Positions 1-64,000 of a DNA stretch of 64,000 nucleotides are shown one piece after another. The position numbers and the translations under genes are program-made. Source of the stretch: Paucibacter sp. KBW04 (lineage in GTDB: Bacteria; Pseudomonadota; Gammaproteobacteria; Burkholderiales; Burkholderiaceae_C); assembly GCF_003852425.1 (NCBI RefSeq), contig NZ_QAJN01000008.1:62001-126000 (forward strand), written 5' to 3'. The notes beneath the pieces are model-generated. The model did no database searches and was not told the origin of the DNA. It was given only the letters and a program-made list of their open reading frames with translations. How positions within the stretch are numbered: the stretch's first letter is position 1; the number at the start of each line of letters is the position of its first letter.

Positions 1-683
1 TCAAACATGGTGGCCACATGGGCCAGGAACTGCTGGCGCAGGCGCTGCGACTTGGCGTCTTGCTTGGTGTAGTAGTCGCGATCCGGCAGGCTGATGCCGC
101 CGGCAAAGGCGAAGGCGATCACCTGGCTGGAGTCGGCAAAGTCCTGGCCCGCGCCGAGGTTGAAAAAGAAGCGCGGGTTGTTGTTGCCCAGGTGCAGGGC
201 GGCGAGCAAGGCCGGCAGCTCTTGCTTGCTCTGCAAGGCCTGAATGCGGGCCAGCTGGGGCTGCAAGGGCTGCAGGCCCAGGCGATTGACCGCGGCCTCG
301 TCCATGCAGGCGGCGAAGTAGTCCCCCAGCTTGCCCTGGTTGGCGCTGCGCGGCTCGCCGCCGGGCTGGGCCAGTTTGTCGAGAATTCCCCACAGATAGC
401 GCTGATTGTCATCGGCCATCTTGGCGTAGACCGACCAGCGCGATTGGTCGGCCGGAATGGGGTTGTTGAGCATCCAGCCGCCGCAGGCGTACTGATAAAA
501 ATCTTCACAGGGCTCGGCCTGCTTGTCCATCGCCGCCGGGTCCAGGCTGGGGGTGTAGGGCAGGGCTTGCAAGGGCGCTTGGGCGCTTGGCGCCTGGGCA
601 AGGGCCATTCCGGCCAGCAAGAGCAGGCTGGCAGCCAGCGAAGTTTTCAGCACAGCGGGGCGCTTGGGCATGGATGTAGGCAT
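1..683 (-). CDS. M13 family zinc metallopeptidase, N-terminal part (gene runs off the left edge)
   Basis: The reverse strand is open from an ATG at 683 to the window edge and encodes 227 residues. An alternative in-frame ATG lies at 671. The N-terminus is a hydrophobic signal peptide of about 25 residues, so the enzyme is exported, probably to the periplasm. The following region has the hallmark of the neprilysin/PepO (peptidase M13) N-terminal domain, PCEDFYQYACGGW near residue 53, then NPIPADQSRW. Family members are oligopeptidases whose HExxH zinc site is in the C-terminal half, which lies outside this window, so catalytic competence cannot be judged. Longer ORFs in other frames of this stretch are shadows. 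Family assignment is firm; substrate is unknown. Confidence 0.88.
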   Translation of the reverse strand, partial: MPTSMPKRPAVLKTSLAASLLLLAGMALAQAPSAQAPLQALPYTPSLDPAAMDKQAEPCEDFYQYACGGWMLNNPIPADQSRWSVYAKMADDNQRYLWGILDKLAQPGGEPRSANQGKLGDYFAACMDEAAVNRLGLQPLQPQLARIQALQSKQELPALLAALHLGNNNPRFFFNLGAGQDFADSSQVIAFAFAGGISLPDRDYYTKQDAKSQRLRQQFLAHVATMF

Positions 684-986
684 GGAGAAGAGGCGGTTTC
701 GGTCTGAGGGTCGCCCATTCTCTGCCAAGCCGCCAGCGCCGGGTGAAGGATAGCGAGGGCAAGGTTCAAGCGGCTTGAGCCAGCACAAATAGCGGCCGTA
801 GGTGAACAGCAACATAACGCCTTACTCGCCGGACCGATGATATTGATCTAAGCTGCGACGACTGTCTGCGTTACTCCCGAGCCGGGGTGTGCTCGCAAGT
901 GCGGCGGGGGCCTCATCCGTCTCGCCGCAACTCGCTCGCAAACCCTCGCCTCAGAAATGAACGAAGCCGAGGATCCTGGGGGCCCA

Positions 987-2108
987 ATGTCCAAACCCAC
1001 CGTGCTGGTTGTTGATGATGAGCCGTTGAACCTGTCGGTTCTGTCCAAGCTATTGAATCCGCTCTACCGGGTGCTGGGTGCACGTTCGGGCCCTAGCGCC
1101 CTGGCCTTGCTGGAGAGCGAAGCGCCCGACCTGATCCTGCTCGACGTGATGATGCCGGAGATGGACGGCTATAGCGTGCTGCAGCGGCTCAAGCAGTCGG
1201 AGCGCAACCGCCACATCCCGGTGATCTTTGTCACCGCCCTGGGCGCCGAGCTGGATGAGGAACATGGCCTGCAGCTGGGCGCCATGGACTACATCGTCAA
1301 ACCCATCAAACCCACGGTGGTGCTGGCCCGGGTGCGCACTCAGCTGGCCTTGAAGCAAGCGCGCGACGCCTTGTCCGACCAGAACACCTGGCTGGAGCAG
1401 GAGGTGGCCCGCCGCATGCGCGAGAGCCTGATCGCGCAAGACCTGACCCTCTGCGCCATGGCCGAGTTGGCCGAGACGCGTGACAACGAGACCGGCAATC
1501 ACATCCTGCGCACCCAGTCCTATGTGGAGGCGCTGGCGCGGCGCCTGCAGCACACGCCAGGCTATGCCGAGGAGCTGAGCGAGGCCCAGCTGCAGCGCAT
1601 CGTCAAGGCCTCGCCCATGCACGATATCGGCAAGATCGGCATTCGCGACGACATCCTGCTCAAGCCCGGCCCGCTGACGGCCGAGGAGTTTGAGATCATG
1701 AAAACGCATGCCCGCATCGGCGGCGACGCCATCGCCCATGCCATCGGCAAGGCCTTGAACATGCATTTCCCCGAGGGCGTGCCGGATCAGGCCGAGTACC
1801 CGGAGTCGGTGCGCTTTCTGGAAGCGGCCCGCATCATCGCCACCCATCACCATGAACGTTGGGACGGGCGCGGCTACCCGGATGCCCTGGCCGGCCGCGC
1901 CGTGCCCCTGCCGGCCCGCCTGATGGCCCTGGCCGATGTGTTCGATGCTCTGACCACCCGGCGCGTCTACAAAGAACCCTGGACCATTGCCACCGCCACC
2001 GAGCACATCAAGGCCCAGGCCGGCGCCCACTTTGACCCGCAGATCGTCGAAGCATTTCTGGACATCCAGGATCAATTCGCCGCCATCTCCGCCCGCCTGA
2101 GTGACTGA
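987..2108 (+). CDS. Response regulator with HD-GYP domain (probable cyclic-di-GMP phosphodiesterase)
   Basis: A protein of about 373 residues. Residues 1-120 form a receiver domain (VLVVDDEP acidic pair, phospho-acceptor Asp in LILLDVMMPEMDG, Lys in IVKPIKP). A short helical linker leads to an HD-GYP domain with the HD motif in HDIGKIGIRDD and the signature HHERWDGRGYP. Known HD-GYP proteins with this layout hydrolyse cyclic di-GMP and control motility or biofilm. The start at 987 gives a receiver domain beginning in the usual way; an in-frame ATG at 957 would add ten residues unlike the family. Its 3' end lies just upstream of the giant hybrid kinase, suggesting co-transcription and a functional partnership. 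The 303 bases upstream (684-986) hold no gene and only an unresolved promoter. Confidence 0.93.
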   Translation: MSKPTVLVVDDEPLNLSVLSKLLNPLYRVLGARSGPSALALLESEAPDLILLDVMMPEMDGYSVLQRLKQSERNRHIPVIFVTALGAELDEEHGLQLGAMDYIVKPIKPTVVLARVRTQLALKQARDALSDQNTWLEQEVARRMRESLIAQDLTLCAMAELAETRDNETGNHILRTQSYVEALARRLQHTPGYAEELSEAQLQRIVKASPMHDIGKIGIRDDILLKPGPLTAEEFEIMKTHARIGGDAIAHAIGKALNMHFPEGVPDQAEYPESVRFLEAARIIATHHHERWDGRGYPDALAGRAVPLPARLMALADVFDALTTRRVYKEPWTIATATEHIKAQAGAHFDPQIVEAFLDIQDQFAAISARLSD

Positions 2109-2154
2109 GGCCCGCCGGGCCCGACTTCGTCTTGATAGATCAATGGAAGCCCGC

Positions 2155-5100
2155 ATGAGCCAGACCGCGGCCAGCAAACAAAGCCCTTTCGCCAGACCGG
2201 TGCTGGAGATCGCCAGCACGCAGGTGATCGCGGTCAAACCCCAGGACGATTTGATGGTGGCGGCCCGCCTGATGGCCAAACACCGCATCTCCTTCGTGCC
2301 GGTGTTGAACGAGCAGGGTCGACCGCTGGGCGTGCTGACCGAGGCCCGCCTGCTCAGCGCCCTGCGCGACTACCAACGCCAGGGGGGTGAGCCCTCGCGC
2401 TGGGGCAAGCCGGCGGCTGAGCACAAGCCGCATGCGGCAGGCAAACCCGCCCTGCCCGAGCTGCATATGCTGGAGGTCTTGCAGCCTCCCCTCTGTGTGC
2501 CTCAGCACATGAGTTGCGAGGAGGCCTACCGGCGCTGCCTGAGCCAGAACGTCCACCATCTGATGGTGGTCGATGAAGACGGGCTGGTGCTGGCCGTGGC
2601 CAGCGAAACCGACTTCCGCCTGCACCTCAATCTCAGCACATTGGCCGGGCGCCGCCTGGTGCCCTCGGTGATGAGCCATGTGGCCAACACCTTGCGACCG
2701 AGCGAGAAGGTCATCGACGCCCTGGCCATGATGACGCAGAGCGTGGACGGCAGCGTGGTGGTGGCGGTGGACGGCGAGCCGGTAGGCGTGCTGACCTCGC
2801 GCGACACCACCCGTTTCTTCGCCGCCCGCATGGACATGAGCCAGCTGTCCCTGGGCGAGGTGATGAGTCAGCCGGTGCAGACCATCACCGCCCAAGCCAC
2901 CATCAACCAGGCGGCCGAACAGATGCTGGAGCACCGCCTGCGCCATCTGGTCGTGGTGGACGAGGACCGCCAAGTCATCGGCATGCTCAGCGAGCATGAT
3001 CTGACCCGCTCCATGGCCATGGGCGTGCTGGACACCGCCATCGAGAACGACCGCGCCCACCAGCAGGCCGTGCTCAACGCCATCCCGGATCTGGTCTGGA
3101 TGAAAGATGCCGACGGCGTCTACCTCAGCTGCAACCCCCGCTTCGAGCAGCTGTTTGGCGCGCCCGAGGCCGAGATCCGTGGGCGCAGCGACCGGGACTT
3201 TGTCAGCCCCGCCCAGGCCGAGGCCTTTCGCGAGCACGACCGCCTGGCCATGGTCAGCGCGCGCCCCATCACCCGCGAAGAGGAGGTGGTGTTCGCCAGC
3301 GACGGCCACAAGGAGCTGCTGCAAACCATCAAGACCGCTGTGCGCGATGCCGACGGCAGCCTGCTGGGCGTGCTGGGCATAGGCCGCGATATCAGCACCC
3401 TGCGCCGGGTCGAAAGCGAGTACCGCTTTCTGTTTGAGCACAACCCTGCCCCGATGCTGATCTACGAGCTGGACGGCATGGCGATAAAGGCGGTCAATCC
3501 AGCCTTCTGCACCCTGTTCGGCTACAGCGAGGCCGAGGCCAAGCGGCTCACCACGCCCGAGCTCTTTCTGCCCGAAGACCGAAGCGCCCTGCTGCAGGCG
3601 GTGCAGGCCTATAGCCAAATGCCAGCGGATACCAAGGGCCCGATCTGCGAGCCCTTGGGCCACGCGAAACGGGGCGTGGGCGAGTGGCGTCAGGTGCGCA
3701 AAGATGGCAGCCTGGTCCACGTCTTGGCCCATTCTCACGAGGTGGACTATGGCGGCCGCAAATGCCGCATGGTGGCCCTCAGCGATGTCTCCCGGCTCCA
3801 CCGCGATCAACGCCGCGACCGCAGCCGCCTGGCCCTGATGGAGAGCCTGGCTCATGGCGACAGCCTGCCCTCCTTGCTAGAGCAGCTGATACGCCATCAC
3901 GAGGCCGAGTACCCCGACAGCCTGTGCTCCATCCTGCTGCTGAAGGAGGACGGGCTGACCGTCACGGTGGCCGCCGCGCCCAGCCTGCCCAGCTTCTTCA
4001 ACGAGGCGATCGAGGGCATGACGATCAGCCCCACGGCAGGCTCTTGCGGGGCGGCCATGTCCTTGCGCCAAAGAGTGGTGGTGGAGGACATCAACAGCCA
4101 CCCCAACTGGCGCCCCTTCTTGCCGCTGACGCAGAAGGCCGGGCTGGGCTCCTGCTGGTCCGAACCCATCATCGGCCCGCAAGGCCGGGTGCTGGGCTCC
4201 TTCGCCGTCTACCGCCGCCAGCCCTTCAGGCTGAGCGACGAAGAGGTGGAGCAGTTCAACTTCTCGGTGCAGCTGGCCGCCACCGCCATCACCCAGGGCG
4301 TCACCCACCGCCTGCTGCGCGCCAGCGAGGGGCGCTTGCAAGACATTCTGCGCAATCTGCCCGACATCGTCTGGCTGAAGAACCCGCAGGGCGAGTACCT
4401 CAGCGTCAACGCCATGTTTGAGCGCATGGTGAACCGGCCCGCGGCCGAGGTGATAGGCCGCTGCGACGCCGATTTTGTTGATGTCCAAACCGCCACCCAG
4501 CTGGAGGCCATCGACGCCGGCGTGCTCAGCACCCGCCAGCCCCACACCAGCGAGCGCTGGGTCACCTTGCTGCGCGACGGTTATCGCGGTCTGTTCGAGG
4601 TCATCAAGACCCCGCTCTACGACGACAGCGGCGAACCGGTCGGCGTGCTGGCCGTGGCGCGCGACATCACCTTGCTGAAGAACGGTGCCCGAGCCATCGC
4701 CGAGCAGGAGCGGCTGATCGACACCATGTTCAGCCAGACCACCGATGCCATCGTGCTGCTGGACCCGCGCAGCGGCGCCTTCGTCACCTTTAACAATGCG
4801 GCCTGCGAAGGCCTGGGCTATAGCCGCGAGGCCTTCGCCAAGCTGCGTCCGCATGATTTGCAAGAGGAGTTGAGCGAGGCGCAGATCCAGGAAATGATTG
4901 CTCGCGCCCAGTCGGGTGAGCCCGTGCGATTCGAGACCCGGCACCGGCGCGCCGACGGCAGCACGCAGATCGCCGATCTGACCCTGCGCAGCCTGGACTA
5001 CGCGGGCAAGCCCTTGATATCGGCCGTCTGGCGCGACATCAGCGAGGCCAAGGCCAGCGAGATCCGCATCCGCCGCCTCAATCAGTCCTATGCCTTGCTC

Positions 5101-8028
5101 AGCGAGGTCAACGAGGCCATCGTGCGCCGCCGCAACACCCAGGACTTGCTGAGCGAGGTCTGCCGCATTGCCGTCGAAGTGGGCGGCTTCCGCATGGCCT
5201 GGGCCGGCCAGGTGAGCGAGGACGGCGAGCGGGTGATACCCCTGTTACATGCCGGCCATTCCAATGGTTATGTGGAGCAACTGCAGCTGTTCTTTGCCGA
5301 CAGCCACAGCCCCACGGTCAGAGCCTTGGACACCGGCCAGGCCGTGCTCATCCACGACATCGCGAAAGACGCGCGCATGAGCGCCTGGGCCGACGCGGCC
5401 CTGCAGCGCGGCTATGTCTCCATGGGCGCCTTCCCGATCGCGGTGGACGGGCGTATGTCCTTTGCCTTGATGGTCTATTCCGCCGCCAAAGACCATTTCG
5501 ACTCAGCCCAGGCGGAGCTGCTTTTGCGCCTGGCGCGCAATATCGGCTTCGCCCTGGACTTCAATGCGGCCGAGCTGGCGCAGCGCAAGGAGCAGCGCTT
5601 CCGCGAGCAGCTGATCGAGTCGGTGGCGGGCGTCTTCTACGTGATGAACCAGGAAGGCCAGCTGCTGCAATGGAACCGCCGGCTGGAGGAGATCAGCGGC
5701 TTCAGCGCGGCCGAGATCAGCGCACGCTCGGCGCTGGATTTCTTCGACGGGGCCGACCAGCTCCTCATCTCCCAGCGCATACGCGAGGCCCTGGAAACTG
5801 GGGAGGCCCAGGCCGAGGCGGCCTTGATCGCCAAGGACGGGCGACGCATGCCCTATCTCTTTGTCTCGCGCCTGATCGAGCTGGGCTCCGAGCCCATGAT
5901 CATAGGTACGGGCATCGACATCTCCGATCGCATCCGCTCCGAACAGGAGCTGGAGCGCTACCGCCAGCATCTGGAAGAGCTGGTGGACCTGCGCACGCTG
6001 GAGCTGAATGCGCTGAACACCCGACTCAGCCGCGAAGACCTGCGCCTGCGCGCCATGCTCTCGCTGAGCCAGCGCGCCGGCTCGCTCAGCGAACCCGATC
6101 TGCTGCAACTGGGCCTGGATGAAATCGCCCGCCTGAGTGCCTGCCCCATCGCCTGCCTGCACCGGGTTGATGAGGACGAGCGACTGGAGGAGGCGGTGAT
6201 TTGGAGCCAGTCCACCCCAGGCCAGATGCGGCAAATGCCGGGCACGCCGGATCGACACCCAGCTGCGGAGGAGTCGCCGCCGCCGCATCTGCTGGCGGCG
6301 GTGCTGGCGCGCCGCAAGGTGCTGCGCGCGGGTGACCACGCCGATGAAGAATCCAATGCCAATCTGGCCCTATGCCCGCCCGGCATCATGCGCGCCATGG
6401 GCCTGCCCTTCATCGAGGATGACAAGGTGCGGCTGCTGCTGTGCGTGGCGAACAAAAGCGTGCCCTTCAACGACACCGATCAGCGCGAGCTGCAGATGCT
6501 CGCCGGCGATCTCTGGGACATCATCCGGCGCCGCCGCATCGAGATCGCGTTGGAACAGGCCAAGCATGAGGCCGATGCCGCCAACCAGGCCAAGAGCGCC
6601 TTCCTGGCCAATATGAGCCACGAGATTCGCACGCCCATGAATGCGATTCTGGGCTTCGCCCATCTGCTCAAACGCGAGGGGCTGAGCCCCTCCCAGCTGG
6701 ACTATCAAAGCAAGATTTCAGACGCCAGCCAACACCTTTTGCAGGTGATCAACGACATCCTGGATTTCTCCAAGATCGAGGCCCACGAGATCCAGCTCGA
6801 TAAAACCGACTTCGCCCTGGCGGAAAGCCTGGAGCGGGTGCGCGCCATGTTGCAAGACCGGGCCAATAACAAGAAGGTTGCGCTGCGCGTGCAGGTGGGG
6901 TCGGCCTGCCCCACGGTGCTGCATGCCGATCGCCTGCGCCTGGAGCAGATCCTTTTGAACCTGCTCAGCAATGCGATCAAGTTCACCGAGCGCGGCTCGG
7001 TGGAGCTGCGTGTGCGCTGCGAGCCCTCCAGCGAGGGCGTGGCGCAGCTGCGCATCGAGGTGCAGGACACCGGCATCGGCATGCAGGCCCAGCAGATGAG
7101 CCGCTTGTTCGAGGCCTTCCACCAGGCCGATGCCTCCATCACCCGCCGCTTCGGCGGCACCGGCCTGGGCCTGGCCATCAGCAAGCGCCTGGCCCAGCTG
7201 ATGGGCGGCAGCATCGGTGTGCAGAGCAGCCCCGGCCTGGGCAGCACCTTCTGGGTGGAATTCCCGCTCAGCGCCGTGCTGGCCGAGGCCCAGACACCCC
7301 AGCCCGGCCCGGTGCAAGCGCCCAAGCCCAGCGGCAGCAGCATCTTGCGCGGTGCCCGCATACTGGTGGCCGAGGACGACTTCATCAACCAGGAGGTGGC
7401 AGGCGCCTTGCTGGAAAGCCATGGTGTGGTGACCGAGATGGCGGACAACGGCCTGGAGGCCGTGCGCAAGGCCGCCGAGAAGCCCTACGACCTGATCCTG
7501 ATGGATGTGCACATGCCCGAGATGGACGGCCTGCAAGCCACGGTCCAGATCCGTCAGACCCAGGCCGGTGCCACCATCCCCATCATCGCCATGACGGCCA
7601 GCGCCTTTGCCGAGGACCGCATGCACTGCATCAGCGCCGGCATGAATGATTTCTTGGCCAAGCCGGTGGCGCCGGACGAATTGGAGCGCTGCCTGCGCAA
7701 CTGGCTGCCTGCAAGTGCGGGCAGCGAACCGGTGCCGACTCCCAGCCCGCTGCCCCCCAGCAAGCCCGCCCCCAGCTACATCAGCTGGCCGGCCTTGCTC
7801 GATCAGCTGCTGAGCCTGCAAACCCTGCTGCAATCGCAAGACACCGCCGCCATCGACGCCATCGATCGCCTCACGCCCAGCCTGGTCTACGCCTTTGGCA
7901 ATGAGGGCCATGTGCTGAACACCCAGGTGCAGAACTTCAGTTTCGACACCGCTTTGAGCACGTTGAAGAGCATGGTGAGCAAGGCGCGCCGCCAGCTGCA
8001 AGAGGAGGGCCATGGCGAAGCTGGATAA
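2155..8028 (+). CDS. Giant hybrid sensor histidine kinase with four CBS domains, five PAS and three GAF domains
   Basis: About 1957 residues. Order seen: four CBS repeats (about 18-290), PAS (305-420), PAS (422-555), GAF (575-725), PAS (738-860), PAS (870-985), GAF (995-1145), PAS (1150-1275), coiled linker, GAF (1296-1455), HisKA with SHEIRTPMNAILGF (His near 1489), HATPase with DTGIGM and GGTGLGLAISKRL, receiver domain with phospho-acceptor Asp near 1784 (LILMDVHMPEMDG), and a helical tail of about 100 residues. No transmembrane segment is evident, so it looks cytosolic. CBS domains bind adenine nucleotides, suggesting energy or nucleotide sensing beside PAS/GAF ligands. ATG 2155 is preferred; ATG 2143 and GTG 2101 are in frame. 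The tail has no clear Hpt histidine. The likely output partner is the upstream HD-GYP regulator. Confidence 0.92.
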   Translation: MSQTAASKQSPFARPVLEIASTQVIAVKPQDDLMVAARLMAKHRISFVPVLNEQGRPLGVLTEARLLSALRDYQRQGGEPSRWGKPAAEHKPHAAGKPALPELHMLEVLQPPLCVPQHMSCEEAYRRCLSQNVHHLMVVDEDGLVLAVASETDFRLHLNLSTLAGRRLVPSVMSHVANTLRPSEKVIDALAMMTQSVDGSVVVAVDGEPVGVLTSRDTTRFFAARMDMSQLSLGEVMSQPVQTITAQATINQAAEQMLEHRLRHLVVVDEDRQVIGMLSEHDLTRSMAMGVLDTAIENDRAHQQAVLNAIPDLVWMKDADGVYLSCNPRFEQLFGAPEAEIRGRSDRDFVSPAQAEAFREHDRLAMVSARPITREEEVVFASDGHKELLQTIKTAVRDADGSLLGVLGIGRDISTLRRVESEYRFLFEHNPAPMLIYELDGMAIKAVNPAFCTLFGYSEAEAKRLTTPELFLPEDRSALLQAVQAYSQMPADTKGPICEPLGHAKRGVGEWRQVRKDGSLVHVLAHSHEVDYGGRKCRMVALSDVSRLHRDQRRDRSRLALMESLAHGDSLPSLLEQLIRHHEAEYPDSLCSILLLKEDGLTVTVAAAPSLPSFFNEAIEGMTISPTAGSCGAAMSLRQRVVVEDINSHPNWRPFLPLTQKAGLGSCWSEPIIGPQGRVLGSFAVYRRQPFRLSDEEVEQFNFSVQLAATAITQGVTHRLLRASEGRLQDILRNLPDIVWLKNPQGEYLSVNAMFERMVNRPAAEVIGRCDADFVDVQTATQLEAIDAGVLSTRQPHTSERWVTLLRDGYRGLFEVIKTPLYDDSGEPVGVLAVARDITLLKNGARAIAEQERLIDTMFSQTTDAIVLLDPRSGAFVTFNNAACEGLGYSREAFAKLRPHDLQEELSEAQIQEMIARAQSGEPVRFETRHRRADGSTQIADLTLRSLDYAGKPLISAVWRDISEAKASEIRIRRLNQSYALLSEVNEAIVRRRNTQDLLSEVCRIAVEVGGFRMAWAGQVSEDGERVIPLLHAGHSNGYVEQLQLFFADSHSPTVRALDTGQAVLIHDIAKDARMSAWADAALQRGYVSMGAFPIAVDGRMSFALMVYSAAKDHFDSAQAELLLRLARNIGFALDFNAAELAQRKEQRFREQLIESVAGVFYVMNQEGQLLQWNRRLEEISGFSAAEISARSALDFFDGADQLLISQRIREALETGEAQAEAALIAKDGRRMPYLFVSRLIELGSEPMIIGTGIDISDRIRSEQELERYRQHLEELVDLRTLELNALNTRLSREDLRLRAMLSLSQRAGSLSEPDLLQLGLDEIARLSACPIACLHRVDEDERLEEAVIWSQSTPGQMRQMPGTPDRHPAAEESPPPHLLAAVLARRKVLRAGDHADEESNANLALCPPGIMRAMGLPFIEDDKVRLLLCVANKSVPFNDTDQRELQMLAGDLWDIIRRRRIEIALEQAKHEADAANQAKSAFLANMSHEIRTPMNAILGFAHLLKREGLSPSQLDYQSKISDASQHLLQVINDILDFSKIEAHEIQLDKTDFALAESLERVRAMLQDRANNKKVALRVQVGSACPTVLHADRLRLEQILLNLLSNAIKFTERGSVELRVRCEPSSEGVAQLRIEVQDTGIGMQAQQMSRLFEAFHQADASITRRFGGTGLGLAISKRLAQLMGGSIGVQSSPGLGSTFWVEFPLSAVLAEAQTPQPGPVQAPKPSGSSILRGARILVAEDDFINQEVAGALLESHGVVTEMADNGLEAVRKAAEKPYDLILMDVHMPEMDGLQATVQIRQTQAGATIPIIAMTASAFAEDRMHCISAGMNDFLAKPVAPDELERCLRNWLPASAGSEPVPTPSPLPPSKPAPSYISWPALLDQLLSLQTLLQSQDTAAIDAIDRLTPSLVYAFGNEGHVLNTQVQNFSFDTALSTLKSMVSKARRQLQEEGHGEAG

Positions 8029-8064
8029 TGGCCCCCTGCCCCTGCGGGGCCTGAGACAGGAGCC

Positions 8065-8691
8065 ATGCCCAAGCCTTTGCCTTCCCAGCGGACTTCTCGC
8101 TTGTCCGCCCAGTCCTGGACGACGCAACGATTCACCCACCCAGCCGCTTGGCTGCTGGGTGCCTGCGGCCTGGCGGCCCTGCTGAGTGGCTGTGGCCTGA
8201 GCAATTCCATCGTCTCCACCAACAAGACCCCCGTCTATCAGAACGAGCGCTTTCAGTCGGACGACACCTTCTCCCGCCTCTTCGACGGCCCGGTGGACGA
8301 GGTCTGCGAAGCCGCGCGCCGCACCTTGCTGAGCCAGGGCTATGTGATCACCAGCGCACCGGGCGGCAGCGTCTCAGGGCGCAAGCGCTTCCAGCCCGAT
8401 GGCGAGGTGCATGTGGAGATCACCTTCAATGTGGTCTGCGTGCCCGATGGTCGCAACGACCAGGTCACCACCGCCTACGTCTCGGCCCAGCAGGACCGTT
8501 ACGCGCTCAAGAAGAACCCCAACTCGGCCAGCCTGGGCGTCAGCGCCCTGGGCTCGATCTCGGTGCCGCTCTCGTCCTCGGACGACTCCCTCGTCAAGGT
8601 CGCCTCCGAAACCATTCCGGCCGGTGCCTTCTACGACCGCTTCTTCAGCCTGATGCAGCGCCTGGCCTACGAGCGGGCGGCGGACAAGTAA
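8065..8691 (+). CDS. DUF2242-family lipoprotein
   Basis: A protein of 208 residues with a positively charged N-terminus, a hydrophobic stretch and a lipobox ending at Cys43 (LLSGC), so it is predicted to be lipid-anchored. The remainder resembles the DUF2242 family of proteobacterial lipoproteins, whose function is unknown. A good ribosome binding site (ACAGGAG) precedes the ATG. It lies 36 bases after the giant kinase on the same strand and may share its transcript. Its stop codon abuts the stop of the convergent CHAP gene. The lipoprotein call is firm from sequence; the family name is from recognition. Confidence 0.8.
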   Translation: MPKPLPSQRTSRLSAQSWTTQRFTHPAAWLLGACGLAALLSGCGLSNSIVSTNKTPVYQNERFQSDDTFSRLFDGPVDEVCEAARRTLLSQGYVITSAPGGSVSGRKRFQPDGEVHVEITFNVVCVPDGRNDQVTTAYVSAQQDRYALKKNPNSASLGVSALGSISVPLSSSDDSLVKVASETIPAGAFYDRFFSLMQRLAYERAADK

Positions 8692-9486
8692 CTAGCAAGG
8701 GCCGTAGTCAATATAGCCCTTGTTGATCTCGCCAACCTTGCGCACCAAGCGGTAGACACCACCGCCTTCGCGGGTACGGCTGGCGTCGGTATTGCCCTCG
8801 ATGGTGGTGAGCAGGCCGCCGGACACCGACTCGATGATGCCGGTGTGGCCCAGGCCGCCGCCATGGTCCATGATGAAGAGCATGCCGGGCTGCAAAAGAC
8901 CCGGATTGCCCTGGGCCGCCGCGGCCAGGATGCGCCGCGCGCCCTGGCTCTCGGCCATCTGCCAATGCTTGAGGCAGCCGCCGGTCTTGAACATGGGGTT
9001 GCCACGGTGCAATTGCTCGGCCGCCGTCTTGAAACACCAGTAGGTGAAGGCGCAGCACCAGGAAAATCCACCACCCAGGCCCACACTGGCCAGATAGCGC
9101 TCCACATCGGTGCCGCGATTGGAATCGGGCGGAACCTCGCGCACCTGCCTGGCCTCCTCGCCCCGGGCCACCTGGATGAGCTGATTGAGCAGAGGGATGG
9201 TGGACGCCGCCTGTTGAGGCACGGCCTGGGCGCCGAAGAGCAGGGCCCAGGTGATGGCGCCGACCTCGCCGTCCTGCTTCAGAGGCCGGCCCTGGCTGTC
9301 CACATGGCGGGCCTGGAAGAGCTTGATCACCTGGCGCATCTTGGGGCCGAATTGATCGTTGCTTTCGTCCAGCGTGAGCTTGGGATCATTGCCGATGCCG
9401 GGGTCCCGATTGAGCTGGATCTTCAGGGCTTTGACGATGGCGGCGTCGGGCTCGCCGACCTTGATCAGATGACCGGGGTATTGCAT
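8692..9486 (-). CDS. Peptidoglycan-binding and CHAP-domain protein (lysin-like amidase/endopeptidase)
   Basis: 264 residues from an ATG preceded by a strong AGGAGG site, so the longer in-frame upstream extension is rejected. Residues 1-85 look like a peptidoglycan-binding-1 domain with a helix ending in VIKLFQARHVDSQGRPL. The C-terminal half is CHAP-like: the candidate catalytic Cys is in FSWCCAFTYWCF, the His in GGLGHTGIIESV, and a Glu in TTIEGNTD. CHAP enzymes cut peptidoglycan crosslinks or stem peptides. There is no signal peptide, so export would need another route or lysis. No phage genes surround it. It is convergent with the DUF2242 gene and divergent from the helicase gene. Confidence 0.75.
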   Translation of the reverse strand: MQYPGHLIKVGEPDAAIVKALKIQLNRDPGIGNDPKLTLDESNDQFGPKMRQVIKLFQARHVDSQGRPLKQDGEVGAITWALLFGAQAVPQQAASTIPLLNQLIQVARGEEARQVREVPPDSNRGTDVERYLASVGLGGGFSWCCAFTYWCFKTAAEQLHRGNPMFKTGGCLKHWQMAESQGARRILAAAAQGNPGLLQPGMLFIMDHGGGLGHTGIIESVSGGLLTTIEGNTDASRTREGGGVYRLVRKVGEINKGYIDYGPC

Positions 9487-9593
9487 GGCGGACCTCCTGA
9501 ACTGCAGGGCTGGGTGCGGCCAGTGTCGGCAGCAAGCGCTGGGCCGCACATCCCTAAATGGGGTGAGGGTCAGATCTGTGCTCCACTCTCGGG

Positions 9594-11897
9594 GTGTCTG
9601 AAATCAATACCACTCTCCCTCTCGCCGCCGCTCCTGCCGCTGGCGCCCCCAACGCTGAGCATGGGCCCAAGAAGCCGCCAGCCCCTTCCTTCAATCTGCC
9701 GCAGCCGCGCCATCTGAAGCGCTTGCCGCCCGGGCTCAGCCCCGAGGAGCTGCTGCGCATACGCCAGGCGGCCTACCAGCTGCCTCATGTGCTGACCCCG
9801 GTCGACTTTGGCGGTGAAGCCACCAAGGAAGAGGCGCTGGATCGAGCCGGCCTCATCCTCTTGCAAAAAGCCGTGGCCGGGGCGCGCCCCAGCCGTTGGA
9901 TCGCGCCCGGCCTGATGCGCACGGCCTTGCAGCATCTGGATCTGGTGGGCACGGCACCCACGGTGCGCGCCCTAATGCTGCAACGTGGCGTGGCCCTGGA
10001 TCAGCTGGGCCTGGCGCGCGAGCCGGCGCAGGTGCAGGGCAGCGGCTGGAGCCGGCTGTGCTCGTTCACGCTCAAACTCTCACAACCAGGTTGGACGATT
10101 CCCGTCGCCTATCGACTGCCTTTGCAAGAGGCCGGTCCGGTCTGGGACTTCTATCGCGATGGCGATCTGGCCGCGCTGAAAAAAGCCTTGGGCCCGGCAC
10201 CGGCCTTCGCGGGCGAGGCCGAGTTGCGCGCCCATCTGGAGAACCTGCTGGCCCGCAGCATCGCCGGCCACGAGGAACATCTGGACTCACTGCTGCCGCG
10301 CCTGCAATCGGAATGCGCCCTGCCGCAAGAGCTGGCCTTGCTGAAAGCCGCCTGCACCCGCGCCCAGGATCGCTGGGAAAACCGCGTCGCCGAACTCAAC
10401 ACCCTGGCTCATCTGAACAGCGAGTTAGCGTTCCAGGGCTACCCCGACACCTTTGACGCCGCACGCCGCCTGCAGCGCACGGTGACGCTCTTCGTCGGCC
10501 CACCGAACAGCGGCAAGACCCATGCGGCGTTCGAGCGCCTGGCCCAGGCCCATGACGGCGCCTACCTCGCGCCCTTGCGCCTGCTGGCCCTGGAGGGCCG
10601 CGACCGCCTGGTGGGCCGGGGCGTGCCCTGTTCCCTGCTCACGGGTGAAGAGAACGTGCCGGCCGAAAGCTCGCGCGTGGTGTCCAGCACCATCGAGATG
10701 GTCAACACTAGCAAGGCCATCGATGTGGCGGTGATCGACGAGGCGCAGATGCTGTTCGACACCTACCGCGGCTGGGCCTGGACCCAGGCCATCGTGGCGG
10801 TGCCGGCCAATGAGCTCATCATCATCTGCTCGGCCTATGCCGTGCCTGCCATCGAGAGCCTGCTGGGCCTATGCGGCGAGCGTTGCACGGTGCGCCATTT
10901 CGAGCGCAAGCAAGAGGTGCAGCTGCTGCCCGCCCCGGTGCCGATTGCCTCGCTCAAAAAAGGCGATGCCGTCGTGGCCTTCAGCCGCCGCGAGGTGCTG
11001 ATGCTGCGCGACCAAATCGCGGCGGCCGGTCACCCGGTCTCGGTCATTTACGGCGCCCTGCCGCCCGAGGTGAGGCGGCGCGAGGCCGAACGTTTCGCCC
11101 AAGGTGCCACCCATATTCTGGTGGCCACCGATGCCATCGGCATGGGTTTGAACCTGCCGATCCGCCGTGTGCTGTTCAGCACCCTGAACAAATTCGATGG
11201 CCAGGGCGATCGCGCCCTGACCGTCTCCGAGGTGCATCAGATTGCCGGTCGGGCGGGACGTTATGGCATGCATGACGAAGGCTTTTGCGGCGTCTTGCGC
11301 GAGGCCGAGAACAGCGCCGCGCGCACGCTCAAAGACCTCTTGCCCAAGCAGCCGCGCGCGCCGCGCGATTTCAAATGCTCGGTGGCCCCCAACTGGTGGC
11401 ATATCAACACCATCGCCCAGCGCCTGCAGCTGAACAAGCTGCGCGCCGTGCTGGGCGTGTTCATGGAACAGCTGCGTCTGGACGATGCGCACTTCCAGGT
11501 CGCCGAGCTGGAGCAGATGCTGGAGCTGGCCGACCAGCTGGACCGCAGCGCCGGCAGCCTGCCGCTCAAAACCCGCTTCATCTATGCCCAGGCGCCGGTG
11601 GACACCCGCACCGACGCCCAGGTGCAGGAGTTCCTGGACTGGACGCACCGTCACGCCGTCACAGGCAAGGCCGGTTCGCCCTGGTTCCTGGAAGACGTGG
11701 ACGAGCACAGCCGCCTGGACCGCATGGAGCAAGCCCTGCGCTCCTGCACCCTGTGGCTGTGGCTGGACCTGCGCTTCCCCGGCGTGTTCGGCCAGGTGGA
11801 GGCGGTGGTGGATCTGCGCAGCCGGCTCAACGACGGCATCGAACGCCATCTCAAAGGCAAGAAGCCACTTTGGCAAACCCGCGGCGGCCGCCGTTGA
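9594..11897 (+). CDS. SUV3-like superfamily 2 RNA helicase
   Basis: 767 residues starting at GTG 9594. Residues 1-290 are a helical region of unclear family. The helicase core follows: Walker A GPPNSGKTHAAF near 302, Walker B VIDEAQM near 381, a second RecA domain with VVAFSRREVLMLRDQI, ATDAIGMGLNLP, and motif VI HQIAGRAGRYG near 548. These motifs match SUV3, the mitochondrial RNA helicase of the degradosome, more than DEAD-box proteins. The C-terminal portion resembles the SUV3 C-terminal region. Probable role: ATP-driven unwinding of RNA in decay or surveillance; no nuclease gene is adjacent. The methyltransferase gene follows within 30 bases, probably in the same transcript. Confidence 0.82.
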   Translation: MSEINTTLPLAAAPAAGAPNAEHGPKKPPAPSFNLPQPRHLKRLPPGLSPEELLRIRQAAYQLPHVLTPVDFGGEATKEEALDRAGLILLQKAVAGARPSRWIAPGLMRTALQHLDLVGTAPTVRALMLQRGVALDQLGLAREPAQVQGSGWSRLCSFTLKLSQPGWTIPVAYRLPLQEAGPVWDFYRDGDLAALKKALGPAPAFAGEAELRAHLENLLARSIAGHEEHLDSLLPRLQSECALPQELALLKAACTRAQDRWENRVAELNTLAHLNSELAFQGYPDTFDAARRLQRTVTLFVGPPNSGKTHAAFERLAQAHDGAYLAPLRLLALEGRDRLVGRGVPCSLLTGEENVPAESSRVVSSTIEMVNTSKAIDVAVIDEAQMLFDTYRGWAWTQAIVAVPANELIIICSAYAVPAIESLLGLCGERCTVRHFERKQEVQLLPAPVPIASLKKGDAVVAFSRREVLMLRDQIAAAGHPVSVIYGALPPEVRRREAERFAQGATHILVATDAIGMGLNLPIRRVLFSTLNKFDGQGDRALTVSEVHQIAGRAGRYGMHDEGFCGVLREAENSAARTLKDLLPKQPRAPRDFKCSVAPNWWHINTIAQRLQLNKLRAVLGVFMEQLRLDDAHFQVAELEQMLELADQLDRSAGSLPLKTRFIYAQAPVDTRTDAQVQEFLDWTHRHAVTGKAGSPWFLEDVDEHSRLDRMEQALRSCTLWLWLDLRFPGVFGQVEAVVDLRSRLNDGIERHLKGKKPLWQTRGGRR

Positions 11898-11926
11898 ATC
11901 CCCTCTCTCCAACCCTGGTCGATGCC

Positions 11927-12613
11927 ATGCCCGGATATCTCTTCAAGCAAGAAAGCATCGCCATCACCGGGGTGGAGTCTTTGCAGATTCGCTCCCTGCT
12001 GGACCGCCAGCAATTTGCCGACCCCCTGGGCGAGGCGGAGGCTTTGGGCATCTCCTCGGCCTTCTGGCCCTTGTTCGGCCTGATCTGGCCCTCGGGCCTG
12101 CATCTGGCCGAGGCCATGGGCCAGCGCCTGCTGCGTGAGGACGAGAGCATTCTGGAAATCGGCTGCGGCCTCGGCCTGGCCAGCCTGGTGGCGCACCGGC
12201 GCGGCGCCCTGGTGACGGCCAGCGACTGCCACCCCCTGGCCGCCGCCTTTATGCTGGAAAACCTGCGCCTCAACGAGCTCCCCCCGCTGCGCTACTGCCA
12301 CGGCAACTGGGCTCCCTTCGACGCCCAGGCCATCCCTAGCCAGCGCGTACCCCGGGTGCAAGGTCGCTTCGATCTGATCATGGGCAGCGACATTCTTTAC
12401 GAGCGCGATGGCGAAGGCGCTTTGCCACAGTTCATAGCACGCCATGCCCTGCCACGCAGCGAGGTCATCATCATCGACCCCAATCGCGGCAACCGCTCGG
12501 CCTTCAGCAAGCGCATGGCCTTGCTGGGCTACCGCCTGGAGGAGACGGTATTGAAGTCGGCCCCAGAGGCCGAGGCCTATAGCGGCCGCCTGCTGCGCTA
12601 CTGGCGCGAATAA
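11927..12613 (+). CDS. Class I SAM-dependent methyltransferase (lysine/NNMT-like family 16)
   Basis: About 228 residues. The SAM-binding glycine loop is ILEIGCGLGLASL, followed by an acidic residue at the end of the next strand (TASDCHP) and a post-I region typical of family 16 methyltransferases, which modify protein lysines. The motif DLIMGSDILY corresponds to motif IV. The chosen ATG is at 11927; a TTG at 11894 overlaps the helicase stop and is a possible alternative. Tight spacing suggests co-expression with the SUV3-like helicase. The substrate cannot be inferred. Confidence 0.78.
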   Translation: MPGYLFKQESIAITGVESLQIRSLLDRQQFADPLGEAEALGISSAFWPLFGLIWPSGLHLAEAMGQRLLREDESILEIGCGLGLASLVAHRRGALVTASDCHPLAAAFMLENLRLNELPPLRYCHGNWAPFDAQAIPSQRVPRVQGRFDLIMGSDILYERDGEGALPQFIARHALPRSEVIIIDPNRGNRSAFSKRMALLGYRLEETVLKSAPEAEAYSGRLLRYWRE

Positions 12614-13084
12614 GTTCCAAGCCCCGACTTATCCCCTGGCCATGGGCTTGAACGGCCCAAGTTGTGCACGGTCGCGCACAAGAAATGCACAGAGTTACCC
12701 ACAGGGACGCGCTGGCTGGCCACCCAGGTCCGTTGATTTCCCGCCACAAAGCGCGAACGATTCGTGTGAACAAGCCTGTGTGCAGAAACAGAACAAGTGC
12801 AGGCTTGTCCACAGCGAAATGACATTTGCCAAACTTGTTATCTCTTGAGGCAAAAGTTCAGGGGCCACAGCCCACAAGCTTCTGAATGCGCTAAGTCCTT
12901 GCCAGCGCTAGAGAAAATCCGCTTGTCCACAGAGAGTACCGGCACCTACTATGACTATGAATTAAATATTTAAAAAGACTATGAATAAGAGAGAGAAGTG
13001 CAAAAGCGGGGCTCAGGAAGATTTGTGGGCATTCAGTACAAACCCTGGAAGAAGCGCGAAGCACATGTCACACTTGCGGCCCCG
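12614..13084. other. 471-base gene-free region with origin-like element A (DnaA-box-like sites, triplet repeats, AT-rich stretch)
   Basis: No gene is seen. One-mismatch DnaA boxes lie at 12695-12703 (TTACCCACA), 12805-12813 and 12923-12931 (both TTGTCCACA). After the last box there are exactly 14 bases, then CTACTA at 12946-12951 continuing as TGACTATGA, then an AT-rich run (12961-12976). The same arrangement with the same 14-base spacing recurs at 19506-19553. Box, GC-rich spacer, DnaA-trio-like triplets and AT-rich DNA is the published layout of the basal unwinding element of bacterial origins. The last 20 bases before the QueD-like gene (CACACTTGCGGCCCC) also match the leader of the MazG-like gene. 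The similarity between copies is directly visible; replication function is inferred. Confidence 0.5.
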
Positions 13085-14191
13085 ATGAACACGCTCACTC
13101 TCTTTTCCGCCTCCTGCGGCTTCGAATCCGCATGCCAGATCACGGCGCTGCCCATGGGGCATCGCAGCCGTGGTCTGCACGGCCACAGCTATTTCGCCAC
13201 CATTCGCGCCGAGCTGCCCGAAGGCTGGGCTCCCTTCCCCGGGGCCGAGGTGGAAGAGCTGCGCCGCCGCCTGGAGGCCTGTGTGGCCCCGCTGGATCAC
13301 GCCTTGTTGAATCGCTGCATCGAAGAACCGACGGACGAGAACATCGCCCGCTGGATTCGCCAGCGCCTGGAAACCGAGTTCGAGGTGCCGGGCATTCAGC
13401 AAGTCGGCATCCAAAGCACGCCGCATTCGGGCGTGGATCTGGACGCCCAAGGCATGGCCCATGTCTGGCGGCGTTACCGCTTCCAGGCCGCCCATCAGCT
13501 GCCCAATGTGCCCATGGGCCATAAATGCGGCCGCATGCATGGCCATGGCTTTGAGGTCATCATCCACGCCAATCAGGACTTGGGTGAGCGCGCCATCAGC
13601 ATCGACTACGACCATTTGGACGAGGTCTGGGCGCCTTTCCACATGCTCTTGAACTACCACTGTCTCAATGAGATCGAGGGCTTGCACAACCCCACCAGCG
13701 AGGTGATCTCGGCCTGGTTGTGGGCGCGCATGAAGAGCGAGTTGCCGGAACTTTCCTGGATCACCGTCTACGAGACCGGCTCTTGCGGCGCCAATTTCGA
13801 CGGCCAGCACTACCGCATCTGGAAGGAGCTGACGCTGGACAGCGCCATCCAGCTCAAGCGAGCGCCCACTGACAGCCCGCTGCGTGGCATCCACGGTCAC
13901 ACCTACACCCTGCGCTTGCATCTGCATGCGGAGCTGGATCAGCTGATGGGCTGGACGGTGGACTTCGGCGATGTGAAGACCTTGTTCGACCCCATCTTCA
14001 AGGCCATCGATCACCGCCCCCTGTACGAGATCGCCGATCTGCCCGATGGTGATACCGCCAGCCTGGCGGCCTGGGTGCTGGCCAAGGGCCGCGCCGCCCT
14101 GCCGCAGCTGGATCGCATCGATATGTATGAAACGCGAGGCTGTGGCTCCATCGTCAGCGCTAGCAGCGATGGCCCGGTGATTCCGGTTTGA
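13085..14191 (+). CDS. Triple-domain QueD-like protein (6-carboxytetrahydropterin synthase fold, three fused repeats)
   Basis: 368 residues, about three times the usual QueD length. Three PTPS-like repeats lie at about 1-123, 126-240 and 243-358, each with an HGH zinc motif (H32/H34, H152/H154, H270/H272). Only repeat 2 has the full zinc triad (H137) and the catalytic Cys (C148 in HKCGRMHGH), but its Asp-His dyad is replaced by N190-Y191. Repeats 1 and 3 keep the dyad (D71-H72, D309-H310) but lack the Cys. The Glu is present in repeats 2 and 3 (E230, E349). QueD converts dihydroneopterin triphosphate to 6-carboxytetrahydropterin for queuosine; the native enzyme is built from trimers. queE follows ten bases later, supporting this pathway. 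ATG 13085 is chosen over GTG 12998. Confidence 0.88.
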   Translation: MNTLTLFSASCGFESACQITALPMGHRSRGLHGHSYFATIRAELPEGWAPFPGAEVEELRRRLEACVAPLDHALLNRCIEEPTDENIARWIRQRLETEFEVPGIQQVGIQSTPHSGVDLDAQGMAHVWRRYRFQAAHQLPNVPMGHKCGRMHGHGFEVIIHANQDLGERAISIDYDHLDEVWAPFHMLLNYHCLNEIEGLHNPTSEVISAWLWARMKSELPELSWITVYETGSCGANFDGQHYRIWKELTLDSAIQLKRAPTDSPLRGIHGHTYTLRLHLHAELDQLMGWTVDFGDVKTLFDPIFKAIDHRPLYEIADLPDGDTASLAAWVLAKGRAALPQLDRIDMYETRGCGSIVSASSDGPVIPV

Positions 14192-14201
14192 GGATGCTGA
14201 C

Positions 14202-14837
14202 GTGACTTACGCCGTCAAAGAAATGTTCTACACCTTGCAAGGCGAGGGCGCACAAGCCGGCCGGGCTTCGGTGTTCTGTCGCTTTGCGGGTTGCAATCTC
14301 TGGAGCGGGCGCGAGCAAGACCGGGCCGAGGCCGTCTGCAGCTTTTGCGACACCGATTTCGTCGGCACCGATGGCCAGAACGGGGCCAAGTTCGCTAGCG
14401 CCGAGGCCTTGGCCGATGCCGTGGCCAGCCATTGGCCGGCCAACACCGTCGGCAAGCCCTATGTGGTGTGCACCGGCGGCGAGCCCTTGCTGCAGCTGGA
14501 CAAGGCCCTCATTGACGCCCTGCACGCCCGCGGCTTTGAGATCGCGGTGGAAACCAATGGCACCCAGCCCGCACCCGAGGGCCTGGACTGGATCTGCGTC
14601 AGCCCCAAGGCCGATGCCGAGATCGTGCTGACCCGTGGCCACGAGCTGAAGCTGGTTTATCCACAGCCTCTGGCCCAGCCCGAACGCTTCGCCGGCCTGG
14701 ACTTTCAGCACTTCTTTCTGCAACCCATGGACTCGGTGCTCAAGACCCAGCACACCCGCGAGGCCGTGGCCTACTGCATGAGCCATCCGCAGTGGCGTCT
14801 TTCTGTGCAGATGCACAAGGTCATCGGTATCGAATAA
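14202..14837 (+). CDS. queE: 7-carboxy-7-deazaguanine synthase
   Basis: 211 residues beginning at GTG 14202. It is a radical SAM enzyme with the QueE-specific cluster motif: Cys31, then Cys46 and Cys49 (a CX14CX2C spacing), and the SAM-binding GGEP in VVCTGGEPLLQ. The start MTYAVKEMFYTLQGEG is typical of the family. It converts 6-carboxytetrahydropterin to 7-carboxy-7-deazaguanine on the way to preQ0 and queuosine. It is in an operon with the QueD-like gene (10-base gap) and is followed by a clear hairpin terminator. queC and queF are not in the window. A perfect DnaA box (14657-14665) lies inside the gene. Confidence 0.95.
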   Translation: MTYAVKEMFYTLQGEGAQAGRASVFCRFAGCNLWSGREQDRAEAVCSFCDTDFVGTDGQNGAKFASAEALADAVASHWPANTVGKPYVVCTGGEPLLQLDKALIDALHARGFEIAVETNGTQPAPEGLDWICVSPKADAEIVLTRGHELKLVYPQPLAQPERFAGLDFQHFFLQPMDSVLKTQHTREAVAYCMSHPQWRLSVQMHKVIGIE

Positions 14838-14860
14838 GCGCGCAAGCGCTCTGCCAATGA

Positions 14861-14888
14861 AAAACGCCGAAGCTAGCTTCGGCGTTTT
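14861..14888 (+). terminator. Intrinsic terminator after queE
   Basis: Inverted repeat with AACGCCGAAGC and GCTTCGGCGTT arms flanked by A and T runs. It works in either direction by sequence and separates queE from the convergent chemoreceptor gene. Confidence 0.85.
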
Positions 14889-14901
14889 GCTTTGCACGAT
14901 C

Positions 14902-14933
14902 TGTTGATAAGCGCGTGCATAGCTTGTGGATAA
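14902..14933. other. Pair of DnaA-box sequences between queE and the chemoreceptor gene
   Basis: TGTTGATAA (14902-14910, one mismatch) and TGTGGATAA (14925-14933, exact complement of TTATCCACA) lie 14 bases apart in the short gap between two convergent genes. Function is unknown; they belong to the excess of DnaA boxes noted around 12.7-19.5 kb. Confidence 0.45.
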
Positions 14934-14941
14934 GCCTGTGT

Positions 14942-16756
14942 TTAAGCTTGTGTATTGTTGAGCTTGAAGCCCGCCACGATGGCCGCCAGATGGGCGGCTT
15001 GCTGCCGCAAGCTGTCGGCCGCGGCGGCGGACTCTTCCACCAGGGCGGCGTTCTGTTGGGTCATTTGATCCAGTTGGCCGACGGCGATATTGACCTCGTC
15101 AATGCCCTGGCTTTGCTCGCGCGAGCTGAGCGACAACTCGCCCATGATGGTGGTGACACGGGCGACGCTGTCGAGGATTTCCGTCATGCCTGCACCGGCT
15201 TCGGCCACCTGGCGTGAGCCCAGTTCCACCCGGTCCACGCTGGCACCGATCAGGGATTTGATCTCGCGTGCCGCGGTGGCACTGCGCTGGGCCAGGGCCC
15301 GCACCTCGGTGGCGACCACCGCAAAACCACGGCCTTGCTCACCGGCACGGGCGGCTTCCACTGCGGCATTGAGGGCCAGGATATTGGTCTGGAAGGCAAT
15401 GCCGTCGATGGTGGAGATGATGTCGGCGATGCGATGGCTGGACTGCTGGATCTCCGCCATGCTGCCCACCACCTGGGCCACCACGCTGGCGCCACGGCTG
15501 GCGGCGTTGGAGGCGGTCTCGGCCAGGCTATTGGCTTGCACGGCCGCGTCGGCGCTGGAGCGCACGGTGCTGGTCAGCTCTTCCATGGAGCTGGCGGTTT
15601 GCTCCAGATTGGCGGCGCTTTCCTCGGTGCGCTGGCTCAGGTCCTGATTGCCCAGGGCAATTTCACGCGAGGCCACCGCAATAGACTGGCTGGTGGCGCG
15701 CACATCCACCATCACATGCTCGATCTTGGCGACGAAAAGATTGAAGGCCTGGGCAATGCCGGCGATTTCGTCTTCCCCCTTGACCTGCAGGCGCTGGGTG
15801 AGGTCGCCATTGCCGGAGGCAATTTGGTCTAGGGCGGCGCGCACCCGTCCCAGGCCCATCAGCATGGCGCCAACCACCGCGGCCAAGAGCAATGCGGCCA
15901 GCACGGCCACCGCGACCATGGACAAGGCTGCGTTGCTGAGCACCTCGCTGAGGGCAGACAAAGCCTCTTCGCGTTCGGCCGCCAGCACCAGGGTCCAGCT
16001 GGTGCCGGGCACCGGGGTGGAGCGCAGGAAGTAGCGCTGGCCTTGGGCTTGCACCTCGCTCAGGCCGGCATCGGTGGCGGCCACTTGCTTGAGCAACTGG
16101 GCATCCAACTCGGGCGCCCAGTCGGTGGCGGGTTTGAAGGTCAGGGCTTCATTCGGATGGGCAATGATGCGGCCCTCCTGATCCAGCAAAAAGGCCAGAC
16201 CCTTGTCGGTCGGCTTGATGCTATTCAGGCTGGCGATCACATCGTCCAGCACCACGTCCAGGCCGGCCACGGCACGCACCTGACCCTGTTCCTTCAAGGC
16301 GCGGGCAAAAGTCACCACCAGCTTCTTGGAGGAGGCGGCGATATAGGGTGCCGTCAGCACCGCTTGATCACTGGCCTCGGCCAGCTTGTACCAGGGGCGG
16401 GCGGTGGGGTCGTAGTCGGCCGCGCGTTGGCGGCTGGGGATGGAGACCATGCGGCGATCGGCATGGCCGATATAGGCCATGTCCAGGCGGCCGGAGGCGA
16501 CGGCTTGCTCCAGGGCGGGCACGGCATCGGCTTGATGGACCGCGGGCAAGAGAGCACCCACGATGTCTTGCTGCTTGCGCACCCAAGCGCCCATGGCCTG
16601 AGCCTCGGCATGGCCCAAATCGCTCATCTGGGCCTGCAACTGCTTGCGGGCGTGTTTGCTGACGGTGAGGTAACTCGCCAGGGTGGCGACGCCAACGGCG
16701 CCCACAACAATGGCGACGCAGACAGCGATCAATCGCTGCTTGATGGTTTTGAACAT
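14942..16756 (-). CDS. Methyl-accepting chemotaxis protein with dCache sensor domain
   Basis: About 604 residues. TM1 lies at about 8-30, a periplasmic dCache-type sensor at about 35-280 ([11 protein letters not shown] motif), TM2 near 285-305, then HAMP, then a cytoplasmic signalling domain with the hairpin-tip motif [21 protein letters not shown]. It relays ligand binding to CheA/CheW and controls swimming. The start at ATG 16756 (MFKTIKQRL) gives a proper N-terminal membrane anchor; the in-frame ORF continues upstream without a believable start. The DPTARPWY element resembles that of amino-acid-binding dCache receptors, a weak hint at ligand. It is monocistronic by spacing. Confidence 0.93.
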
Positions 16757-17284
16757 GGTGTTGGTTTGCCCCAGCGTGTGAGCCGGGGGCTTCTCTTGGG
16801 ATGGAGCGGCGGACACTGACTCCGCCATCCATCCAAAGCAAGCAACAAACCAAAGCACTCAAGCCCGCGGGCCTCCTCCTCTTCGTTTGCGGCCTGCTTT
16901 CTCGCGAAGCAGCCTATGAAGCGGCCAAATTCTAGGTGCGCCACCCCGTAAACCAAGGGTTTCTACTTAAACCAAGCCATGACCGTGAACTTAGTCACGG
17001 AAGCCTTCTGTAGAGGCCCCATAACTTTGACGTTTATCAGCACCTGCAGCGAGTTCTAAGGCCTTTCGCGGACGAAAAAACCAAGCCCATCAGGCCTTCA
17101 AAGGTTGCTCGGTCTTATCCAGCACCTGCTCGGGTGCTCAAGGCAATCTCCAAGCGATGTTCCTGCCCCATCTTTCGCCTGCCCGCCAGGGCTCGATATA
17201 CGGCGAATTGCAGATCACGCCACATGAAGAAAGGGAGCCCGGAGGCTCCCTGCAGTGCGGGACGGACTTGAATCAAGCCCTCAT
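16757..17284. other. 528-base gene-free region between ompW-like and chemoreceptor genes
   Basis: No convincing gene; ORFs here are short and unlike known proteins. It holds the chemoreceptor promoter (not resolved; no sigma-28 motif seen), a small inverted repeat CCGTGA...TCACGG at 16983-17000, and the terminator of the ompW-like gene. Confidence 0.5.
17232..17251 (-). terminator. Probable terminator of the ompW-like gene
   Basis: Hairpin GGGAGCC/GGCTCCC. On the minus strand it is followed by TTTCTTC. It lies 33 bases beyond the stop codon. Confidence 0.6.
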
Positions 17285-17962
17285 TCAAAAGGTATAGACC
17301 AGGCCCAGCGAGAAGGCGAGGGGATTGAGTTCCACATCGATTTCCTGACCTGTGGATAAGTGTCCCTTGGTCTTGATCAAGACCTTGGTGGCCGTGGCAT
17401 CGAGCGACCATTGGCTGGAGAACTTGGCGGTGAAACCCAGTTGCAGCGTCGGGCCCCAGCGGTTTTCCATGGTCATGATGGTGGGGTTGCTGGGCGAGCC
17501 GCCGGTCAGACCGGACAAGGCCGCCGTGCTCTTGGGCTTCATGAAAGCGCCATAGGTGAAGCCCGCGCCCAGATAGGGCCGCAAGGTGCTGCTGGGCAAG
17601 CCAAAGCGGTATTGAGCCGTCAAGGTCACCGGCAGGGCTTGCACATCGGCCAGCTTGCCCGTGCCCTCGATCGCACCCGCGCCTCTGACCTCATGTTTGA
17701 AAGGAATCGCCAGGGGCAGATCGATGGCGATATTGTCCGTCCACATATAGGTCAGGCCGCCTGAGACCTGGGTGGCATTGCCGATGTCTACCTTGGTTCC
17801 GGCCAGGCTGGGGGCGCTGAGATCGCCGCTGGAGACGGCCGGCCGGATGGTGGTGGCGCCAAGGCGAGCGCTGATGCTGCCGGCCGATTGCGCTTGGGCC
17901 GAGCCCGCCATCAACAAGCTGCTGGCCGCGGCAAAACCGAGAAGAGTCTGCATAGATTTCAT
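17285..17962 (-). CDS. OmpW-family outer membrane beta-barrel protein
   Basis: 225 residues with a cleavable signal peptide ending near AQAQS. The mature part shows alternating beta-strand patterning and the OmpW features: a TYMWTDNIAIDLPL segment, RPYLGAGFTYG, and a terminal aromatic (GLVYTF), the outer-membrane assembly signal. OmpW barrels admit small hydrophobic molecules. The start at 17962 is set by an AGGAG site. The GDSL lipoprotein gene ends 26 bases upstream on the same strand, so the two probably form an operon. An exact DnaA box lies within the coding sequence at 17351-17359. Confidence 0.88.
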   Translation of the reverse strand: MKSMQTLLGFAAASSLLMAGSAQAQSAGSISARLGATTIRPAVSSGDLSAPSLAGTKVDIGNATQVSGGLTYMWTDNIAIDLPLAIPFKHEVRGAGAIEGTGKLADVQALPVTLTAQYRFGLPSSTLRPYLGAGFTYGAFMKPKSTAALSGLTGGSPSNPTIMTMENRWGPTLQLGFTAKFSSQWSLDATATKVLIKTKGHLSTGQEIDVELNPLAFSLGLVYTF

Positions 17963-17988
17963 ACGATGTCTCCTGATAGTGGCCACGA

Positions 17989-19131
17989 TCACAACCAGCC
18001 CTTGATGGCCAGGGTTTTGGAGATCAGCTGAGCGGTCAGCTGATGGCCGTAAGGCGTGGGGTGAAAGCCGTCGGAGAAGGCGTAGCTCTTCCACCAGTCG
18101 GCCCCGGTGACGCCGGCAGGCGGCGAAGCCGACAAGGTGCTGGCGGTGCAGGTCGCGAAGGTGTAGGTCGGCAGGCCGTCGGCGCCAACCCCGGTGATGG
18201 GGCAGGCCGGTGTCTTGACGTTGCTCAAACCATACTGGGCCGGGCTGGCCACTTGCTCATTGAAGGCGGTGTAAAAGTCGACGATGGCGACCTTGCTCTC
18301 GCCAGCAAACTTGCTGTCCAACTGCTTGTTAAAAGCCTCAATCCAGCTTTTGAACAAAGCCTCGGCCTGAGCGCGCGCGGTGGCACCCGCCGTGCCGCCG
18401 CCGTTGGCCGCGGCAATACTGTCCAGCACCATCTGGAAGCGCGGGGTGTTGGTGATGCCCGGCATATTGAGGATCACAACCTGCTGAGCGCCCTTGTCCA
18501 GCACATTGGCCTTGATGGAGGCATAGAACTTGTCGGCCAGGGCCTGCATATAGCTCAGGCCTATGCTGGCCGCACCGCTCGCACCCCCAGCCAGAGCCGT
18601 GCCCACCTGGGTGGGAGTCAGCAAGGTCATCAGCAGGCTGGAATAGGCGGCGGCCTTGTCGGTGGGCACCTTCAGATAAGCACCGACCAGATCGGCAGCG
18701 TCATTGCCGCCCCCGTCGATGACGGCCAGATCACCGGCCGCATAAGCCCCCAGGGAACCTGCGGTGGCCAGTTGCAGCGGGATGCCACGCGGATCGGCCG
18801 GATTGCTGTGATTGATCACCCCGCCGCCGACGGCGAAATTGCTGCAGCCTGGCTTGGCATTCGGCGCAAAAGTGGTGCCGGTGAAGGTGTAGAAATTGCA
18901 CAGGCTCAGGCCATAGCTGGCGGCAACCCGCTCGGGATAAATCTGGGTGTCAGCGCTCTGCACGGTGAACTTGATGCCGAAGGTGCCTGAGTCGGCCAGG
19001 CTATCGCCAAAGACCTTGACCGCGGTGATCTTGAGCTGGGGCGTGGTGTCTGAGGAGCCACCACCACCGCAAGCCGCCAGCGCCAGGCTGGCCGCGACCA
19101 CAAGAAACTTGGTTTGAAACCGCTTCATCAT
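17989..19131 (-). CDS. SGNH/GDSL-family lipase/esterase, predicted lipoprotein
   Basis: 380 residues. A signal peptide with lipobox (LALAAC, Cys21) and a glycine-rich linker imply membrane anchoring. SGNH blocks are visible: the nucleophile in FGDSLADSG (Ser44), the oxyanion Gly in NFAVGGG, the Asn in DGGGND, and the catalytic Asp-His in DGFHPT near the C-terminus. The family hydrolyses acyl esters; the substrate is unknown. A GGAG site precedes the tandem ATG codons (19131/19128). It is the first gene of a probable two-gene operon with the OmpW-like protein, which could take up released products. Confidence 0.87.
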   Translation of the reverse strand: MMKRFQTKFLVVAASLALAACGGGGSSDTTPQLKITAVKVFGDSLADSGTFGIKFTVQSADTQIYPERVAASYGLSLCNFYTFTGTTFAPNAKPGCSNFAVGGGVINHSNPADPRGIPLQLATAGSLGAYAAGDLAVIDGGGNDAADLVGAYLKVPTDKAAAYSSLLMTLLTPTQVGTALAGGASGAASIGLSYMQALADKFYASIKANVLDKGAQQVVILNMPGITNTPRFQMVLDSIAAANGGGTAGATARAQAEALFKSWIEAFNKQLDSKFAGESKVAIVDFYTAFNEQVASPAQYGLSNVKTPACPITGVGADGLPTYTFATCTASTLSASPPAGVTGADWWKSYAFSDGFHPTPYGHQLTAQLISKTLAIKGWL

Positions 19132-19627
19132 TTGTCTCCATCAAAAGGCCGACGGCCTCTGGGGAGGCGGGCCGTGAACCACTCTAGTCATGTGGAGAAG
19201 TGCTTGATGTGCGTGTTTGCCCGTGGATGTTGCGTAAAGAGGGCGCGTTACCTATGAGTTGGCGTGCCAAATTGGCGTTTCTGTCGCCTGGGTGACGCGC
19301 CGCAAGAACGGAAGTTTTCTGCTGTCATGCCCGGGTCAGCCCTGTCAATGCAAAAAGCTGTGGATAAAAAAAGTACAAGCACCTGCTTATCCACAGGCCA
19401 AGCGAAGAAGCCAGACTTGTTGTCATTTGGCGCGCCTGTTCACAAGCCCTCCACACACATGCTTATAACTTGCATAAACCTTTGTTTTTAATAGAGAAAA
19501 TTAACTTATCCACAGAAAGGATGCCCCTCTACTAAGATTACTAAATTGAAATATTAAAAAACCATGAATACAGAAGAGGACAAGATTTTTTTCAAGCCGC
19601 ACAGTCTGCAGACCCGCCGGAAAAGTC
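19132..19627. other. 496-base gene-free region with origin-like element B (three perfect DnaA boxes, triplet repeats, AT-rich stretch)
   Basis: Exact DnaA boxes lie at 19359-19367 (reverse), 19387-19395 and 19506-19514 (forward). The last is followed by 14 bases, then CTACTA at 19529-19534, AGATTACTAAAT, and an AT-rich run ending near 19560. The layout, spacing and parts of the sequence match element A at 12923-12980, including the downstream ATGAATA and the CACACTTGCG leader just before the next gene. It resembles a DnaA-dependent unwinding element. It also holds the GDSL promoter on the minus strand and the MazG-like promoter on the plus strand, neither resolved. Confidence 0.55.
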
Positions 19628-19960
19628 ATGCCACACTTGCGCCCCATGGACATCGCTGGACTGCAAAAGCGGCTGCGCCAGTTCGCCTCGGAGCGTGACT
19701 GGCAGCCCTACCAAACCCCAAAAAATCTGGCCATGGCCATGGTGGTTGAAGCAGCCGAACTGGTGGAAATCTTTCAGTGGCTGACGCCCGAGGAGTCGCT
19801 GGCGATCGCCAGCAAGCCGGAACAACATCAACATCTGGGTGAAGAAATTGCCGATGTGATGCTGTATCTGCTGCAGATCGCCGATCACAGCGGCGTGGAC
19901 CTGGAGGCTGCGGTGGAACGCAAGCTGGGCCTGAACGCGATCAAGTACCCCGCGCCTTGA
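19628..19960 (+). CDS. MazG-like / dCTPase-type nucleotide pyrophosphohydrolase
   Basis: 110 residues, or 104 from the in-frame ATG at 19646. All-alpha NTP pyrophosphohydrolase signature: acidic residues in VEAAELVEIFQW and, after a gap, EEIADVMLYLL, which together bind magnesium. It resembles the RS21-C6/DCTPP1 type that cleaves non-canonical dNTPs such as modified dCTP to monophosphates, a house-cleaning role. The exonuclease gene follows 50 bases later on the same strand. No Shine-Dalgarno site is obvious. Confidence 0.85.
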   Translation: MPHLRPMDIAGLQKRLRQFASERDWQPYQTPKNLAMAMVVEAAELVEIFQWLTPEESLAIASKPEQHQHLGEEIADVMLYLLQIADHSGVDLEAAVERKLGLNAIKYPAP

Positions 19961-20013
19961 AACCCAAGGCGCCCAGTCCCTTGTTTTTTTGAGAATCTTT
20001 TGTCTTGAGCCGA

Positions 20014-20667
20014 ATGCAGACGATTGCCGTCATCGACTTTGAAACCAGCGGTCTGGCGCCGGCTGGGGGCGGGCGAGCGACCGAGATCGCGGCCGTGCTG
20101 GTGCGTGATGGACGCATTGTGGACAGCTACCAGAGCCTGATGAAGACGGGGGTGTGGGTTCCCCCCTTCATCGAGCAGCTGACGGGCATCAGCAACGCCA
20201 TGCTGGACGAGGCGCCCTCCGCTGCCGAGGTGATGCGCGAGGTGGCGGGCTTCACCCAGGGCTGCCCCATCGTGGCGCACAACGCGCCGTTTGACCGCGG
20301 TTTTTGGCAGGCCGAGCTGGCCTTGGCCGGCTGCGAGCCCGATCCGGCCCATGAATTTGCCTGTACGGTGCTGCTGGCGCGGCGCATCTACCCCGAGGCC
20401 CCGAGCTGCAAACTGGGCAATTTGGCCCAGTTCCATCATTTGCCCGACTCGGGCCGCGCCCACCGGGCCTTGGCCGATGCCAGCACCACGGCCCATCTTT
20501 TGCTGCGCATCCAGCAAGATGTGGCGCGAATTTTTGCTGCTGAGCTGGGTGATTTGCCCGTGGACCATGCCTTGCTGATGCATCTGCAGCGGGCCAATAA
20601 GGCTGCCATGAAGCGTGCGGTGCAGGACTTTGTGCGGCGGCGTCAGCCCCTGCACAGCGCCGCTTGA
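20014..20667 (+). CDS. DEDDh 3'-5' exonuclease (DNA polymerase III epsilon-like)
   Basis: 217 residues from ATG 20014; a TTG at 20005 is possible. Exo I motif is VIDFETSGL, Exo II is AHNAPFDRGF, and Exo III with the general-base His is HRALADA, a complete DEDDh active site. The C-terminal 50 residues are helical and basic. Similar stand-alone proteins trim DNA or RNA 3' ends in repair; it lacks a polymerase-binding peptide that I can recognise, so it is probably not the replicative proofreader. It sits after the MazG-like gene. Confidence 0.85.
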   Translation: MQTIAVIDFETSGLAPAGGGRATEIAAVLVRDGRIVDSYQSLMKTGVWVPPFIEQLTGISNAMLDEAPSAAEVMREVAGFTQGCPIVAHNAPFDRGFWQAELALAGCEPDPAHEFACTVLLARRIYPEAPSCKLGNLAQFHHLPDSGRAHRALADASTTAHLLLRIQQDVARIFAAELGDLPVDHALLMHLQRANKAAMKRAVQDFVRRRQPLHSAA

Positions 20668-20904
20668 ATCGGTGATTAGCGGCCCTCCCAATGGGCAGCC
20701 AGCCTGGCTCCGCCGAGATATGCACAGTTTTTGGGGCCTAAAAAATTGTGCTGTCAAGAGCCGCTAGGCGCCGCTTTGACGCGCAGAATCTCGCCCTTCC
20801 GTTTCATTTAGCCACCAGCCCACAGGCCCAGCGCGGCCAGTCCCCAAGAGCGACTCGAGATTTCTCGTGCCGGGCTTTGGCTTTGTTTCCCAGAGTTTCT
20901 TCGT

Positions 20905-21423
20905 ATGTCGAGTATTCAGGTTCGCCCCGCCACACTGCGTGATGCCAAGGGCATTGCAGAAATTCACGTCGCGGCTTGGCAAGACGCCTACAAGGGCTTG
21001 TTGCCCGATGCTGTGTTGGACGCCATGTCCGTGCAAAAGCGCCAGGCTTTCTGGCGCGAGGCCATCGATTTGTGCGAGCCCCAGGTCGTGGTGGCCCACA
21101 TCGACAACGAATTGATGGGTTTTGCGGGTTTTGACCGTTCGCGCGACAAGGGCACGCCCTCCAGCACGGGCGAGATCTGGGCCATGTATGTGAACCCCGT
21201 GCACTGGGACAAGGGCGTGGGCCTGGCCCTGTGGGATGCCGCCCGTGACGGCTTGCAAGAAGAAGGCTGCACCAAGGTCACTCTGTGGACCTATCTGCGC
21301 AATGAACGCGCCCTGCGCTTCTTCGAACTGGCCGGCTTCAAGCGCGAGCTGGGCAGCGCCAAGACCACCGAAGTCGGCGGCACCCGCCTCGAAGAGCTGC
21401 GCCTGCATCGGTCCTTGGTCTAA
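20905..21423 (+). CDS. GNAT-family N-acetyltransferase
   Basis: 172 residues with the GNAT fold: an N-terminal IQVRPATLRDAKGIAEIHVAAWQDAYKGLL segment (given here in part by its opening IQVRPATL), the strand EIWAMYVNP, the acetyl-CoA loop HWDKGVGLALWDAA, and RNERALRFFELAGFKRE. It acetylates an amine on an unknown acceptor. A hairpin terminator follows. The 237 bases upstream contain no gene. The substrate is not predictable. Confidence 0.85.
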   Translation: MSSIQVRPATLRDAKGIAEIHVAAWQDAYKGLLPDAVLDAMSVQKRQAFWREAIDLCEPQVVVAHIDNELMGFAGFDRSRDKGTPSSTGEIWAMYVNPVHWDKGVGLALWDAARDGLQEEGCTKVTLWTYLRNERALRFFELAGFKRELGSAKTTEVGGTRLEELRLHRSLV

Positions 21424-21459
21424 GACAAGGCAGTCGGACTGAGTCCGATTTCATGTGCT

Positions 21460-21486
21460 AACCGGGCTTGTCAGCCCGGTTTTTTT
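21460..21486. terminator. Bidirectional intrinsic terminator between GNAT and deacetylase genes
   Basis: ACCGGGCT/AGCCCGGT hairpin followed by a run of T on the plus strand. The stop codon of the convergent deacetylase gene lies inside the hairpin. Confidence 0.85.
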
Positions 21487-22811
21487 GCCGCCATGTCCTC
21501 GGTCTCAGGCACTTCCAGCGCCTGCCCATTCCAGTGCGCGAAGCGATAGCCGCGCTCCTTCAAGGCCAGGATCAGCATGGGCAGGGCTTGGGTCGTGACC
21601 GCGTGGATATCGTGCATCAGCACGATGCCGCGACCTGCATGATCCAACTCCTTCACGACTCTTTGCACAATCGATTCCGCTGAAGGATCGGCCCAGTCCT
21701 GGGAGTCCACATTCCACAGCACCAGGCGCAAATGCTGCTGTTCGATAGCAGCCAGGACGTCCTCGTTCAAAGCGCCATAGGGTGCGCGAAACATGGCTGT
21801 CCGTGCCGGCCCGGGAGGGACGGCCAAGTCCAGCAAGGTCTGCGTACTGACGATTTCTTGATTGATCTTGGCCAAGCTCAGCTTGGGCAATTGTGGATGG
21901 CTGTAGCTGTGGTTGCCGATGGCATGACCCGCCTCCACCATTTGGCGAACCAAGTCCTGGTTGCGCCCTAGCGGGCTTTGAATCTCTTTGCCGTCCTTGA
22001 GCTCCTTGGGCTCGGCCAAATTGTGTCCCAGCTGGAAGAACAAGGCCTTGATCTTGTGCTCTGCCAGGGTGGCCAGGATGCTGGGGGTATGAACCGGGTG
22101 CGGGCCATCATCAAAGCTCAGCAAGACGGTCTTGGGCGGCAGCTCCAAGGCGCGCCATTGGTGGTCTCGCGCCAGTTTGGCCTGTTCGTGCTCGTTCAGC
22201 GGGGCCGCTGCACGGTTTGATTCCGCCTTCAGCAAGGCATCCACATCGATTTGTTCCTGCAAGCTGGCCAGATGCAGGACCTGCTGGTTTTGCAAGCGCA
22301 GGCTGCTGTTGTCTCGTAGCGCCCGCAGGCGTTGCAGCAGGGTCTGCATTTGGTCGTGCAAGTCGCCATGCAGGCCAAACTGCAGGCGCATCTCATTCAC
22401 CAAAGGGCGCAGCGCCAGGAGTTCGGTGTTCTCTTCGGGCACGGCCAGGGCCGCGCTCAAGACGGTGCGCAGCGGTTCTGCCCGGCCAGCATGAGCGGCG
22501 CTGCTGAGTTCAAGAATCAGGGCTTGGCTCTCGCGGTTCTGACGCGCCTGAATCGATTTCAGGGCTTGCAAGGCCTGTGGCTTGCGCTTGTCCGTGCTGG
22601 GAAGTGCCGACAAGACCAGGGAATTTTGCCCCTCCTGCAGGAGCGCGGAAACACGCGAGTTCAGGCGTACATTGTCTGTGTTCTCTGCTTTTGAGACGCT
22701 GGCGGCGTCTTCGATGGCCAGGGGCTTGGCCGGCGATTCGGCGCAGGAAGTGGAAGCAATGCCGGCCCAAAAAACGGCGGCGAAGGCGCAGTGGATCAAG
22801 GTCTTCAACAT
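21471..22811 (-). CDS. Exported polysaccharide deacetylase (NodB/CE4 homology)
   Basis: 446 residues from ATG 22811, which places a signal peptide at the N-terminus; the ORF extends further upstream without a good start. Residues 25-225 are a helical, glutamine-rich region. Residues 235-440 form the NodB domain: LSFDDGPHP (catalytic and metal Asp), HAIGNHSYSHP (metal His), RAPYG and VLMHDIH near the end. CE4 enzymes remove acetyl groups from N-acetylglucosamine in peptidoglycan or exopolysaccharide. The helical prefix suggests cell-wall or partner binding. It is convergent with the GNAT gene. Confidence 0.87.
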   Translation of the reverse strand: MLKTLIHCAFAAVFWAGIASTSCAESPAKPLAIEDAASVSKAENTDNVRLNSRVSALLQEGQNSLVLSALPSTDKRKPQALQALKSIQARQNRESQALILELSSAAHAGRAEPLRTVLSAALAVPEENTELLALRPLVNEMRLQFGLHGDLHDQMQTLLQRLRALRDNSSLRLQNQQVLHLASLQEQIDVDALLKAESNRAAAPLNEHEQAKLARDHQWRALELPPKTVLLSFDDGPHPVHTPSILATLAEHKIKALFFQLGHNLAEPKELKDGKEIQSPLGRNQDLVRQMVEAGHAIGNHSYSHPQLPKLSLAKINQEIVSTQTLLDLAVPPGPARTAMFRAPYGALNEDVLAAIEQQHLRLVLWNVDSQDWADPSAESIVQRVVKELDHAGRGIVLMHDIHAVTTQALPMLILALKERGYRFAHWNGQALEVPETEDMAAKKPG

Positions 22812-22954
22812 GGCGAGAATTTTAGGCTTGTGTCGCTTCCTCCTTACTTCATTACTTCCTTGTTGCACGGACAAAAGAGTTTTGCTTTGAGAGGATTTGA
22901 GCATGCAAGGAAAGGGTAAAGTAATGGCCCCTTACTTTCAGAAGTTCACTCCAA

Positions 22955-23602
22955 GTGCTGGCTAAGCTCACTGTTAAGAATCAACTGACCCTCCCGAAAA
23001 GCGTGACCCAATCCCTGGGCCCCGTTCAGTACTTTGAAGTCCAGGAAAAAGCCGGGCAAATCATCCTCACCCCGGTGCGAATCCAGCGCGGCGATGCCTT
23101 GCGCGCCAAATTGGCCGAGCTCGAAATCGGCGCCAAAACCATTGAGAGCGCCCTGAGCTGGGCCAGCAAAAAAACAGGCGCTGAAAAAACGTCGAGTCCA
23201 AAAACGTCGGCGAAAAAAAAGAGCGCCGAAAAAACGGCCGCCCCCAAAAAATCCCTGGCAAAACCATTGAGTCAGCCGGCCGCAAAAAAGCCGCTCAAAA
23301 AAACAGGGCCTGAAAAATCCACCGAGCCGACCGTGCAAAAAACGGCAGAGAAGAAAACGCTGAGGTCGGCCGCGAAAAACACCGTCAAAACCATTGAGAC
23401 CCTGCCGCGCGGCAAAACGCCGGCGAAAAAGGCGCTGCCAAAACCATTGAGTGAGGCCGTCGTGTCGCCTGCACAAAAAACGCTCAAAAAAGCAGCAAGC
23501 GAAGTCAAAGAAGCGAAGCGCCCTGCGCGGCCCACCATGGAAGCAAAAGCCAGTAAGCGCGCTGGTAGCACGGCCAAGCCTGGCCGCGTCAGCAAGGCAT
23601 GA
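22955..23602 (+). CDS. AbrB/MazE-like DNA-binding protein with long lysine-alanine-rich tail
   Basis: 215 residues from GTG 22955. Residues 1-45 match an AbrB/SpoVT swapped-hairpin domain (LTVKNQLTLPKSV ... ILTPVRI), typical of antitoxins. From about residue 70 the protein is nearly all K, A, P, T and S, like histone H1-type tails of betaproteobacteria. The DNA of the tail carries many A runs of 5-8 (for instance 23213-23220) and four copies of AAAACCATTGAG (near 23135, 23262, 23386, 23435), so it may be repeat-derived and prone to slippage. It overlaps the PIN gene by four bases (ATGA), as in VapBC modules. An antitoxin with an accessory DNA-compacting tail is inference. Confidence 0.75.
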   Translation: MLAKLTVKNQLTLPKSVTQSLGPVQYFEVQEKAGQIILTPVRIQRGDALRAKLAELEIGAKTIESALSWASKKTGAEKTSSPKTSAKKKSAEKTAAPKKSLAKPLSQPAAKKPLKKTGPEKSTEPTVQKTAEKKTLRSAAKNTVKTIETLPRGKTPAKKALPKPLSEAVVSPAQKTLKKAASEVKEAKRPARPTMEAKASKRAGSTAKPGRVSKA

Positions 23603-24048
23603 GCACGATGAGCAAGAACAAGAAGAACGTGGCCGTGCCCTGCGTGGTGTTTGATACCGGCGTGCTTTTGCACGCCTTGCTGGTCAATGACGAGCGCGCC
23701 AAGCAGTTGCGCATGAGCTGGCAGGCAGGCGCTTGCCGTCCCTTGATTGGCACCGACAGTGCGCAGGCCTTGATCCAGGCCCTGGGCTATCCGGCACTGG
23801 CCTTGGACGAGTCGCAGCAACATGAATTGCTGGCCGACTTTCTGCCTTATGCTGAGGTCGTGGCTGCGCAGGCGAATGGAGTTAGGAGGTCTGCGCAGAC
23901 CAAGGGTCAGGTCTTGCCCGCGGCATTGCAGAGCTTGCTAGCCGCGGCCGGAGATCGGGTGGATTGTCTGGTCAGCGATACGGTCAAGCCGGCAAAAGTG
24001 AGTTTTTGCCGTGTGAGCAGCACTGAGGAGTTTTTGGCCTCACTGTGA
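23599..24048 (+). CDS. PIN-domain protein (VapC-like putative RNase)
   Basis: 149 residues. The N-terminal strand VPCVVFDTGVLLHALL supplies the first PIN acidic residue; later come GTDSAQALIQAL and DRVDCLVSDTVK near the C-terminus, the usual third and fourth acidic positions. PIN toxins are magnesium-dependent RNases. Translation is coupled to the upstream AbrB-like gene by the ATGA overlap, supporting a toxin-antitoxin or paired regulatory module. The protein could equally be a housekeeping PIN nuclease; toxicity is not shown by sequence. Confidence 0.72.
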   Translation: MSTMSKNKKNVAVPCVVFDTGVLLHALLVNDERAKQLRMSWQAGACRPLIGTDSAQALIQALGYPALALDESQQHELLADFLPYAEVVAAQANGVRRSAQTKGQVLPAALQSLLAAAGDRVDCLVSDTVKPAKVSFCRVSSTEEFLASL

Positions 24049-24132
24049 GGCGCTGCCCAGCCGAAGTACGCCTTTGTTTTAGAAGAATAGCGAGCCCCGC
24101 GGTAGCGGGTAGATCAAGGGTACTTGACGGGC

Positions 24133-24318
24133 ATGTGGAGAGTGATTTTTTACGAGCGCAGGGGTGGGCGCGTTCATGTCGATCGCACGGGACCATGGCT
24201 GCCAACCAAGCAGCTGGCGCAGCAATGGGCCAATTGGTTTGGCGCCCTGGGCTATCACGTGGCATTGCAGGACCAGGGCAGCGAGATGGAGCGGCGCAAG
24301 CTAGGCTCGCCCGGTTGA
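24133..24318 (+). CDS. Small conserved-looking hypothetical protein (61 aa)
   Basis: An ATG at 24133 opens a 61-residue reading frame rich in tryptophan and arginine (MWRVIFYERRGGRVHVD, then RTGPWLP and WANWFGALGYHVALQDQ). The composition is protein-like rather than shadow-like. No family is recognised. Its 3' end overlaps the 3' end of the convergent HNH-like gene by 18 bases. It might be a short regulatory or DNA-associated protein; I cannot say more. Confidence 0.55.
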   Translation: MWRVIFYERRGGRVHVDRTGPWLPTKQLAQQWANWFGALGYHVALQDQGSEMERRKLGSPG

Positions 24319-25449
24319 ATCCTGCTCTGCAGGCGTCGACAGCCCGCTGCGCGGGCAAAAGCCTTTGTTCTCCAAGGCCCAGCCTTCCATGGCATTGGGC
24401 GTGCTGTGCTGCATCACATGCAAGGTGCTCAGGCCCTTGGCCGCAGCACGGGCCACCAGGGCCTCGGCCTGGGCCGCGTTCAGCTGCGCTGCAAAGCGCG
24501 TCCAGCGCTTGATCAGCAAGGGCTGTTGCCAGGCGTCTTCCAGGGCCCAGCGGATCTGCTGTTCATGATCCAGGTCTTTGACGGCCAGCACACGGGGCGC
24601 CAAGGCCATGATGAAACGGTTGAAGTCGGCGCGCATGCTCTCGCTTGGCAAGAGGCTTTCGATGCGGGCCAGGCGCTGGCTCCAGCCGGGCTTGGCCAGC
24701 TGGCGTGTGACCAGGGCTTGCAAGGCCTGGATGGGGTTGAACAGGCGTAGGCGATTGGGCGGCAAGACGCTCAGCGGGATGCGCGCCGCTTCTTCATGCG
24801 GGAGTTCGGTGACAAAGCTGCACAGCACGGCGATGCGCTGCCATTCCGCCGGGCCCAGACCGGCCACGCTTTGAAGCGGGCCTTGTTGCACGCTGTCTGC
24901 CACGCTTTGCGCGCTGGCCCAGTCGTGCCCGGCCTTGGCGGTATTGGCGGCGCGGCTCATGGCGACGATATTGCCGGCCGCGTAGCCGGCGTCATTGCGA
25001 ACCCGGTCGATGGAGCGTTGCTGGCGGTGGCCGGTTTTTTGATTCAGTTCCTGGCGGGTGATGGGGCAGTGGCTGACATCGATCTGTTGCAGGAAGTTGG
25101 GCGTCAGCTGCACGTCCTCGAAGCTGCGGCCCCGCGCCCAGGCATGGGTGCGCAACTGCAGCCATAGGCCGGCGTGGCTATGGCTGCGCAAGGTCCGGCG
25201 GCCAAATGTGGCACGGCCGGCCTGCCAACCCTGCAGCAGCGGGGATTGCTTGAACAAGTGTTCGACCGGCGGCGTCAGGCCGTGCTGGGCAAAGTCCCAA
25301 CCCAGGGCCAGGCCCAGGCTTTGGTTGGCCGGCAATTCCTCTAGCCTCGTCGTGGTTTCAAAGGCCTGGGTGTCGAAACCCAGCAGCGCTTGCTGATCTG
25401 GGTGTGACGATTGCGGGAACTTCGATGTCCTTGTTGCGATCTGTGCCAT
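24301..25449 (-). CDS. Uncharacterised protein with HNH-endonuclease-like segment
   Basis: 382 residues from an ATG with a GGAG site. Near residues 128-178 the pattern HCPITRQEL ... SIDRVRNDAGYAAGNIVAMS ... N..K resembles the ordered core of phage and bacterial HNH nucleases (Cys, then Asp-Arg, Gly-Tyr, Gly-Asn, Asn), though the full zinc set is absent. The rest is helical and unfamiliar. The gene is divergent from a WYL regulator with 115 bases between starts, so the regulator may control it. The function is unknown; a nuclease role is only suggested. Confidence 0.68.
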   Translation of the reverse strand: MAQIATRTSKFPQSSHPDQQALLGFDTQAFETTTRLEELPANQSLGLALGWDFAQHGLTPPVEHLFKQSPLLQGWQAGRATFGRRTLRSHSHAGLWLQLRTHAWARGRSFEDVQLTPNFLQQIDVSHCPITRQELNQKTGHRQQRSIDRVRNDAGYAAGNIVAMSRAANTAKAGHDWASAQSVADSVQQGPLQSVAGLGPAEWQRIAVLCSFVTELPHEEAARIPLSVLPPNRLRLFNPIQALQALVTRQLAKPGWSQRLARIESLLPSESMRADFNRFIMALAPRVLAVKDLDHEQQIRWALEDAWQQPLLIKRWTRFAAQLNAAQAEALVARAAAKGLSTLHVMQHSTPNAMEGWALENKGFCPRSGLSTPAEQDSTGRA

Positions 25450-25564
25450 TTCATGCTCCGGGTTTGCCGACCCTCACAACCCTTGCGAGGACCTTGTGGC
25501 ACAGTGTCAGCGGCCGCTAGCTCATGGCGTGAGCCAGCGTCCGCCCACAAAAACAGGGGGACAT

Positions 25565-26554
25565 ATGGACAGAACCGAACGTTTCTACAAGATCGAGCTC
25601 TTGATCCGCAACCGCGAATGCGTCAGCTTCGCCACCTTGCTGGAGGCCTTGGAGGTTTCACCGGCCACGCTCAAGCGCGACCTGCAGTATCTGCGCGAGC
25701 GCATGGATGCGCCCATCGAGTACGACGCCCTGGCCAATGGCTATCGTTTCGGCCAGGCCGTCGCAGGCCCGCAGGGGAGGGGACGAGCGCATGAGTTGCC
25801 GGGCGTGTGGTTCAGCGAGAAGGAGTTGCATGCCTTGCTGACCATGCATCAGATGCTCTCTGGCTTGGATGAGAACGGCATCTTGAGCCGTCATCTGCAA
25901 CCCATGTTCGACAAGCTGACCGGCATGCTGGGGGCGGACGAGGCCGAGGCCAAGGCCCTGACGCAAAGGGTCAAGCTGATCAGCACCGCCAAGCGGCGCG
26001 TGCCCTCGGAGTTTTTTGAGACGGTGGGCAGTGCGGTGGTGAAGCGTCAGCGCTTGCGCCTGCAGTACCGCAGCCGTGGGGCGGGCAGCGCTTTGAAGCA
26101 GCGCCTGGTCTCACCGCAGCGCCTGGTGCACTACCGCAACACCTGGTATCTGGATGCCTGGTGTCACGAGAGCGAGGGCTTTCGGCGTTTCGCTTTGGAT
26201 GCCATGGAGGCGGCCGAGTTGTTGCCCGAGCGCGCCAAGGCGGTGGCGATCAAGCAGCTGGAGGCGGAGCTGGATCAGGGCTATGGCATCTTTGCCGGGG
26301 CCAAGACCCGCGAGGCGCAGCTGATCTTCAGCGCCGAGGCGGCGCAATGGGTCTCGCGGGAGGAATGGCATCCGGCTCAGCAAAGCGAGTGGCTGGCCGA
26401 TGGGCGTTGGCGCTTGCGCGTGCCCTATGTCGATGCCACCGAATTGCTGATGGATTTGCTGCGGCACGCGGGCCAGGTCGAGGTGGTCGGTCCGGCCGAT
26501 TTGCGGGCCGCTTTTGCAAAACGGCTGCGCCAAGCCGTCGAGGCCTTGGCTTAG
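25565..26554 (+). CDS. WYL-domain transcriptional regulator
   Basis: 329 residues. An N-terminal DeoR-like winged helix (RFYKIELLIRNRECVSF ... SPATLKRDLQYLRERM) is followed by the WYL domain with the naming motif in YRNTWYLDAWCHE and a C-terminal WCX region. WYL proteins bind nucleic-acid-like ligands and often control phage-defence or DNA-repair genes. The ATG at 25565 has an AGGGGG site; the upstream GTG start at 25496 is unlikely. It is divergent from the HNH-like gene, its most probable target. Confidence 0.88.
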   Translation: MDRTERFYKIELLIRNRECVSFATLLEALEVSPATLKRDLQYLRERMDAPIEYDALANGYRFGQAVAGPQGRGRAHELPGVWFSEKELHALLTMHQMLSGLDENGILSRHLQPMFDKLTGMLGADEAEAKALTQRVKLISTAKRRVPSEFFETVGSAVVKRQRLRLQYRSRGAGSALKQRLVSPQRLVHYRNTWYLDAWCHESEGFRRFALDAMEAAELLPERAKAVAIKQLEAELDQGYGIFAGAKTREAQLIFSAEAAQWVSREEWHPAQQSEWLADGRWRLRVPYVDATELLMDLLRHAGQVEVVGPADLRAAFAKRLRQAVEALA

Positions 26555-26569
26555 CGCTGTGACCCTTGC

Positions 26570-26962
26570 TTAGAGCAGCTCGGCGGGCACATTGCCGCCG
26601 TTGTCGGCCAGCTTTTGCAGCACGGTCTTGTGCAGCCACATATTCATTTGCGCCGAGTCGCCCATCTTGTCGGCCGGGCAGCCCAGCTCGGTGGCCAATT
26701 CCTTGCGCGAGGCCAGGCTGCTGTCCAGGCCCAGCAGCTTGAGCAGGTCAACGATGGAGACCTTCCAGTTCAGCTTTTCAGCATGGGCTGAAGCCAGGGC
26801 CTCCAGCTGGGAAACCACGTCCACCACCGAGATGGCGACGGGGGCCGCCGGTGCCGCGGCCACAGGGGCTGCGTCGGTGGCGGCAGGGGCTGCAGCAACG
26901 GCGGCTTCAGCGTCTTTGTGGCCGAAGCCCAGCTTGTCGAGAATCTTGCCGAAAAAGCTCAT
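26570..26962 (-). CDS. DUF3597-family small protein
   Basis: 130 residues beginning MSFFGKILDKLGFG, with an Ala/Pro-rich linker of about 30 residues and a C-terminal helical domain (SVVDVVSQLEALA ... KVSIVDLLKLLGLDSSLASRKELATELG). This matches the DUF3597 family, whose function is unknown; the fold is reported to resemble LysM-adjacent small domains in some proteins. The start has an AAGGA site. It is convergent with the WYL gene and separate from the adenosyltransferase gene by 76 bases. Confidence 0.8.
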   Translation of the reverse strand: MSFFGKILDKLGFGHKDAEAAVAAAPAATDAAPVAAAPAAPVAISVVDVVSQLEALASAHAEKLNWKVSIVDLLKLLGLDSSLASRKELATELGCPADKMGDSAQMNMWLHKTVLQKLADNGGNVPAELL

Positions 26963-27037
26963 GTCTTGTCCTTCAAAAAAGGTGGAGATCGAAGGCTCAA
27001 GCTTGATGCATTCCGGCGTCAAAAATGTGAACGCAGC

Positions 27038-27652
27038 CTAGGTGTTTTCAGCGTCGCCGGTTTCGGTGTCAGCCTCGTCGGCCTGCTGTTTTTGCAGGCG
27101 CTCGCTATGCCAGTAGACGTCGTCACCACCCAGGCCGTCCAGATTGGCGCGGTTGAGCACGCGGGCCAGCACGAAGAGCAGGTCGGACAGTCGGTTGAGG
27201 TATTGGCGCGGCGCGGCGTTGATGGTCTCGGTGGCGGCCAGGGTGACGACGGCGCGTTCGGCGCGCCGAGCCACGGTACGGCAGACATGCGAGATGGCGG
27301 CGCTGCGGGTGCCGGCCGGCAGGATGAATTCCTTCAGCCGGGGCAGGGCGGCGTTGTAATGCGCCAGCGCCTCGTCCAGACCCAGCACGGCGTCCATCTT
27401 CAGCAATTCATAGCCCGGCATGCAGAGCTCACCGCCCAGATTGAAGAGCTCGTGCTGGATGGTGATGATGAGCTCGCGCACATCCTTGGGCAGGGGCTCG
27501 GCCAGCAGCACGCCCAGCTGGGAGTTCAGCTCGTCCACATCGCCCATGGCCTGCACGCGCAGATGGTCTTTGGGCACGCGGCTGCCATCGCCCAGGCCGG
27601 TGGTGCCGTCGTCGCCGGTGCGGGTGGCAATGCTGGATAGTCGGTTGGCCAT
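27038..27652 (-). CDS. PduO-type corrinoid (cob(I)alamin) adenosyltransferase
   Basis: 204 residues from ATG 27652. N-terminal ATP-binding motif TRTGDDGTTGLGDGSRVPK, then VDELNSQLG and a C-terminal helix with CRTVARRAERAVV and YLNRLSDLLFVLAR, all diagnostic for PduO/MMAB. It transfers adenosine from ATP to cobalamin, giving adenosylcobalamin for mutases and lyases. The last 25 residues are an acidic, glutamine-rich extension. No other cobalamin gene or riboswitch is visible nearby. Confidence 0.92.
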   Translation of the reverse strand: MANRLSSIATRTGDDGTTGLGDGSRVPKDHLRVQAMGDVDELNSQLGVLLAEPLPKDVRELIITIQHELFNLGGELCMPGYELLKMDAVLGLDEALAHYNAALPRLKEFILPAGTRSAAISHVCRTVARRAERAVVTLAATETINAAPRQYLNRLSDLLFVLARVLNRANLDGLGGDDVYWHSERLQKQQADEADTETGDAENT

Positions 27653-27759
27653 GGCTTGATTGAGGCTCAGGAGTGGATCAAGCCCGGCATCATGCCCGAG
27701 CACGCATGGCCTTGAATCGCAGCCGGGTTTGAAAAGGCTTTAAACGCGCTCAGTGGCGC

Positions 27760-27990
27760 TCAGTGACGTTTGCCGCTGCGGTGGATGGCTGGCTTGTCCG
27801 CCGCATGTTGATCGCCTCCACGGCCCTCTTTAAGCGACGCATGAACCCTTTGCACCGTCTCGGGAGGGCGGGCGTCCAGAGGTGGGCGGCGGAACTCTTG
27901 CAGGATCAGGCCGAAGAGGTCAAAGCGGATGGCTCCCAGCACGGCCAGGGCGATGGCCAGCACGATCAGGATCAGGGTCAGGTCAGACAT
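27760..27990 (-). CDS. Small single-pass membrane protein, unknown function
   Basis: 76 residues. A strong GGAGG site lies seven bases before the ATG. Residues 3-30 form one hydrophobic helix (LTLILIVLAIALAVLGAI), followed by a proline- and arginine-rich cytoplasmic-type tail. No family is recognised. It is flanked by the adenosyltransferase and the FadL-like porin on the same strand but with gaps above 100 bases. Confidence 0.65.
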   Translation of the reverse strand: MSDLTLILIVLAIALAVLGAIRFDLFGLILQEFRRPPLDARPPETVQRVHASLKEGRGGDQHAADKPAIHRSGKRH

Positions 27991-28128
27991 GAAAAAACCT
28001 CCGGTGCTTGTTCATGGAATCCAGGTGGATGGTTCCATGGTGGCACTCGGAGGTTGTGGGGGCAAGCGGCTTTTGCAGCCGGCTTGCCCTGGCGCAAGCG
28101 GCGCTTGGGCTGCTTGCCTATACCGCCA

Positions 28129-29571
28129 TCAGAACTGATGGTTGTACTGCACGCCGAACAGGATGGAGCTGATGTCGTAGTGGCCACGGATGGTGGCGCA
28201 GCTGGAGGTGTTCAGATCCGGGCGGCAAGAGGCTTGGCCACCGTAGTCGGCATTGCTGAGATCGCTGCTACCAACCTTGACATAGCTCAGAGCCAGATCG
28301 ACCGAGTTTTTGGCGCTCAGCTTCCAGTTCAGACCACCCGACAGCCACAGGCGGTCGTTGTCCGGCAGCGAGGGGGTGCGGTTGGCGGTGCTGACGGGCG
28401 AGCCGTCATAGGCCACACCGGCACGCAGCTTGAACTGGTCGTTCAGCTGGTAGTTCATGCCCACCGAGTAGCGCACCGTGTTGGTCCAGTTCTCCGGGGT
28501 CACGGAATCGGGCAGCTTGTTGGCAAAGTCAACGCGCAGTTCCTGGAAGCGCGAGTGGCGGGTCAGGGTCAGGTCGGCCATCAGGGCCAGCTTGTCCATC
28601 TGCTTGAAAGCCGACAGGGACAGGGACTCGGGCGTGACCACGTCCAGGCTGGCATCGCTGTCGCTGTACTTGGCGAGCAGGCCTGCTTGCACCTGGCTGC
28701 CCAGGCCGGGCTTGATGCCGTTGAGCACGGCGGCGATATTGGTCGCCGGTGTCTGCACCTGCCAGCGTGCATCGCCGCTCAGCTGATGCTTGATCTTGGA
28801 GCGGTAGGCGACGCCGAAACGGGTGTCCTTGTCGTAGCTGTACATCAGGCCCAGATTGAAGCCATAGCCCCAGTTCTTGCCTTCCACATCGACGCGGCCG
28901 GAGAAGTCATTCGTGCCCGACATCTTCTGGATCAAACCGGCCACCATGGCCGGGGGCAGGGCGCCCAGCAAGGGCTTCAGGGCCGGGTCGCCCAGCACGC
29001 CGGAGCCGAAGTCCGCGGCTTTGGACAGCTTGCCTTCGATGTACTGCGCGGTGATGCCGCCACCGAGGCTCCACTGCTCGTTGACCTTGAAGGACAGCGA
29101 GGGGTTCAGGGCGATGGTTTTGAGCTCGGTGCCGATGGTGTTGTAGCGGCCGGCCCAGTCGCTGTTGTATTCGCTCTTGGAGCCGAAGGGCACGAAGACG
29201 CCGAAGCCTGCGACCAGGCTGTCCGACAGCTGGTAGCTCAGATAGCCGTGGGGCACGGCCGTGGTGTTGACGAACTTGCCGCTGTCGCCGCTCAGGGGGC
29301 GGCCCAGCACGGTCGTGCTGCCACGGTCTTCGTAGCTGCCCGAGGGGGCGACGACGGTCAGCACGCCCGAGGCGTTGACGCCCTTCAGGCGGGTCAGTCC
29401 GGCGGGGTTGTAGAACAGCACCGAGGCGTCTTCGGCTTCGGCGGCGTTGGCATTGGCCGTGCCTTGCGCGGACGCAGACTGCGAACCGAAGTGGTAGCCC
29501 GAGGCCATGGCGGCTTGCGCAAGCAGGCTGGCCAGCAGAGCGGCGGAAATCGAGGTGAGATTGAATCGCAT
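28129..29571 (-). CDS. FadL/TodX-family outer membrane transport protein
   Basis: 480 residues with a signal peptide (cleavage near AMASGYHF). The mature start ASGYHFGSQSASAQGTANA and the segment EDASVLFYNPAGLTRL are the FadL hatch and plug signature, followed by a 14-strand barrel pattern and a terminal aromatic (GVQYNHQF). Such channels pass long-chain fatty acids or aromatic hydrocarbons. It is divergent from the lactate dehydrogenase-like gene, separated by 255 bases that hold both promoters, not resolved. Confidence 0.93.
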   Translation of the reverse strand: MRFNLTSISAALLASLLAQAAMASGYHFGSQSASAQGTANANAAEAEDASVLFYNPAGLTRLKGVNASGVLTVVAPSGSYEDRGSTTVLGRPLSGDSGKFVNTTAVPHGYLSYQLSDSLVAGFGVFVPFGSKSEYNSDWAGRYNTIGTELKTIALNPSLSFKVNEQWSLGGGITAQYIEGKLSKAADFGSGVLGDPALKPLLGALPPAMVAGLIQKMSGTNDFSGRVDVEGKNWGYGFNLGLMYSYDKDTRFGVAYRSKIKHQLSGDARWQVQTPATNIAAVLNGIKPGLGSQVQAGLLAKYSDSDASLDVVTPESLSLSAFKQMDKLALMADLTLTRHSRFQELRVDFANKLPDSVTPENWTNTVRYSVGMNYQLNDQFKLRAGVAYDGSPVSTANRTPSLPDNDRLWLSGGLNWKLSAKNSVDLALSYVKVGSSDLSNADYGGQASCRPDLNTSSCATIRGHYDISSILFGVQYNHQF

Positions 29572-29826
29572 GGCTTGTCTTAGGAATAGTTATCGGGGCC
29601 ACACCTTGGACGGCGACCGGGGCAAGGCGGGCGGGCATAGGCTAACCGAAAGTTTCATGGAGTTACGCCAGTAGAGAGCTCCCTCTAGACGAGGTGCGAA
29701 CGAAGGTCGGCGGGCCGCAACAGCAGGGCTTTCCCTGTTTGCTGATCGCACGCTTGAGCGCGCCGAATGAGTGCAGCCGGCCTGCCTAGAATCAAGCGGC
29801 GGGATCGTCCTGCACGGAGACTCTCG

Positions 29827-31248
29827 ATGAACGCTGCCCTCCCTCTGACCCATGTGCCCGAGCACCTGGCGCGAGCCATGCCCGCCGCCATGTTGCAGGC
29901 CTTGCAGCAGCGCTTCGGCGCGCGTTGCCACACCGGCCTGGCCATGCGGGAGCAGCATGGTCGCGACGAGTCGCCTTTCGACGTGCCACCGCCCGAAGCC
30001 GTGGTGTTTGCCGAGAGCGTGGAGGACGTCGCCTTCACCCTGGCCCTGGCGCATGAACATGCCGTACCTGTCATTCCCTATGGCAGCGGCACCTCGCTGG
30101 AAGGCCATCTGCTGGCGGTGCAGGGCGGCGTGAGCCTGGATGTCTCGCGCATGAATCAAATCCTGCAGATCAATGCCGAGGACCTGACGGTCACGGTGCA
30201 GGCCGGCGTCACCCGTAATCAGCTGAATGCCGAGCTGCGCCACGCAGGCTTGTTCTTTCCCATCGACCCGGGCGCCGATGCCTCGCTAGGCGGCATGGCG
30301 GCCACCCGGGCCAGCGGGACCAATGCGGTGCGCTACGGTAGCATGCGCGAGAACGTGCTGGGCCTGGGCGCGGTGACCGCCCAGGGTCAGGTCTTGCGCA
30401 CCGGCACGCGGGCGCGCAAGAGCAGCGCCGGTTATGACCTGACCCGCCTGCTGGTGGGCAGCGAGGGCACGCTGGCGGTGATCACCGAGGTCTGTCTGCG
30501 CATCTACCCCTTGCCCGAGGCGGTGTCTGCCGCCGTCTGCTTCTTCCCCACGGTGGATGCGGCCGTGCAGACCACGATGCAAATCATCCAGATGGGCCTG
30601 CCCATCGCTCGCTGTGAGCTGTTGGATGCCAACACGGTACGAGCGGTCAACCAGCACGATCATCTGGGCCTGCGTGAGGCGCCCATGCTCTTGATGGAAT
30701 TCCACGGCTCCCCCGCCAGCGTGGCAGAACAGGCGCAGACGGTGCAGGAGATTGCACGCGAATTGGGTGGCGAGGACTTTGACTGGGCCAGCACACCCGA
30801 GGCCCGCACCCGTTTGTGGACGGCCCGCCATCACGCCTATTTATCGGCCGTCCAAAGCAAGCCGGGCTGCCGCTGCGTGACGACCGATACCTGCGTGCCG
30901 ATCTCCCGCCTGGCCGAGAGCATCAATGCCTCGGTGGCCGAGGTGGAGGCGGCGGGCCTGCCCTACTTCCTCGTCGGCCATGTGGGCGATGGCAACTTCC
31001 ATCTGGGCTATCTGATCGACCCGGCTTTGCCGCAAGAGCGCGAGACGGCTGAGCGCCTGAGCCATCAGATGGTGATGCGTGCGCTGAAGATAGAAGGTAC
31101 TTGCACCGGTGAGCATGGCATCGGCCTGCACAAGCAAGGCTTTTTGATCGAAGAAGCCGGCGAGCCCGCCGTGGCCATGATGCGTAGCATCAAGCAGGCC
31201 TTGGACCCGCGCAACATCATGAACCCGGGCAAGATTTTTCAACTTTGA
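29827..31248 (+). CDS. FAD-linked D-lactate dehydrogenase-like oxidoreductase (GlcD/LDHD family)
   Basis: 473 residues from ATG 29827 (GGAG site); ATG 29767 is a less likely start. The PCMH-type FAD domain is marked by VIPYGSGTSLEGH and DPGADASLGGMAATRASGT, with YDLTRLLVGSEGTLAVI completing the pocket. The C-terminal domain has GHVGDGNFHLGYL (metal and substrate His) and GTCTGEHGIGLHK, then MNPGKIF. Members oxidise D-lactate or glycolate and pass electrons to cytochrome c or the quinone pool. It is probably monocistronic, ended by a long hairpin. Confidence 0.92.
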   Translation: MNAALPLTHVPEHLARAMPAAMLQALQQRFGARCHTGLAMREQHGRDESPFDVPPPEAVVFAESVEDVAFTLALAHEHAVPVIPYGSGTSLEGHLLAVQGGVSLDVSRMNQILQINAEDLTVTVQAGVTRNQLNAELRHAGLFFPIDPGADASLGGMAATRASGTNAVRYGSMRENVLGLGAVTAQGQVLRTGTRARKSSAGYDLTRLLVGSEGTLAVITEVCLRIYPLPEAVSAAVCFFPTVDAAVQTTMQIIQMGLPIARCELLDANTVRAVNQHDHLGLREAPMLLMEFHGSPASVAEQAQTVQEIARELGGEDFDWASTPEARTRLWTARHHAYLSAVQSKPGCRCVTTDTCVPISRLAESINASVAEVEAAGLPYFLVGHVGDGNFHLGYLIDPALPQERETAERLSHQMVMRALKIEGTCTGEHGIGLHKQGFLIEEAGEPAVAMMRSIKQALDPRNIMNPGKIFQL

Positions 31249-31309
31249 AAACGGGCGTTGGTGGCGAAATTCGCCCCGCCGCCGGGCCGCCCCAAGGCGG
31301 GGCGCACTT

Positions 31310-31342
31310 GGCACAAGGCCGGGTCAATCCCGGCCTTGTGCC
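31310..31342. terminator. Strong bidirectional hairpin terminator between the dehydrogenase and spoVR genes
   Basis: Perfect 14-bp arms GGCACAAGGCCGGG/CCCGGCCTTGTGCC around a five-base loop, placed between two convergent genes. A copy of the CCGGGCCGCCCCAAG intergenic repeat precedes it. Confidence 0.75.
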
Positions 31343-31387
31343 AGCCCCCCACGGGGGGGGGCAGTGAGCGTACCCGCGAGCGGGGGG

Positions 31388-32983
31388 TCAGTGTGTCGGT
31401 GCGGGGACCGACCAGCGCTTGGTGATATCGCCCTTGTCATTGGCGCTTTCCAGCTGCACGCCAAAGCCCCAGAGCCGGGCCACATGCTTGAGCACTTCTT
31501 GCGCGCTCTCGTGTAGCGGCCGGTTCATATGCTGGGTGTGACGCAGGGTGAGGCTGCGGTCGCCGCGCAGATTGACGTTCCAGACCTGGATATTGGGCTC
31601 GCGGGTGCTGAGGTCGTACTGGCGTGACAAGGCCTCGCGCACATGCTGGTAGCCGGCATCGTCGTGGATGGCCGAAATCTCGTATTCGCTCTGCGCCTCA
31701 TCGTCCACGATGGAGAAAAGCCGGAACTCACGCATCAGATTCGGGCTGAGGAACTGGCCGATAAAGCTCTCGTCCTTGAAGTTGCGCATGGCCTGGTCCA
31801 GCGTTGGCAGCCAGTCGGCACCGGCGATATCGGGGAACCAGCGGCGGTCTTCCTCGGTGGGCTGCTCGCAGATGCGCTTGATGTCGGTGTACATGGCAAA
31901 GCCCAGGGCATAGGGATTCAAGTTGGCCATGGGCTGCTGGGCGACCACATTGGTGTGGGACTTGAGCCATTCGATCATCATGCCGTCTGAGAGATAGCCG
32001 TCGTCATACATCTGGTTCAGCAAGCGGTGATGCCAGAAAGTGGCCCAGCCCTCGTTCATCACCTGGGTCTGGCGTTGTGGGTAGAAGTACTGGGCGATCT
32101 TGCGCACGATGCGCACGATCTCGCGCTCCCAGGGTTCAAGCAGGGGCGCGTTCTTCTCGATGAAGTAGAGGATGTTCTCCTGCGGCTCCTCGGGGAAACG
32201 GCGCGCCTCGGTGGCGTCATCGCCTTTGTCGGCGCGCCTGGGCAAGGTGCGCCACAGGTCGTTGATCTGCTGCTGGGCATGGGCCTCGCGTTCTTCCAGG
32301 CGGGAACGTTCCTGCGCCAGCGAGAGTTTGGCGGGCCGGCGATAACGGTCCACGCCGTAAGACATCAGGGCATGGCAGGAGTCCAGCAATCGCTCCACAT
32401 GGTCCAGGCCATGACGCTCCTCGCAGGCGCTGACGAAGTTCTTGGCGTAGACGAGGTAGTCGACGATGGAGGAGGCATCCGTCCACATGCGGAATAGATA
32501 GTTGCCCTTGAAGAAGCTGTTGTGGCCGTAGCTGGCGTGCGCAATCACCAGGGCCTGCATGGCCATGGTGTTCTCTTCCATCAGGTAGGCGATGCAGGGG
32601 TCGGAGTTGATGACGATCTCGTAGGCCAGGCCCATCTGGCCGCGCTTGTAATTGCGCTCGGTGGCGATGAACTCCTTGCCATAGCTCCAGTGGCGGTAAT
32701 TGACCGGCATGCCCACCGAAGCGTAGGCGTCCATCATCTGCTCGGCGGTGATGATCTCCAGCTGATTGGGGTAGGTGTCCAAACCGTAGCGTTCAGCGGT
32801 GGCGCGTATGACCTCGTGGTACTGGTCCACCAGCTCAAAAGTCCAGTCGCTGGGCGAGGGCAGGGGCTGGCTGGGGCGGCTCAGCAAGGGCTTCATGCGT
32901 TGCAGGGCCGGCTTGATGCGGAGAGGTTCGCTGGCGCCCAGGGGTCGGCCGCCGGGATTCGTGCTGGATTCAAGCGTACTCAT
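31388..32983 (-). CDS. spoVR: SpoVR/YcgB family protein
   Basis: 531 residues from ATG 32983, which overlaps the stop of the DUF444 gene (ATGA), indicating coupled translation. Recognisable SpoVR features include the helical N-terminal domain with HWSYGKEF and YEIVINSDPCIAYLMEEN, the glutamate/histidine-rich VMNEGWATFWHHRLL, and NPYALGF. In Bacillus SpoVR affects spore cortex; in enterobacteria YcgB is a stress gene of unknown biochemistry. It is the third gene of a prkA-yeaH-spoVR operon, the standard proteobacterial arrangement. Confidence 0.95.
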   Translation of the reverse strand: MSTLESSTNPGGRPLGASEPLRIKPALQRMKPLLSRPSQPLPSPSDWTFELVDQYHEVIRATAERYGLDTYPNQLEIITAEQMMDAYASVGMPVNYRHWSYGKEFIATERNYKRGQMGLAYEIVINSDPCIAYLMEENTMAMQALVIAHASYGHNSFFKGNYLFRMWTDASSIVDYLVYAKNFVSACEERHGLDHVERLLDSCHALMSYGVDRYRRPAKLSLAQERSRLEEREAHAQQQINDLWRTLPRRADKGDDATEARRFPEEPQENILYFIEKNAPLLEPWEREIVRIVRKIAQYFYPQRQTQVMNEGWATFWHHRLLNQMYDDGYLSDGMMIEWLKSHTNVVAQQPMANLNPYALGFAMYTDIKRICEQPTEEDRRWFPDIAGADWLPTLDQAMRNFKDESFIGQFLSPNLMREFRLFSIVDDEAQSEYEISAIHDDAGYQHVREALSRQYDLSTREPNIQVWNVNLRGDRSLTLRHTQHMNRPLHESAQEVLKHVARLWGFGVQLESANDKGDITKRWSVPAPTH

Positions 32984-34260
32984 GCGGCCGCTCCTTCCTT
33001 CTTGAACAACTCCCGGAACACCGGGTAGATCTGCGCCGCCTCGGTGGCCTTGCGCATGGCGAAGTGCGAGACCTCTTCGCTGAGCTTTTGATATTCCTCC
33101 CAGAGGTTTTGTTCCTGTTCGGCCACCTGCACATAGGCGAAGTAGCGGCACAGGGGCAGGATCTGCTGGGCCAGCAGCTCACGGCATTTGCCGCTGTCGT
33201 GGTGCCAGTTGTCGCCATCGCTGGCCTGGGCGCCGTAGATATTCCATTCGCTGCGCGGGTAGCGGGCGCGGATGATTTCTTCCATCAGCACCAGGGCGCT
33301 GGAGACCACGGTGCCGCCTGTTTCGGTGGCGTGGAAGAAGTTCTGCTCGTCCACCTCCTGGGCTTGCGTGTGGTGGCGGATGAAGACCACATCGATCTTC
33401 TCGTAATGCCGGGTCAGGAAGAGATAGAGCAGGATGAAGAAGCGCTTGGCCAGGTCCTTGCGGCTCTCGTCCATGGAGCCCGACACATCCATCAGGCAGA
33501 ACATCACGGCGCGGGCCGTGGGCACGGGCACCCGCACCCGGTTGCGAAAGCGCAGATCGATGGGGTCGAGAAAGGGGATGGCCTCGATGCGGCCGCGCAG
33601 CAGCTGGATGCGCTCCTCGGTCTCCTTGCGCAGATGCAGGGTCTCAGGGTCGCGGCTGTCCTCGCGTTTGAGCAGGGCCAGGCGTTCTTCCAACTCGTGC
33701 AGCTCGCGCCGCTTCTCGGTGCCCAAGGCGATGCGGCGGCCCAGGGCGCCGCGCATGCTGCGCACCACATGCAGATTGGTGGGCGTGCCGTCATTGGTGA
33801 AGCCGGCGCGATGGCTTTTCCATTCCGGCGTTTCGGCCAGCTGGGTGCGTTCCAGATTGGGCAGGGCCAGGTCGTCGAAGAAGACCTGCATGAACTCTTC
33901 CTTCGTGAGATGGAAGACGAAATCGTCCTCCCCTTCGCCGGAGTCGCTGGCCTGACCGCCGCCTTGGCCCTGGCCGCCGCCCTTGGGCTTGGCGACGCGG
34001 TCACCCTTCACATGCTCGGTATTGCCGGGCCGCACGACCTCGCGCACGCCGCCTTCGCCATGGCCGAAAACAGGTTCGCTGAGATCTCGCTTGGGGATGT
34101 GCACATCCTCGCCGCGGTCCATATCGCGGATGCCGCGGCCATCCACCGCGCGACGCACGGCCTCACGGATCTGCTCTTTGTGACGGCGCAGAAAGCGCTC
34201 CCGATTGCCAATCGACTTGTTCTTGCCTGAGAGCCGTCTATCGATGATTTGCTGAAGCAT
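32980..34260 (-). CDS. yeaH: DUF444 protein with VWA-like domain (YeaH/YhbH)
   Basis: 426 residues beginning MLQQIIDRRLSGKNKSI, the classical YeaH start, with a GAGGAA site. A glycine-rich patch near residues 95-110 separates the N-terminal domain from the C-terminal von Willebrand A-like domain, whose MIDAS-type motif is DVSGSMDE. Known to act with the PrkA kinase in the RpoS-dependent stress and nutrient response of E. coli. It lies between prkA and spoVR in one operon. Confidence 0.94.
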   Translation of the reverse strand: MLQQIIDRRLSGKNKSIGNRERFLRRHKEQIREAVRRAVDGRGIRDMDRGEDVHIPKRDLSEPVFGHGEGGVREVVRPGNTEHVKGDRVAKPKGGGQGQGGGQASDSGEGEDDFVFHLTKEEFMQVFFDDLALPNLERTQLAETPEWKSHRAGFTNDGTPTNLHVVRSMRGALGRRIALGTEKRRELHELEERLALLKREDSRDPETLHLRKETEERIQLLRGRIEAIPFLDPIDLRFRNRVRVPVPTARAVMFCLMDVSGSMDESRKDLAKRFFILLYLFLTRHYEKIDVVFIRHHTQAQEVDEQNFFHATETGGTVVSSALVLMEEIIRARYPRSEWNIYGAQASDGDNWHHDSGKCRELLAQQILPLCRYFAYVQVAEQEQNLWEEYQKLSEEVSHFAMRKATEAAQIYPVFRELFKKEGAAA

Positions 34261-34295
34261 GAGCGTTCCTCGGAGAGGCTGGCGATGGCCCTGGT

Positions 34296-36218
34296 TCAGG
34301 AGCTCTTGCGGACCCGCAGATACCACTCGCACAGCAGCCTGACCTGCTTGGCGGTGTAGCCCTTGCCCACCATGCGGTTGACGAAGTCCTCGTGCTTTTT
34401 GGCTTCGTCGGCGCTGGCCTTGGCGTTGAAGCTGATCACCGGCAGTAACTCCTCGGTGTTGGAGAACATCTTCTTCTCGATCACCGTGCGCAGCTTCTCG
34501 TAGCTGGTCCAGGCTGGGTTTTTGCCGGCGTTATTGGCGCGGGCCCGCAGCACGAAGTTGACGATCTCGTTGCGGAAGTCCTTGGGATTGCTGATGCCCG
34601 CGGGCTTCTCGATCTTCTCCAGCTCGGCATTCAGGGCCACGCGGTCGAAGACCTCACCGGTGTCGGTGTCGCGGTATTCCTGGTCCTGGATCCAGTAGTC
34701 GGCATAGGTGACGTAGCGGTCAAAGATGTTCTGCCCGTACTCGCTATAACTTTCCAGATAAGCGGTTTGGATCTCCTTGCCGATGAACTCGGCATAGCGC
34801 GGTGCCAGCGACTCCTTGATGAAGCTGATGTACTTCTGCTCGGTTTCGGCCGGGAACTGTTCGCGCTCGATCTGCTGCTCCAGCACATACATCAGATGCA
34901 CCGGATTGGCCGCCACCTCGGCGCTGTCGAAGTTGAAGACCTTGGACAAAATCTTGTAGGCGAAGCGGGTGGAGATGCCGCTCATGCCCTCGTCCACACC
35001 GGCGTAATCGCGGTACTCCTGGTAGCTCTTGGCGCGTGGGTCGGTGTCCTTCAGGTTCTCGCCGTCGTAGACCTGCATCTTGGAGTACAGCGAGGAGTTC
35101 TCGGGCTCCTTCAGGCGCGTCAAGACGGCGAACTGGCTCATGATCTTGAGCGTGCCGGGCGCGCATTTGGCCTCGGCCAGCGAGGAGCCCCGGATCAGCT
35201 TCTCGTAGATCTTCACCTCCTCGCTGACGCGCAGGCAGTAGGGCACTTTGACGATGTAGATGCGGTCGAGGAAAGCCTCGTTGTTCTTGTTGTTGCGGAA
35301 GGTCTTCCATTCGCTCTCATTGCTATGGGCCAGCACGATGCCGTCGAAGGGGATCGCGCCAAAACCTTCCGTGCCCTTGTAATTGCCTTCCTGCGTGGCG
35401 GTCAGCAAGGGGTGCAGCACTTTGATCGGCGCTTTGAACATTTCGACGAACTCCAGCAGGCCCTGATTGGCCAGGCAGAGGCCGCCGGAATAGCTGTAGG
35501 CATCGGGGTCGTCTTGCGAGAAGGTCTCCAGCTTGCGGATGTCCACCTTGCCCACCAGGGAGGAGATGTCCTGGTTGTTTTCATCGCCCGGCTCGGTCTT
35601 GGCCACACCCACTTGCTTGAGCACGCTGGGGTAGCGCTTGACCACCTTGAAGCGGCGGATATCGCCACCGAACTCTTCCAGACGCTTGACGGCCCAGGGG
35701 CTCAGGATGCGGTTGAGATAACGCCTTGGGATGCCGTATTCCTGCTCCAGGAGTGGGCCGTCCTCGGCCGGGTCAAACAGGCCCAGTGGTGACTCGTTCA
35801 CCGGTGAGCCGGCCAGGGCGTAGAAGGGCACTTGTTCCATCAGCTGCTTGAGGCGTTCGGCGATGGAGCTTTTGCCGCCGCCCACCGGGCCCAGCAGATA
35901 AAGGATTTGCTTTTTTTCCTCCAGGCCTTGGGCGGCGTGGCGGAAGTAGCTGACCACCTGTTCGATCGCCTCTTCCAGGCCGTAGAACTCGGCGAAGGCG
36001 GGGTAGATCTTGATGGTCTTGTTGGCGAACAAGCGCGACAGCCGGGTGTCGTTGCGCGTGTCAATCATCTGCGGCTCACCGATGGCCTGCAGCATGCGCT
36101 CGGCGGCGGTGGCGTAGGCCAGAGGGGAGCGCTTGCACTCGGCAAGGTAGTCCTCCAGCGAGAGTTCTTCAACGCGGGTGCGCTCATAGCGCTTGGCGAA
36201 ACTGCTGATCACGTCCAT
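34296..36218 (-). CDS. prkA: PrkA family serine protein kinase (YeaG), AAA+ fold
   Basis: 640 residues from ATG 36218, fixed by an AGGAGG site. The PrkA AAA domain has Walker A GPVGGGKSSIAERL, a Walker B-like hydrophobic strand followed by LAHSNESEW, and FLDRIYIVKVPYCLRV. The C-terminal PrkA kinase-like region ends in KQVRLLCEWYLRVRKSS. E. coli YeaG is induced by nitrogen starvation and stationary phase. First gene of the prkA-yeaH-spoVR operon. The promoter must lie in the 509-base upstream region. Confidence 0.96.
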   Translation of the reverse strand: MDVISSFAKRYERTRVEELSLEDYLAECKRSPLAYATAAERMLQAIGEPQMIDTRNDTRLSRLFANKTIKIYPAFAEFYGLEEAIEQVVSYFRHAAQGLEEKKQILYLLGPVGGGKSSIAERLKQLMEQVPFYALAGSPVNESPLGLFDPAEDGPLLEQEYGIPRRYLNRILSPWAVKRLEEFGGDIRRFKVVKRYPSVLKQVGVAKTEPGDENNQDISSLVGKVDIRKLETFSQDDPDAYSYSGGLCLANQGLLEFVEMFKAPIKVLHPLLTATQEGNYKGTEGFGAIPFDGIVLAHSNESEWKTFRNNKNNEAFLDRIYIVKVPYCLRVSEEVKIYEKLIRGSSLAEAKCAPGTLKIMSQFAVLTRLKEPENSSLYSKMQVYDGENLKDTDPRAKSYQEYRDYAGVDEGMSGISTRFAYKILSKVFNFDSAEVAANPVHLMYVLEQQIEREQFPAETEQKYISFIKESLAPRYAEFIGKEIQTAYLESYSEYGQNIFDRYVTYADYWIQDQEYRDTDTGEVFDRVALNAELEKIEKPAGISNPKDFRNEIVNFVLRARANNAGKNPAWTSYEKLRTVIEKKMFSNTEELLPVISFNAKASADEAKKHEDFVNRMVGKGYTAKQVRLLCEWYLRVRKSS

Positions 36219-36727
36219 GCTGACCTCCTGTAAGGTCCCTGGCGGCGCGCAGATACAAGGCAGTGCATCCGGCATCGTCTGGGAAGTTCTGATGGCGTCC
36301 TTGGGCGGGACCGAGCCTGGGGCCGGGAGGCCAGGGCGTCATCAGAGCTTTCCGAAATTCAGGGCAGCTGGGCCTGAATCCGAACGCTGCTTTGCCGTGT
36401 TTGGAAGTGCGGGATCAAAGTTTGAAGAAGGCTTGCAAAACTCCTCTTGTCCATACCTGAGAGCTTGGGCTTCAGGCGCCTATTTCAATGCCTGAAAAAG
36501 CTTGGCTTTCCATGCTCATTCAACTCTGAAAACAGGGCTTGCGTTGACACATGCTACGCCGATCTGCCAAACATTGTGTGGTGTGGATATCGCAGGCCAA
36601 ACACGTTTTTTGCAGGGCTTGATGCGATTCTTGTGCAAGCGTTGTCCCTGTGGATTGCGTGCTAGTTTTAGCCAAAGAAAAAGCCGTGAGTTGTGTCACG
36701 GCTTTGTCGTTTGGCTGAGGCGAAAAC
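36219..36727. other. 509-base gene-free region upstream of prkA
   Basis: No supported gene. It contains the prkA promoter region on the minus strand, with no sigma-54 or sigma-70 element I could identify with confidence, and the parB terminator at its right end. Two degenerate DnaA-box-like words (TGTGGATAT near 36585 and TGTGGATTG near 36650) are present but weak. Confidence 0.5.
36681..36704 (-). terminator. Intrinsic terminator of parB
   Basis: AAGCCGTGA/TCACGGCTT hairpin followed on the minus strand by TTTTCTTT, 24 bases beyond the parB stop. Confidence 0.85.
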
Positions 36728-37633
36728 TCAGGAGGCTTGCGGCCCGCGCAGGCGGTCGATCAGGCCATTCAGCTCATCCAGCGAGCCGAATTGAATCGAC
36801 AGCTCGCCTTGTTCGCCGCGCTTGGTTTTCTTCTTGACCCGCACCTCGACCACGGCGGCCAGGATGTCGGAGAGTTCTTCTTCCAGGCGCAGCACATCGC
36901 GGCTCTTGTCGCTCTTCACACGCAGCAGCGGTGTCTGGCGGCCGGCGCCCTGGCGCGATACCAACTTCTCTGCCTCGCGTACGCTGAGTTTCTTGGAGGC
37001 GATTTCGGTGGCGCAGGTGATTTGATGCGCGCCGTCCAGGGGCAGCAGGGCGCGGGCATGGCCCATATCGATGTCGCCGGCCATCAGCATGTTCTGCACC
37101 GGCTCCACCAATTGCAGCAGGCGCAGCAGATTGCTGGCGGCGCTGCGCGAGCGGCCCACCGCCTGAGCGGCTTGTTCGTGCGTGAGGCCAAACTCCTCGG
37201 TCAGGCGCTTCAGGCCTTGCGCTTCTTCCAGTGGGTTGAGGTCCTCGCGCTGAATGTTCTCGATCAAGGCCATGGCGGCCGCGGCCTCGTCGGGCACGGC
37301 CTTGACCAGCACCGGCACCTCGCGCAGACCGGCCAGTTTGGCGGCGCGGAAGCGGCGTTCACCGGCGATGATCTCGTAGCGGATGGCGCCATCGGGCGTG
37401 ATGGGCCGCACCAGGATGGGCTGCATGATGCCCTGGGCCTTGATGCTCTCGGCCAGCTCGTAGAGCGAGCCTTCATCCATGCGGGTGCGCGGCTGGTATT
37501 TGCCGGCCTGCATCTGTTCCAGCCTCAGGCTGCTGGGTTCACCGTCGCGGCTGGCCGCGGGTGTTTCGCTGACTTTGGGGCCTAGCAAGGCCTCCAGGCC
37601 CATACCGAGGCCCTTGGGTTTTTTTGTGACCAT
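36728..37633 (-). CDS. parB: Chromosome partitioning protein ParB (CTPase, parS-binding)
   Basis: 301 residues beginning MVTKKPKGLGMGLEALLG, the typical chromosomal ParB N-terminus that contacts ParA. The CTP-binding domain shows GERRFRAAKLAGL and ENIQREDLNPLEEA; the helix-turn-helix is LTHEQAAQAVGRSRSAASNLLRLL; the C-terminal dimerisation domain follows a basic KKKTKRGEQG linker. It loads at parS sites as a sliding clamp and spreads; three parS sites lie 3.7-4.9 kb away in rsmG and mnmG. Unusually it is separated from parA by argC and other genes. Confidence 0.97.
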   Translation of the reverse strand: MVTKKPKGLGMGLEALLGPKVSETPAASRDGEPSSLRLEQMQAGKYQPRTRMDEGSLYELAESIKAQGIMQPILVRPITPDGAIRYEIIAGERRFRAAKLAGLREVPVLVKAVPDEAAAAMALIENIQREDLNPLEEAQGLKRLTEEFGLTHEQAAQAVGRSRSAASNLLRLLQLVEPVQNMLMAGDIDMGHARALLPLDGAHQITCATEIASKKLSVREAEKLVSRQGAGRQTPLLRVKSDKSRDVLRLEEELSDILAAVVEVRVKKKTKRGEQGELSIQFGSLDELNGLIDRLRGPQAS

Positions 37634-37649
37634 AGCGGTGGATTGTCTC

Positions 37650-38225
37650 TTACTCGTTCTGCAAGCCCGTCTTGGCACGTTCCAGGAGGCTTTGTAGCAA
37701 GACCTGACCCTCGGGCCAGTCACCCAGGCCGGAAGCCGTGTTGAGGTGGCCGCGCGGGCCGGCCATCACCCATTCGGCGCCCCAGTCGGCGGCCATTTGG
37801 GCGGCGCGCTCCAGATTGCAGAAAGGGTCGTCGCTGCTGGCCACGACGATGGCGGGGAAGGGCAGGCGGGGTCGGCGTATCGGCCGCCAGTTGTGCAACT
37901 GCGGCGGCATATCCTCGCGCTCGGTGTCCGGCGGCGCCACCAGCAGGGCGGCGGCGACTCGGGGCGTGTGCTTTGAATGCTCTGCCCAGCTGGCCAGCAG
38001 CTGGCAACCAAGGCTGTGCGTCACCAGTACGGCGGGTGTGGCAGCCAAGCGGGCGTCGTTCAACAAGACTTCGTCCAGCCGCGCCATCCAGTCGCCGCGC
38101 CGCGGCCAATCCCAGTCGCTTTGCTCGATGCGGCTGTGGCCCAGCTCCCGTTCCCAGCGGCTTTGCCAATGCTCGGGGTCGGAGTTCTGCCAGCCGGGGA
38201 GGAGGTAAACAGGTGGGGAATTCAT
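37650..38225 (-). CDS. RBBP9/YdeN-type alpha/beta hydrolase
   Basis: 191 residues. Compact serine hydrolase: [17 protein letters not shown] at the start, nucleophile elbow THSLGCQLL, Asp in ASSDDPFC, and His in [18 protein letters not shown]. This matches the RBBP9/YdeN family, which includes human RBBP9; bacterial substrates are unknown. It ends 17 bases upstream of parB on the same strand, so parB is probably transcribed with it. It is divergent from argC. Confidence 0.88.
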
Positions 38226-38284
38226 GGCAAGGCCTTATGCTTCGGTCTGATTTGATTTGGCGCCGATTTTGCGGGAGAAGTTTG

Positions 38285-39229
38285 ATGAGTTTCAAAGTGT
38301 TTGTGGACGGTCAGGAAGGCACGACAGGCCTGCGCATCAATGAGTATTTGGCCGCCCGCAGCGATGTGGAAGTGCTGCGCATTGACGCTGACAAGCGCAA
38401 GGATGCGTCTGAGCGTGCGCGCCTGCTGAATGCCGCCGACGTGGCGTTTCTGTGCCTGCCGGATGCGGCTTCACGTGAAGCGGCCGCCATGATCAGCAAT
38501 CCCAACACCTGTTTGATCGACGCCAGCACCGCCCATCGCACGGTGCCGGGCTGGGCTTTCGGTCTGCCCGAGTTGGCGGCCGGCCAGCGTGACAAGATTC
38601 GCGCGGCCAAGCGCATCGCCAACCCCGGCTGCCATGCCAGCGCCTTCATCCTGGCCCTGCGCCCGCTGGTGGATGCCGGCCTGCTGAGCGCCGACGCGCT
38701 GGTGTCGGCCACCTCTATCACCGGCTACTCGGGGGGCGGCAAGTCCATGATTGCCCAGTACGAGGCAGGTGGCGACCAGAAGCTGAAGTCGCCCCGGCCC
38801 TATGCCCTGGGCCTGGCGCACAAGCATCTGCCCGAGATGATGGCTCACACCGGCCTGCGCAATGCGCCGGTGTTCATGCCCATCGTGGGGGATTTTTACA
38901 AGGGCCTGGCCGTCACCGTGCCCCTGCACCTGAGCCAGTTGCGCGCCGGCACCACGCCCGATCAAGTGCGTGAGGCGCTGGCTGTGCACTATGCGGGCGA
39001 GCGCTTCATCCGTGTGATGCCGCTGCGCGACGCCGACACCCTGGCCGAGGGCTTCTTCGACGTGCAGGCCTGCAATGACACCAACCGGGTGGACTTGTTT
39101 GTGTTCGGTAGCGAGACACAGATCCTGGTCATCGCCCGCCTGGACAATCTGGGCAAGGGCGCCAGCGGCGCTGCGGTGCAGGCCATGAATGTGCATCTGG
39201 GTCTGGACGAAGGCCTGGGTCTTTGCTGA
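38285..39229 (+). CDS. argC: N-acetyl-gamma-glutamyl-phosphate reductase, type 2
   Basis: 314 residues with a GGGAG site before the ATG. The N-terminus [18 protein letters not shown] lacks the longer Rossmann loop of type 1 ArgC, as expected for the shorter type 2 enzyme. Catalytic Cys is in [15 protein letters not shown]; substrate residues in [10 protein letters not shown] and a His in LAHKHLPEM. It reduces N-acetylglutamyl phosphate to the semialdehyde in arginine synthesis. It is inserted on the opposite strand between parA and parB and overlaps the next GNAT gene start. Confidence 0.95.
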
Positions 39230-39669
39230 TGATCCAGTCAAAGCGGGCCTGGTTGCGTGACGCAGCCGTGCCCGCAGCCGACTTGGCGGCCATCCGTGAA
39301 GCCGTCGTGCTCCATGGCCGCCAGCAAGCGCAGGGCTCCGATGAGCAGGCGATTGCTTGCGCTCTTTACGACGAAGACGGCGCGCTGCTGGCCGGCGCCT
39401 GGGGCCGTACCGAGTTCCAGCGCCTTTACATCAGCTATCTCTGGGTGCGCGAGGATGCGCGCGGCCAGGGTCTGGGGGGCGAGTTGCTGCGCCAGATCGA
39501 GGCGCAAGCCTTGGCCCGGGGCTGTGTGGATGCGTTGATCGAAACCTTGCTGGACGAGGTGGCCGAGATTTACGAGCACCTGGGCTACGCCTGCATCGCC
39601 CATGTGCACGACTTTGTGCCGGGCTTCACTCGACACACCTTGCTCAAATGCTGGGCAGCGCGCGATTGA
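39229..39669 (+). CDS. GNAT-family N-acetyltransferase
   Basis: 146 residues. The ATG shares a base with the argC stop (TGATG), showing translational coupling. The acetyl-CoA motif is VREDARGQGLGGELLRQIEAQA, with the preceding strand LYISYLWV and a C-terminal EHLGYACIAHVHDFVPGF. Members with this short layout act on small molecules or proteins. The argC context hints at amino-acid acetylation but does not prove it. Confidence 0.83.
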   Translation: MIQSKRAWLRDAAVPAADLAAIREAVVLHGRQQAQGSDEQAIACALYDEDGALLAGAWGRTEFQRLYISYLWVREDARGQGLGGELLRQIEAQALARGCVDALIETLLDEVAEIYEHLGYACIAHVHDFVPGFTRHTLLKCWAARD

Positions 39670-39686
39670 TCAGGTGCTCTGCACCA

Positions 39687-40475
39687 TCAATCCACCACCC
39701 CATGCGGGCTGCGGTAGTGATAGCGGTAGGCGAACTGAAAGCCTAGTCGACGGTACAGGCGCTGCGCGACTTCGTTGTCCGTGCCCACCTGCAGATAGGC
39801 TTCCTGCGCGCCTTGGCGAAAGGCCTGCTGTAGCAGGGCTTTGCAGAGGTTTTTGGCGCAACCCATGCCTCGATATTGCTGCGGCGTAAAAATGTCGTAG
39901 AGGCCTGTTATGACCCCTTCCTGAGCTATTTGCCCGCAGGCCAGCAATTGTCCGGCGGCGTCTTGCAGGAAAAAGCCTTGGTAGGGCACGCTGGAGGCTT
40001 TGAGGCGTTCGGCATGGGCCGCAATCGCGCGTTCACTGGAGCCACGCAAGGCGCCGACGGCGGCGGCATAGCGGCTTGCATCGACGGCTAGCAAGACCTG
40101 ACCCTGTTCCAGTGTTTGCATGTCGGCCGCTGAGGAGAAGGTCGTCAGATCGGCCAGCACCATCACATCGGCGGCATCGAAAGCGGGCCAGCCTTTGGCG
40201 GCCAGCAGATCGTCCAAATTCGCGGGTTGGCTGAACGGGGTGAGCCGCACGATCAGGGGCAGGCCGGCGGCGTCGAAGGAGGCCTGGCAGCGGGCCAGCA
40301 AATCATCCAAAGGCAGATGGCCCTCGCTCAGCGCATTGATGCAGCGGGAGCGCTTGGCTTTGCCGGGGGAGAGGCGGATGGACCAGCCCGCAATCTCGCC
40401 TTGTTGGGGCGGGGCGCTGGCGTTGAGGCCGGCTGCCTCCGCCCGCTCGGCGAGCAGGGCCAGGGACTTGTCCAT
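39687..40475 (-). CDS. GNAT-family N-acetyltransferase (two-lobed)
   Basis: 262 residues. The first 130 residues form a degenerate GNAT-like half; the C-terminal half has the acetyl-CoA loop FTPQQYRGMGCAKNLCKALL and the NEVAQRLYRRLGFQFAYRYHYR tail. The ATG overlaps the parA stop by one base (TGATG on the minus strand), so it is the last gene of the mnmG-rsmG-parA transcript. Acceptor unknown. It is convergent with the other GNAT gene. Confidence 0.82.
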   Translation of the reverse strand: MDKSLALLAERAEAAGLNASAPPQQGEIAGWSIRLSPGKAKRSRCINALSEGHLPLDDLLARCQASFDAAGLPLIVRLTPFSQPANLDDLLAAKGWPAFDAADVMVLADLTTFSSAADMQTLEQGQVLLAVDASRYAAAVGALRGSSERAIAAHAERLKASSVPYQGFFLQDAAGQLLACGQIAQEGVITGLYDIFTPQQYRGMGCAKNLCKALLQQAFRQGAQEAYLQVGTDNEVAQRLYRRLGFQFAYRYHYRSPHGVVD

Positions 40476-41245
40476 CACATGGTTTCGATCCGCCGCACCA
40501 TCTCGCGGGCGAACTCGACAAAGGCCTGAGCGCCCTTGGACGAGGGGTCAAAGACTACGCCGGGCAGACCATAGCTGGGCGCCTCGGCCAGACGCACATT
40601 GCGGGGGATGACGGTGTCGAACACCTTGTCGCCGAAATGGGCCTTGAGCTGATCGCTGACCTGGTTCTGCAAAGTGATGCGGGGGTCGAACATGACGCGC
40701 AGCAGGCCGATGATTTGCAGATCGGCATTCAGATTGGCATGCACCTGCTTGATGGTGTTGACCAGATCGGACAGACCTTCCAGCGCAAAGTACTCGCACT
40801 GCATGGGCACGATCACGCCGTGCGCGCAGCACAGGCCGTTCAGCGTCAGCATGGAGAGTGAAGGCGGGCAGTCGATCAGGACAAAGTCGTAGTCCTTGTC
40901 CACGCTGGCCAGCGCGGCCTTGAGGCGGCGCTCGCGGCGCTCCAACTCCACCAACTCGACCTCGGCACCGGCCAGTTCACGGTTGGCGCCCAGCACGTCG
41001 TAGCCGGCTTTCTCGCTGTGCTGCTTGGCTTCCTGCACGCTGGAGGATTCCAGCAAGACGTCGTAGATGCTCAGCTCCAGCGCCCGCTTGTCGATGCCGG
41101 AACCCATGGTGGCATTGCCCTGCGGATCCAGGTCCACCACCAGCACGCGCTGACCGACCTTGGCCAGACCTGCGGCCAGATTGACCGTGGTGGTGGTCTT
41201 GCCGACGCCGCCTTTTTGATTGGCAATGCAGAAAATTTTGGCCAT
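40475..41245 (-). CDS. parA: Chromosome partitioning ATPase ParA
   Basis: 256 residues. Deviant Walker A KGGVGKTTTTVNLAAGLA near the start, switch I DLDPQGNATMGSGID, Walker B FVLIDCPPSLSMLTL, all standard for ParA/Soj/MinD ATPases. It binds DNA non-specifically in the ATP form and is stimulated by ParB to move origins apart. The short N-terminus without a helix-turn-helix marks it as chromosomal (type Ib-like size). Located downstream of rsmG and mnmG, the classical near-origin neighbourhood. Confidence 0.97.
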   Translation of the reverse strand: MAKIFCIANQKGGVGKTTTTVNLAAGLAKVGQRVLVVDLDPQGNATMGSGIDKRALELSIYDVLLESSSVQEAKQHSEKAGYDVLGANRELAGAEVELVELERRERRLKAALASVDKDYDFVLIDCPPSLSMLTLNGLCCAHGVIVPMQCEYFALEGLSDLVNTIKQVHANLNADLQIIGLLRVMFDPRITLQNQVSDQLKAHFGDKVFDTVIPRNVRLAEAPSYGLPGVVFDPSSKGAQAFVEFAREMVRRIETM

Positions 41246-41286
41246 GGATGCTTTTTTTAGTGATGCGGAATATTAGCTGCTGCTGT

Positions 41287-41940
41287 TCAGGATTTTGGCC
41301 GAATCCAGATCAAACAACGCTGTGCATCCAGCCCTGGCACCTGCAGTTGTTCCACGTGAAACACATCCAGGTCTGACGGCAGTGCAGCCAATTCCTCGGC
41401 GGGGTGTTGGCCCTTCATCGCCAACCAGATGGCCCCGGGCTTGAGGTGCTGGCGGGTGAGGGTGCTGAAGTCCAGCAGGGAGGCAAAGGCGCGCGAGGTG
41501 ATCAGGTCGAAGGGTGCTGCCTTCAGCTGCTCCACCCGGGAATGCTCGCCGTGCAGATTGGGTAGGCGCAACTCGGCCGCCACTTGCTTGATGAAGGTGG
41601 CCTTCTTGGCCACGGCATCCACGCAGGTCACATCGACATCGGGTTCGCAGATGGCGACCACCACGCCGGGCAGGCCGCCGCCGCTGCCCACATCCATCAA
41701 GCGGAGTTTCTGGCCTGCCGCATGTCGGCGCAGCGCAGGCAAAAGACTCAAACTGTCCACCAGATGCTGGGTCAACATGGCTTGCGGGTCGCGCACGGCG
41801 GTCAGGTTGTAGACCTTGTTCCACTTGGCGATCATGTCTAGATAGGCCAGCAGCTGGTCTATCTGCTTTTCGCTGAGATTCAGATTCAGCTGGCTGGCGG
41901 CGGCGGCCAGTGGGGCGCGCAAAGGGTTTGTTGTTGTCAT
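41287..41940 (-). CDS. rsmG: 16S rRNA (guanine527-N7)-methyltransferase RsmG (GidB)
   Basis: 217 residues. SAM-binding motif LMDVGSGGGLPGVVVAI, YNLTAVRDPQAMLTQHLVDSL at the N-terminal side, and ITSRAFASLLDF are family signatures. It methylates G527 of 16S rRNA; loss gives low-level streptomycin resistance in other species. Overlaps the gidA-parAB order. A near-consensus parS site (41348-41363) is embedded in codons for VFHVEQ near the C-terminus. Confidence 0.96.
   Translation of the reverse strand: MTTTNPLRAPLAAAASQLNLNLSEKQIDQLLAYLDMIAKWNKVYNLTAVRDPQAMLTQHLVDSLSLLPALRRHAAGQKLRLMDVGSGGGLPGVVVAICEPDVDVTCVDAVAKKATFIKQVAAELRLPNLHGEHSRVEQLKAAPFDLITSRAFASLLDFSTLTRQHLKPGAIWLAMKGQHPAEELAALPSDLDVFHVEQLQVPGLDAQRCLIWIRPKS
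41348..41363. other. parS site 1 (one mismatch), inside rsmG
   Basis: TGTTCCACGTGAAACA differs from the universal parS TGTTTCACGTGAAACA at one base. ParB binding site by sequence. Confidence 0.8.
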
Positions 41941-41951
41941 GGCGGAGGAGT

Positions 41952-43910
41952 TCAGGCAGCGTTCTCGGTGAAGCCGGCAAAGCGCTTCTTCTTCAAGTAG
42001 ACCAGCAGCAGGGAGATGGTGGCTGGCGTGACGCCCGAGATGCGCGAGGCCTGGCCGAGAGTTTCGGGCTGGTGCTTGCCCAGCTTTTGCCGCGCCTCGA
42101 AGGAGAGGGCGGTGACCTGGGAATAGTCCAGCTCGGGTGGCAGGCGCAGGTTCTCATAGTGGGAGGCGCGGGCCACGTCTTCGGTCTGCTTGTTGATATA
42201 GCCGGCGTACTTGACGGTGGTTTCGATCTGCTCGATGACGGCATCGGCCATGGTCTTGCCCAACTCGCTGCTCAAGGTTTCACGTGAAACACCGGACTCC
42301 GGGCGGGCGATAGCGGCGACTTCTTGCAGCGTGTCGAAGACCACGCCGGGGCGGCGCAGCAGGTCGATCAGGTTGTATTCCCGCTCCAGGGCTTTGCCGA
42401 CCAGGCGCTCCGCATCCGCTGCGGGCAGGATGTTGGGATGCACCCAGGTGGACTTCAGCTTCTCTGTTTCACGTGAAACAGCGTCGCGCTTGCGGTTGAA
42501 TGAGGTCCAGCGCGCGTCGTCCACCAGGCCCAGCTCGCGGCCCATCTCGGTCAAACGCATATCGGCGTTGTCCTCACGCAGCTGCAGGCGGAACTCCGCC
42601 CGGCTGGTGAACATGCGGTAAGGCTCGGTCACGCCCTTGGTGATCAGGTCGTCCACCAGCACGCCCAAATAGGCTTGGTCGCGGCCGGGCAGCCAGGCAT
42701 CACGCCCCTGCACCTGCAAGGCCGCGTTCAGGCCGGCGAACAGACCTTGGGCGGCGGCTTCTTCATAGCCCGTCGTGCCATTGATCTGGCCGGCGAAGAA
42801 GAGGCCGCGAATGGCCCGGGTCTCGAAGCTGGACTTCAGCTCGCGCGGGTCGAAGTAGTCGTACTCGATGGCATAGCCGGGGCGCAGGATGTGGGCATTC
42901 TCCAGGCCGGGAATGCTGCGCACGGCGGCCAGCTGGATGTCGAAGGGCAGAGAGGTGGAGATGCCGTTGGGGTAGTACTCGTGTGTCGTCAGGCCCTCGG
43001 GCTCCAGAAAAATCTGGTGGCTGTCCTTGTCGGCAAAGCGGTTCACCTTGTCTTCGATGCTGGGGCAGTAGCGCGGTCCCACGCCTTCGATGACGCCGGT
43101 GAACATGGGGCTGCGGTCAAAACCGGAGCGGATGATCTCGTGGGTGCGGGCCGAGGTGTGGGTGATCCAGCAAGGCACTTGGCGCGGATGCTGTTCGGCC
43201 GAGCCCATGAAGCTGAACACCGGCAGCGGGTTCAGATCACCGCCTTGCTCTTCGCATTTGGAAAAATCGATGCTGCGGCCGTCGATGCGCGGTGGTGTGC
43301 CGGTTTTGAGCCGACCTTGCGGCAGCTTCAATTCTTTCAGCCTGGCCGAGAGGCTGATGGCCGGTGGGTCACCGGCGCGGCCGGCGGCGTAGTTTTCCAG
43401 GCCCACGTGGACGCGGCCGTCCAAGAAAGTACCGGCGGTCAGCACGACCGTGCGGGCGCGGAACTGCAAGCCCATTTGGGTGACGGCACCCACGACGCGT
43501 TCACCCTGGCCATCGGACTCCACCATCAAGTCGTCCACCGCTTGCTGGAACAGCCAGAGATTTGGCTGGTTTTCCAAGCGGTGGCGGATGGCGGCCTTGT
43601 AGAGCACGCGGTCGGCCTGGGCGCGGGTGGCGCGCACGGCAGGGCCTTTGGAGCCGTTGAGGATGCGGAACTGGATGCCGCTCTCGTCGGTGGCCGCAGC
43701 CATGGCGCCACCCAGGGCGTCCACTTCCTTGACCAGATGACCCTTGCCGATGCCGCCGATGGAGGGGTTGCAGCTCATCTGCCCCAGGGTCTCGATATTG
43801 TGGGTCAGCAGCAGGGTGGCGCAGCCCATGCGGGCAGCGGCCAGGGCGGCCTCGGTGCCGGCATGTCCGCCACCGACGACGATGACGTCAAATTCTTTGG
43901 GGTAAAGCAT
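41952..43910 (-). CDS. mnmG: tRNA uridine-5-carboxymethylaminomethyl modification enzyme MnmG (GidA)
   Basis: 652 residues. The FAD dinucleotide fold [21 protein letters not shown] begins at residue 9; other hallmarks are [38 protein letters not shown] and [19 protein letters not shown]. With MnmE it installs the cmnm5 group on U34 of several tRNAs. First gene of the mnmG-rsmG-parA run. Two parS sites lie within it; in each the palindrome encodes the residues VSRET. Upstream (43978-43986) is an exact DnaA box. Confidence 0.97.
42276..42291. other. parS site 2 (one mismatch), inside mnmG
   Basis: GGTTTCACGTGAAACA; only the first base departs from parS consensus. Confidence 0.82.
42465..42480. 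other. parS site 3 (perfect), inside mnmG
   Basis: TGTTTCACGTGAAACA, the exact 16-bp parS palindrome, 189 bases from site 2. Confidence 0.93.
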
Positions 43911-44034
43911 GGGGAGAGAGCCGCTTCATCAGAGCGCCAGGATAGGCGCGGGCAAACCGCCAATTTTACGGGTCGGGTGTGGATAAGTCACCGGCCGGGG
44001 TCTTGTTCTGGCTCGCTGCGCCGACAATATCGCG

Positions 44035-44319
44035 ATGAAATGTCGAGATCATTGCGCCGCCTGCTGCATCGCCCCGTCGATCAGCTCGCCCATCCCGGGC
44101 ATGCCTGTTGTGGACGGCATCTCCAAACCGGCCGGCGTGCGCTGTGTTCAGCTCGATGCGCAGGACCGCTGCAAGATTTTTGGCCAGCCCGAGCGGCCGG
44201 CCGTGTGTGGCTCTTTGCAGCCCTCGGAACTGATGTGCGGCGAGAGCCGCGAACAAGCCATGCGCTGGTTGGGCTGGATGGAGCAGGAGACGGCACCAGC
44301 CCCCGTCGTCAAGCGCTGA
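44035..44319 (+). CDS. YkgJ-family cysteine cluster protein
   Basis: 94 residues with the N-terminal cysteine cluster CRDHCAACC, then [13 protein letters not shown] and a further Cys pair in RPAVCGSL and ELMCGES. This matches YkgJ-type proteins, predicted to chelate zinc or iron; biochemical role is unknown. Divergent from mnmG. Its last codons overlap the convergent DUF2061 gene by 11 bases. Confidence 0.85.
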
Positions 44320-44548
44320 GCTGCAAGCTCGCAGATTCGCTGGCTTGGCGGCGGCGACTCAGCGTCTGCCGCATGGCCTTCAGGCGCGGGTGCTCCCAGT
44401 ACTTGTCGAAGAAGTGGTGCATCACCGTGTTCACCAGCGGTTCGACGAAAGTCACCGCCCCGGCGATGGCCACATTGCCGGTCAGGGCGAAGGTGACGCC
44501 GAAGGAGGTGCCGAGGTGAAGCACACCAAAGGTCGCGGTCTTGGCCAT
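44309..44548 (-). CDS. DUF2061-family small membrane protein
   Basis: 79 residues. Begins [41 protein letters not shown] (opening cited as [18 protein letters not shown]), two short hydrophobic helices with conserved HH, typical of DUF2061. Function unknown. The basic C-terminus carries an RRR motif. Ends within the YkgJ-like gene. Confidence 0.78.
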
Positions 44549-44680
44549 GAAGGGAACTCCTGCTGCTATTGCGTTTTACTTGCGAATAGTTAAATGCTAA
44601 GGGCTGCCCGGTTGGGCGTCTATTTGAGTTCCTTGATGGTGGCGATAGCCATGCGGTCGGATGAAGTTTGCGGGCCGAGC

Positions 44681-44695
44681 GCCGGGCCGCCCCAA
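44681..44695. repeat. Intergenic GC-rich repeat copy (CCGGGCCGCCCCAAG family)
   Basis: The word GCCGGGCCGCCCCAAG occurs here and at 31281-31296, with a shorter variant near 58828. All copies are intergenic and next to hairpin-forming sequence. The 247-base gap 44549-44795 otherwise holds no gene. Confidence 0.5.
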
Positions 44696-44795
44696 GCCGG
44701 CCCGCCCTTGGCAGATGTTCGCGGGGCAAGCTCCGCGAGCATTGCCGTCCCCTCGGGGGACCGGCCAAGGTACGCCTTGGACGAGGGGTCTATTC

Positions 44796-46946
44796 CTAGG
44801 CTTGCACGCTACGCAAATCCTGCGCCACCCGCCCGCCCTGCAAGGCGATGACCCGCTGCGCGGCGGCAATGGTTTCAGGCCGATGGGCGATGACGATTTT
44901 GGTCAGGGCCAGTTGGCGCAGTGAGGCGTTGACCTGGCGTTCCTTGTCCACATCGAGGGCGCTGGTGGCTTCGTCCAGAAACAGGAACTGCGGCTTTTTG
45001 TAAAGGGCCCGAGCCAGCAGCACGCGCTGGCGTTGGCCGCCGGAGAGGCTGTGGCCCATATCGCCGATCAGGCTTTGGAAGCCCATGGGCATGGCCACGA
45101 TATCGTCGAACACGCAGGCCAGGCGGGCACATTGCTGCACCCACTCGGCGTCGGCATCGGGGTCGAAGAAGCTGATGTTGTCGGCAATGCTGCCGGCGAA
45201 CAGCTGGTCGTCCTGCATCACTGTGCCTATGCGCTGGCGCCAGGCGGCCGTGCCGATCTTCTGCAGGGGCTGATCACCCAGCAGGATCTCACCCGACTGC
45301 GGCGCGTGAATGCCCAGCATCAGCTTGAGCAAGCTGGTCTTGCCGCAGCCCGAGGGGCCGATGATGGCGACCGATTCGCCGGGCTCGATGCGCAGGCTGC
45401 AACCCGCCACTACCAGGGGCTCGCCATCGGCATAGCGGAAGCTGACCTCGCGCAGTTCGAGGGCAAGCCCAGCAGTGTCAGCCGGGGGCAGGGCGACCAA
45501 GGCTTGCTCCGTCGCCTCGGGCGCCGTCAGCACGATGTCGGCCAGGCGCTCGCCTTGCAGGCGCAACATGCTCAGCTCCACCGTCTTGTCGATCAGGCCG
45601 GCTAGGCGCAGGCTGAACTGCTCTTTGTAGGCCAAAAAGGCGAACAACATGCCGACCGACAGCTCCCGGTCCAAGACTAGCAGGGCGCCCAGCCAGACAA
45701 TGGCCACCCGCTCCAGGCCGAACAGCAGCTTGTTGCCCACGCCCATCCACAGGTCCAGGCGGCGGATATGGATGGCGGCATTCATCTGCTCCACCACCAG
45801 ATTCGAGTAACTCGCACTCCGCTCGGCCTGGGCGTTAAACAGCTTGATCGCCTGGGCGCCGCGCAGCGATTCAAGAAAATGGCTGTTCTGCCTGGCCTCG
45901 TGGATCAAGGCCTCCTCCGAGGCCGCCCGCAGGGGCTTGAAGAAGCTCCAGCGCAGCAAGGCATAGCTGCCTACTGCGAGCAGCGCCACGGCGCTCAGGC
46001 GAGGGCTGTAGACCCACATCATGGCCAGGGTGACCAAGACCATCACCCCGTCCAGCACCGCTTCCGCAAACTGGGTGGAGAGCGAGCGCTGGATGGTCTG
46101 CACGCTGCCGAAGCGCGACCAGATATCGCCGATCTGGCGCTTCTCGAACCAGGCAAGGGGCAGGCGCAGCAAATGGGTGAAGACCTGGGTCAGCCATTGC
46201 ACATTCAGCGTGGCCGACAAAAACAGCACCGCCCAGGAGCGTAGCGCGCCCACCATCACCTGCAGCAAGACCAGCAGGCCAAAGCCCAGGCCCAGAGTCA
46301 CCAGCAGATCCCGGTCGGCGCTGACCAAGACGCCGTCCACCACCCATTGCAGCAAAAAGGGCGAGAGCAGGGCCAGCAACTCCAGCGTTACCGCCAGACC
46401 CAGGATGATGGCGACCGAGCGCCGCAGGCCGGAGATGCGCCCCAGCAGCTGGCGCCAGCGCAGCGGCGCGGGCTTGGCTTGGGGCACGAAATCGGCGGCC
46501 GGGCGCAGCTCCAGCGCGATGCCGGTGAAGTGGCGGGACAGCTCGGCCAGGCGGACGCTGCGGCGGCCGTGCGCCGGGTCGTGGATCACCGCCTCCTCGC
46601 CGCGCACCTCGGCCAGCACAACAAAATGGTTGAAGTCCCAGTGCAAGATGCAGGGCAGATGCAGCTGGGCCAGATGTTCGGGCTCGGCCCGCAGGGCGCG
46701 GCTCGTGAGGCCTAGCTCCGCAGCCATGCGCACCAGATCGGCCATGGTCGCGCCTTTGAGCGAGAGCGAGAAGCGGCCGCGCAGCTGGCGCAGATCGCAG
46801 TGCTTGCCCTGGGCGCTGGCGATCATGGCCAGGCAGGCCAGGCCGCATTCGGCCCCCTCGGTCTGCAGTACCACGGGCAGGCGTTTGCCGCCGCGCCAGC
46901 TCAAACGCAGTTTGGACAGCAGTGACGAGGAAGAGGTCTCAGACAC
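44796..46946 (-). CDS. C39-peptidase ABC exporter (PCAT/RaxB type) for a double-glycine-leader peptide
   Basis: 716 residues. Residues 20-150 are a C39 peptidase: oxyanion Gln28, catalytic Cys34 in EGAECGLACLAMIA, His in FNHFVVL and Asp in IHDPAHG, so the protease looks active. Six-helix ABC membrane domain follows (about 170-450), then the ATPase with Walker A GPSGCGKTS, signature LSGGQRQR and Walker B FLFLDEATSALD. Such proteins cut leader peptides after GG/GA and export the core. It overlaps the HlyD-type gene by eight bases and lies downstream of a precursor with exactly that kind of leader. Confidence 0.93.
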   Translation of the reverse strand: MSETSSSSLLSKLRLSWRGGKRLPVVLQTEGAECGLACLAMIASAQGKHCDLRQLRGRFSLSLKGATMADLVRMAAELGLTSRALRAEPEHLAQLHLPCILHWDFNHFVVLAEVRGEEAVIHDPAHGRRSVRLAELSRHFTGIALELRPAADFVPQAKPAPLRWRQLLGRISGLRRSVAIILGLAVTLELLALLSPFLLQWVVDGVLVSADRDLLVTLGLGFGLLVLLQVMVGALRSWAVLFLSATLNVQWLTQVFTHLLRLPLAWFEKRQIGDIWSRFGSVQTIQRSLSTQFAEAVLDGVMVLVTLAMMWVYSPRLSAVALLAVGSYALLRWSFFKPLRAASEEALIHEARQNSHFLESLRGAQAIKLFNAQAERSASYSNLVVEQMNAAIHIRRLDLWMGVGNKLLFGLERVAIVWLGALLVLDRELSVGMLFAFLAYKEQFSLRLAGLIDKTVELSMLRLQGERLADIVLTAPEATEQALVALPPADTAGLALELREVSFRYADGEPLVVAGCSLRIEPGESVAIIGPSGCGKTSLLKLMLGIHAPQSGEILLGDQPLQKIGTAAWRQRIGTVMQDDQLFAGSIADNISFFDPDADAEWVQQCARLACVFDDIVAMPMGFQSLIGDMGHSLSGGQRQRVLLARALYKKPQFLFLDEATSALDVDKERQVNASLRQLALTKIVIAHRPETIAAAQRVIALQGGRVAQDLRSVQA

Positions 46947-48192
46947 GATGGGCTAGGCTCAGAATGGGCTCGAAAATCCACTCGATCAAACGGCGCTTTT
47001 CCAGCATCACATCGGCGTCCAGCTGCATGCCGGCGGCCAGGGGCTGGGCTTGGCCGTAGGCCGAGACGGTTTGCTGGTCCAGCTTGACGGTGATGCGATA
47101 AAGCGGCTCGCTGGCCGGCCCTTGGCTCAGGGCCACGGGCAGGTTCAGGGTGGACAGCTCGGCCGGGCTCAGCGGGGTGCGTGAGACGTTCAAAACACTG
47201 CCGCTTTGTTGGCCAAACTTTTGATACGGAAAGGCCTGGTAACGCAGCTGCACCGCCTGCTGCGCGTGCAAAAAACCGACCGCGCTGGAGGGCGCGAACA
47301 GCTGCGCTTGCATCTGCGTTTGCGCCGGTAACACGCTGGCCAGGGGAGCGCCGCTGTTCACGCTTTGCCCGGGCTCGGCTTGCAGGGTGGAGACCATGCC
47401 ATCGCTGGGCGCACGCAGCACCAGACGGCGACGGCCTTCGGTTTCCAGGCCTTGCTGCTGCAGGGCGGCCAAGTCGCGGCTGATCTCGCCTTGCAGTACT
47501 TGGGTGCGTAGAGGCAGCTCGCGGGCTTGGGCCTCCACGGCCTCCAGATCGCGTTGCAAGCCCTCGCGCTGGCGTTCCAAGGCCTGGGCCTGGGCGCGCA
47601 GGCCCAAGAGCTCCTCGCGCTTGGTTTGCACCTGGGCGGTGGAAATGAATTGATCGCGGCTCAGCGACTCCAGCCGTGCCAGCGCTTCGCCGGCCAGGGC
47701 CAGTCGTTCGGCGTGCAGGGCGCTTTCCGCCTGCAGCTGGCCCAACTCACGCTGCAGGCCGCTGCGGCGTTGTCCGAGGGCGCGTTGCTGTGTTTCCAGC
47801 AGGCGTTGCTGCTGCTCGGCCGTACCTTGCAGGCTTTGCTGGCGTGCGCTCAGGTTGCGGGCAATGCCCTCGGGCGTCTGGCTGGCACTGTCCAGGGCGA
47901 GCACAAACAGCACATCGCCTTGCTTGACCTGCTGGCCCTCGCTGACCAAACGCGTGAGCACCGTGGCGGTTTGCGGCGCGTTGACGCGCAGCACGCCTCG
48001 ATCGGGCACCAAATAGCCGCTGACCCTGGCCTTGCGGGTGTACTCCGTCAGGCTCAGAAAGGCCCCGACCAAGAACAAACTGCCCACGGCCGCAGCGGTG
48101 AGCAGTTGGAGTGACAGCGGTGGCAGGACTTGCACCTGACCCAGCCAGCCTTTTTGATCTTGGCCAGCCAGGGCTTCGGGTCTGAACAGCAT
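46939..48192 (-). CDS. HlyD-family periplasmic adaptor of the peptide exporter (RaxA type)
   Basis: 417 residues. One N-terminal membrane helix (about 28-50), a beta-barrel/lipoyl half (SGYLVPDRGVLRVNAP), a long coiled coil rich in Gln, Arg and Leu (about 110-255), then the second lipoyl half (VLRAPSDGMVSTLQAEPGQSV) and C-terminal barrel. It would bridge the ABC exporter to an outer-membrane channel; no TolC gene is in the window. It is translationally coupled to the exporter and 71 bases downstream of the peptide gene. Confidence 0.92.
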   Translation of the reverse strand: MLFRPEALAGQDQKGWLGQVQVLPPLSLQLLTAAAVGSLFLVGAFLSLTEYTRKARVSGYLVPDRGVLRVNAPQTATVLTRLVSEGQQVKQGDVLFVLALDSASQTPEGIARNLSARQQSLQGTAEQQQRLLETQQRALGQRRSGLQRELGQLQAESALHAERLALAGEALARLESLSRDQFISTAQVQTKREELLGLRAQAQALERQREGLQRDLEAVEAQARELPLRTQVLQGEISRDLAALQQQGLETEGRRRLVLRAPSDGMVSTLQAEPGQSVNSGAPLASVLPAQTQMQAQLFAPSSAVGFLHAQQAVQLRYQAFPYQKFGQQSGSVLNVSRTPLSPAELSTLNLPVALSQGPASEPLYRITVKLDQQTVSAYGQAQPLAAGMQLDADVMLEKRRLIEWIFEPILSLAHRV

Positions 48193-48227
48193 GCGGATCT
48201 GAGGGACGACGAACTCCGCTGGGTTGG

Positions 48228-48250
48228 GATGCCGCTCTTAGCGCGGCATC
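48228..48250 (-). promoter_or_regulatory. Hairpin between the peptide gene and the export genes (possible attenuator or mRNA stabiliser)
   Basis: GATGCCGC/GCGGCATC arms with a seven-base loop and no strong U tract, 14 bases after the peptide stop. Partial termination or 3'-end protection here would favour peptide over transporter transcripts. Confidence 0.5.
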
Positions 48251-48263
48251 GGGTGGGGGCTGA

Positions 48264-48467
48264 TTACCAGCCGCCGCGTGGGCCAGGAGCTTCGATAGAC
48301 AGGCTCTCAGCTGCAGGAGGAGGCTCAACAATCCAGCCGCCGCGTGGGCCGGCGCCAGAAACTTGTTCAAGCATTTCAGCCGACAGTTCAAACGGGGCTG
48401 CGATCTTTGCAGTCGATTGAACGGAAGAAACTTGGGTCAAAGATTGAGTGGTTGCAGTTGCTTGCAT
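48264..48467 (-). CDS. Precursor of a secreted peptide with double-glycine-type leader and duplicated GPRGGW motif
   Basis: 67 residues from ATG 48467. Residues 1-39 are the leader, ending LSAEMLEQVSGA; counted from the cut, Leu-12, Ser-11, Leu-7, Val-4, Gly-2 and Ala-1 fit the C39-processed consensus. The predicted core is 28 residues, rich in Pro, Glu and Ala, and starts and ends with GPRGGW. The two motifs are encoded by an identical 18-bp direct repeat (48267-48284 and 48333-48350). No Cys is present, and no modification enzyme is adjacent. It heads the operon with the HlyD-type adaptor and C39 exporter. It may be a signal or a bacteriocin; I recognise no family. Confidence 0.82.
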   Translation of the reverse strand: MQATATTQSLTQVSSVQSTAKIAAPFELSAEMLEQVSGAGPRGGWIVEPPPAAESLSIEAPGPRGGW

Positions 48468-48548
48468 GATGGAATCCGTTCGTTGAACACACTCCAATGA
48501 GTGCTTGAAGTCAATTTCAACAGGACTTCTAGATGCCGGTAACTGTCA

Positions 48549-48568
48549 ACTCTGACACTTGTCAGAGT
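48549..48568. promoter_or_regulatory. lux-box-like palindrome upstream of the peptide operon
   Basis: ACTCTGACACTTGTCAGAGT: nine-base arms are perfectly complementary around a two-base centre, 20 bp as in LuxR binding sites. A TTGACA on the minus strand (48544-48549) abuts it, as expected for activation from a site overlapping the -35 region. It lies 81 bases upstream of the peptide start and 31 bases past the luxR-type stop codon. Confidence 0.65.
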
Positions 48569-48599
48569 AGTTTTGCCAGGCAGCGGATCAAATTTTCTC

Positions 48600-49322
48600 T
48601 CAGCGGATTAAGCCAAGGCGAAGTGCTTTCAGAACGGCCTGATGTTTGGTTGTGCAATCCAGCTTTCGCATGGCGTTGCTGAGATGGAGAACGGCGGTAC
48701 GTTCGGAGATGCTAAGTATGGCGCCGACTTCCCATGCTGTCTTTCCATCCATAGTCCAACGCAGTGCTTCTAACTCTCGAGGTGTTAGGTGCAGGGTCCC
48801 AGAGGAAAGCACATCCTGGCCCTTGGGCATGATTACTCGCCAAGCGGCCTCCTGCGCATAGACCGCGAACAACTGGAGATCAGCCAGCATGCGGGTCATC
48901 AGCGATACATCAGTTGGCAGACCCTCGTCACGGTCGACGCCAAGAAAGAAGTGGCGCCCTTCTGGCATATGCAATGCCAAGGCAATTCCATTTCTATAGC
49001 CGAACTGGGCTTGGTCTTCCCAAAGTTGTGCTTGACCACAAGCGACATACGTCTCTTGGTTCCACACGATGGGAACACTTTGGCGTTTGCAGTGCTGCAT
49101 GACAGGGTCGCGCCGCCAAGTGTCCTTGTCGAGGAAGTGCTCGGCGTAAGACGCAGGCGTATTGTCAACCGTCTCAAATTCGGAAACGCCCAAGGTGTGA
49201 TCAACGACAGCTGTCGCAGACACCGTCGCAAAACCCAGACCCTGCGCGAAGCGAATGATTTCGCTACGGAATTGATCGCGGGATTGGGCTTCGAGTACCG
49301 ATTGGTAACCCCCCTGCAGCAT
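48600..49322 (-). CDS. LuxR-type transcriptional regulator without a cognate LuxI (LuxR solo)
   Basis: 240 residues from ATG 49322, the usual LuxR length; an in-frame ATG at 49442 would add 40 unusual residues. N-terminal autoinducer-binding domain: in TraR numbering Asp70 and Trp85 are kept (RRDPV ... IVW) but Trp57 is Tyr and Tyr61 is Phe. C-terminal GerE helix-turn-helix: LTPRELEALRWTMDGKTAWEVG and ISERTAVLHLSNAMRKL. No luxI is in the window. Base composition is visibly less GC-rich than the neighbours, hinting at transfer. It probably controls the peptide operon through the palindrome at 48549-48568. The ligand may be an acyl-homoserine lactone or another compound. Confidence 0.86.
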   Translation of the reverse strand: MLQGGYQSVLEAQSRDQFRSEIIRFAQGLGFATVSATAVVDHTLGVSEFETVDNTPASYAEHFLDKDTWRRDPVMQHCKRQSVPIVWNQETYVACGQAQLWEDQAQFGYRNGIALALHMPEGRHFFLGVDRDEGLPTDVSLMTRMLADLQLFAVYAQEAAWRVIMPKGQDVLSSGTLHLTPRELEALRWTMDGKTAWEVGAILSISERTAVLHLSNAMRKLDCTTKHQAVLKALRLGLIR

Positions 49323-49493
49323 CGCATTCGTCCAATTTAGGCGAGCCGTTCGTGATGCATCGAACGACGACTCCGTTTTTTCCCTGACAAGGTTTACAGC
49401 TATCGAATTGCGGCAAGTGTCTTCACACTCGTCACATTCCAAGCGCGTGCGCTTGAGCTATTTTTACCCGCCTCATTTAAAAGATTTTTACTT

Positions 49494-49865
49494 ATGACCC
49501 CAGCCTGGATTGTGTATGCGTGGCCCCGAGTTTTGTGTAAGGCGTTGCACGTGCAACAGCTACAGTTCGCGCATTTAAGCACTCAAGTGTTGGTGCCAGG
49601 CGACGACAAACGGCCCTCTCTGGGGCAAACCCTGTGGCAGGGCGACGACGGTACGGCACGTGCTGGCGTGGCTTGGGACTGGGTCAGCATGCCGGCCGGC
49701 GTGGTGGCCATGGTCGATCCCATGGCCTTGATCACCAATCTGCAATTCCTCACGCCCGAGGGCGAGGTGCTGGCACCGTTTGAGTCGGCCCGCCAGCTCA
49801 ACGAGATCGTGCACGCCTTGCCCTGGCAGTACGAGGTGCAAAGAGCGCTATCGGCCCAGCACTGA
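49494..49865 (+). CDS. Hypothetical protein (about 123 aa)
   Basis: Open frame from ATG 49494, divergent from the luxR-type gene. The first 30 residues look atypical and the real start may be further in. The rest is folded-protein-like (WDWVSMPAGVVAMVDPMALITNLQFL ... LNEIVHALPWQYEVQ; cited here as short pieces). No family is recognised. No good ribosome site precedes the ATG. A very long inverted repeat follows and would end transcription. Confidence 0.55.
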   Translation: MTPAWIVYAWPRVLCKALHVQQLQFAHLSTQVLVPGDDKRPSLGQTLWQGDDGTARAGVAWDWVSMPAGVVAMVDPMALITNLQFLTPEGEVLAPFESARQLNEIVHALPWQYEVQRALSAQH

Positions 49866-49869
49866 AGTC

Positions 49870-50038
49870 CTAGGAGTCTGCGCGGCAGAAGAGGCGTCGG
49901 CTGCGAAGTGGCCGCAGCGGCCCATTTCGCACCGGCTTTTTGCCCCATAGCCGGGCTATGGGGCTGCAAATCCAGCGCAAACTGGTCTCGCTGGGGCCAC
50001 TTCTCGCTATCGACGCCTTCTGCCGCGCAGACTCCTAG
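49870..50038. repeat. Long imperfect inverted repeat (about 80-base arms)
   Basis: The outer 22 bases beginning CTAGGAGTCTGCGCGGCAGA are inverted exactly at the right end; similarity continues inward (AAGTGGCC near both sides) to a central palindrome GCCCCATAGC/GCTATGGGGC. It lies between convergent genes and can act as a terminator. It resembles a miniature inverted-repeat or palindromic intergenic element. Confidence 0.7.
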
Positions 50039-50044
50039 CGAAGC

Positions 50045-51916
50045 TCAGCACTTGAACCACAGCGTGACGCAGGTGCCCTGGCCGAGTTCGCTTTCCACCT
50101 GCAGTCGGCCGCCCATCAGTTCCATCAATTCCTTGACGATGCTCACATTCAGGCCGGTGCCGGGGATGTGGCCCGAGGTGTCGGCACGGAAGAAGCGCTC
50201 TCCCATGCGAGCCAGGTGCTCGGCCGACAGGCCAATGCCTTGATCGCGGATCTCCAGGCCGCAAAAAGTCTGCGCCTGTACCGTCTCGTCTTCGCTGATT
50301 TGCTTGGTGGCGCGCACAAATCGCAGCGTCACCGGGCCGCCCTCGGGTGAGTATTTGTAGGCGTTGGACAAGGTGTTGAGCAGGATCTGCTGCATTTTCT
50401 GCGGGTCTATGCAGACTTGCGTGGGCACATTTGCGCCCTCCACCACGGGGCGCTCCCGGCCTTCCGGCGGCTTGAAGTCGGCTAAGAATTCGTCCACCAC
50501 CTGGGCCAGATCCAGCATGCCGAACTTGAAGTCGCTATTGCCGCGCGCCTCGATGCGGGCCAGGTCCAGCAGCTCGTTGAGGATGTTGATCATCAGCTTG
50601 CACTGGCGGTGAATGCGGGTCAGCATGTTCTGTCGCTTGGCCTCGGGGATCTCGCGGCCCACCATCAACTCGACAAAGCCGTAGATGCTGGTCAGCGGCG
50701 TGCGCAACTCATGCGCGGCCAGGGACAGGAACTCGGACTTCATGCGATCCAGGTTGTGAGCCTGGGTCACATCGCAGACGTACAACACCCGTTTGACGGC
50801 CGTGCTATCGCTTTGCCGGCCGCTGAAGCTGAGCACGCGGGGCTTGTCACCGCGCAGCGTCAAGACTTGTTTGGTCGGGCCAAAACAGGCGTCCAGGCCA
50901 GGGAAGGGCTGTTCGCTCTCGGCGGCTTGTTCAAGCAACAGGGTCTGCAGCTGTGTATCGGTCTGGCCCAGCACCTGCTCGGAGCTGAGCTGGGAGAGGC
51001 TCAGAAAGGCCTGGTTGGCGAACTGCACGCGGCCGCCTTCATCAAAGGTCAAGAGGCCGTCCGGGCTGAGGGTGAAGATGGCGCCCAGCTGGGCGTTCTG
51101 AGCCGCCAGCTGGGCTTCGTGCTGTTGCTGGGTCTGGATGCTGTCCTGCAAGACCAGCAAATGCTGTTGCAGCAGGACCGAGGCCTCGTTCAGCGACTTT
51201 TGCAGCTTCTGGAACTCCAGCGGGCCTTTCACTTCCAGCTGGGTCTGGCCCTCGCCGTCGATCAGAGTGGCGGCGAAGCGACCCGCCTCCTCGAACAGAG
51301 TCATGGTGGGGCGCATCAAGCGGCTCAGCAGCAGGGCGCTCAGGCCGATCACCAGGGCCACGGCCAGCAAGGCGTTGCGCCAGATCAGATGGCGCTGGGC
51401 CTGCAGCTCGGCCAGATCGGAATTCACCTGTACCCAGCCCACGGTTTTGGCACCGGCCTTGACCGGGCTCCAAGCGTCGAAGCGCATGCCATCGGCCGAG
51501 ATTTGGCTCAGGTCCTGCCCGTCTTGAGGCAAGGGCAGCAACTTCTGATGAGACTCGAATTTGGCGTGGGCCGGCCGGCCGGGTTCTTGATGAATCTCCG
51601 CCAGCAGCTGCCCCTGAGCCGAAAAGACATGGACCAGACGAACATTGCGATGCTCGGCAAAGGCGATCACCAGGCCTTCCAGCTCGTCCAGGCGATCGCT
51701 CAGGATCAGATTGCCCGAGGCCAGGGCGATGTGCCGGGCCAGGGCGCGGCTCTCGGACTCCATATGGGCCAGATTGCTGCGCTGCTGCTGGTAGCCTCCC
51801 CAGCCTCCCCATAGGCCCAGGGCCAGCAGCAAGACCAGGCTGACCATCAAGATGGTCTGGGTCTGCAGATGTTGAGGGCGCAGTCCGCGCCAAAGGGCAA
51901 GCAGCTTCTCCATCAC
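50045..51916 (-). CDS. Membrane sensor histidine kinase with PAS domain (paralogue 2)
   Basis: 623 residues. TM1 about 21-43, a periplasmic sensor of about 130 residues, TM2 about 183-203, a HAMP-like/coiled segment, PAS (AIFTLSPDGLLTFDEGGRVQF), HisKA with the H-box SLAAHELRTPLTSIYGF, and HATPase with NTLSNAYKYSPEGG, DQGIGLS and GTGLNVSIVKEL. It lacks a receiver domain; no response regulator is adjacent. The architecture and long stretches, such as RFFRADTSGHIPGTGL, are shared with the kinase at 52884-54794. It lies 12 bases after the PhnD-like gene, so the three form one operon. Confidence 0.92.
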   Translation of the reverse strand: MMEKLLALWRGLRPQHLQTQTILMVSLVLLLALGLWGGWGGYQQQRSNLAHMESESRALARHIALASGNLILSDRLDELEGLVIAFAEHRNVRLVHVFSAQGQLLAEIHQEPGRPAHAKFESHQKLLPLPQDGQDLSQISADGMRFDAWSPVKAGAKTVGWVQVNSDLAELQAQRHLIWRNALLAVALVIGLSALLLSRLMRPTMTLFEEAGRFAATLIDGEGQTQLEVKGPLEFQKLQKSLNEASVLLQQHLLVLQDSIQTQQQHEAQLAAQNAQLGAIFTLSPDGLLTFDEGGRVQFANQAFLSLSQLSSEQVLGQTDTQLQTLLLEQAAESEQPFPGLDACFGPTKQVLTLRGDKPRVLSFSGRQSDSTAVKRVLYVCDVTQAHNLDRMKSEFLSLAAHELRTPLTSIYGFVELMVGREIPEAKRQNMLTRIHRQCKLMINILNELLDLARIEARGNSDFKFGMLDLAQVVDEFLADFKPPEGRERPVVEGANVPTQVCIDPQKMQQILLNTLSNAYKYSPEGGPVTLRFVRATKQISEDETVQAQTFCGLEIRDQGIGLSAEHLARMGERFFRADTSGHIPGTGLNVSIVKELMELMGGRLQVESELGQGTCVTLWFKC

Positions 51917-51928
51917 GCGGCCCCCCGC

Positions 51929-52801
51929 TTACTCGACATAGCGTTCAAGATGGAGCTTCTCCAGCGGTGCGTAGTCGCGCGCATAGTCGGCGCGAGTCGG
52001 CTTGGGCATGGGAATGTCCTCAAACTGCGCTTTGAGGGTGGCGTCATTGGCCAGCTTCAAGAGCGCACCGGCCACGGCCTGCTGCGCCGCCTGGGGCACA
52101 CGGGGATGCGCGCTCAGCGGGTGAGGCGCGGTGGGCGGGGTTTCCATCAGCACCCGCAAGGCGGCACGCACCTCCTCGGACTCGCCGTCCAGCGTGCTGC
52201 GTATGCCTCCGCCGGCCAGCGCCTTGCCCAGCAAGATCTGCCGATAGGTGTTGGCATGGGTCTTGGCGAAAAAGGGCTGGAAGCTGACGCGGTAATGCTC
52301 GCTCAGCTCGGCCCGGATCAGCAGCGAGGCCCCCAGGGCATTGGGCGCCGGGAAGGCCAGCACCTTGCCTTGCAAGTCCTGCACGCTTTTGATGGCGGAG
52401 TCCTTGCGCACAAGCAGCAGGCCAACCAGGGGCTTGCTGTCGCGCAGCAGCGGGGTGTAGCCCTGGCTCGCATGGGCTTGCACCTGGTGAAAGGGGTTCA
52501 TATAGGCAAAGTCGGCCTTGCCGCTGTTCAGATCGGCCTCGAAAGCCGGGATGTCACGGCTGAGCTTCAGCGTCAGCCGGAGGCCGGTTTCTTGCTGCAC
52601 GCGCTCCAGGATGGGCCCCCAGCTGCTCTGTATATCGGCAGCCTGGAACTGCGGCACGACGTAAAGCGAATAGCTCGGGGGCGAGGGCGGCGCTGCCTTG
52701 GCCGCCCCAGCCGTCAAAAGCAGTAGCAAGCCGGCCATGCCGGCCAAAGCCTTGTTGCGATCAAGCGGAAGCCATGAACCAAAGGGCATGAACGACTCCA
52801 A
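51929..52801 (-). CDS. PhnD-like periplasmic substrate-binding protein
   Basis: 290 residues with a signal peptide (cleavage near AAKAAPP). The body matches phosphate/phosphonate-type binding proteins: LYVVPQFQAADIQSSWGPIL, LNSGKADFAYMNPFH, VLAFPAPNALGASLLI and the closing KPTRADYARDYAPL. No ABC permease or ATPase partner is present; instead it sits between two sensor kinases in an operon. That suggests it presents a ligand to the kinases instead of feeding a transporter. The ligand need not be a phosphonate. Confidence 0.88.
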   Translation of the reverse strand: MESFMPFGSWLPLDRNKALAGMAGLLLLLTAGAAKAAPPSPPSYSLYVVPQFQAADIQSSWGPILERVQQETGLRLTLKLSRDIPAFEADLNSGKADFAYMNPFHQVQAHASQGYTPLLRDSKPLVGLLLVRKDSAIKSVQDLQGKVLAFPAPNALGASLLIRAELSEHYRVSFQPFFAKTHANTYRQILLGKALAGGGIRSTLDGESEEVRAALRVLMETPPTAPHPLSAHPRVPQAAQQAVAGALLKLANDATLKAQFEDIPMPKPTRADYARDYAPLEKLHLERYVE

Positions 52802-52883
52802 ACAGCAGCTGCCAGATCAGGCTATCACGCGCCGCGGCGTCGAACAAGGAGCGATTGACTGGTAAGTTATGTGGTGTGAGAAA

Positions 52884-54794
52884 TCAGCACTTGATCCACA
52901 AAGTAATGCAGGTGCCTTGGCCCAGCTCGCTCTCGATTTGCATATGGCCGCCCATCAAATCCAGCAATTCCTTGACGATGCTGACCCCCAGACCGGTGCC
53001 GGGGATATGGCCCGAGGTGTCGGCGCGGAAGAAGCGCTCGCCCATGCGGGCCAGGTGCTCGGCCGAGAGCCCGATGCCGTGATCGCGCACTTCCACGCCG
53101 AAGTGGCGCCGGCCTTCCAGGTTGTCGCCATCGGCCATGCGCTTGCCCTGCACCAGGCGCACCTCGACCGGGCCGCCGCCGGGGGAGTATTTATAGGCAT
53201 TGGACATGGTGTTGAGCAGGATCTGCTGCATCTTCTGCCGGTCGATGCAGACCATCATGGGGGCCTGGCCCGGTTGGCGCAGCTCGAAGCGGGGGCGCTC
53301 GCGGCCTTCCGGCGTCTTGAAGTCGGCCAGGGTTTCGCTGACGATATCGCTCAGATCCAGGGTCTCGAACTTGAAGTCGCTGGCGCCACGCGCCTCGATG
53401 CGGGCCAGGTCCAGCAGCTCGTTGAGGATGCTGATCATCAGCTTGCTCTGCCTGTGGATGCGCGAGAGCATGGCCTGGCGCTTGGGCTCGCTCATCTCGC
53501 GGTCCAGCATCAGCTCGATGAAGCCGAAGATGCTGGTCATGGGCGTGCGCAGCTCGTGCGCCGCCAGGGACAGGAACTCCGACTTCATCCGGTCCAGCTC
53601 ATGCTGCTGGGTCACATCGCAAACATACAAGACCCGACTCACCGAGGCTGAGTAGCTGTGCTGGCCGCTGAGCGTGAGCACGCGGGGTTTTTCACCGCGC
53701 AAGGTCAGGGTTTGGGCCTCGCCGACCTCGGTGTCGGGGGCGGCGAAGCAGGCTTGCAGGCCGGCGAATTCCTCGCCATCAACGGCGCGGGCCAGCAGCA
53801 AGGACTCCAGTACCGTGTCGTTCTGGCCCAGCACATCGCCGGGCTGCAGATCGGTCAGGGTCAGAAAGGCGCGGTTGGCAAACTGCACCCGACCCAATGG
53901 GTCGAAGGTCAGCAAGCCGTCGGGGCTGAGGGCAAAGATGGCGCTGAGCTGGTCGTTTTGCTCCTCCATCTGCGCCTCGTGGGCCTGCTGGCGGTTCATG
54001 GCGTCCTGCAGCACGATCATCTGTTGCAGCAAGAGCACCGAGGCTTCGTTGAGGGCCCGGCCCAGCTCGACGAACTCGATCGGGCCCTCGTCCACGGGGT
54101 GGGTGACCCCGCGCGCATCGGCCAACTCATTGGCAAACTGACGGGCCTGTTCCAGCGCCCGCATAGGCCGGTTCAGCATGGCGTGCAGCAGCACGGCGCA
54201 AAGGCCGACCAGCAGCAGCGCCACCAGCACCGTGTCGCGCCAGATGTCCCGCTGCAATTGCTGCAGCGAGCTCAGGTCAAAGTCCAGCTTGACCCAGCCC
54301 AGCAGGCGCTCGCCAACCACTGGATGCCAGACCTCCAGATGCGAGCCGTCGGCCGCCGCCTTCAGGCTGGGCAGCACCTGGGCCGGGACGGCCTCCTGGG
54401 GTCGAGCCGCGCTGGCGCCTAGCGCCGCCTGCTTGAGCACCGGGTTGGCAAATGCCGCCTGGTGCATGGGCTTGACCATCTGCACCAGCAAGAGCCCCTC
54501 GGGGGAGATCACTTGCAAGGCGCGCACACCCTCAAAGCCGGCGTAGCTGAGCACCAGAGCGTCCAGCTCGGCGCGTTTGGAGGACTCAATCAGCTGCGCG
54601 CTGGCCACCGCCAGGCTGCGCGCCAGGGCCGCCGCCTGGGTTTGCATGGCTTGGTGGGCGTTCAGGCTTTGCTGCTTGACGGTGAAGGCCCCCAGCAAGG
54701 TAGTGGCCAGGATCAGCAGGCCCGCCACCAGCAGCATCAGGCGATGCTTGAATCGCCGCGGCCAAAGTTTGCTTGCGAGCGGGAATGAGGGCAT
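52884..54794 (-). CDS. Membrane sensor histidine kinase with PAS domain (paralogue 1)
   Basis: 636 residues and the same plan as its paralogue: TM1 near 17-38, periplasmic sensor, TM2 near 185-205, PAS (AIFALSPDGLLTFDPLGRVQF), H-box SLAAHELRTPMTSIFGF, HATPase with NTMSNAYKYSPGGG, DHGIGLS and GTGLGVSIVKEL, ending LWIKC as the other ends LWFKC. First gene of the kinase/PhnD-like/kinase operon (83 bases to the next gene). The periplasmic parts differ more than the cytoplasmic parts, so they may sense different states of one ligand system. Confidence 0.92.
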   Translation of the reverse strand: MPSFPLASKLWPRRFKHRLMLLVAGLLILATTLLGAFTVKQQSLNAHQAMQTQAAALARSLAVASAQLIESSKRAELDALVLSYAGFEGVRALQVISPEGLLLVQMVKPMHQAAFANPVLKQAALGASAARPQEAVPAQVLPSLKAAADGSHLEVWHPVVGERLLGWVKLDFDLSSLQQLQRDIWRDTVLVALLLVGLCAVLLHAMLNRPMRALEQARQFANELADARGVTHPVDEGPIEFVELGRALNEASVLLLQQMIVLQDAMNRQQAHEAQMEEQNDQLSAIFALSPDGLLTFDPLGRVQFANRAFLTLTDLQPGDVLGQNDTVLESLLLARAVDGEEFAGLQACFAAPDTEVGEAQTLTLRGEKPRVLTLSGQHSYSASVSRVLYVCDVTQQHELDRMKSEFLSLAAHELRTPMTSIFGFIELMLDREMSEPKRQAMLSRIHRQSKLMISILNELLDLARIEARGASDFKFETLDLSDIVSETLADFKTPEGRERPRFELRQPGQAPMMVCIDRQKMQQILLNTMSNAYKYSPGGGPVEVRLVQGKRMADGDNLEGRRHFGVEVRDHGIGLSAEHLARMGERFFRADTSGHIPGTGLGVSIVKELLDLMGGHMQIESELGQGTCITLWIKC

Positions 54795-55061
54795 TGAGCA
54801 GGCTCGGCTCAGGAATTCTGGGCCTGCGGACCTGCGCTGCCGAGCGCGCTCTCCCGCTCAGACTCAGCCGCGCGAATCCACAGGCCGGCTGCGTGCCGGC
54901 TGGACGGGCTTGAATCAGATGAGCAAGGGCAAGGCATCATGCGAGCTCCACGGGGCGAATTCCGACCTCCGCGGGCATTATGTGCATGAGCTGTCGATCC
55001 AGACAACGCCCCGCTGTTGCCCTCGCGCATCCGGCTGCCTGCTGCTTTACTTCAGCGCATG

Positions 55062-55086
55062 AAAAAAGCCTCAAGGAGGCCTTTTT
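55062..55086 (-). terminator. Terminator of the NatAB-like operon
   Basis: GCCTC/GAGGC hairpin flanked by A and T runs, 27 bases beyond the permease stop. The 318-base gap 54795-55112 contains this element and the kinase promoter, no gene. Confidence 0.75.
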
Positions 55087-55112
55087 CTTGTTCAAGCCGG
55101 GGGCTAGGGCGC

Positions 55113-56303
55113 TTACTTGGCCACCGCGCCCCGCATGGAGCGGGCCACAAAGACCAGGCTGCCCACGGTCAGGACCAGGCCGGTGATCACGCTGGGCAGC
55201 ACCTGCAGCAGACGCAGGCTTTCGCCCTTGAGCACCTGCATCATCAAGGTGTTCTGGGCCAGACCCGGCACCCACAGATACCAGGGCGCATCGCCGCCGG
55301 GGTTGAGCAGGGTGACCATGGGCGCCATCGCCACCAGGGTGATGATCAGGCCGCTGCTGGCCTGCGCCTCCTTGAAGCTCTTGGTACGGATGGCGATGGC
55401 CATCAGCACCGCGCCCATGGCGGCGGCCAGCGGCAGCTGCAAGAGGAAGCAGGCGATGACTTCTTGCGCGCCGAACTGGAACATGGCTTGCAAGCTATCG
55501 CTTTGCAGCAGCCACTGGGCCGGGATGAAGCTCAGATTGGACAGCAAGGCCACGGCCAGGCCCAGGGCCGCCACGGCCCCCCATTTGCCCAGCACCAGGG
55601 CGAACTGCTGCACCGGGTTCATCAACAAGGGCTCCAGCGAGCCGCGTTCGCGCTCACCGGCCGTACTGTCCAGCGCAGCGGTGAGGGCGCCGTAGAGCAC
55701 GGCCATGATGATGAACATGGGGATCATGCTGGTGATGCGGGCGGCGCGGGCTTGCGTGCTGGCCAGGTCACGCTCCTGCAGATCGACAGGCTGCAAAAGC
55801 TGCACCGAAACCCCGCGCAGGGCCAGATTGAGGCTGGCGCGCTCGCGGTTAAAGCTATTGATCAGGCGCTGCACGGGGGCTTGGCCGGCTTCGGCGCGTT
55901 GGTTGGCGCTGTCGCTGACCAGTTCCAGCGTGGGCTGTTCGCCCGCCAGCAACTCCTGCTCAAAGTTCTTGCCCACCACCAGCACCGGCTCCAGCAAGGT
56001 GTTGGCGCGCAGGCCTTTCTCATAGTCGGCCGGGGCGGTCTTGATGGTGTAGGTCTGGCGCTCGATGAAGTTGCGCAGGGTGGGGGCGTGCTCAATGCCG
56101 GCGATCAAGATCTCGCGCTTCTCGGCCCGGCTCTCGAAGGAGGAGATCAGGCCCGACATGGCCAGCAGCAGCAGCGGCCCCATCAGCACCGCGGGCACCA
56201 TCAGGCGCAAGAGGGTGCGGCGGTCCCGCAGGGCGTCGCTGGCTTCCTTGAAAAAGACGATGCAGAAATTGCGCCAAAGGCTGGTCTTAGGACTTGTGCT
56301 CAT
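55113..56303 (-). CDS. ABC-2 type permease (NatB-like)
   Basis: 396 residues. One N-terminal membrane helix near 35-53, a large extracytoplasmic domain (about 60-215), then five C-terminal helices beginning ITSMIPMFIIMAVLYGAL with the family element DSTAGERERGSLEPLLMNPV. This layout matches NatB sodium-export permeases and relatives. Its start overlaps the ATPase stop by four bases. The substrate could be sodium, a drug or a peptide. Confidence 0.88.
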   Translation of the reverse strand: MSTSPKTSLWRNFCIVFFKEASDALRDRRTLLRLMVPAVLMGPLLLLAMSGLISSFESRAEKREILIAGIEHAPTLRNFIERQTYTIKTAPADYEKGLRANTLLEPVLVVGKNFEQELLAGEQPTLELVSDSANQRAEAGQAPVQRLINSFNRERASLNLALRGVSVQLLQPVDLQERDLASTQARAARITSMIPMFIIMAVLYGALTAALDSTAGERERGSLEPLLMNPVQQFALVLGKWGAVAALGLAVALLSNLSFIPAQWLLQSDSLQAMFQFGAQEVIACFLLQLPLAAAMGAVLMAIAIRTKSFKEAQASSGLIITLVAMAPMVTLLNPGGDAPWYLWVPGLAQNTLMMQVLKGESLRLLQVLPSVITGLVLTVGSLVFVARSMRGAVAK

Positions 56304-57133
56304 GCGGCACTCCTGATGTTGTTTTGATCTGCGGCCTCAAGGCTTTCGAAGGCCAGTTTGACGAAGGCGTCCTCGAAGCGGGCTTCGCCCGCCAGCTCCA
56401 GCAGCTCGGGCACCGAGCCCTCGGCCACACTGCGCCCTTTGGCCACCACCACCACATGCTCACAGAGCTGTTCCACCTCCTGCATGATGTGGGTGGAGAA
56501 GATGATGGTTTTGTTGCCACCTGCCGCCGAGCGCAGATGGCGCAAGGCCTCGCGCAGAGCGCGGGTGGCCAGCACGTCCAGGCCGTTGGTGGGCTCGTCC
56601 AGCACGATATTGGCGGGGTCGTGCACCAGGGCACGGGCCAGGGCCGTCTTCATTCGCTCGCCCTGGCTGAAGCCCTCGGCGCGGCGGTCCAGGATGTGCT
56701 GCATTTCCAGCAAACGCGCCAGCTCCAGGGCGCGCTCGTTCGCGGCATCGGCTTCCATGCCTTGCAGGCGACCGAAGTAAATGATGTTCTCCCGGGCCGA
56801 CAGGCGCGGGTAGAGGCCGTGGGCATCGCCCAGAATGCCCATGCGGGCCAGGGCTTCGCGCGGATGAGTGGCGACGGCGATGCCGTCCACCGTGATGTGG
56901 CCGCTATCGGGCTGGAACAGGCCGCCCAACATGCGCAAGGTCGTTGTCTTGCCCGCGCCGTTGGCGCCCAACAGGCCGGTGATGCGGCCGCTGGGCGCGT
57001 GCACGCTGACGTTTTTGACGGCCTGCACCATTTGCGGCGCACTGCGCTTGCCCAGCAGGCTAGCCAGGCTCAGGCCCGGCTTGCTGCCGCCACGCGAGGC
57101 GAACTGCTTGCTGACGTTGTCGATCTGGATCAT
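56300..57133 (-). CDS. ABC transporter ATPase (NatA-like)
   Basis: 277 residues. Walker A GLLGANGAGKTTTLRML, signature variant FSQGERMK typical of NatA/ABC-2 exporters, Walker B NIVLDEPTNGLD and switch His in IIFSTHIMQEVEQL. Partner of the downstream NatB-like permease (ATGA overlap) and coupled by four bases to the upstream hydrolase gene. It energises export across the inner membrane. Confidence 0.92.
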   Translation of the reverse strand: MIQIDNVSKQFASRGGSKPGLSLASLLGKRSAPQMVQAVKNVSVHAPSGRITGLLGANGAGKTTTLRMLGGLFQPDSGHITVDGIAVATHPREALARMGILGDAHGLYPRLSARENIIYFGRLQGMEADAANERALELARLLEMQHILDRRAEGFSQGERMKTALARALVHDPANIVLDEPTNGLDVLATRALREALRHLRSAAGGNKTIIFSTHIMQEVEQLCEHVVVVAKGRSVAEGSVPELLELAGEARFEDAFVKLAFESLEAADQNNIRSAA

Positions 57134-58671
57134 GGGGCAACCTTTGCGTTGGCGGCGGCGCTTTGCACCGGCAGAAAAGCCGTGGGCCGCGGGATCTTGC
57201 TGGCGCAGCCGGCGTCCTGGGGCAGGGCGGCGGTGTCGGTCTTGGCGTCGATGAAGCGGAACAGCACATCGCGCATGCAGACGATGCTGCTGACGCCATG
57301 GCCAGCCTCGGGCACGACGATGTGCTGAGCGATGGCGGGATTTTTGGCGGCAAGGGCCTTGGCCGTGCGCTCACCGTGGCGGGGCGGCGTGGCCGGGTCG
57401 GCGCCGCCGCTGAGCAAGAGCACGGGGGAGGGCGCGGGCGGGATGCTGAAGAACTCGGGCGCCACCTGGGCGCGTGGCCAGTTTTTGCAGACCTGGGTGT
57501 AGAGCTTGGCGTCGTTGTCGGCGAAGTCGCGGCCCGGCGCGTCCTTGCTCAGACCGGCCTCCAGGCGCGGCACATCCTCGGCGCAAACCACGGAGAAGTG
57601 CATGCCCTCGGCCATGCGCATGCCCTTGCCTGAACCCATGGCACCGGACAAGCCCAGCAAGCCCTCCCAGCGGCCGGCAGAAGCGGCGTGGATGGCGGCG
57701 GGCAGGGCGGAGGCCAGGGTGGGGCTGTACAGCGGCATGCGCACGCTGCGCATGAGCTGCTCGCGCGTCAGGCTGAACTGCTCCACCCTGCCGGTCAGCG
57801 GGTCGCTGACGCTGATGGGGCGAGGCAGGCCTTGCTGCAGATTCGCCCATTCCTGGCGCAGCTTGGGGTATTGCTGGCTGCAGGCCGCATCCTTCTCGCA
57901 AAACTGCAGCATGGCGTTCAGCGCCTGCTGGCCGTCGGTCGAGAAGCTGGCGGGCAGCACCATATCCGGCGGCGCCACGCCGTCTAGCACCGTGCGGCGG
58001 ACCTTGCTGGGGAACAGGCGCAGATACTCCAGCGCCGCGCGGGTGCCGTAGCTAGCGCCGATCAGATTCCACTGCGGTGCACCCAGGGTCGCGCGCACCG
58101 CGTCAAAGTCCTGCATGGCGATGGTGCTGCTGTACTGGCGCAGATCACCGTGCGGCAGCTTGCCCAAGTCCTGGCGGCACTGGGCCATATTCTTCAGCAT
58201 GAACTGCGGATCCAGCACCTGGGTCACCGGCAGCTTGGAAACATCGGCGCATTGCAGGGGCGCGGACTTGCCGGTGCCACGCTGGTCGATGAAGACCAGA
58301 TCGCGCCGATTGTTCAGGCGCGACAGCCGGCTCAGCACCATGGGCGCGATATCGATGGCGCTCTGGCCGGGGCCGCCGGCCAGCATCAGCACCGGGTCGG
58401 GCTGCTTGTTGCGCGCCATCGCGGGCACGATCAGAAAATGCACATCGATCTGTGTGCCCTGGGGCTGGGCCGGGTCCAGCGGCCGCTTGATGCTGCCGCA
58501 TTGCAGCTCGTTGGCGATGCCGGCAATGCGGCAGGGCTGGGTGGCTTTGCCGCTGGCCGGGCTGCTTTGGGCCAGGGCCTGGCTGCTGGCGCCCAAGCTC
58601 ATGGCGGCGGCCGTGGCCGCCAAGGTCAGGGCGCTCGTTAGCTGGCGCCCTTTGTTTTGTCTCACTCGCAT
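57130..58671 (-). CDS. Exported alpha/beta hydrolase of the tripeptidyl aminopeptidase-like (TAP) type
   Basis: 513 residues with a signal peptide (AQSSPASGK region). Oxyanion motif LMLAGGPGQSAID, FIDQRGTGKSAPLQC, nucleophile elbow IGASYGTRAALEYL, Asp near SGGADPATPPRHGE and His in VVPEAGHGV in a TAP C-terminal domain. These enzymes release prolyl or tripeptide N-termini or hydrolyse esters. It is the first gene of a three-gene operon with the NatAB-like exporter, an arrangement also seen in other betaproteobacteria as far as I recall. Confidence 0.87.
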   Translation of the reverse strand: MRVRQNKGRQLTSALTLAATAAAMSLGASSQALAQSSPASGKATQPCRIAGIANELQCGSIKRPLDPAQPQGTQIDVHFLIVPAMARNKQPDPVLMLAGGPGQSAIDIAPMVLSRLSRLNNRRDLVFIDQRGTGKSAPLQCADVSKLPVTQVLDPQFMLKNMAQCRQDLGKLPHGDLRQYSSTIAMQDFDAVRATLGAPQWNLIGASYGTRAALEYLRLFPSKVRRTVLDGVAPPDMVLPASFSTDGQQALNAMLQFCEKDAACSQQYPKLRQEWANLQQGLPRPISVSDPLTGRVEQFSLTREQLMRSVRMPLYSPTLASALPAAIHAASAGRWEGLLGLSGAMGSGKGMRMAEGMHFSVVCAEDVPRLEAGLSKDAPGRDFADNDAKLYTQVCKNWPRAQVAPEFFSIPPAPSPVLLLSGGADPATPPRHGERTAKALAAKNPAIAQHIVVPEAGHGVSSIVCMRDVLFRFIDAKTDTAALPQDAGCASKIPRPTAFLPVQSAAANAKVAP

Positions 58672-58957
58672 TCCGCTGGTCCTTGATTGGTAGTTCTAGG
58701 ATGGGGCGGATTATGGTGAGATTTATCCTCGCACTACCCCGTCAGGCGTTGAGTAGCGGATAGGCGAGATGAACGGTCGGGCCGCTGTTTGAATGGTTGC
58801 AGAACCGGGGCCAGCTTGTGATCCGTCCGGCCGCCCCAAGCTGCAGTTCATCGCATGGCTCTCGGCCGGCGGATCAACAGGGCTTAGGCTGAGCCTGTTT
58901 TCTTATCGATCCAATCATTCATTCATTCTCTTGCGCGCAAGAAGAAAGGAGTCGCCC

Positions 58958-59311
58958 ATGTCCTTCAGCGAAGAACTGGCCAAGCTGGCCGAGTTGCATC
59001 AGCGCGGCGTTTTGTCCGACGATGAGTACGCCCGCGCCAAGGCCAAGGTGCTGGGCGCGGAAGGGCCGGCGGCTTCGGCTCCGTTCGGCGGCGGCAGCGG
59101 TGCAGGCTTAGGTGCCGGCGTGTCTTCCATCAATGCCTTCAGGCGCAGCCGCGAGGACCGCTGGTTGGGCGGCGTCTGCGGCGGCCTGGCCCAGCTGACG
59201 GCCACCCCCGCCTGGTTGTGGCGCTTGATGGTGACCTTGCTGGTCTTGTGCGCCGGCAGCGGCCTGCTGGTCTATTTGCTGCTTTGGATCTTTGTGCCTG
59301 AAGAAGACTGA
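58958..59311 (+). CDS. PspC-domain protein with N-terminal SHOCT motif
   Basis: 117 residues from ATG 58958 with an AAGGAG site; the ORF upstream is non-coding in character. Residues 3-28 (LAKLAELHQRGVLSDDEYARAK) are a SHOCT oligomerisation motif. Residues 60-117 form the PspC domain, RSREDRWLGGVCGGLAQ plus one long membrane helix ending LLLWIFVPEED. PspC proteins sense envelope stress and regulate phage-shock responses; pspA is not in the window. Confidence 0.87.
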   Translation: MSFSEELAKLAELHQRGVLSDDEYARAKAKVLGAEGPAASAPFGGGSGAGLGAGVSSINAFRRSREDRWLGGVCGGLAQLTATPAWLWRLMVTLLVLCAGSGLLVYLLLWIFVPEED

Positions 59312-59393
59312 GCCCGCACGGCCAAGCCGGAAGGCTTGGCCCGGCTGGCGAAGGCCCAGCCGCGATACAAGCGGATGGGCATGACTCGCTCCT

Positions 59394-59849
59394 TCAGCCG
59401 GCAGCCTCGCGCCGCCCAAACATGCCCCAGCCTTCCATGCTGAGCACCTGCTCGTCGTTTTGATTGAACACGGCCCAGGCCGAGCGCACCAGGCCGATCT
59501 GCGGGCGGCTATTGCTGGGGCGGGCTTCCTGCACCGTCATGCGCACCCGCAAGGTGTCGCCGGGGCGCACGGGCTTCAACCAGCGCAGATTGTCGATGCC
59601 GGGCGAGCCCTGGCTGGTGGAGTCCAGCAGATAGGCATCGCACATCATGCGCATCACCATGGCGCAGGTGTGCCAGCCGCTGACCGAGAGTCCGCCCAGC
59701 ACCGAGGCCTCGGCGGCGACCTCGTCCAGATGCAGGGGCTGGGGGTCGTAGGCGGCGGCAAAGCGCAGGCCTTCTTCACGGTCCACGGTCATCCCGCCAA
59801 ACTCGAACACGCGGCCGGGGGTGAAGTCTTCAAAAGCATAGCTAGGCAT
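59394..59849 (-). CDS. MaoC-family hot-dog dehydratase/hydratase
   Basis: 151 residues from ATG 59849. Hydratase-2 type motif: YDPQPLHLDEVAAEASVLGGLSVSGWHT supplies the Asp and His of the catalytic pair, followed by RWLKPVRPGDTLRVRMTV. Such enzymes hydrate enoyl-CoA substrates, as in polyhydroxyalkanoate or fatty-acid metabolism. It is probably monocistronic. Confidence 0.88.
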   Translation of the reverse strand: MPSYAFEDFTPGRVFEFGGMTVDREEGLRFAAAYDPQPLHLDEVAAEASVLGGLSVSGWHTCAMVMRMMCDAYLLDSTSQGSPGIDNLRWLKPVRPGDTLRVRMTVQEARPSNSRPQIGLVRSAWAVFNQNDEQVLSMEGWGMFGRREAAG

Positions 59850-60018
59850 GGCGGCAATATAGCTAAGTTGATCGTTCCGCCGGCAGCACCTAGGTGACAG
59901 CCCGCGGGGCAATTTGGGCCGCGCTGCAAAGGCTGGAATTTCGGCGTATCGTGCAGCGGCTCGGTCATAGGCTCAAGCCATGGCCGTACCCCTTCTTGTT
60001 CAGGAAAAAGGATTTGCA

Positions 60019-60627
60019 ATGAAGCTTTATTACAGCCCCGGTGCCTGCTCCCTGTCCCCCCATATCGCCCTGCGCGAGGCGGGCCTGCCTTTCGAGCTGG
60101 TGCAGGCCAGCACCAAGACCAAGAAGCTGGCGGACGGCAGTGATTTCTACGCCATCAACTCCAAGGGCTCGGTGCCGGTGCTGGAGCTGGACAATGGCCA
60201 GCGCCTGACCGAAGGCCCGGCCATCGTCCAGTACATCGCCGATCTGGCGCCGGCCTCCAAGCTGGCCCCGGCCAATGGCACTTGGGAGCGCTATCGCTTG
60301 CAGGAATGGCTGAACTACATCACCTCCGAGCTGCACAAAAGCTTCTCGCCTCTGTTCAACCCGGCCACGGTGGAAGAGACCAAGACGCAGGTCCGCGCCA
60401 TGTTGCAAGCCCGTCTGAGCTGGGTCAATGAGCAGCTGGAAGGCAAGCAATACCTGCTGGGCGATCAGTTCAGCGTGGCCGACGCCTACCTCTTCGTCGT
60501 CTCCAACTGGGGCCAGTATGTGGGCGTGGAGATCGCCGAGCTGAGCAATTTGGTGGCGCTGCGCGGCCGTGTGGCGGCCCGCCCTGCGGTGCAGGAAGCG
60601 CTCAAGGCCGAAGGCCTGCTCAAGTAA
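60019..60627 (+). CDS. gstA: Glutathione S-transferase
   Basis: 202 residues from ATG 60019. Thioredoxin-like N-terminal domain with the beta-class opening MKLYYSPGACSLSPHIALRE (catalytic Ser/Cys region SPGACSLSPH), cis-Pro in SKGSVPVLEL, and an all-helical C-terminal domain with QYLLGDQFSVADAYLFVV. Bacterial beta-class GSTs bind glutathione and handle electrophiles and antibiotics. It is followed by a long inverted repeat. Confidence 0.93.
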   Translation: MKLYYSPGACSLSPHIALREAGLPFELVQASTKTKKLADGSDFYAINSKGSVPVLELDNGQRLTEGPAIVQYIADLAPASKLAPANGTWERYRLQEWLNYITSELHKSFSPLFNPATVEETKTQVRAMLQARLSWVNEQLEGKQYLLGDQFSVADAYLFVVSNWGQYVGVEIAELSNLVALRGRVAARPAVQEALKAEGLLK

Positions 60628-60632
60628 GACTT

Positions 60633-60745
60633 AGAGCGGCTAACAAAACTCTCCTAGCCGCGTTGCATTGCCTTGCCGTACTTCTGTACTGTCTGCGGCA
60701 ACGCGCCTTGCTAGGACCGCTGCGCTGAGTCTTGTTAGCCGCTCT
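60633..60745. repeat. Long inverted repeat downstream of the GST gene
   Basis: AGAGCGGCTAACAA at 60633 is inverted exactly as TTGTTAGCCGCTCT ending at 60745; inner parts (CGCGTTGC, CCTAGC) also pair imperfectly. A distinct family from the repeat at 49870-50038. It could fold into a long RNA stem. Confidence 0.65.
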
Positions 60746-60774
60746 TACCCCCTTGCCGACGCAAGGGCCAAGAA

Positions 60775-60801
60775 AAAAGGCGAGTCACTGACTCGCCTTT
60801 T
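60775..60801 (-). terminator. Intrinsic terminator of the thioredoxin-like gene
   Basis: AAAAGGCGAGT/ACTCGCCTTTT hairpin, 23 bases past the stop of the minus-strand gene and followed by T runs on that strand. Confidence 0.85.
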
Positions 60802-60823
60802 CCATTCCCCGACAGCGGCCGAA

Positions 60824-62407
60824 TCAGCCAGCCTTGCCGGGCTTGGGCAGCAAGGCCTCGCAGGTGGCGCGCTGCTTGTCGGCCACCTCGACCTTGGCGC
60901 AGATGCCGTCCAGCTGGGCGCGCAGGCGCTTGATGGAGGGATCAAACTGGCCCTTGGCATTCCACTGCTGCAGACTCTTGCCCACGCGCTGCAGGGAGCG
61001 CGCGCTGCGCTCGTAGAAACTGCCCTTGTCTTGCGCGGCCTCGTTGAACAGCAGGGCGGCGGTCTTCTCGATGCGCTCGCTGTCCTGCGGTGCCAGCTCG
61101 ACCAGATTGGCCACATAGCCGGCGCCCCATTGCAGGCGGGTGGCCGGGCCTTGGCTCTTGTTGAAGGCTTCTTCCGACCAGCGCAGGGCCTCGTCCTTGC
61201 GGCCTTGCTTCTTGGCGTTATTGGCCAGACCGCTCATCAGGTAGTAGGGCGAGTGGCTCTTGGCCAGGCCGGCCTTGAGCAGCTCGTCGCTGTCCTTCCA
61301 CTGGCCGGTTTGGCCCAGCAGATAGGCGGCCGAGCTGATCACGGCCTGGCGCTCGTAGCCGTCGGTGATTTCACGGTCGGCGCGGGCGGCCTGGTCCTTC
61401 ACTTCCTTGACCAGGGCCGGGTTCAGCTTGGGATAAAGCTCGGTCTTGGCCACGTCCAGGCGGGCCAGGTCCACACGGGCGTTCAAAGCCTGCAGGCGGT
61501 CGGCCCGCGAGAGGCTGGTGTCGGCTTCAAAGCGCTTGAGTGCGGTTTCCAGCTGGGCTTGCAAAGCCGTGCGCTCGGGGCCGGCCTGCGGTGCCAGGGC
61601 GCGCAAGATGTCGGGCGCGCCGTTGCTGATCACATCGACCAGTGTGCGCGACTCGGTGGGACTGGCCAGCAGCTTGGCGACGCGTTCGCGCTGGGCGGCG
61701 TCGGCGCTGACGCCCTTGCCGTTCTCGCTTGCCGAGAGCGACTTCAGCCACAGCCGGGTGCCGGTCTCCGGGTCCACGCTCTGTGCCGCCGTGGCCAGCT
61801 GGGCCAGCAGGGCCGGCACCTGAGCCTGGGGCAGCAGCTGGTCTTGATCCGATTCCCAGGAGTAGAAGCCCAGCAAACGCCATTCATTGACGTTCAGCTT
61901 CTTGCCGGCACGGGCATCCGCCAGCACGGCCTTGACGGGGCGGCCACCGGCCAGACCCAGCTGCATGACTTTCAGCACCTGGGGAGCGTCGATCTCGCCC
62001 GGCAGGCGGGTCAGCTCGGCGCCATCGGCGGTGAACAGAATCATGGTCGGGTAGCCACGCACCTTGAAGCGGGTGCCCAGCTTTTGCGCGCCCGGCGAGT
62101 CACCGTCGATGTGGACGGCGACGAAGGCGCGGGTTTGCTCGATGAAGTCCTGGCGGTTGAACAGTGTGGCCTTGAGCTGATTGCAAGGCGGGCACCACTT
62201 GGCGCCCCAGTAGAGCAGCAGCGGTTTCTTTTCGCTGCGGGCCTGGGCGAAGGCGCGCTCGATATCGGCGTCCGCGCCGGCTTCTTGCCAGGCCACGGCC
62301 TGGCTGGTGGCGGTGGCCGGCGCGGCCGCATGAGACAGAACGGGTAGGGTCGCGGTCAGCAGACCGAGGCTGAGGCTGGCGGCCAGCAAGGTGGGCTTGA
62401 GTGTCAT
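60824..62407 (-). CDS. Exported thioredoxin-fold protein with helical repeat C-terminus
   Basis: 527 residues with a signal peptide. The thioredoxin-like domain (about 38-150) has the active site WCPPC (Cys72, Cys75) in YWGAKWCPPCNQL and a cis-Pro in VRGYPTMILF. Residues 170-520 are helical and tetratricopeptide-like (ETALKRFEAD, DEALRWSEEAF). It probably reduces or isomerises disulfides in the periplasm, with the helical part binding partners. It is not DsbC or DsbG, which are shorter. Confidence 0.87.
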   Translation of the reverse strand: MTLKPTLLAASLSLGLLTATLPVLSHAAAPATATSQAVAWQEAGADADIERAFAQARSEKKPLLLYWGAKWCPPCNQLKATLFNRQDFIEQTRAFVAVHIDGDSPGAQKLGTRFKVRGYPTMILFTADGAELTRLPGEIDAPQVLKVMQLGLAGGRPVKAVLADARAGKKLNVNEWRLLGFYSWESDQDQLLPQAQVPALLAQLATAAQSVDPETGTRLWLKSLSASENGKGVSADAAQRERVAKLLASPTESRTLVDVISNGAPDILRALAPQAGPERTALQAQLETALKRFEADTSLSRADRLQALNARVDLARLDVAKTELYPKLNPALVKEVKDQAARADREITDGYERQAVISSAAYLLGQTGQWKDSDELLKAGLAKSHSPYYLMSGLANNAKKQGRKDEALRWSEEAFNKSQGPATRLQWGAGYVANLVELAPQDSERIEKTAALLFNEAAQDKGSFYERSARSLQRVGKSLQQWNAKGQFDPSIKRLRAQLDGICAKVEVADKQRATCEALLPKPGKAG

Positions 62408-62582
62408 GGTCTTCGTCCAGTGTGTGCTGCGGATTCAGGTCCGCATTGTGAGGCTTGGCGCGCCCTGTTTCGCGCGAAAAGCGCGCAAGCAAATGCGCCT
62501 AGCGAGCAAGCCGCTTAGGGCAACGCTGAACAAGTCCCTCGTGTGCCGCGCATCCGCGCGTCGGGCGTCCAACGGCGTTGCT

Positions 62583-62918
62583 TTAGGCCTGGGCGGCGGC
62601 GCCGGCCGAGTTCGTCAAACCCAGCTGGGCCTGGCCATAACTGCGCAAGACCTCGGCAATCACCACCTTGTAGCCGTCCAGCCAATTGGCCTGGGCGGCC
62701 TTGGCCTGCAGATGGGCCGGGTGCTGCATCAGCTGCTGCAGGGCGTCCAGCGAGTCCCAGTAGTAGACGTTGGAGTAAACCCCCGTCGCCACGTTCTCCC
62801 AAGCTTCCTCGCCTAGATAGCCAGGCAGGGACTTGGCCGCCTCGGCAATGATCTGGTCCAGGCGATGGAACTCCGCGTCGTACTGCTTCTTGGCGAAGAT
62901 GAAGGTGGAGGAGTACAT
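62583..62918 (-). CDS. Antibiotic biosynthesis monooxygenase-like (ABM fold) protein
   Basis: 111 residues: STFIFAKKQYDAEFHRLDQIIAEAAK at the start, LGEEAWENV, YSNVYYWDSLDALQQLMQHPAHLQAK in the second half. This is the dimeric alpha/beta barrel pattern of ABM and related heme or quinol mono-oxygenase relatives. The substrate is unknown. Gaps on both sides (62408-62582 and 62919-63150) hold nothing I can support. Confidence 0.78.
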   Translation of the reverse strand: MYSSTFIFAKKQYDAEFHRLDQIIAEAAKSLPGYLGEEAWENVATGVYSNVYYWDSLDALQQLMQHPAHLQAKAAQANWLDGYKVVIAEVLRSYGQAQLGLTNSAGAAAQA

Positions 62919-63150
62919 GGTGGCAGAGGCCCTTCAAGCGAGTGAGGAAACGCGCCGCATTAGAGCAGCTTTGAAGGCGTCTCGCCGCTCGCCGTCAACA
63001 GCTCCTTGGCCTGGGTGGCCGCGCCCTCGGCCTCTTCCTCTTGGCGAAGCTTTTCGGCCGCCTTCGCATGGGCGGCGCCGTGGTTCTCATTGATGGAGAT
63101 TCGCACCAAGGAGGCATGCTGTTGAGGACTGCTTTGTCGCAGGGCCCGCG

Positions 63151-63795
63151 TTAGGAAGGCATATGGATGCGATTGCTGTTGCTGCCACGGCGCTGGCGCA
63201 GCGCCGCCAAGCCCGCCAGACCGCAGGCCAGCAGCAGCAGGCTGGCCGGCTCGGGCACGGCTTGCGCCAAGGTCACGGTGCTGAAGCCTTGCGAGAAATT
63301 GCTCAGCGCGGCGGCCTGCTGTGGCCACAGATCGAACTGGAACAAGACGCCTTGCGGGTTGCCCAGATAGCTTGTCTGGTCTGCCGCCAAAAGGCCGACG
63401 CTGAAGGTGGTGGCCACCGTGCCGGGCGTGCTGGCCCAGGCGCCGCTGAACTCGATATCAAAGCTGATCTTGCCGCCCAAGCTGAGGGACTGAAAAGCGT
63501 TGTTGAAAAAGGCCTGATTGCCCAGGCTCAGGCCTTGAGCGAGCGAGCCCTGGGCCTCGCCCTCCAGGCTCAGCGCGCTGCCGAAGGCGCCGCTGAAATG
63601 GTTGAGCGAGACCTGCGCGGCCGGTGCGGGCAGGGCACCGGCCAGGAACTGCAGATCCAGCCAGCCTGTGCCTTGCAGGCCTTGGGTATCAATGACCGCG
63701 TGATAGCGCGGGCCGGCCGCCAGGGCTTGGGTCTGAGCGAGGCAGCCCAGCAGCAGGGCCAGGACGAGGGGTTTGAGCGATGAAGAAGAGATCAT
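63151..63795 (-). CDS. PEP-CTERM sorting-signal exoprotein
   Basis: 214 residues from ATG 63795. Signal peptide ending near ALAAG, a beta-rich domain of about 160 residues, and the C-terminal tripartite sorting tail VPEPASLLLLACGLAGLAAL followed by RQRR. Such proteins are processed by exosortase EpsH and tied to exopolysaccharide production; no exosortase is in the window. It is four codons' distance from a second exported-type gene that ends upstream. Confidence 0.88.
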   Translation of the reverse strand: MISSSSLKPLVLALLLGCLAQTQALAAGPRYHAVIDTQGLQGTGWLDLQFLAGALPAPAAQVSLNHFSGAFGSALSLEGEAQGSLAQGLSLGNQAFFNNAFQSLSLGGKISFDIEFSGAWASTPGTVATTFSVGLLAADQTSYLGNPQGVLFQFDLWPQQAAALSNFSQGFSTVTLAQAVPEPASLLLLACGLAGLAALRQRRGSNSNRIHMPS

Positions 63796-63830
63796 GGTTT
63801 TGTCGGTTTTCGTGCTGAGGGTGCCGCGCA

Positions 63831-64000
63831 TCACAGAGCGCCGCGGTAGAGCTTGGCCGTGTAGCTGATGGCTTGCTTGCTGGGGTTGCTGAAGCTCACG
63901 GGGATGCTGAGCGAGCCGCCTGCTGTTAGGCCAGCGGGCAGGGCTAACAAGGGCGCGCCGGCATAGCTGCCATTGGCATTGACCAGGCTGACGCCGGCGG
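63831..64000 (-). CDS. C-terminal end of an exported-type protein, unknown (gene runs off the right edge)
   Basis: The reverse frame is open from 64000 to a TGA at 63831-63833 and encodes 55 residues, ending SYTAKLYRGAL. The pattern VSLVNANGSYAGAPLLALPAG followed by GSLSIPVSFSNPSKQAISY looks like a beta-sandwich edge, as in cohesin-like or fibronectin-like C-terminal domains. It is upstream of the PEP-CTERM gene on the same strand, 35 bases away, so they may be co-transcribed. Confidence 0.7.
   Translation of the reverse strand, partial: AGVSLVNANGSYAGAPLLALPAGLTAGGSLSIPVSFSNPSKQAISYTAKLYRGAL

Follow-up and report, generated by a model that had tools for sequence, protein, structure and literature searches.

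Within the window analyzed here, a 64,000-nucleotide stretch of the Paucibacter sp. KBW04 genome, a gene for a 67-residue peptide precursor is preceded on the same strand by a LuxR-type gene and followed by genes for an HlyD-type adaptor and an ABC exporter (Table 1). The sequence-only reading of this DNA had described the ORF, its double-glycine-type leader, the exact 18-bp repeat and the exporter genes directly downstream. All of these hold, and the Peptidase_C39 match of the exporter is nearly complete (profile positions 2–132 of 133). Right about the exporter side, that reading had missed the other side of the locus, namely the upstream LuxR-type and RsaM-like genes and a lux box.

Table 1. 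Features of the peptide locus (positions in the window)
Feature	Position	Strand	Basis
ABC exporter with C39 peptidase domain	44796–46946	−	PF03412, E 1.2e-35
HlyD-type adaptor	46939–48192	−	profile match
Peptide precursor gene, 67 aa	48264–48467	−	ORF list, counterparts in relatives
Second GPRGGW unit, immediately before the stop codon	48267–48284	−	18-bp repeat
First GPRGGW unit, immediately after the leader	48333–48350	−	18-bp repeat
Leader, 39 aa, double-glycine type, ends VSGA	48351–48467	−	sequence
Extended -10 element, TGTTGAAAT	48514–48522	−	conserved TGnTnnAAT
lux box, GTGTCAGAGTTGACAG, between LuxR and peptide genes	48543–48558	−	pattern match
20-bp palindrome (9-2-9, perfect arms), overlaps the lux box	48549–48568	−	sequence
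LuxR-type regulator, autoinducer-binding domain and GerE HTH; proposed peptide receptor	48600–49322	−	profile matches, covariation
RsaM/DUF4902-like protein, divergent	49494–49865	+	profile and neighborhood

The leader ends in ...FELSAEMLEQVSGA, and the 28-residue core that follows is GPRGGWIVEPPPAAESLSIEAPGPRGGW. Both GPRGGW units use identical codons and lie 66 bp apart. In shuffled windows, 0.64 matches to the 18-bp unit are expected with up to three mismatches; the window has the two exact copies and no others. Both marks of a C39-exported double-glycine peptide are present, namely a leader of this type (VSGA) and linked genes for a C39 ABC exporter and an HlyD adaptor. A ribosomal peptide with a modification enzyme (RiPP) was considered and rejected: the window peptide scores 12.4 bits with the XyeA triceptide precursor model (NCBIfam), whose cut-off is 33, and no radical SAM or other modification enzyme was seen among the eight neighboring proteins scanned, in agreement with the earlier description of the peptide as unmodified.

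The LuxR-type protein (start MLQGGYQS) matches both Autoind_bind (PF03472, 4.1e-24) and GerE (PF00196, 5.6e-15). The DUF4902 match of the RsaM-like protein is below the Pfam cut-off (17.7 versus 25 bits). Eleven of 13 members of its family match DUF4902 at E ≤ 0.1 (best 4.9e-5), and the match to the solved BCAM1869 protein, an RsaM, is weak (4o2h, E 0.26). Elsewhere in the window (50045–54794, minus strand), two PAS-domain histidine kinases flank a phosphonate-type periplasmic binding protein. These kinases were set aside as candidate receptors because a close kinase match is absent beside the cassette in most of 14 relatives.

The arrangement RsaM–LuxR–peptide, mostly followed by HlyD and C39 exporter genes, recurs in the Roseateles/Rubrivivax family. 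A precursor-only search of 399 genomes of the family gave 22 matches in 20 genomes. Seven (L014, L015, L016, L018, L019, L020, L022) were dropped because their frames were long or interrupted by stops and lacked leader and unit; the other 15, each from a different genome, are precursors. LuxR is present at all 14 loci fetched from relatives, and the RsaM-like gene (one contig ends first) and HlyD plus exporter at 13 each. The conservation of ORF and motif beside homologous exporters, on which the earlier proposal had been staked, is thus present. A LuxR alignment search returned 178 relatives in named genomes, the best 80 of which were kept and combined with the window and seven further loci into a set of 88. 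Among these best 80 of 178, an RsaM-like gene adjoins LuxR in all and HlyD lies downstream in 65. The nearest named relative of the window is Roseateles oligotrophus (G013, same genus). LuxR relatives at E ≤ 1e-60 (paralogues included) occur in 101 of the 399 family genomes. When 300 genomes were drawn from the order, 3 had relatives at E ≤ 1e-65; two of these are within the family, and in the third, a weak match (G509), no unit was seen. Tandem groups of three to five LuxR paralogues of this clade are found at L185 (G096), L175 (G197), L179 (G066), L170 (G212) and L172 (G344). In each group a unit-bearing precursor was recognized after one copy only, and the pocket residues of the extra copies differ; these copies may listen to peptides of other species or neighbors.

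We next consider the unit itself. A small unit-bearing ORF follows LuxR in all 88 loci (including the best 80 of 178), with the unit mostly xPxxxW. This hexamer is found in 79 of 88; since the search was for this motif, the constancy of its Pro and Trp is in part built in. The remaining nine have LPRVS, LPRVG, LPRVGGL, LPRIGGL, LPRVGGW or TPRGGSW. Precursors hold one (37 loci), two (44), four (4), five (2) or seven copies (1, L110). Of 51 multi-copy genes, 45 have copies that all agree at the amino acid level, and 38 of the 45 use different codons from copy to copy; APKSGW, for example, is encoded as both GCCCCCAAGAGTGGCTGG and GCGCCGAAGTCCGGCTGG. Between species the units vary (51 distinct entries), and a change hits all copies of a gene together. 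The unit comes directly after GG or GA in 48 of 88 precursors. In 70 the listed unit forms the exact C-terminus; in 5 of the other 18 it does not because the last copy is a variant, and a free C-terminal Trp is thus not universal. At L098 (LPKATW) and L109 (APGRRW) the core is six residues only, and at L044 two units follow one another with no linker. Because units are identical within genes, six-residue cores occur, and linker and spacing vary, the hexamer is, judging from these comparisons, what selection keeps, rather than the linker, the spacing or a bivalent form. The earlier idea of a deliberately repeated unit holds, and the accompanying suggestion of cutting into identical hexapeptides fits best, since the core of some relatives is the hexapeptide alone and others have 4–7 copies.

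Units without Trp (LPRVS, LPRVG, LPRVGGL, LPRIGGL) occur at seven loci (L051, L065, L070, L077, L080, L111, L114), all of which have Leu at LuxR position 75, usually Met. Among distant LuxR relatives, five (L188, L193, L196, L200, L201) are followed by leaderless ORFs of 18–21 residues that end in units such as FPRTGGW, LPKTGGWA, LPRGGGW and NPKGGW. Because of these ORFs, the link between peptide and LuxR may be older than the exporter.

The promoter region has a fixed layout. The lux box of the window is the only exact match to TGTMAGAGTTGACAG in its genome. Downstream of LuxR, a strict pattern picks out a lux box in 73 of 88 loci (0 of 4400 shuffles) and a relaxed one does so in 83. The last six bases of a conserved TGnTnnAAT lie 24–29 nt after the box, placing it near −43, the usual location of lux boxes in LuxR-activated promoters. 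In 24 genomes the exact pattern occurs 24 times (18 of the genomes have it), with 17 occurrences at the peptide promoter; a reversed-pattern control gave none. Seven exact boxes lie elsewhere. One, in the window's genome (L120; G000 contig C12, 166194–166209), is between divergent M4 and M28 peptidase genes, and one in the nearest relative (L209; G013 contig C4) is upstream of another M4 metallopeptidase gene, 30% identical. The other five showed no M4 or M28 relative, and membership of these peptidase genes in the regulon is suggestive only.

To assess which residues vary with the unit, we scanned 58 non-redundant loci across 950 variable columns of LuxR, the RsaM-like protein, HlyD and the ABC exporter. 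The best column was LuxR 114 for unit position 1 (then 126), LuxR 100 for position 3 (then 59) and LuxR 69 for position 5. For position 4 the best was exporter residue 125, in the C39 domain, with LuxR 63 and 55 second and third; covariation with the exporter residue may reflect cleavage-site recognition. By ungapped alignment, LuxR 114, 126, 100, 59, 69, 63 and 55 correspond to LasR Thr115, Ala127, Phe101, Trp60, Ala70, Tyr64 and Tyr56, respectively. Thr at unit position 5 goes with Gly69 in 16 of 17 cases, and Gly with a bulky residue 69 (Trp, Met or Tyr) in 31 of 33. Asn at position 3 goes with Lys100 in 9 of 10, and Gly at position 1 with Phe126 in 11 of 11. The pattern reads like size matching.

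Shared ancestry contributes to these signals, since RsaM 100 and exporter 516 score highly too when unit positions are summed. Independent pairs were counted on a tree of 64 loci built from the three other proteins, with bins chosen after the tables were seen. Gly at unit position 5 and a bulky residue 69 went together in 14.8 of 15 pairs, none opposite (p about 6e-5), and Gly at position 1 with Phe126 in 8 of 8 (p 0.008). Significance was not reached at position 3 (5 same, 0–1 opposite, of 8), nor for position 4 against 55 or position 1 against 114. When all 554 splittable columns of the four proteins were divided by one fixed size split, LuxR 69 netted 14.8 and the runner-up column 5.5; this split is blind to the relations at 126 and 100, whose states mostly share one size class. 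We also used a set of pocket positions fixed beforehand from LasR docking passages of PMC12061423. These outscored all other columns at unit position 1 (p 0.0045), 3 (p 0.00019) and 4 (p 0.00099) and in the sum over unit positions (p 4.2e-5). At position 5 they did not (p 0.62); the set lacks LasR Ala70.

Rules written down in advance were then applied to held-out loci. Of 78 regions from the LuxR list, chosen so as to leave out matches at contig ends, a single frame containing a stop and the majority of matches with E above about 1e-75, 28 duplicated training loci and 50 were new. Fourteen went unscored: L142 (no downstream DNA), L148 (no precursor seen), L161 (a heptamer), and L188, L191 and L193–L201 (distant, with none or other unit forms). 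The other 36 became 34 on subtraction of two near-duplicates; among the 34, L127 and L171 each share about 97% LuxR identity with a training locus. With relatedness ignored in the p-values (Fisher), the position 5 rule was right in 22 of 25 loci called (p 1.1e-4), including bulky with Gly in 9 of 9, and all three misses had Ser or Cys at 69. On the same basis, the position 3 rule was right in 28 of 33 (p 1.9e-4), and the position 1 rule was weak (30 of 34; Phe126 with Gly in only 2 of 5; p 0.05). The L188 unit, NPKGGW, appeared later and is outside these counts. Likewise, the units of L055 and L102 (LPRNGW and LPRAGW), found after their pockets were seen to resemble those of L071, L076 and others, are not counted as a test, no prediction having been written beforehand. 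Between the window and its nearest relative, identity is 98% for the RsaM-like protein, 95% for HlyD, 96% for the exporter and 97% for the LuxR HTH, versus 84% for the LuxR ligand domain. Such faster divergence is expected if signal and receptor change together. Taken as a whole, the covariation makes direct contact between the unit and the LuxR pocket very probable.

What has become of the lactone site in these proteins? A model of the window LuxR has the expected LuxR fold (pLDDT 86.5); its best PDB match is QscR (6cbq, E 1.1e-15), and RhlR, LasR (domain 2uv0) and SdiA also match. In LasR, Tyr56, Trp60 and Ser129 govern the ligand response, according to passages of PMC10613653. The Tyr56 site is Thr, Ala or Cys in 83 of 88 loci, the Trp60 site is Tyr or Phe in 84 (Trp is kept in 3), and the Ser129 site is Gly in 87. 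The lactone-contacting Asp (LasR Asp73) is kept in 86. Only Asp, then, is retained in the clade among these four lactone contacts, and the lactone site as a set is not there. A LuxI search that matched in 61 of the 399 family genomes and 0 of 14 control genomes found no match in the window's genome or in 12 of 15 carriers overall (three of the 12 are only 61–86% complete); carriers G013, G218 and G258 have one. The window's genome, free of LuxI matches, encodes a second LuxR-type protein with an autoinducer-binding domain (L117; G000 contig C30, 281471–281896).

These data suggest that the GPRGGW cassette probably encodes a ribosomal hexapeptide pheromone with the adjacent LuxR-type protein as its activating receptor. 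The active unit would be the hexapeptide GPRGGW, stored in two copies. Judging from the leader, cleavage by the C39 exporter would fall after VSGA, the core would be exported, and further trimming would free the unit. The hexapeptide would then be taken back into the cell and occupy the pocket in which LasR holds its lactone; direct binding to LuxR is strongly inferred. Peptide-bound LuxR would in turn switch on the peptide operon from the lux box near −43, in a positive feedback loop. Activation rather than inhibition is suggested by the promoter geometry, that is, by the position of the box and the conserved extended -10 element. Signaling between cells, maturation and re-entry are presumed steps of this scheme. 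One idea is that aminopeptidases may be blocked by the invariant Pro at unit position 2, which would leave xPxxxW as the end point when longer products are trimmed.

How closely the unit is tied to export bears on the strongest alternative, in which the peptide is a private intracellular signal that binds LuxR in the producing cell as a self-activating switch, export only clearing the surplus. A GG-like site is missing ahead of the first unit in six precursors, every one of which comes from the 15 loci (of the best 80 of 178) with no HlyD gene downstream. Four of them are leaderless and 18–19 residues long (L055, L071, L076, L102; for example MQATHQTQTTTLLPRNGW), and two are leaderless with several units (L105, L110). 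Twelve genomes were checked for HlyD relatives at E ≤ 1e-30, and both positive controls matched. None was found in four leaderless genomes, all of one genus. The unit thus stays with LuxR after loss of leader and exporter; it is tied to LuxR more than to export, which lends a private role some plausibility. Yet 82 of 88 precursors have a GG-like site and 65 of the best 80 of 178 loci an exporter. Moreover, an HlyD relative is encoded elsewhere in each of the six genomes checked that have a leader but lack an adjacent exporter (best match 36–42% identical over most of its length), and the rapid change of the unit among closely related species is in keeping with signaling between cells. We therefore consider a purely private signal unlikely.

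Alternatively, the peptide could bind LuxR as an inhibitor (an anti-activator), the true inducer being another molecule, such as a foreign lactone. Covariation shows contact and not its sign, the lactone-site Asp is kept, and passages of PMC10134790 assign a negative regulatory role to RsaM-type neighbors of LuxR genes. But by covariation the peptide sits in the ligand position, the other lactone contacts are replaced, and the promoter layout points to activation, which together make this reading improbable. A bacteriocin or other exported effector under LuxR control, with the repeat serving a target outside the cell, would account for the leader and C39 exporter, the usual class II bacteriocin arrangement, and for rapid diversification. 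It is very unlikely, as cores can be only six residues, no immunity gene was seen among the eight neighbors scanned, and an outside target leaves the covariation with the LuxR pocket unexplained. Finally, the bivalent 28-residue linear peptide that the sequence-only reading had put forward as an active form has in its favor that two copies are commonest (44 of 88), but with a single copy in 37 of 88, two units without a linker at L044, and spacing, linkers and copy number that vary while the hexamer is kept, it is hardly credible.

The known ligands of LuxR receptors are lactones and a handful of other small compounds. The best reading of the cassette is a new kind of signaling unit that pairs a LuxR-type receptor with a ribosomal hexapeptide. 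With somewhat less assurance, we favor the broader view that it represents a third chemistry for quorum sensing of the LuxR type, the receptor family having been re-tooled for a gene-encoded hexapeptide, with a readable residue code and species-specific pherotypes arising by paired mutation. For instance, Gly at unit position 5 would call for Trp, Met or Tyr at 69, Thr at position 5 for Gly69, and Asn at position 3 for Lys100. If true, two textbook halves of quorum sensing would be joined: peptides in Gram-positives and LuxR in Gram-negatives. As genes encode both signal and receptor, and the two covary, specificity could be read from sequence and tested with cheap synthetic hexapeptides; how the two specificities change together would become directly testable. 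In open PubMed Central full texts, we found no description of a LuxR with its own ribosomal peptide, nor is there one in passages of PMC10134790, PMC4338825 and PMC13220807, a 2026 review.

How does this cassette compare with known systems? It shares with LuxI/LuxR lactone systems (LasR, QscR, RhlR, SdiA) the LuxR fold and domains, a lux box at the signal gene, an apparently autoregulated signal gene and an RsaM-like neighbor. Here, however, a ribosomal peptide gene replaces luxI, Tyr56, Trp60 and Ser129 are replaced, and most carriers have no LuxI match. The RRNPP-type short peptide pheromones of Gram-positives, such as NprX and PapR, use a tetratricopeptide receptor and the Sec route. NprR is covered in passages of PMC13220807. 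Like those pheromones, the unit is short, linear and species-specific, comes from an exported precursor, sometimes in several copies, and has a cytosolic regulator as its proposed receptor. That regulator is of LuxR type rather than a tetratricopeptide protein, and the host is Gram-negative and uses a double-glycine leader and C39 exporter.

Among LuxR solos of the PipR/OryR type, PipR was described as responding to Ser-His-Ser at high concentration (PMC4981722) and was later listed with the ethanolamine derivative HEHEAA (table in PMC10134790). A LuxR homologue has thus been reported as peptide-responsive. In that case, though, the signal comes from outside, from plants, the neighbors are a peptidase and an importer, and there is no precursor gene; neither a proline iminopeptidase nor a peptide importer was found among the eight neighbors scanned here. 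PluR of Photorhabdus, as described in passages of PMC10134790, is a LuxR receptor whose signal is not a lactone and depends on a gene linked to it. PluR and DarR resemble the present case in having their own non-lactone signal from a linked gene, but that signal is an enzyme-made pyrone or dialkylresorcinol. Peptides with double-glycine leaders and C39 exporters, such as ComC and class II bacteriocins, are linked to a histidine kinase or an immunity gene. The leader, HlyD-type adaptor and C39 ABC exporter of the cassette are of the same kind, whereas the peptide carries a six-residue repeated unit and is linked to LuxR.
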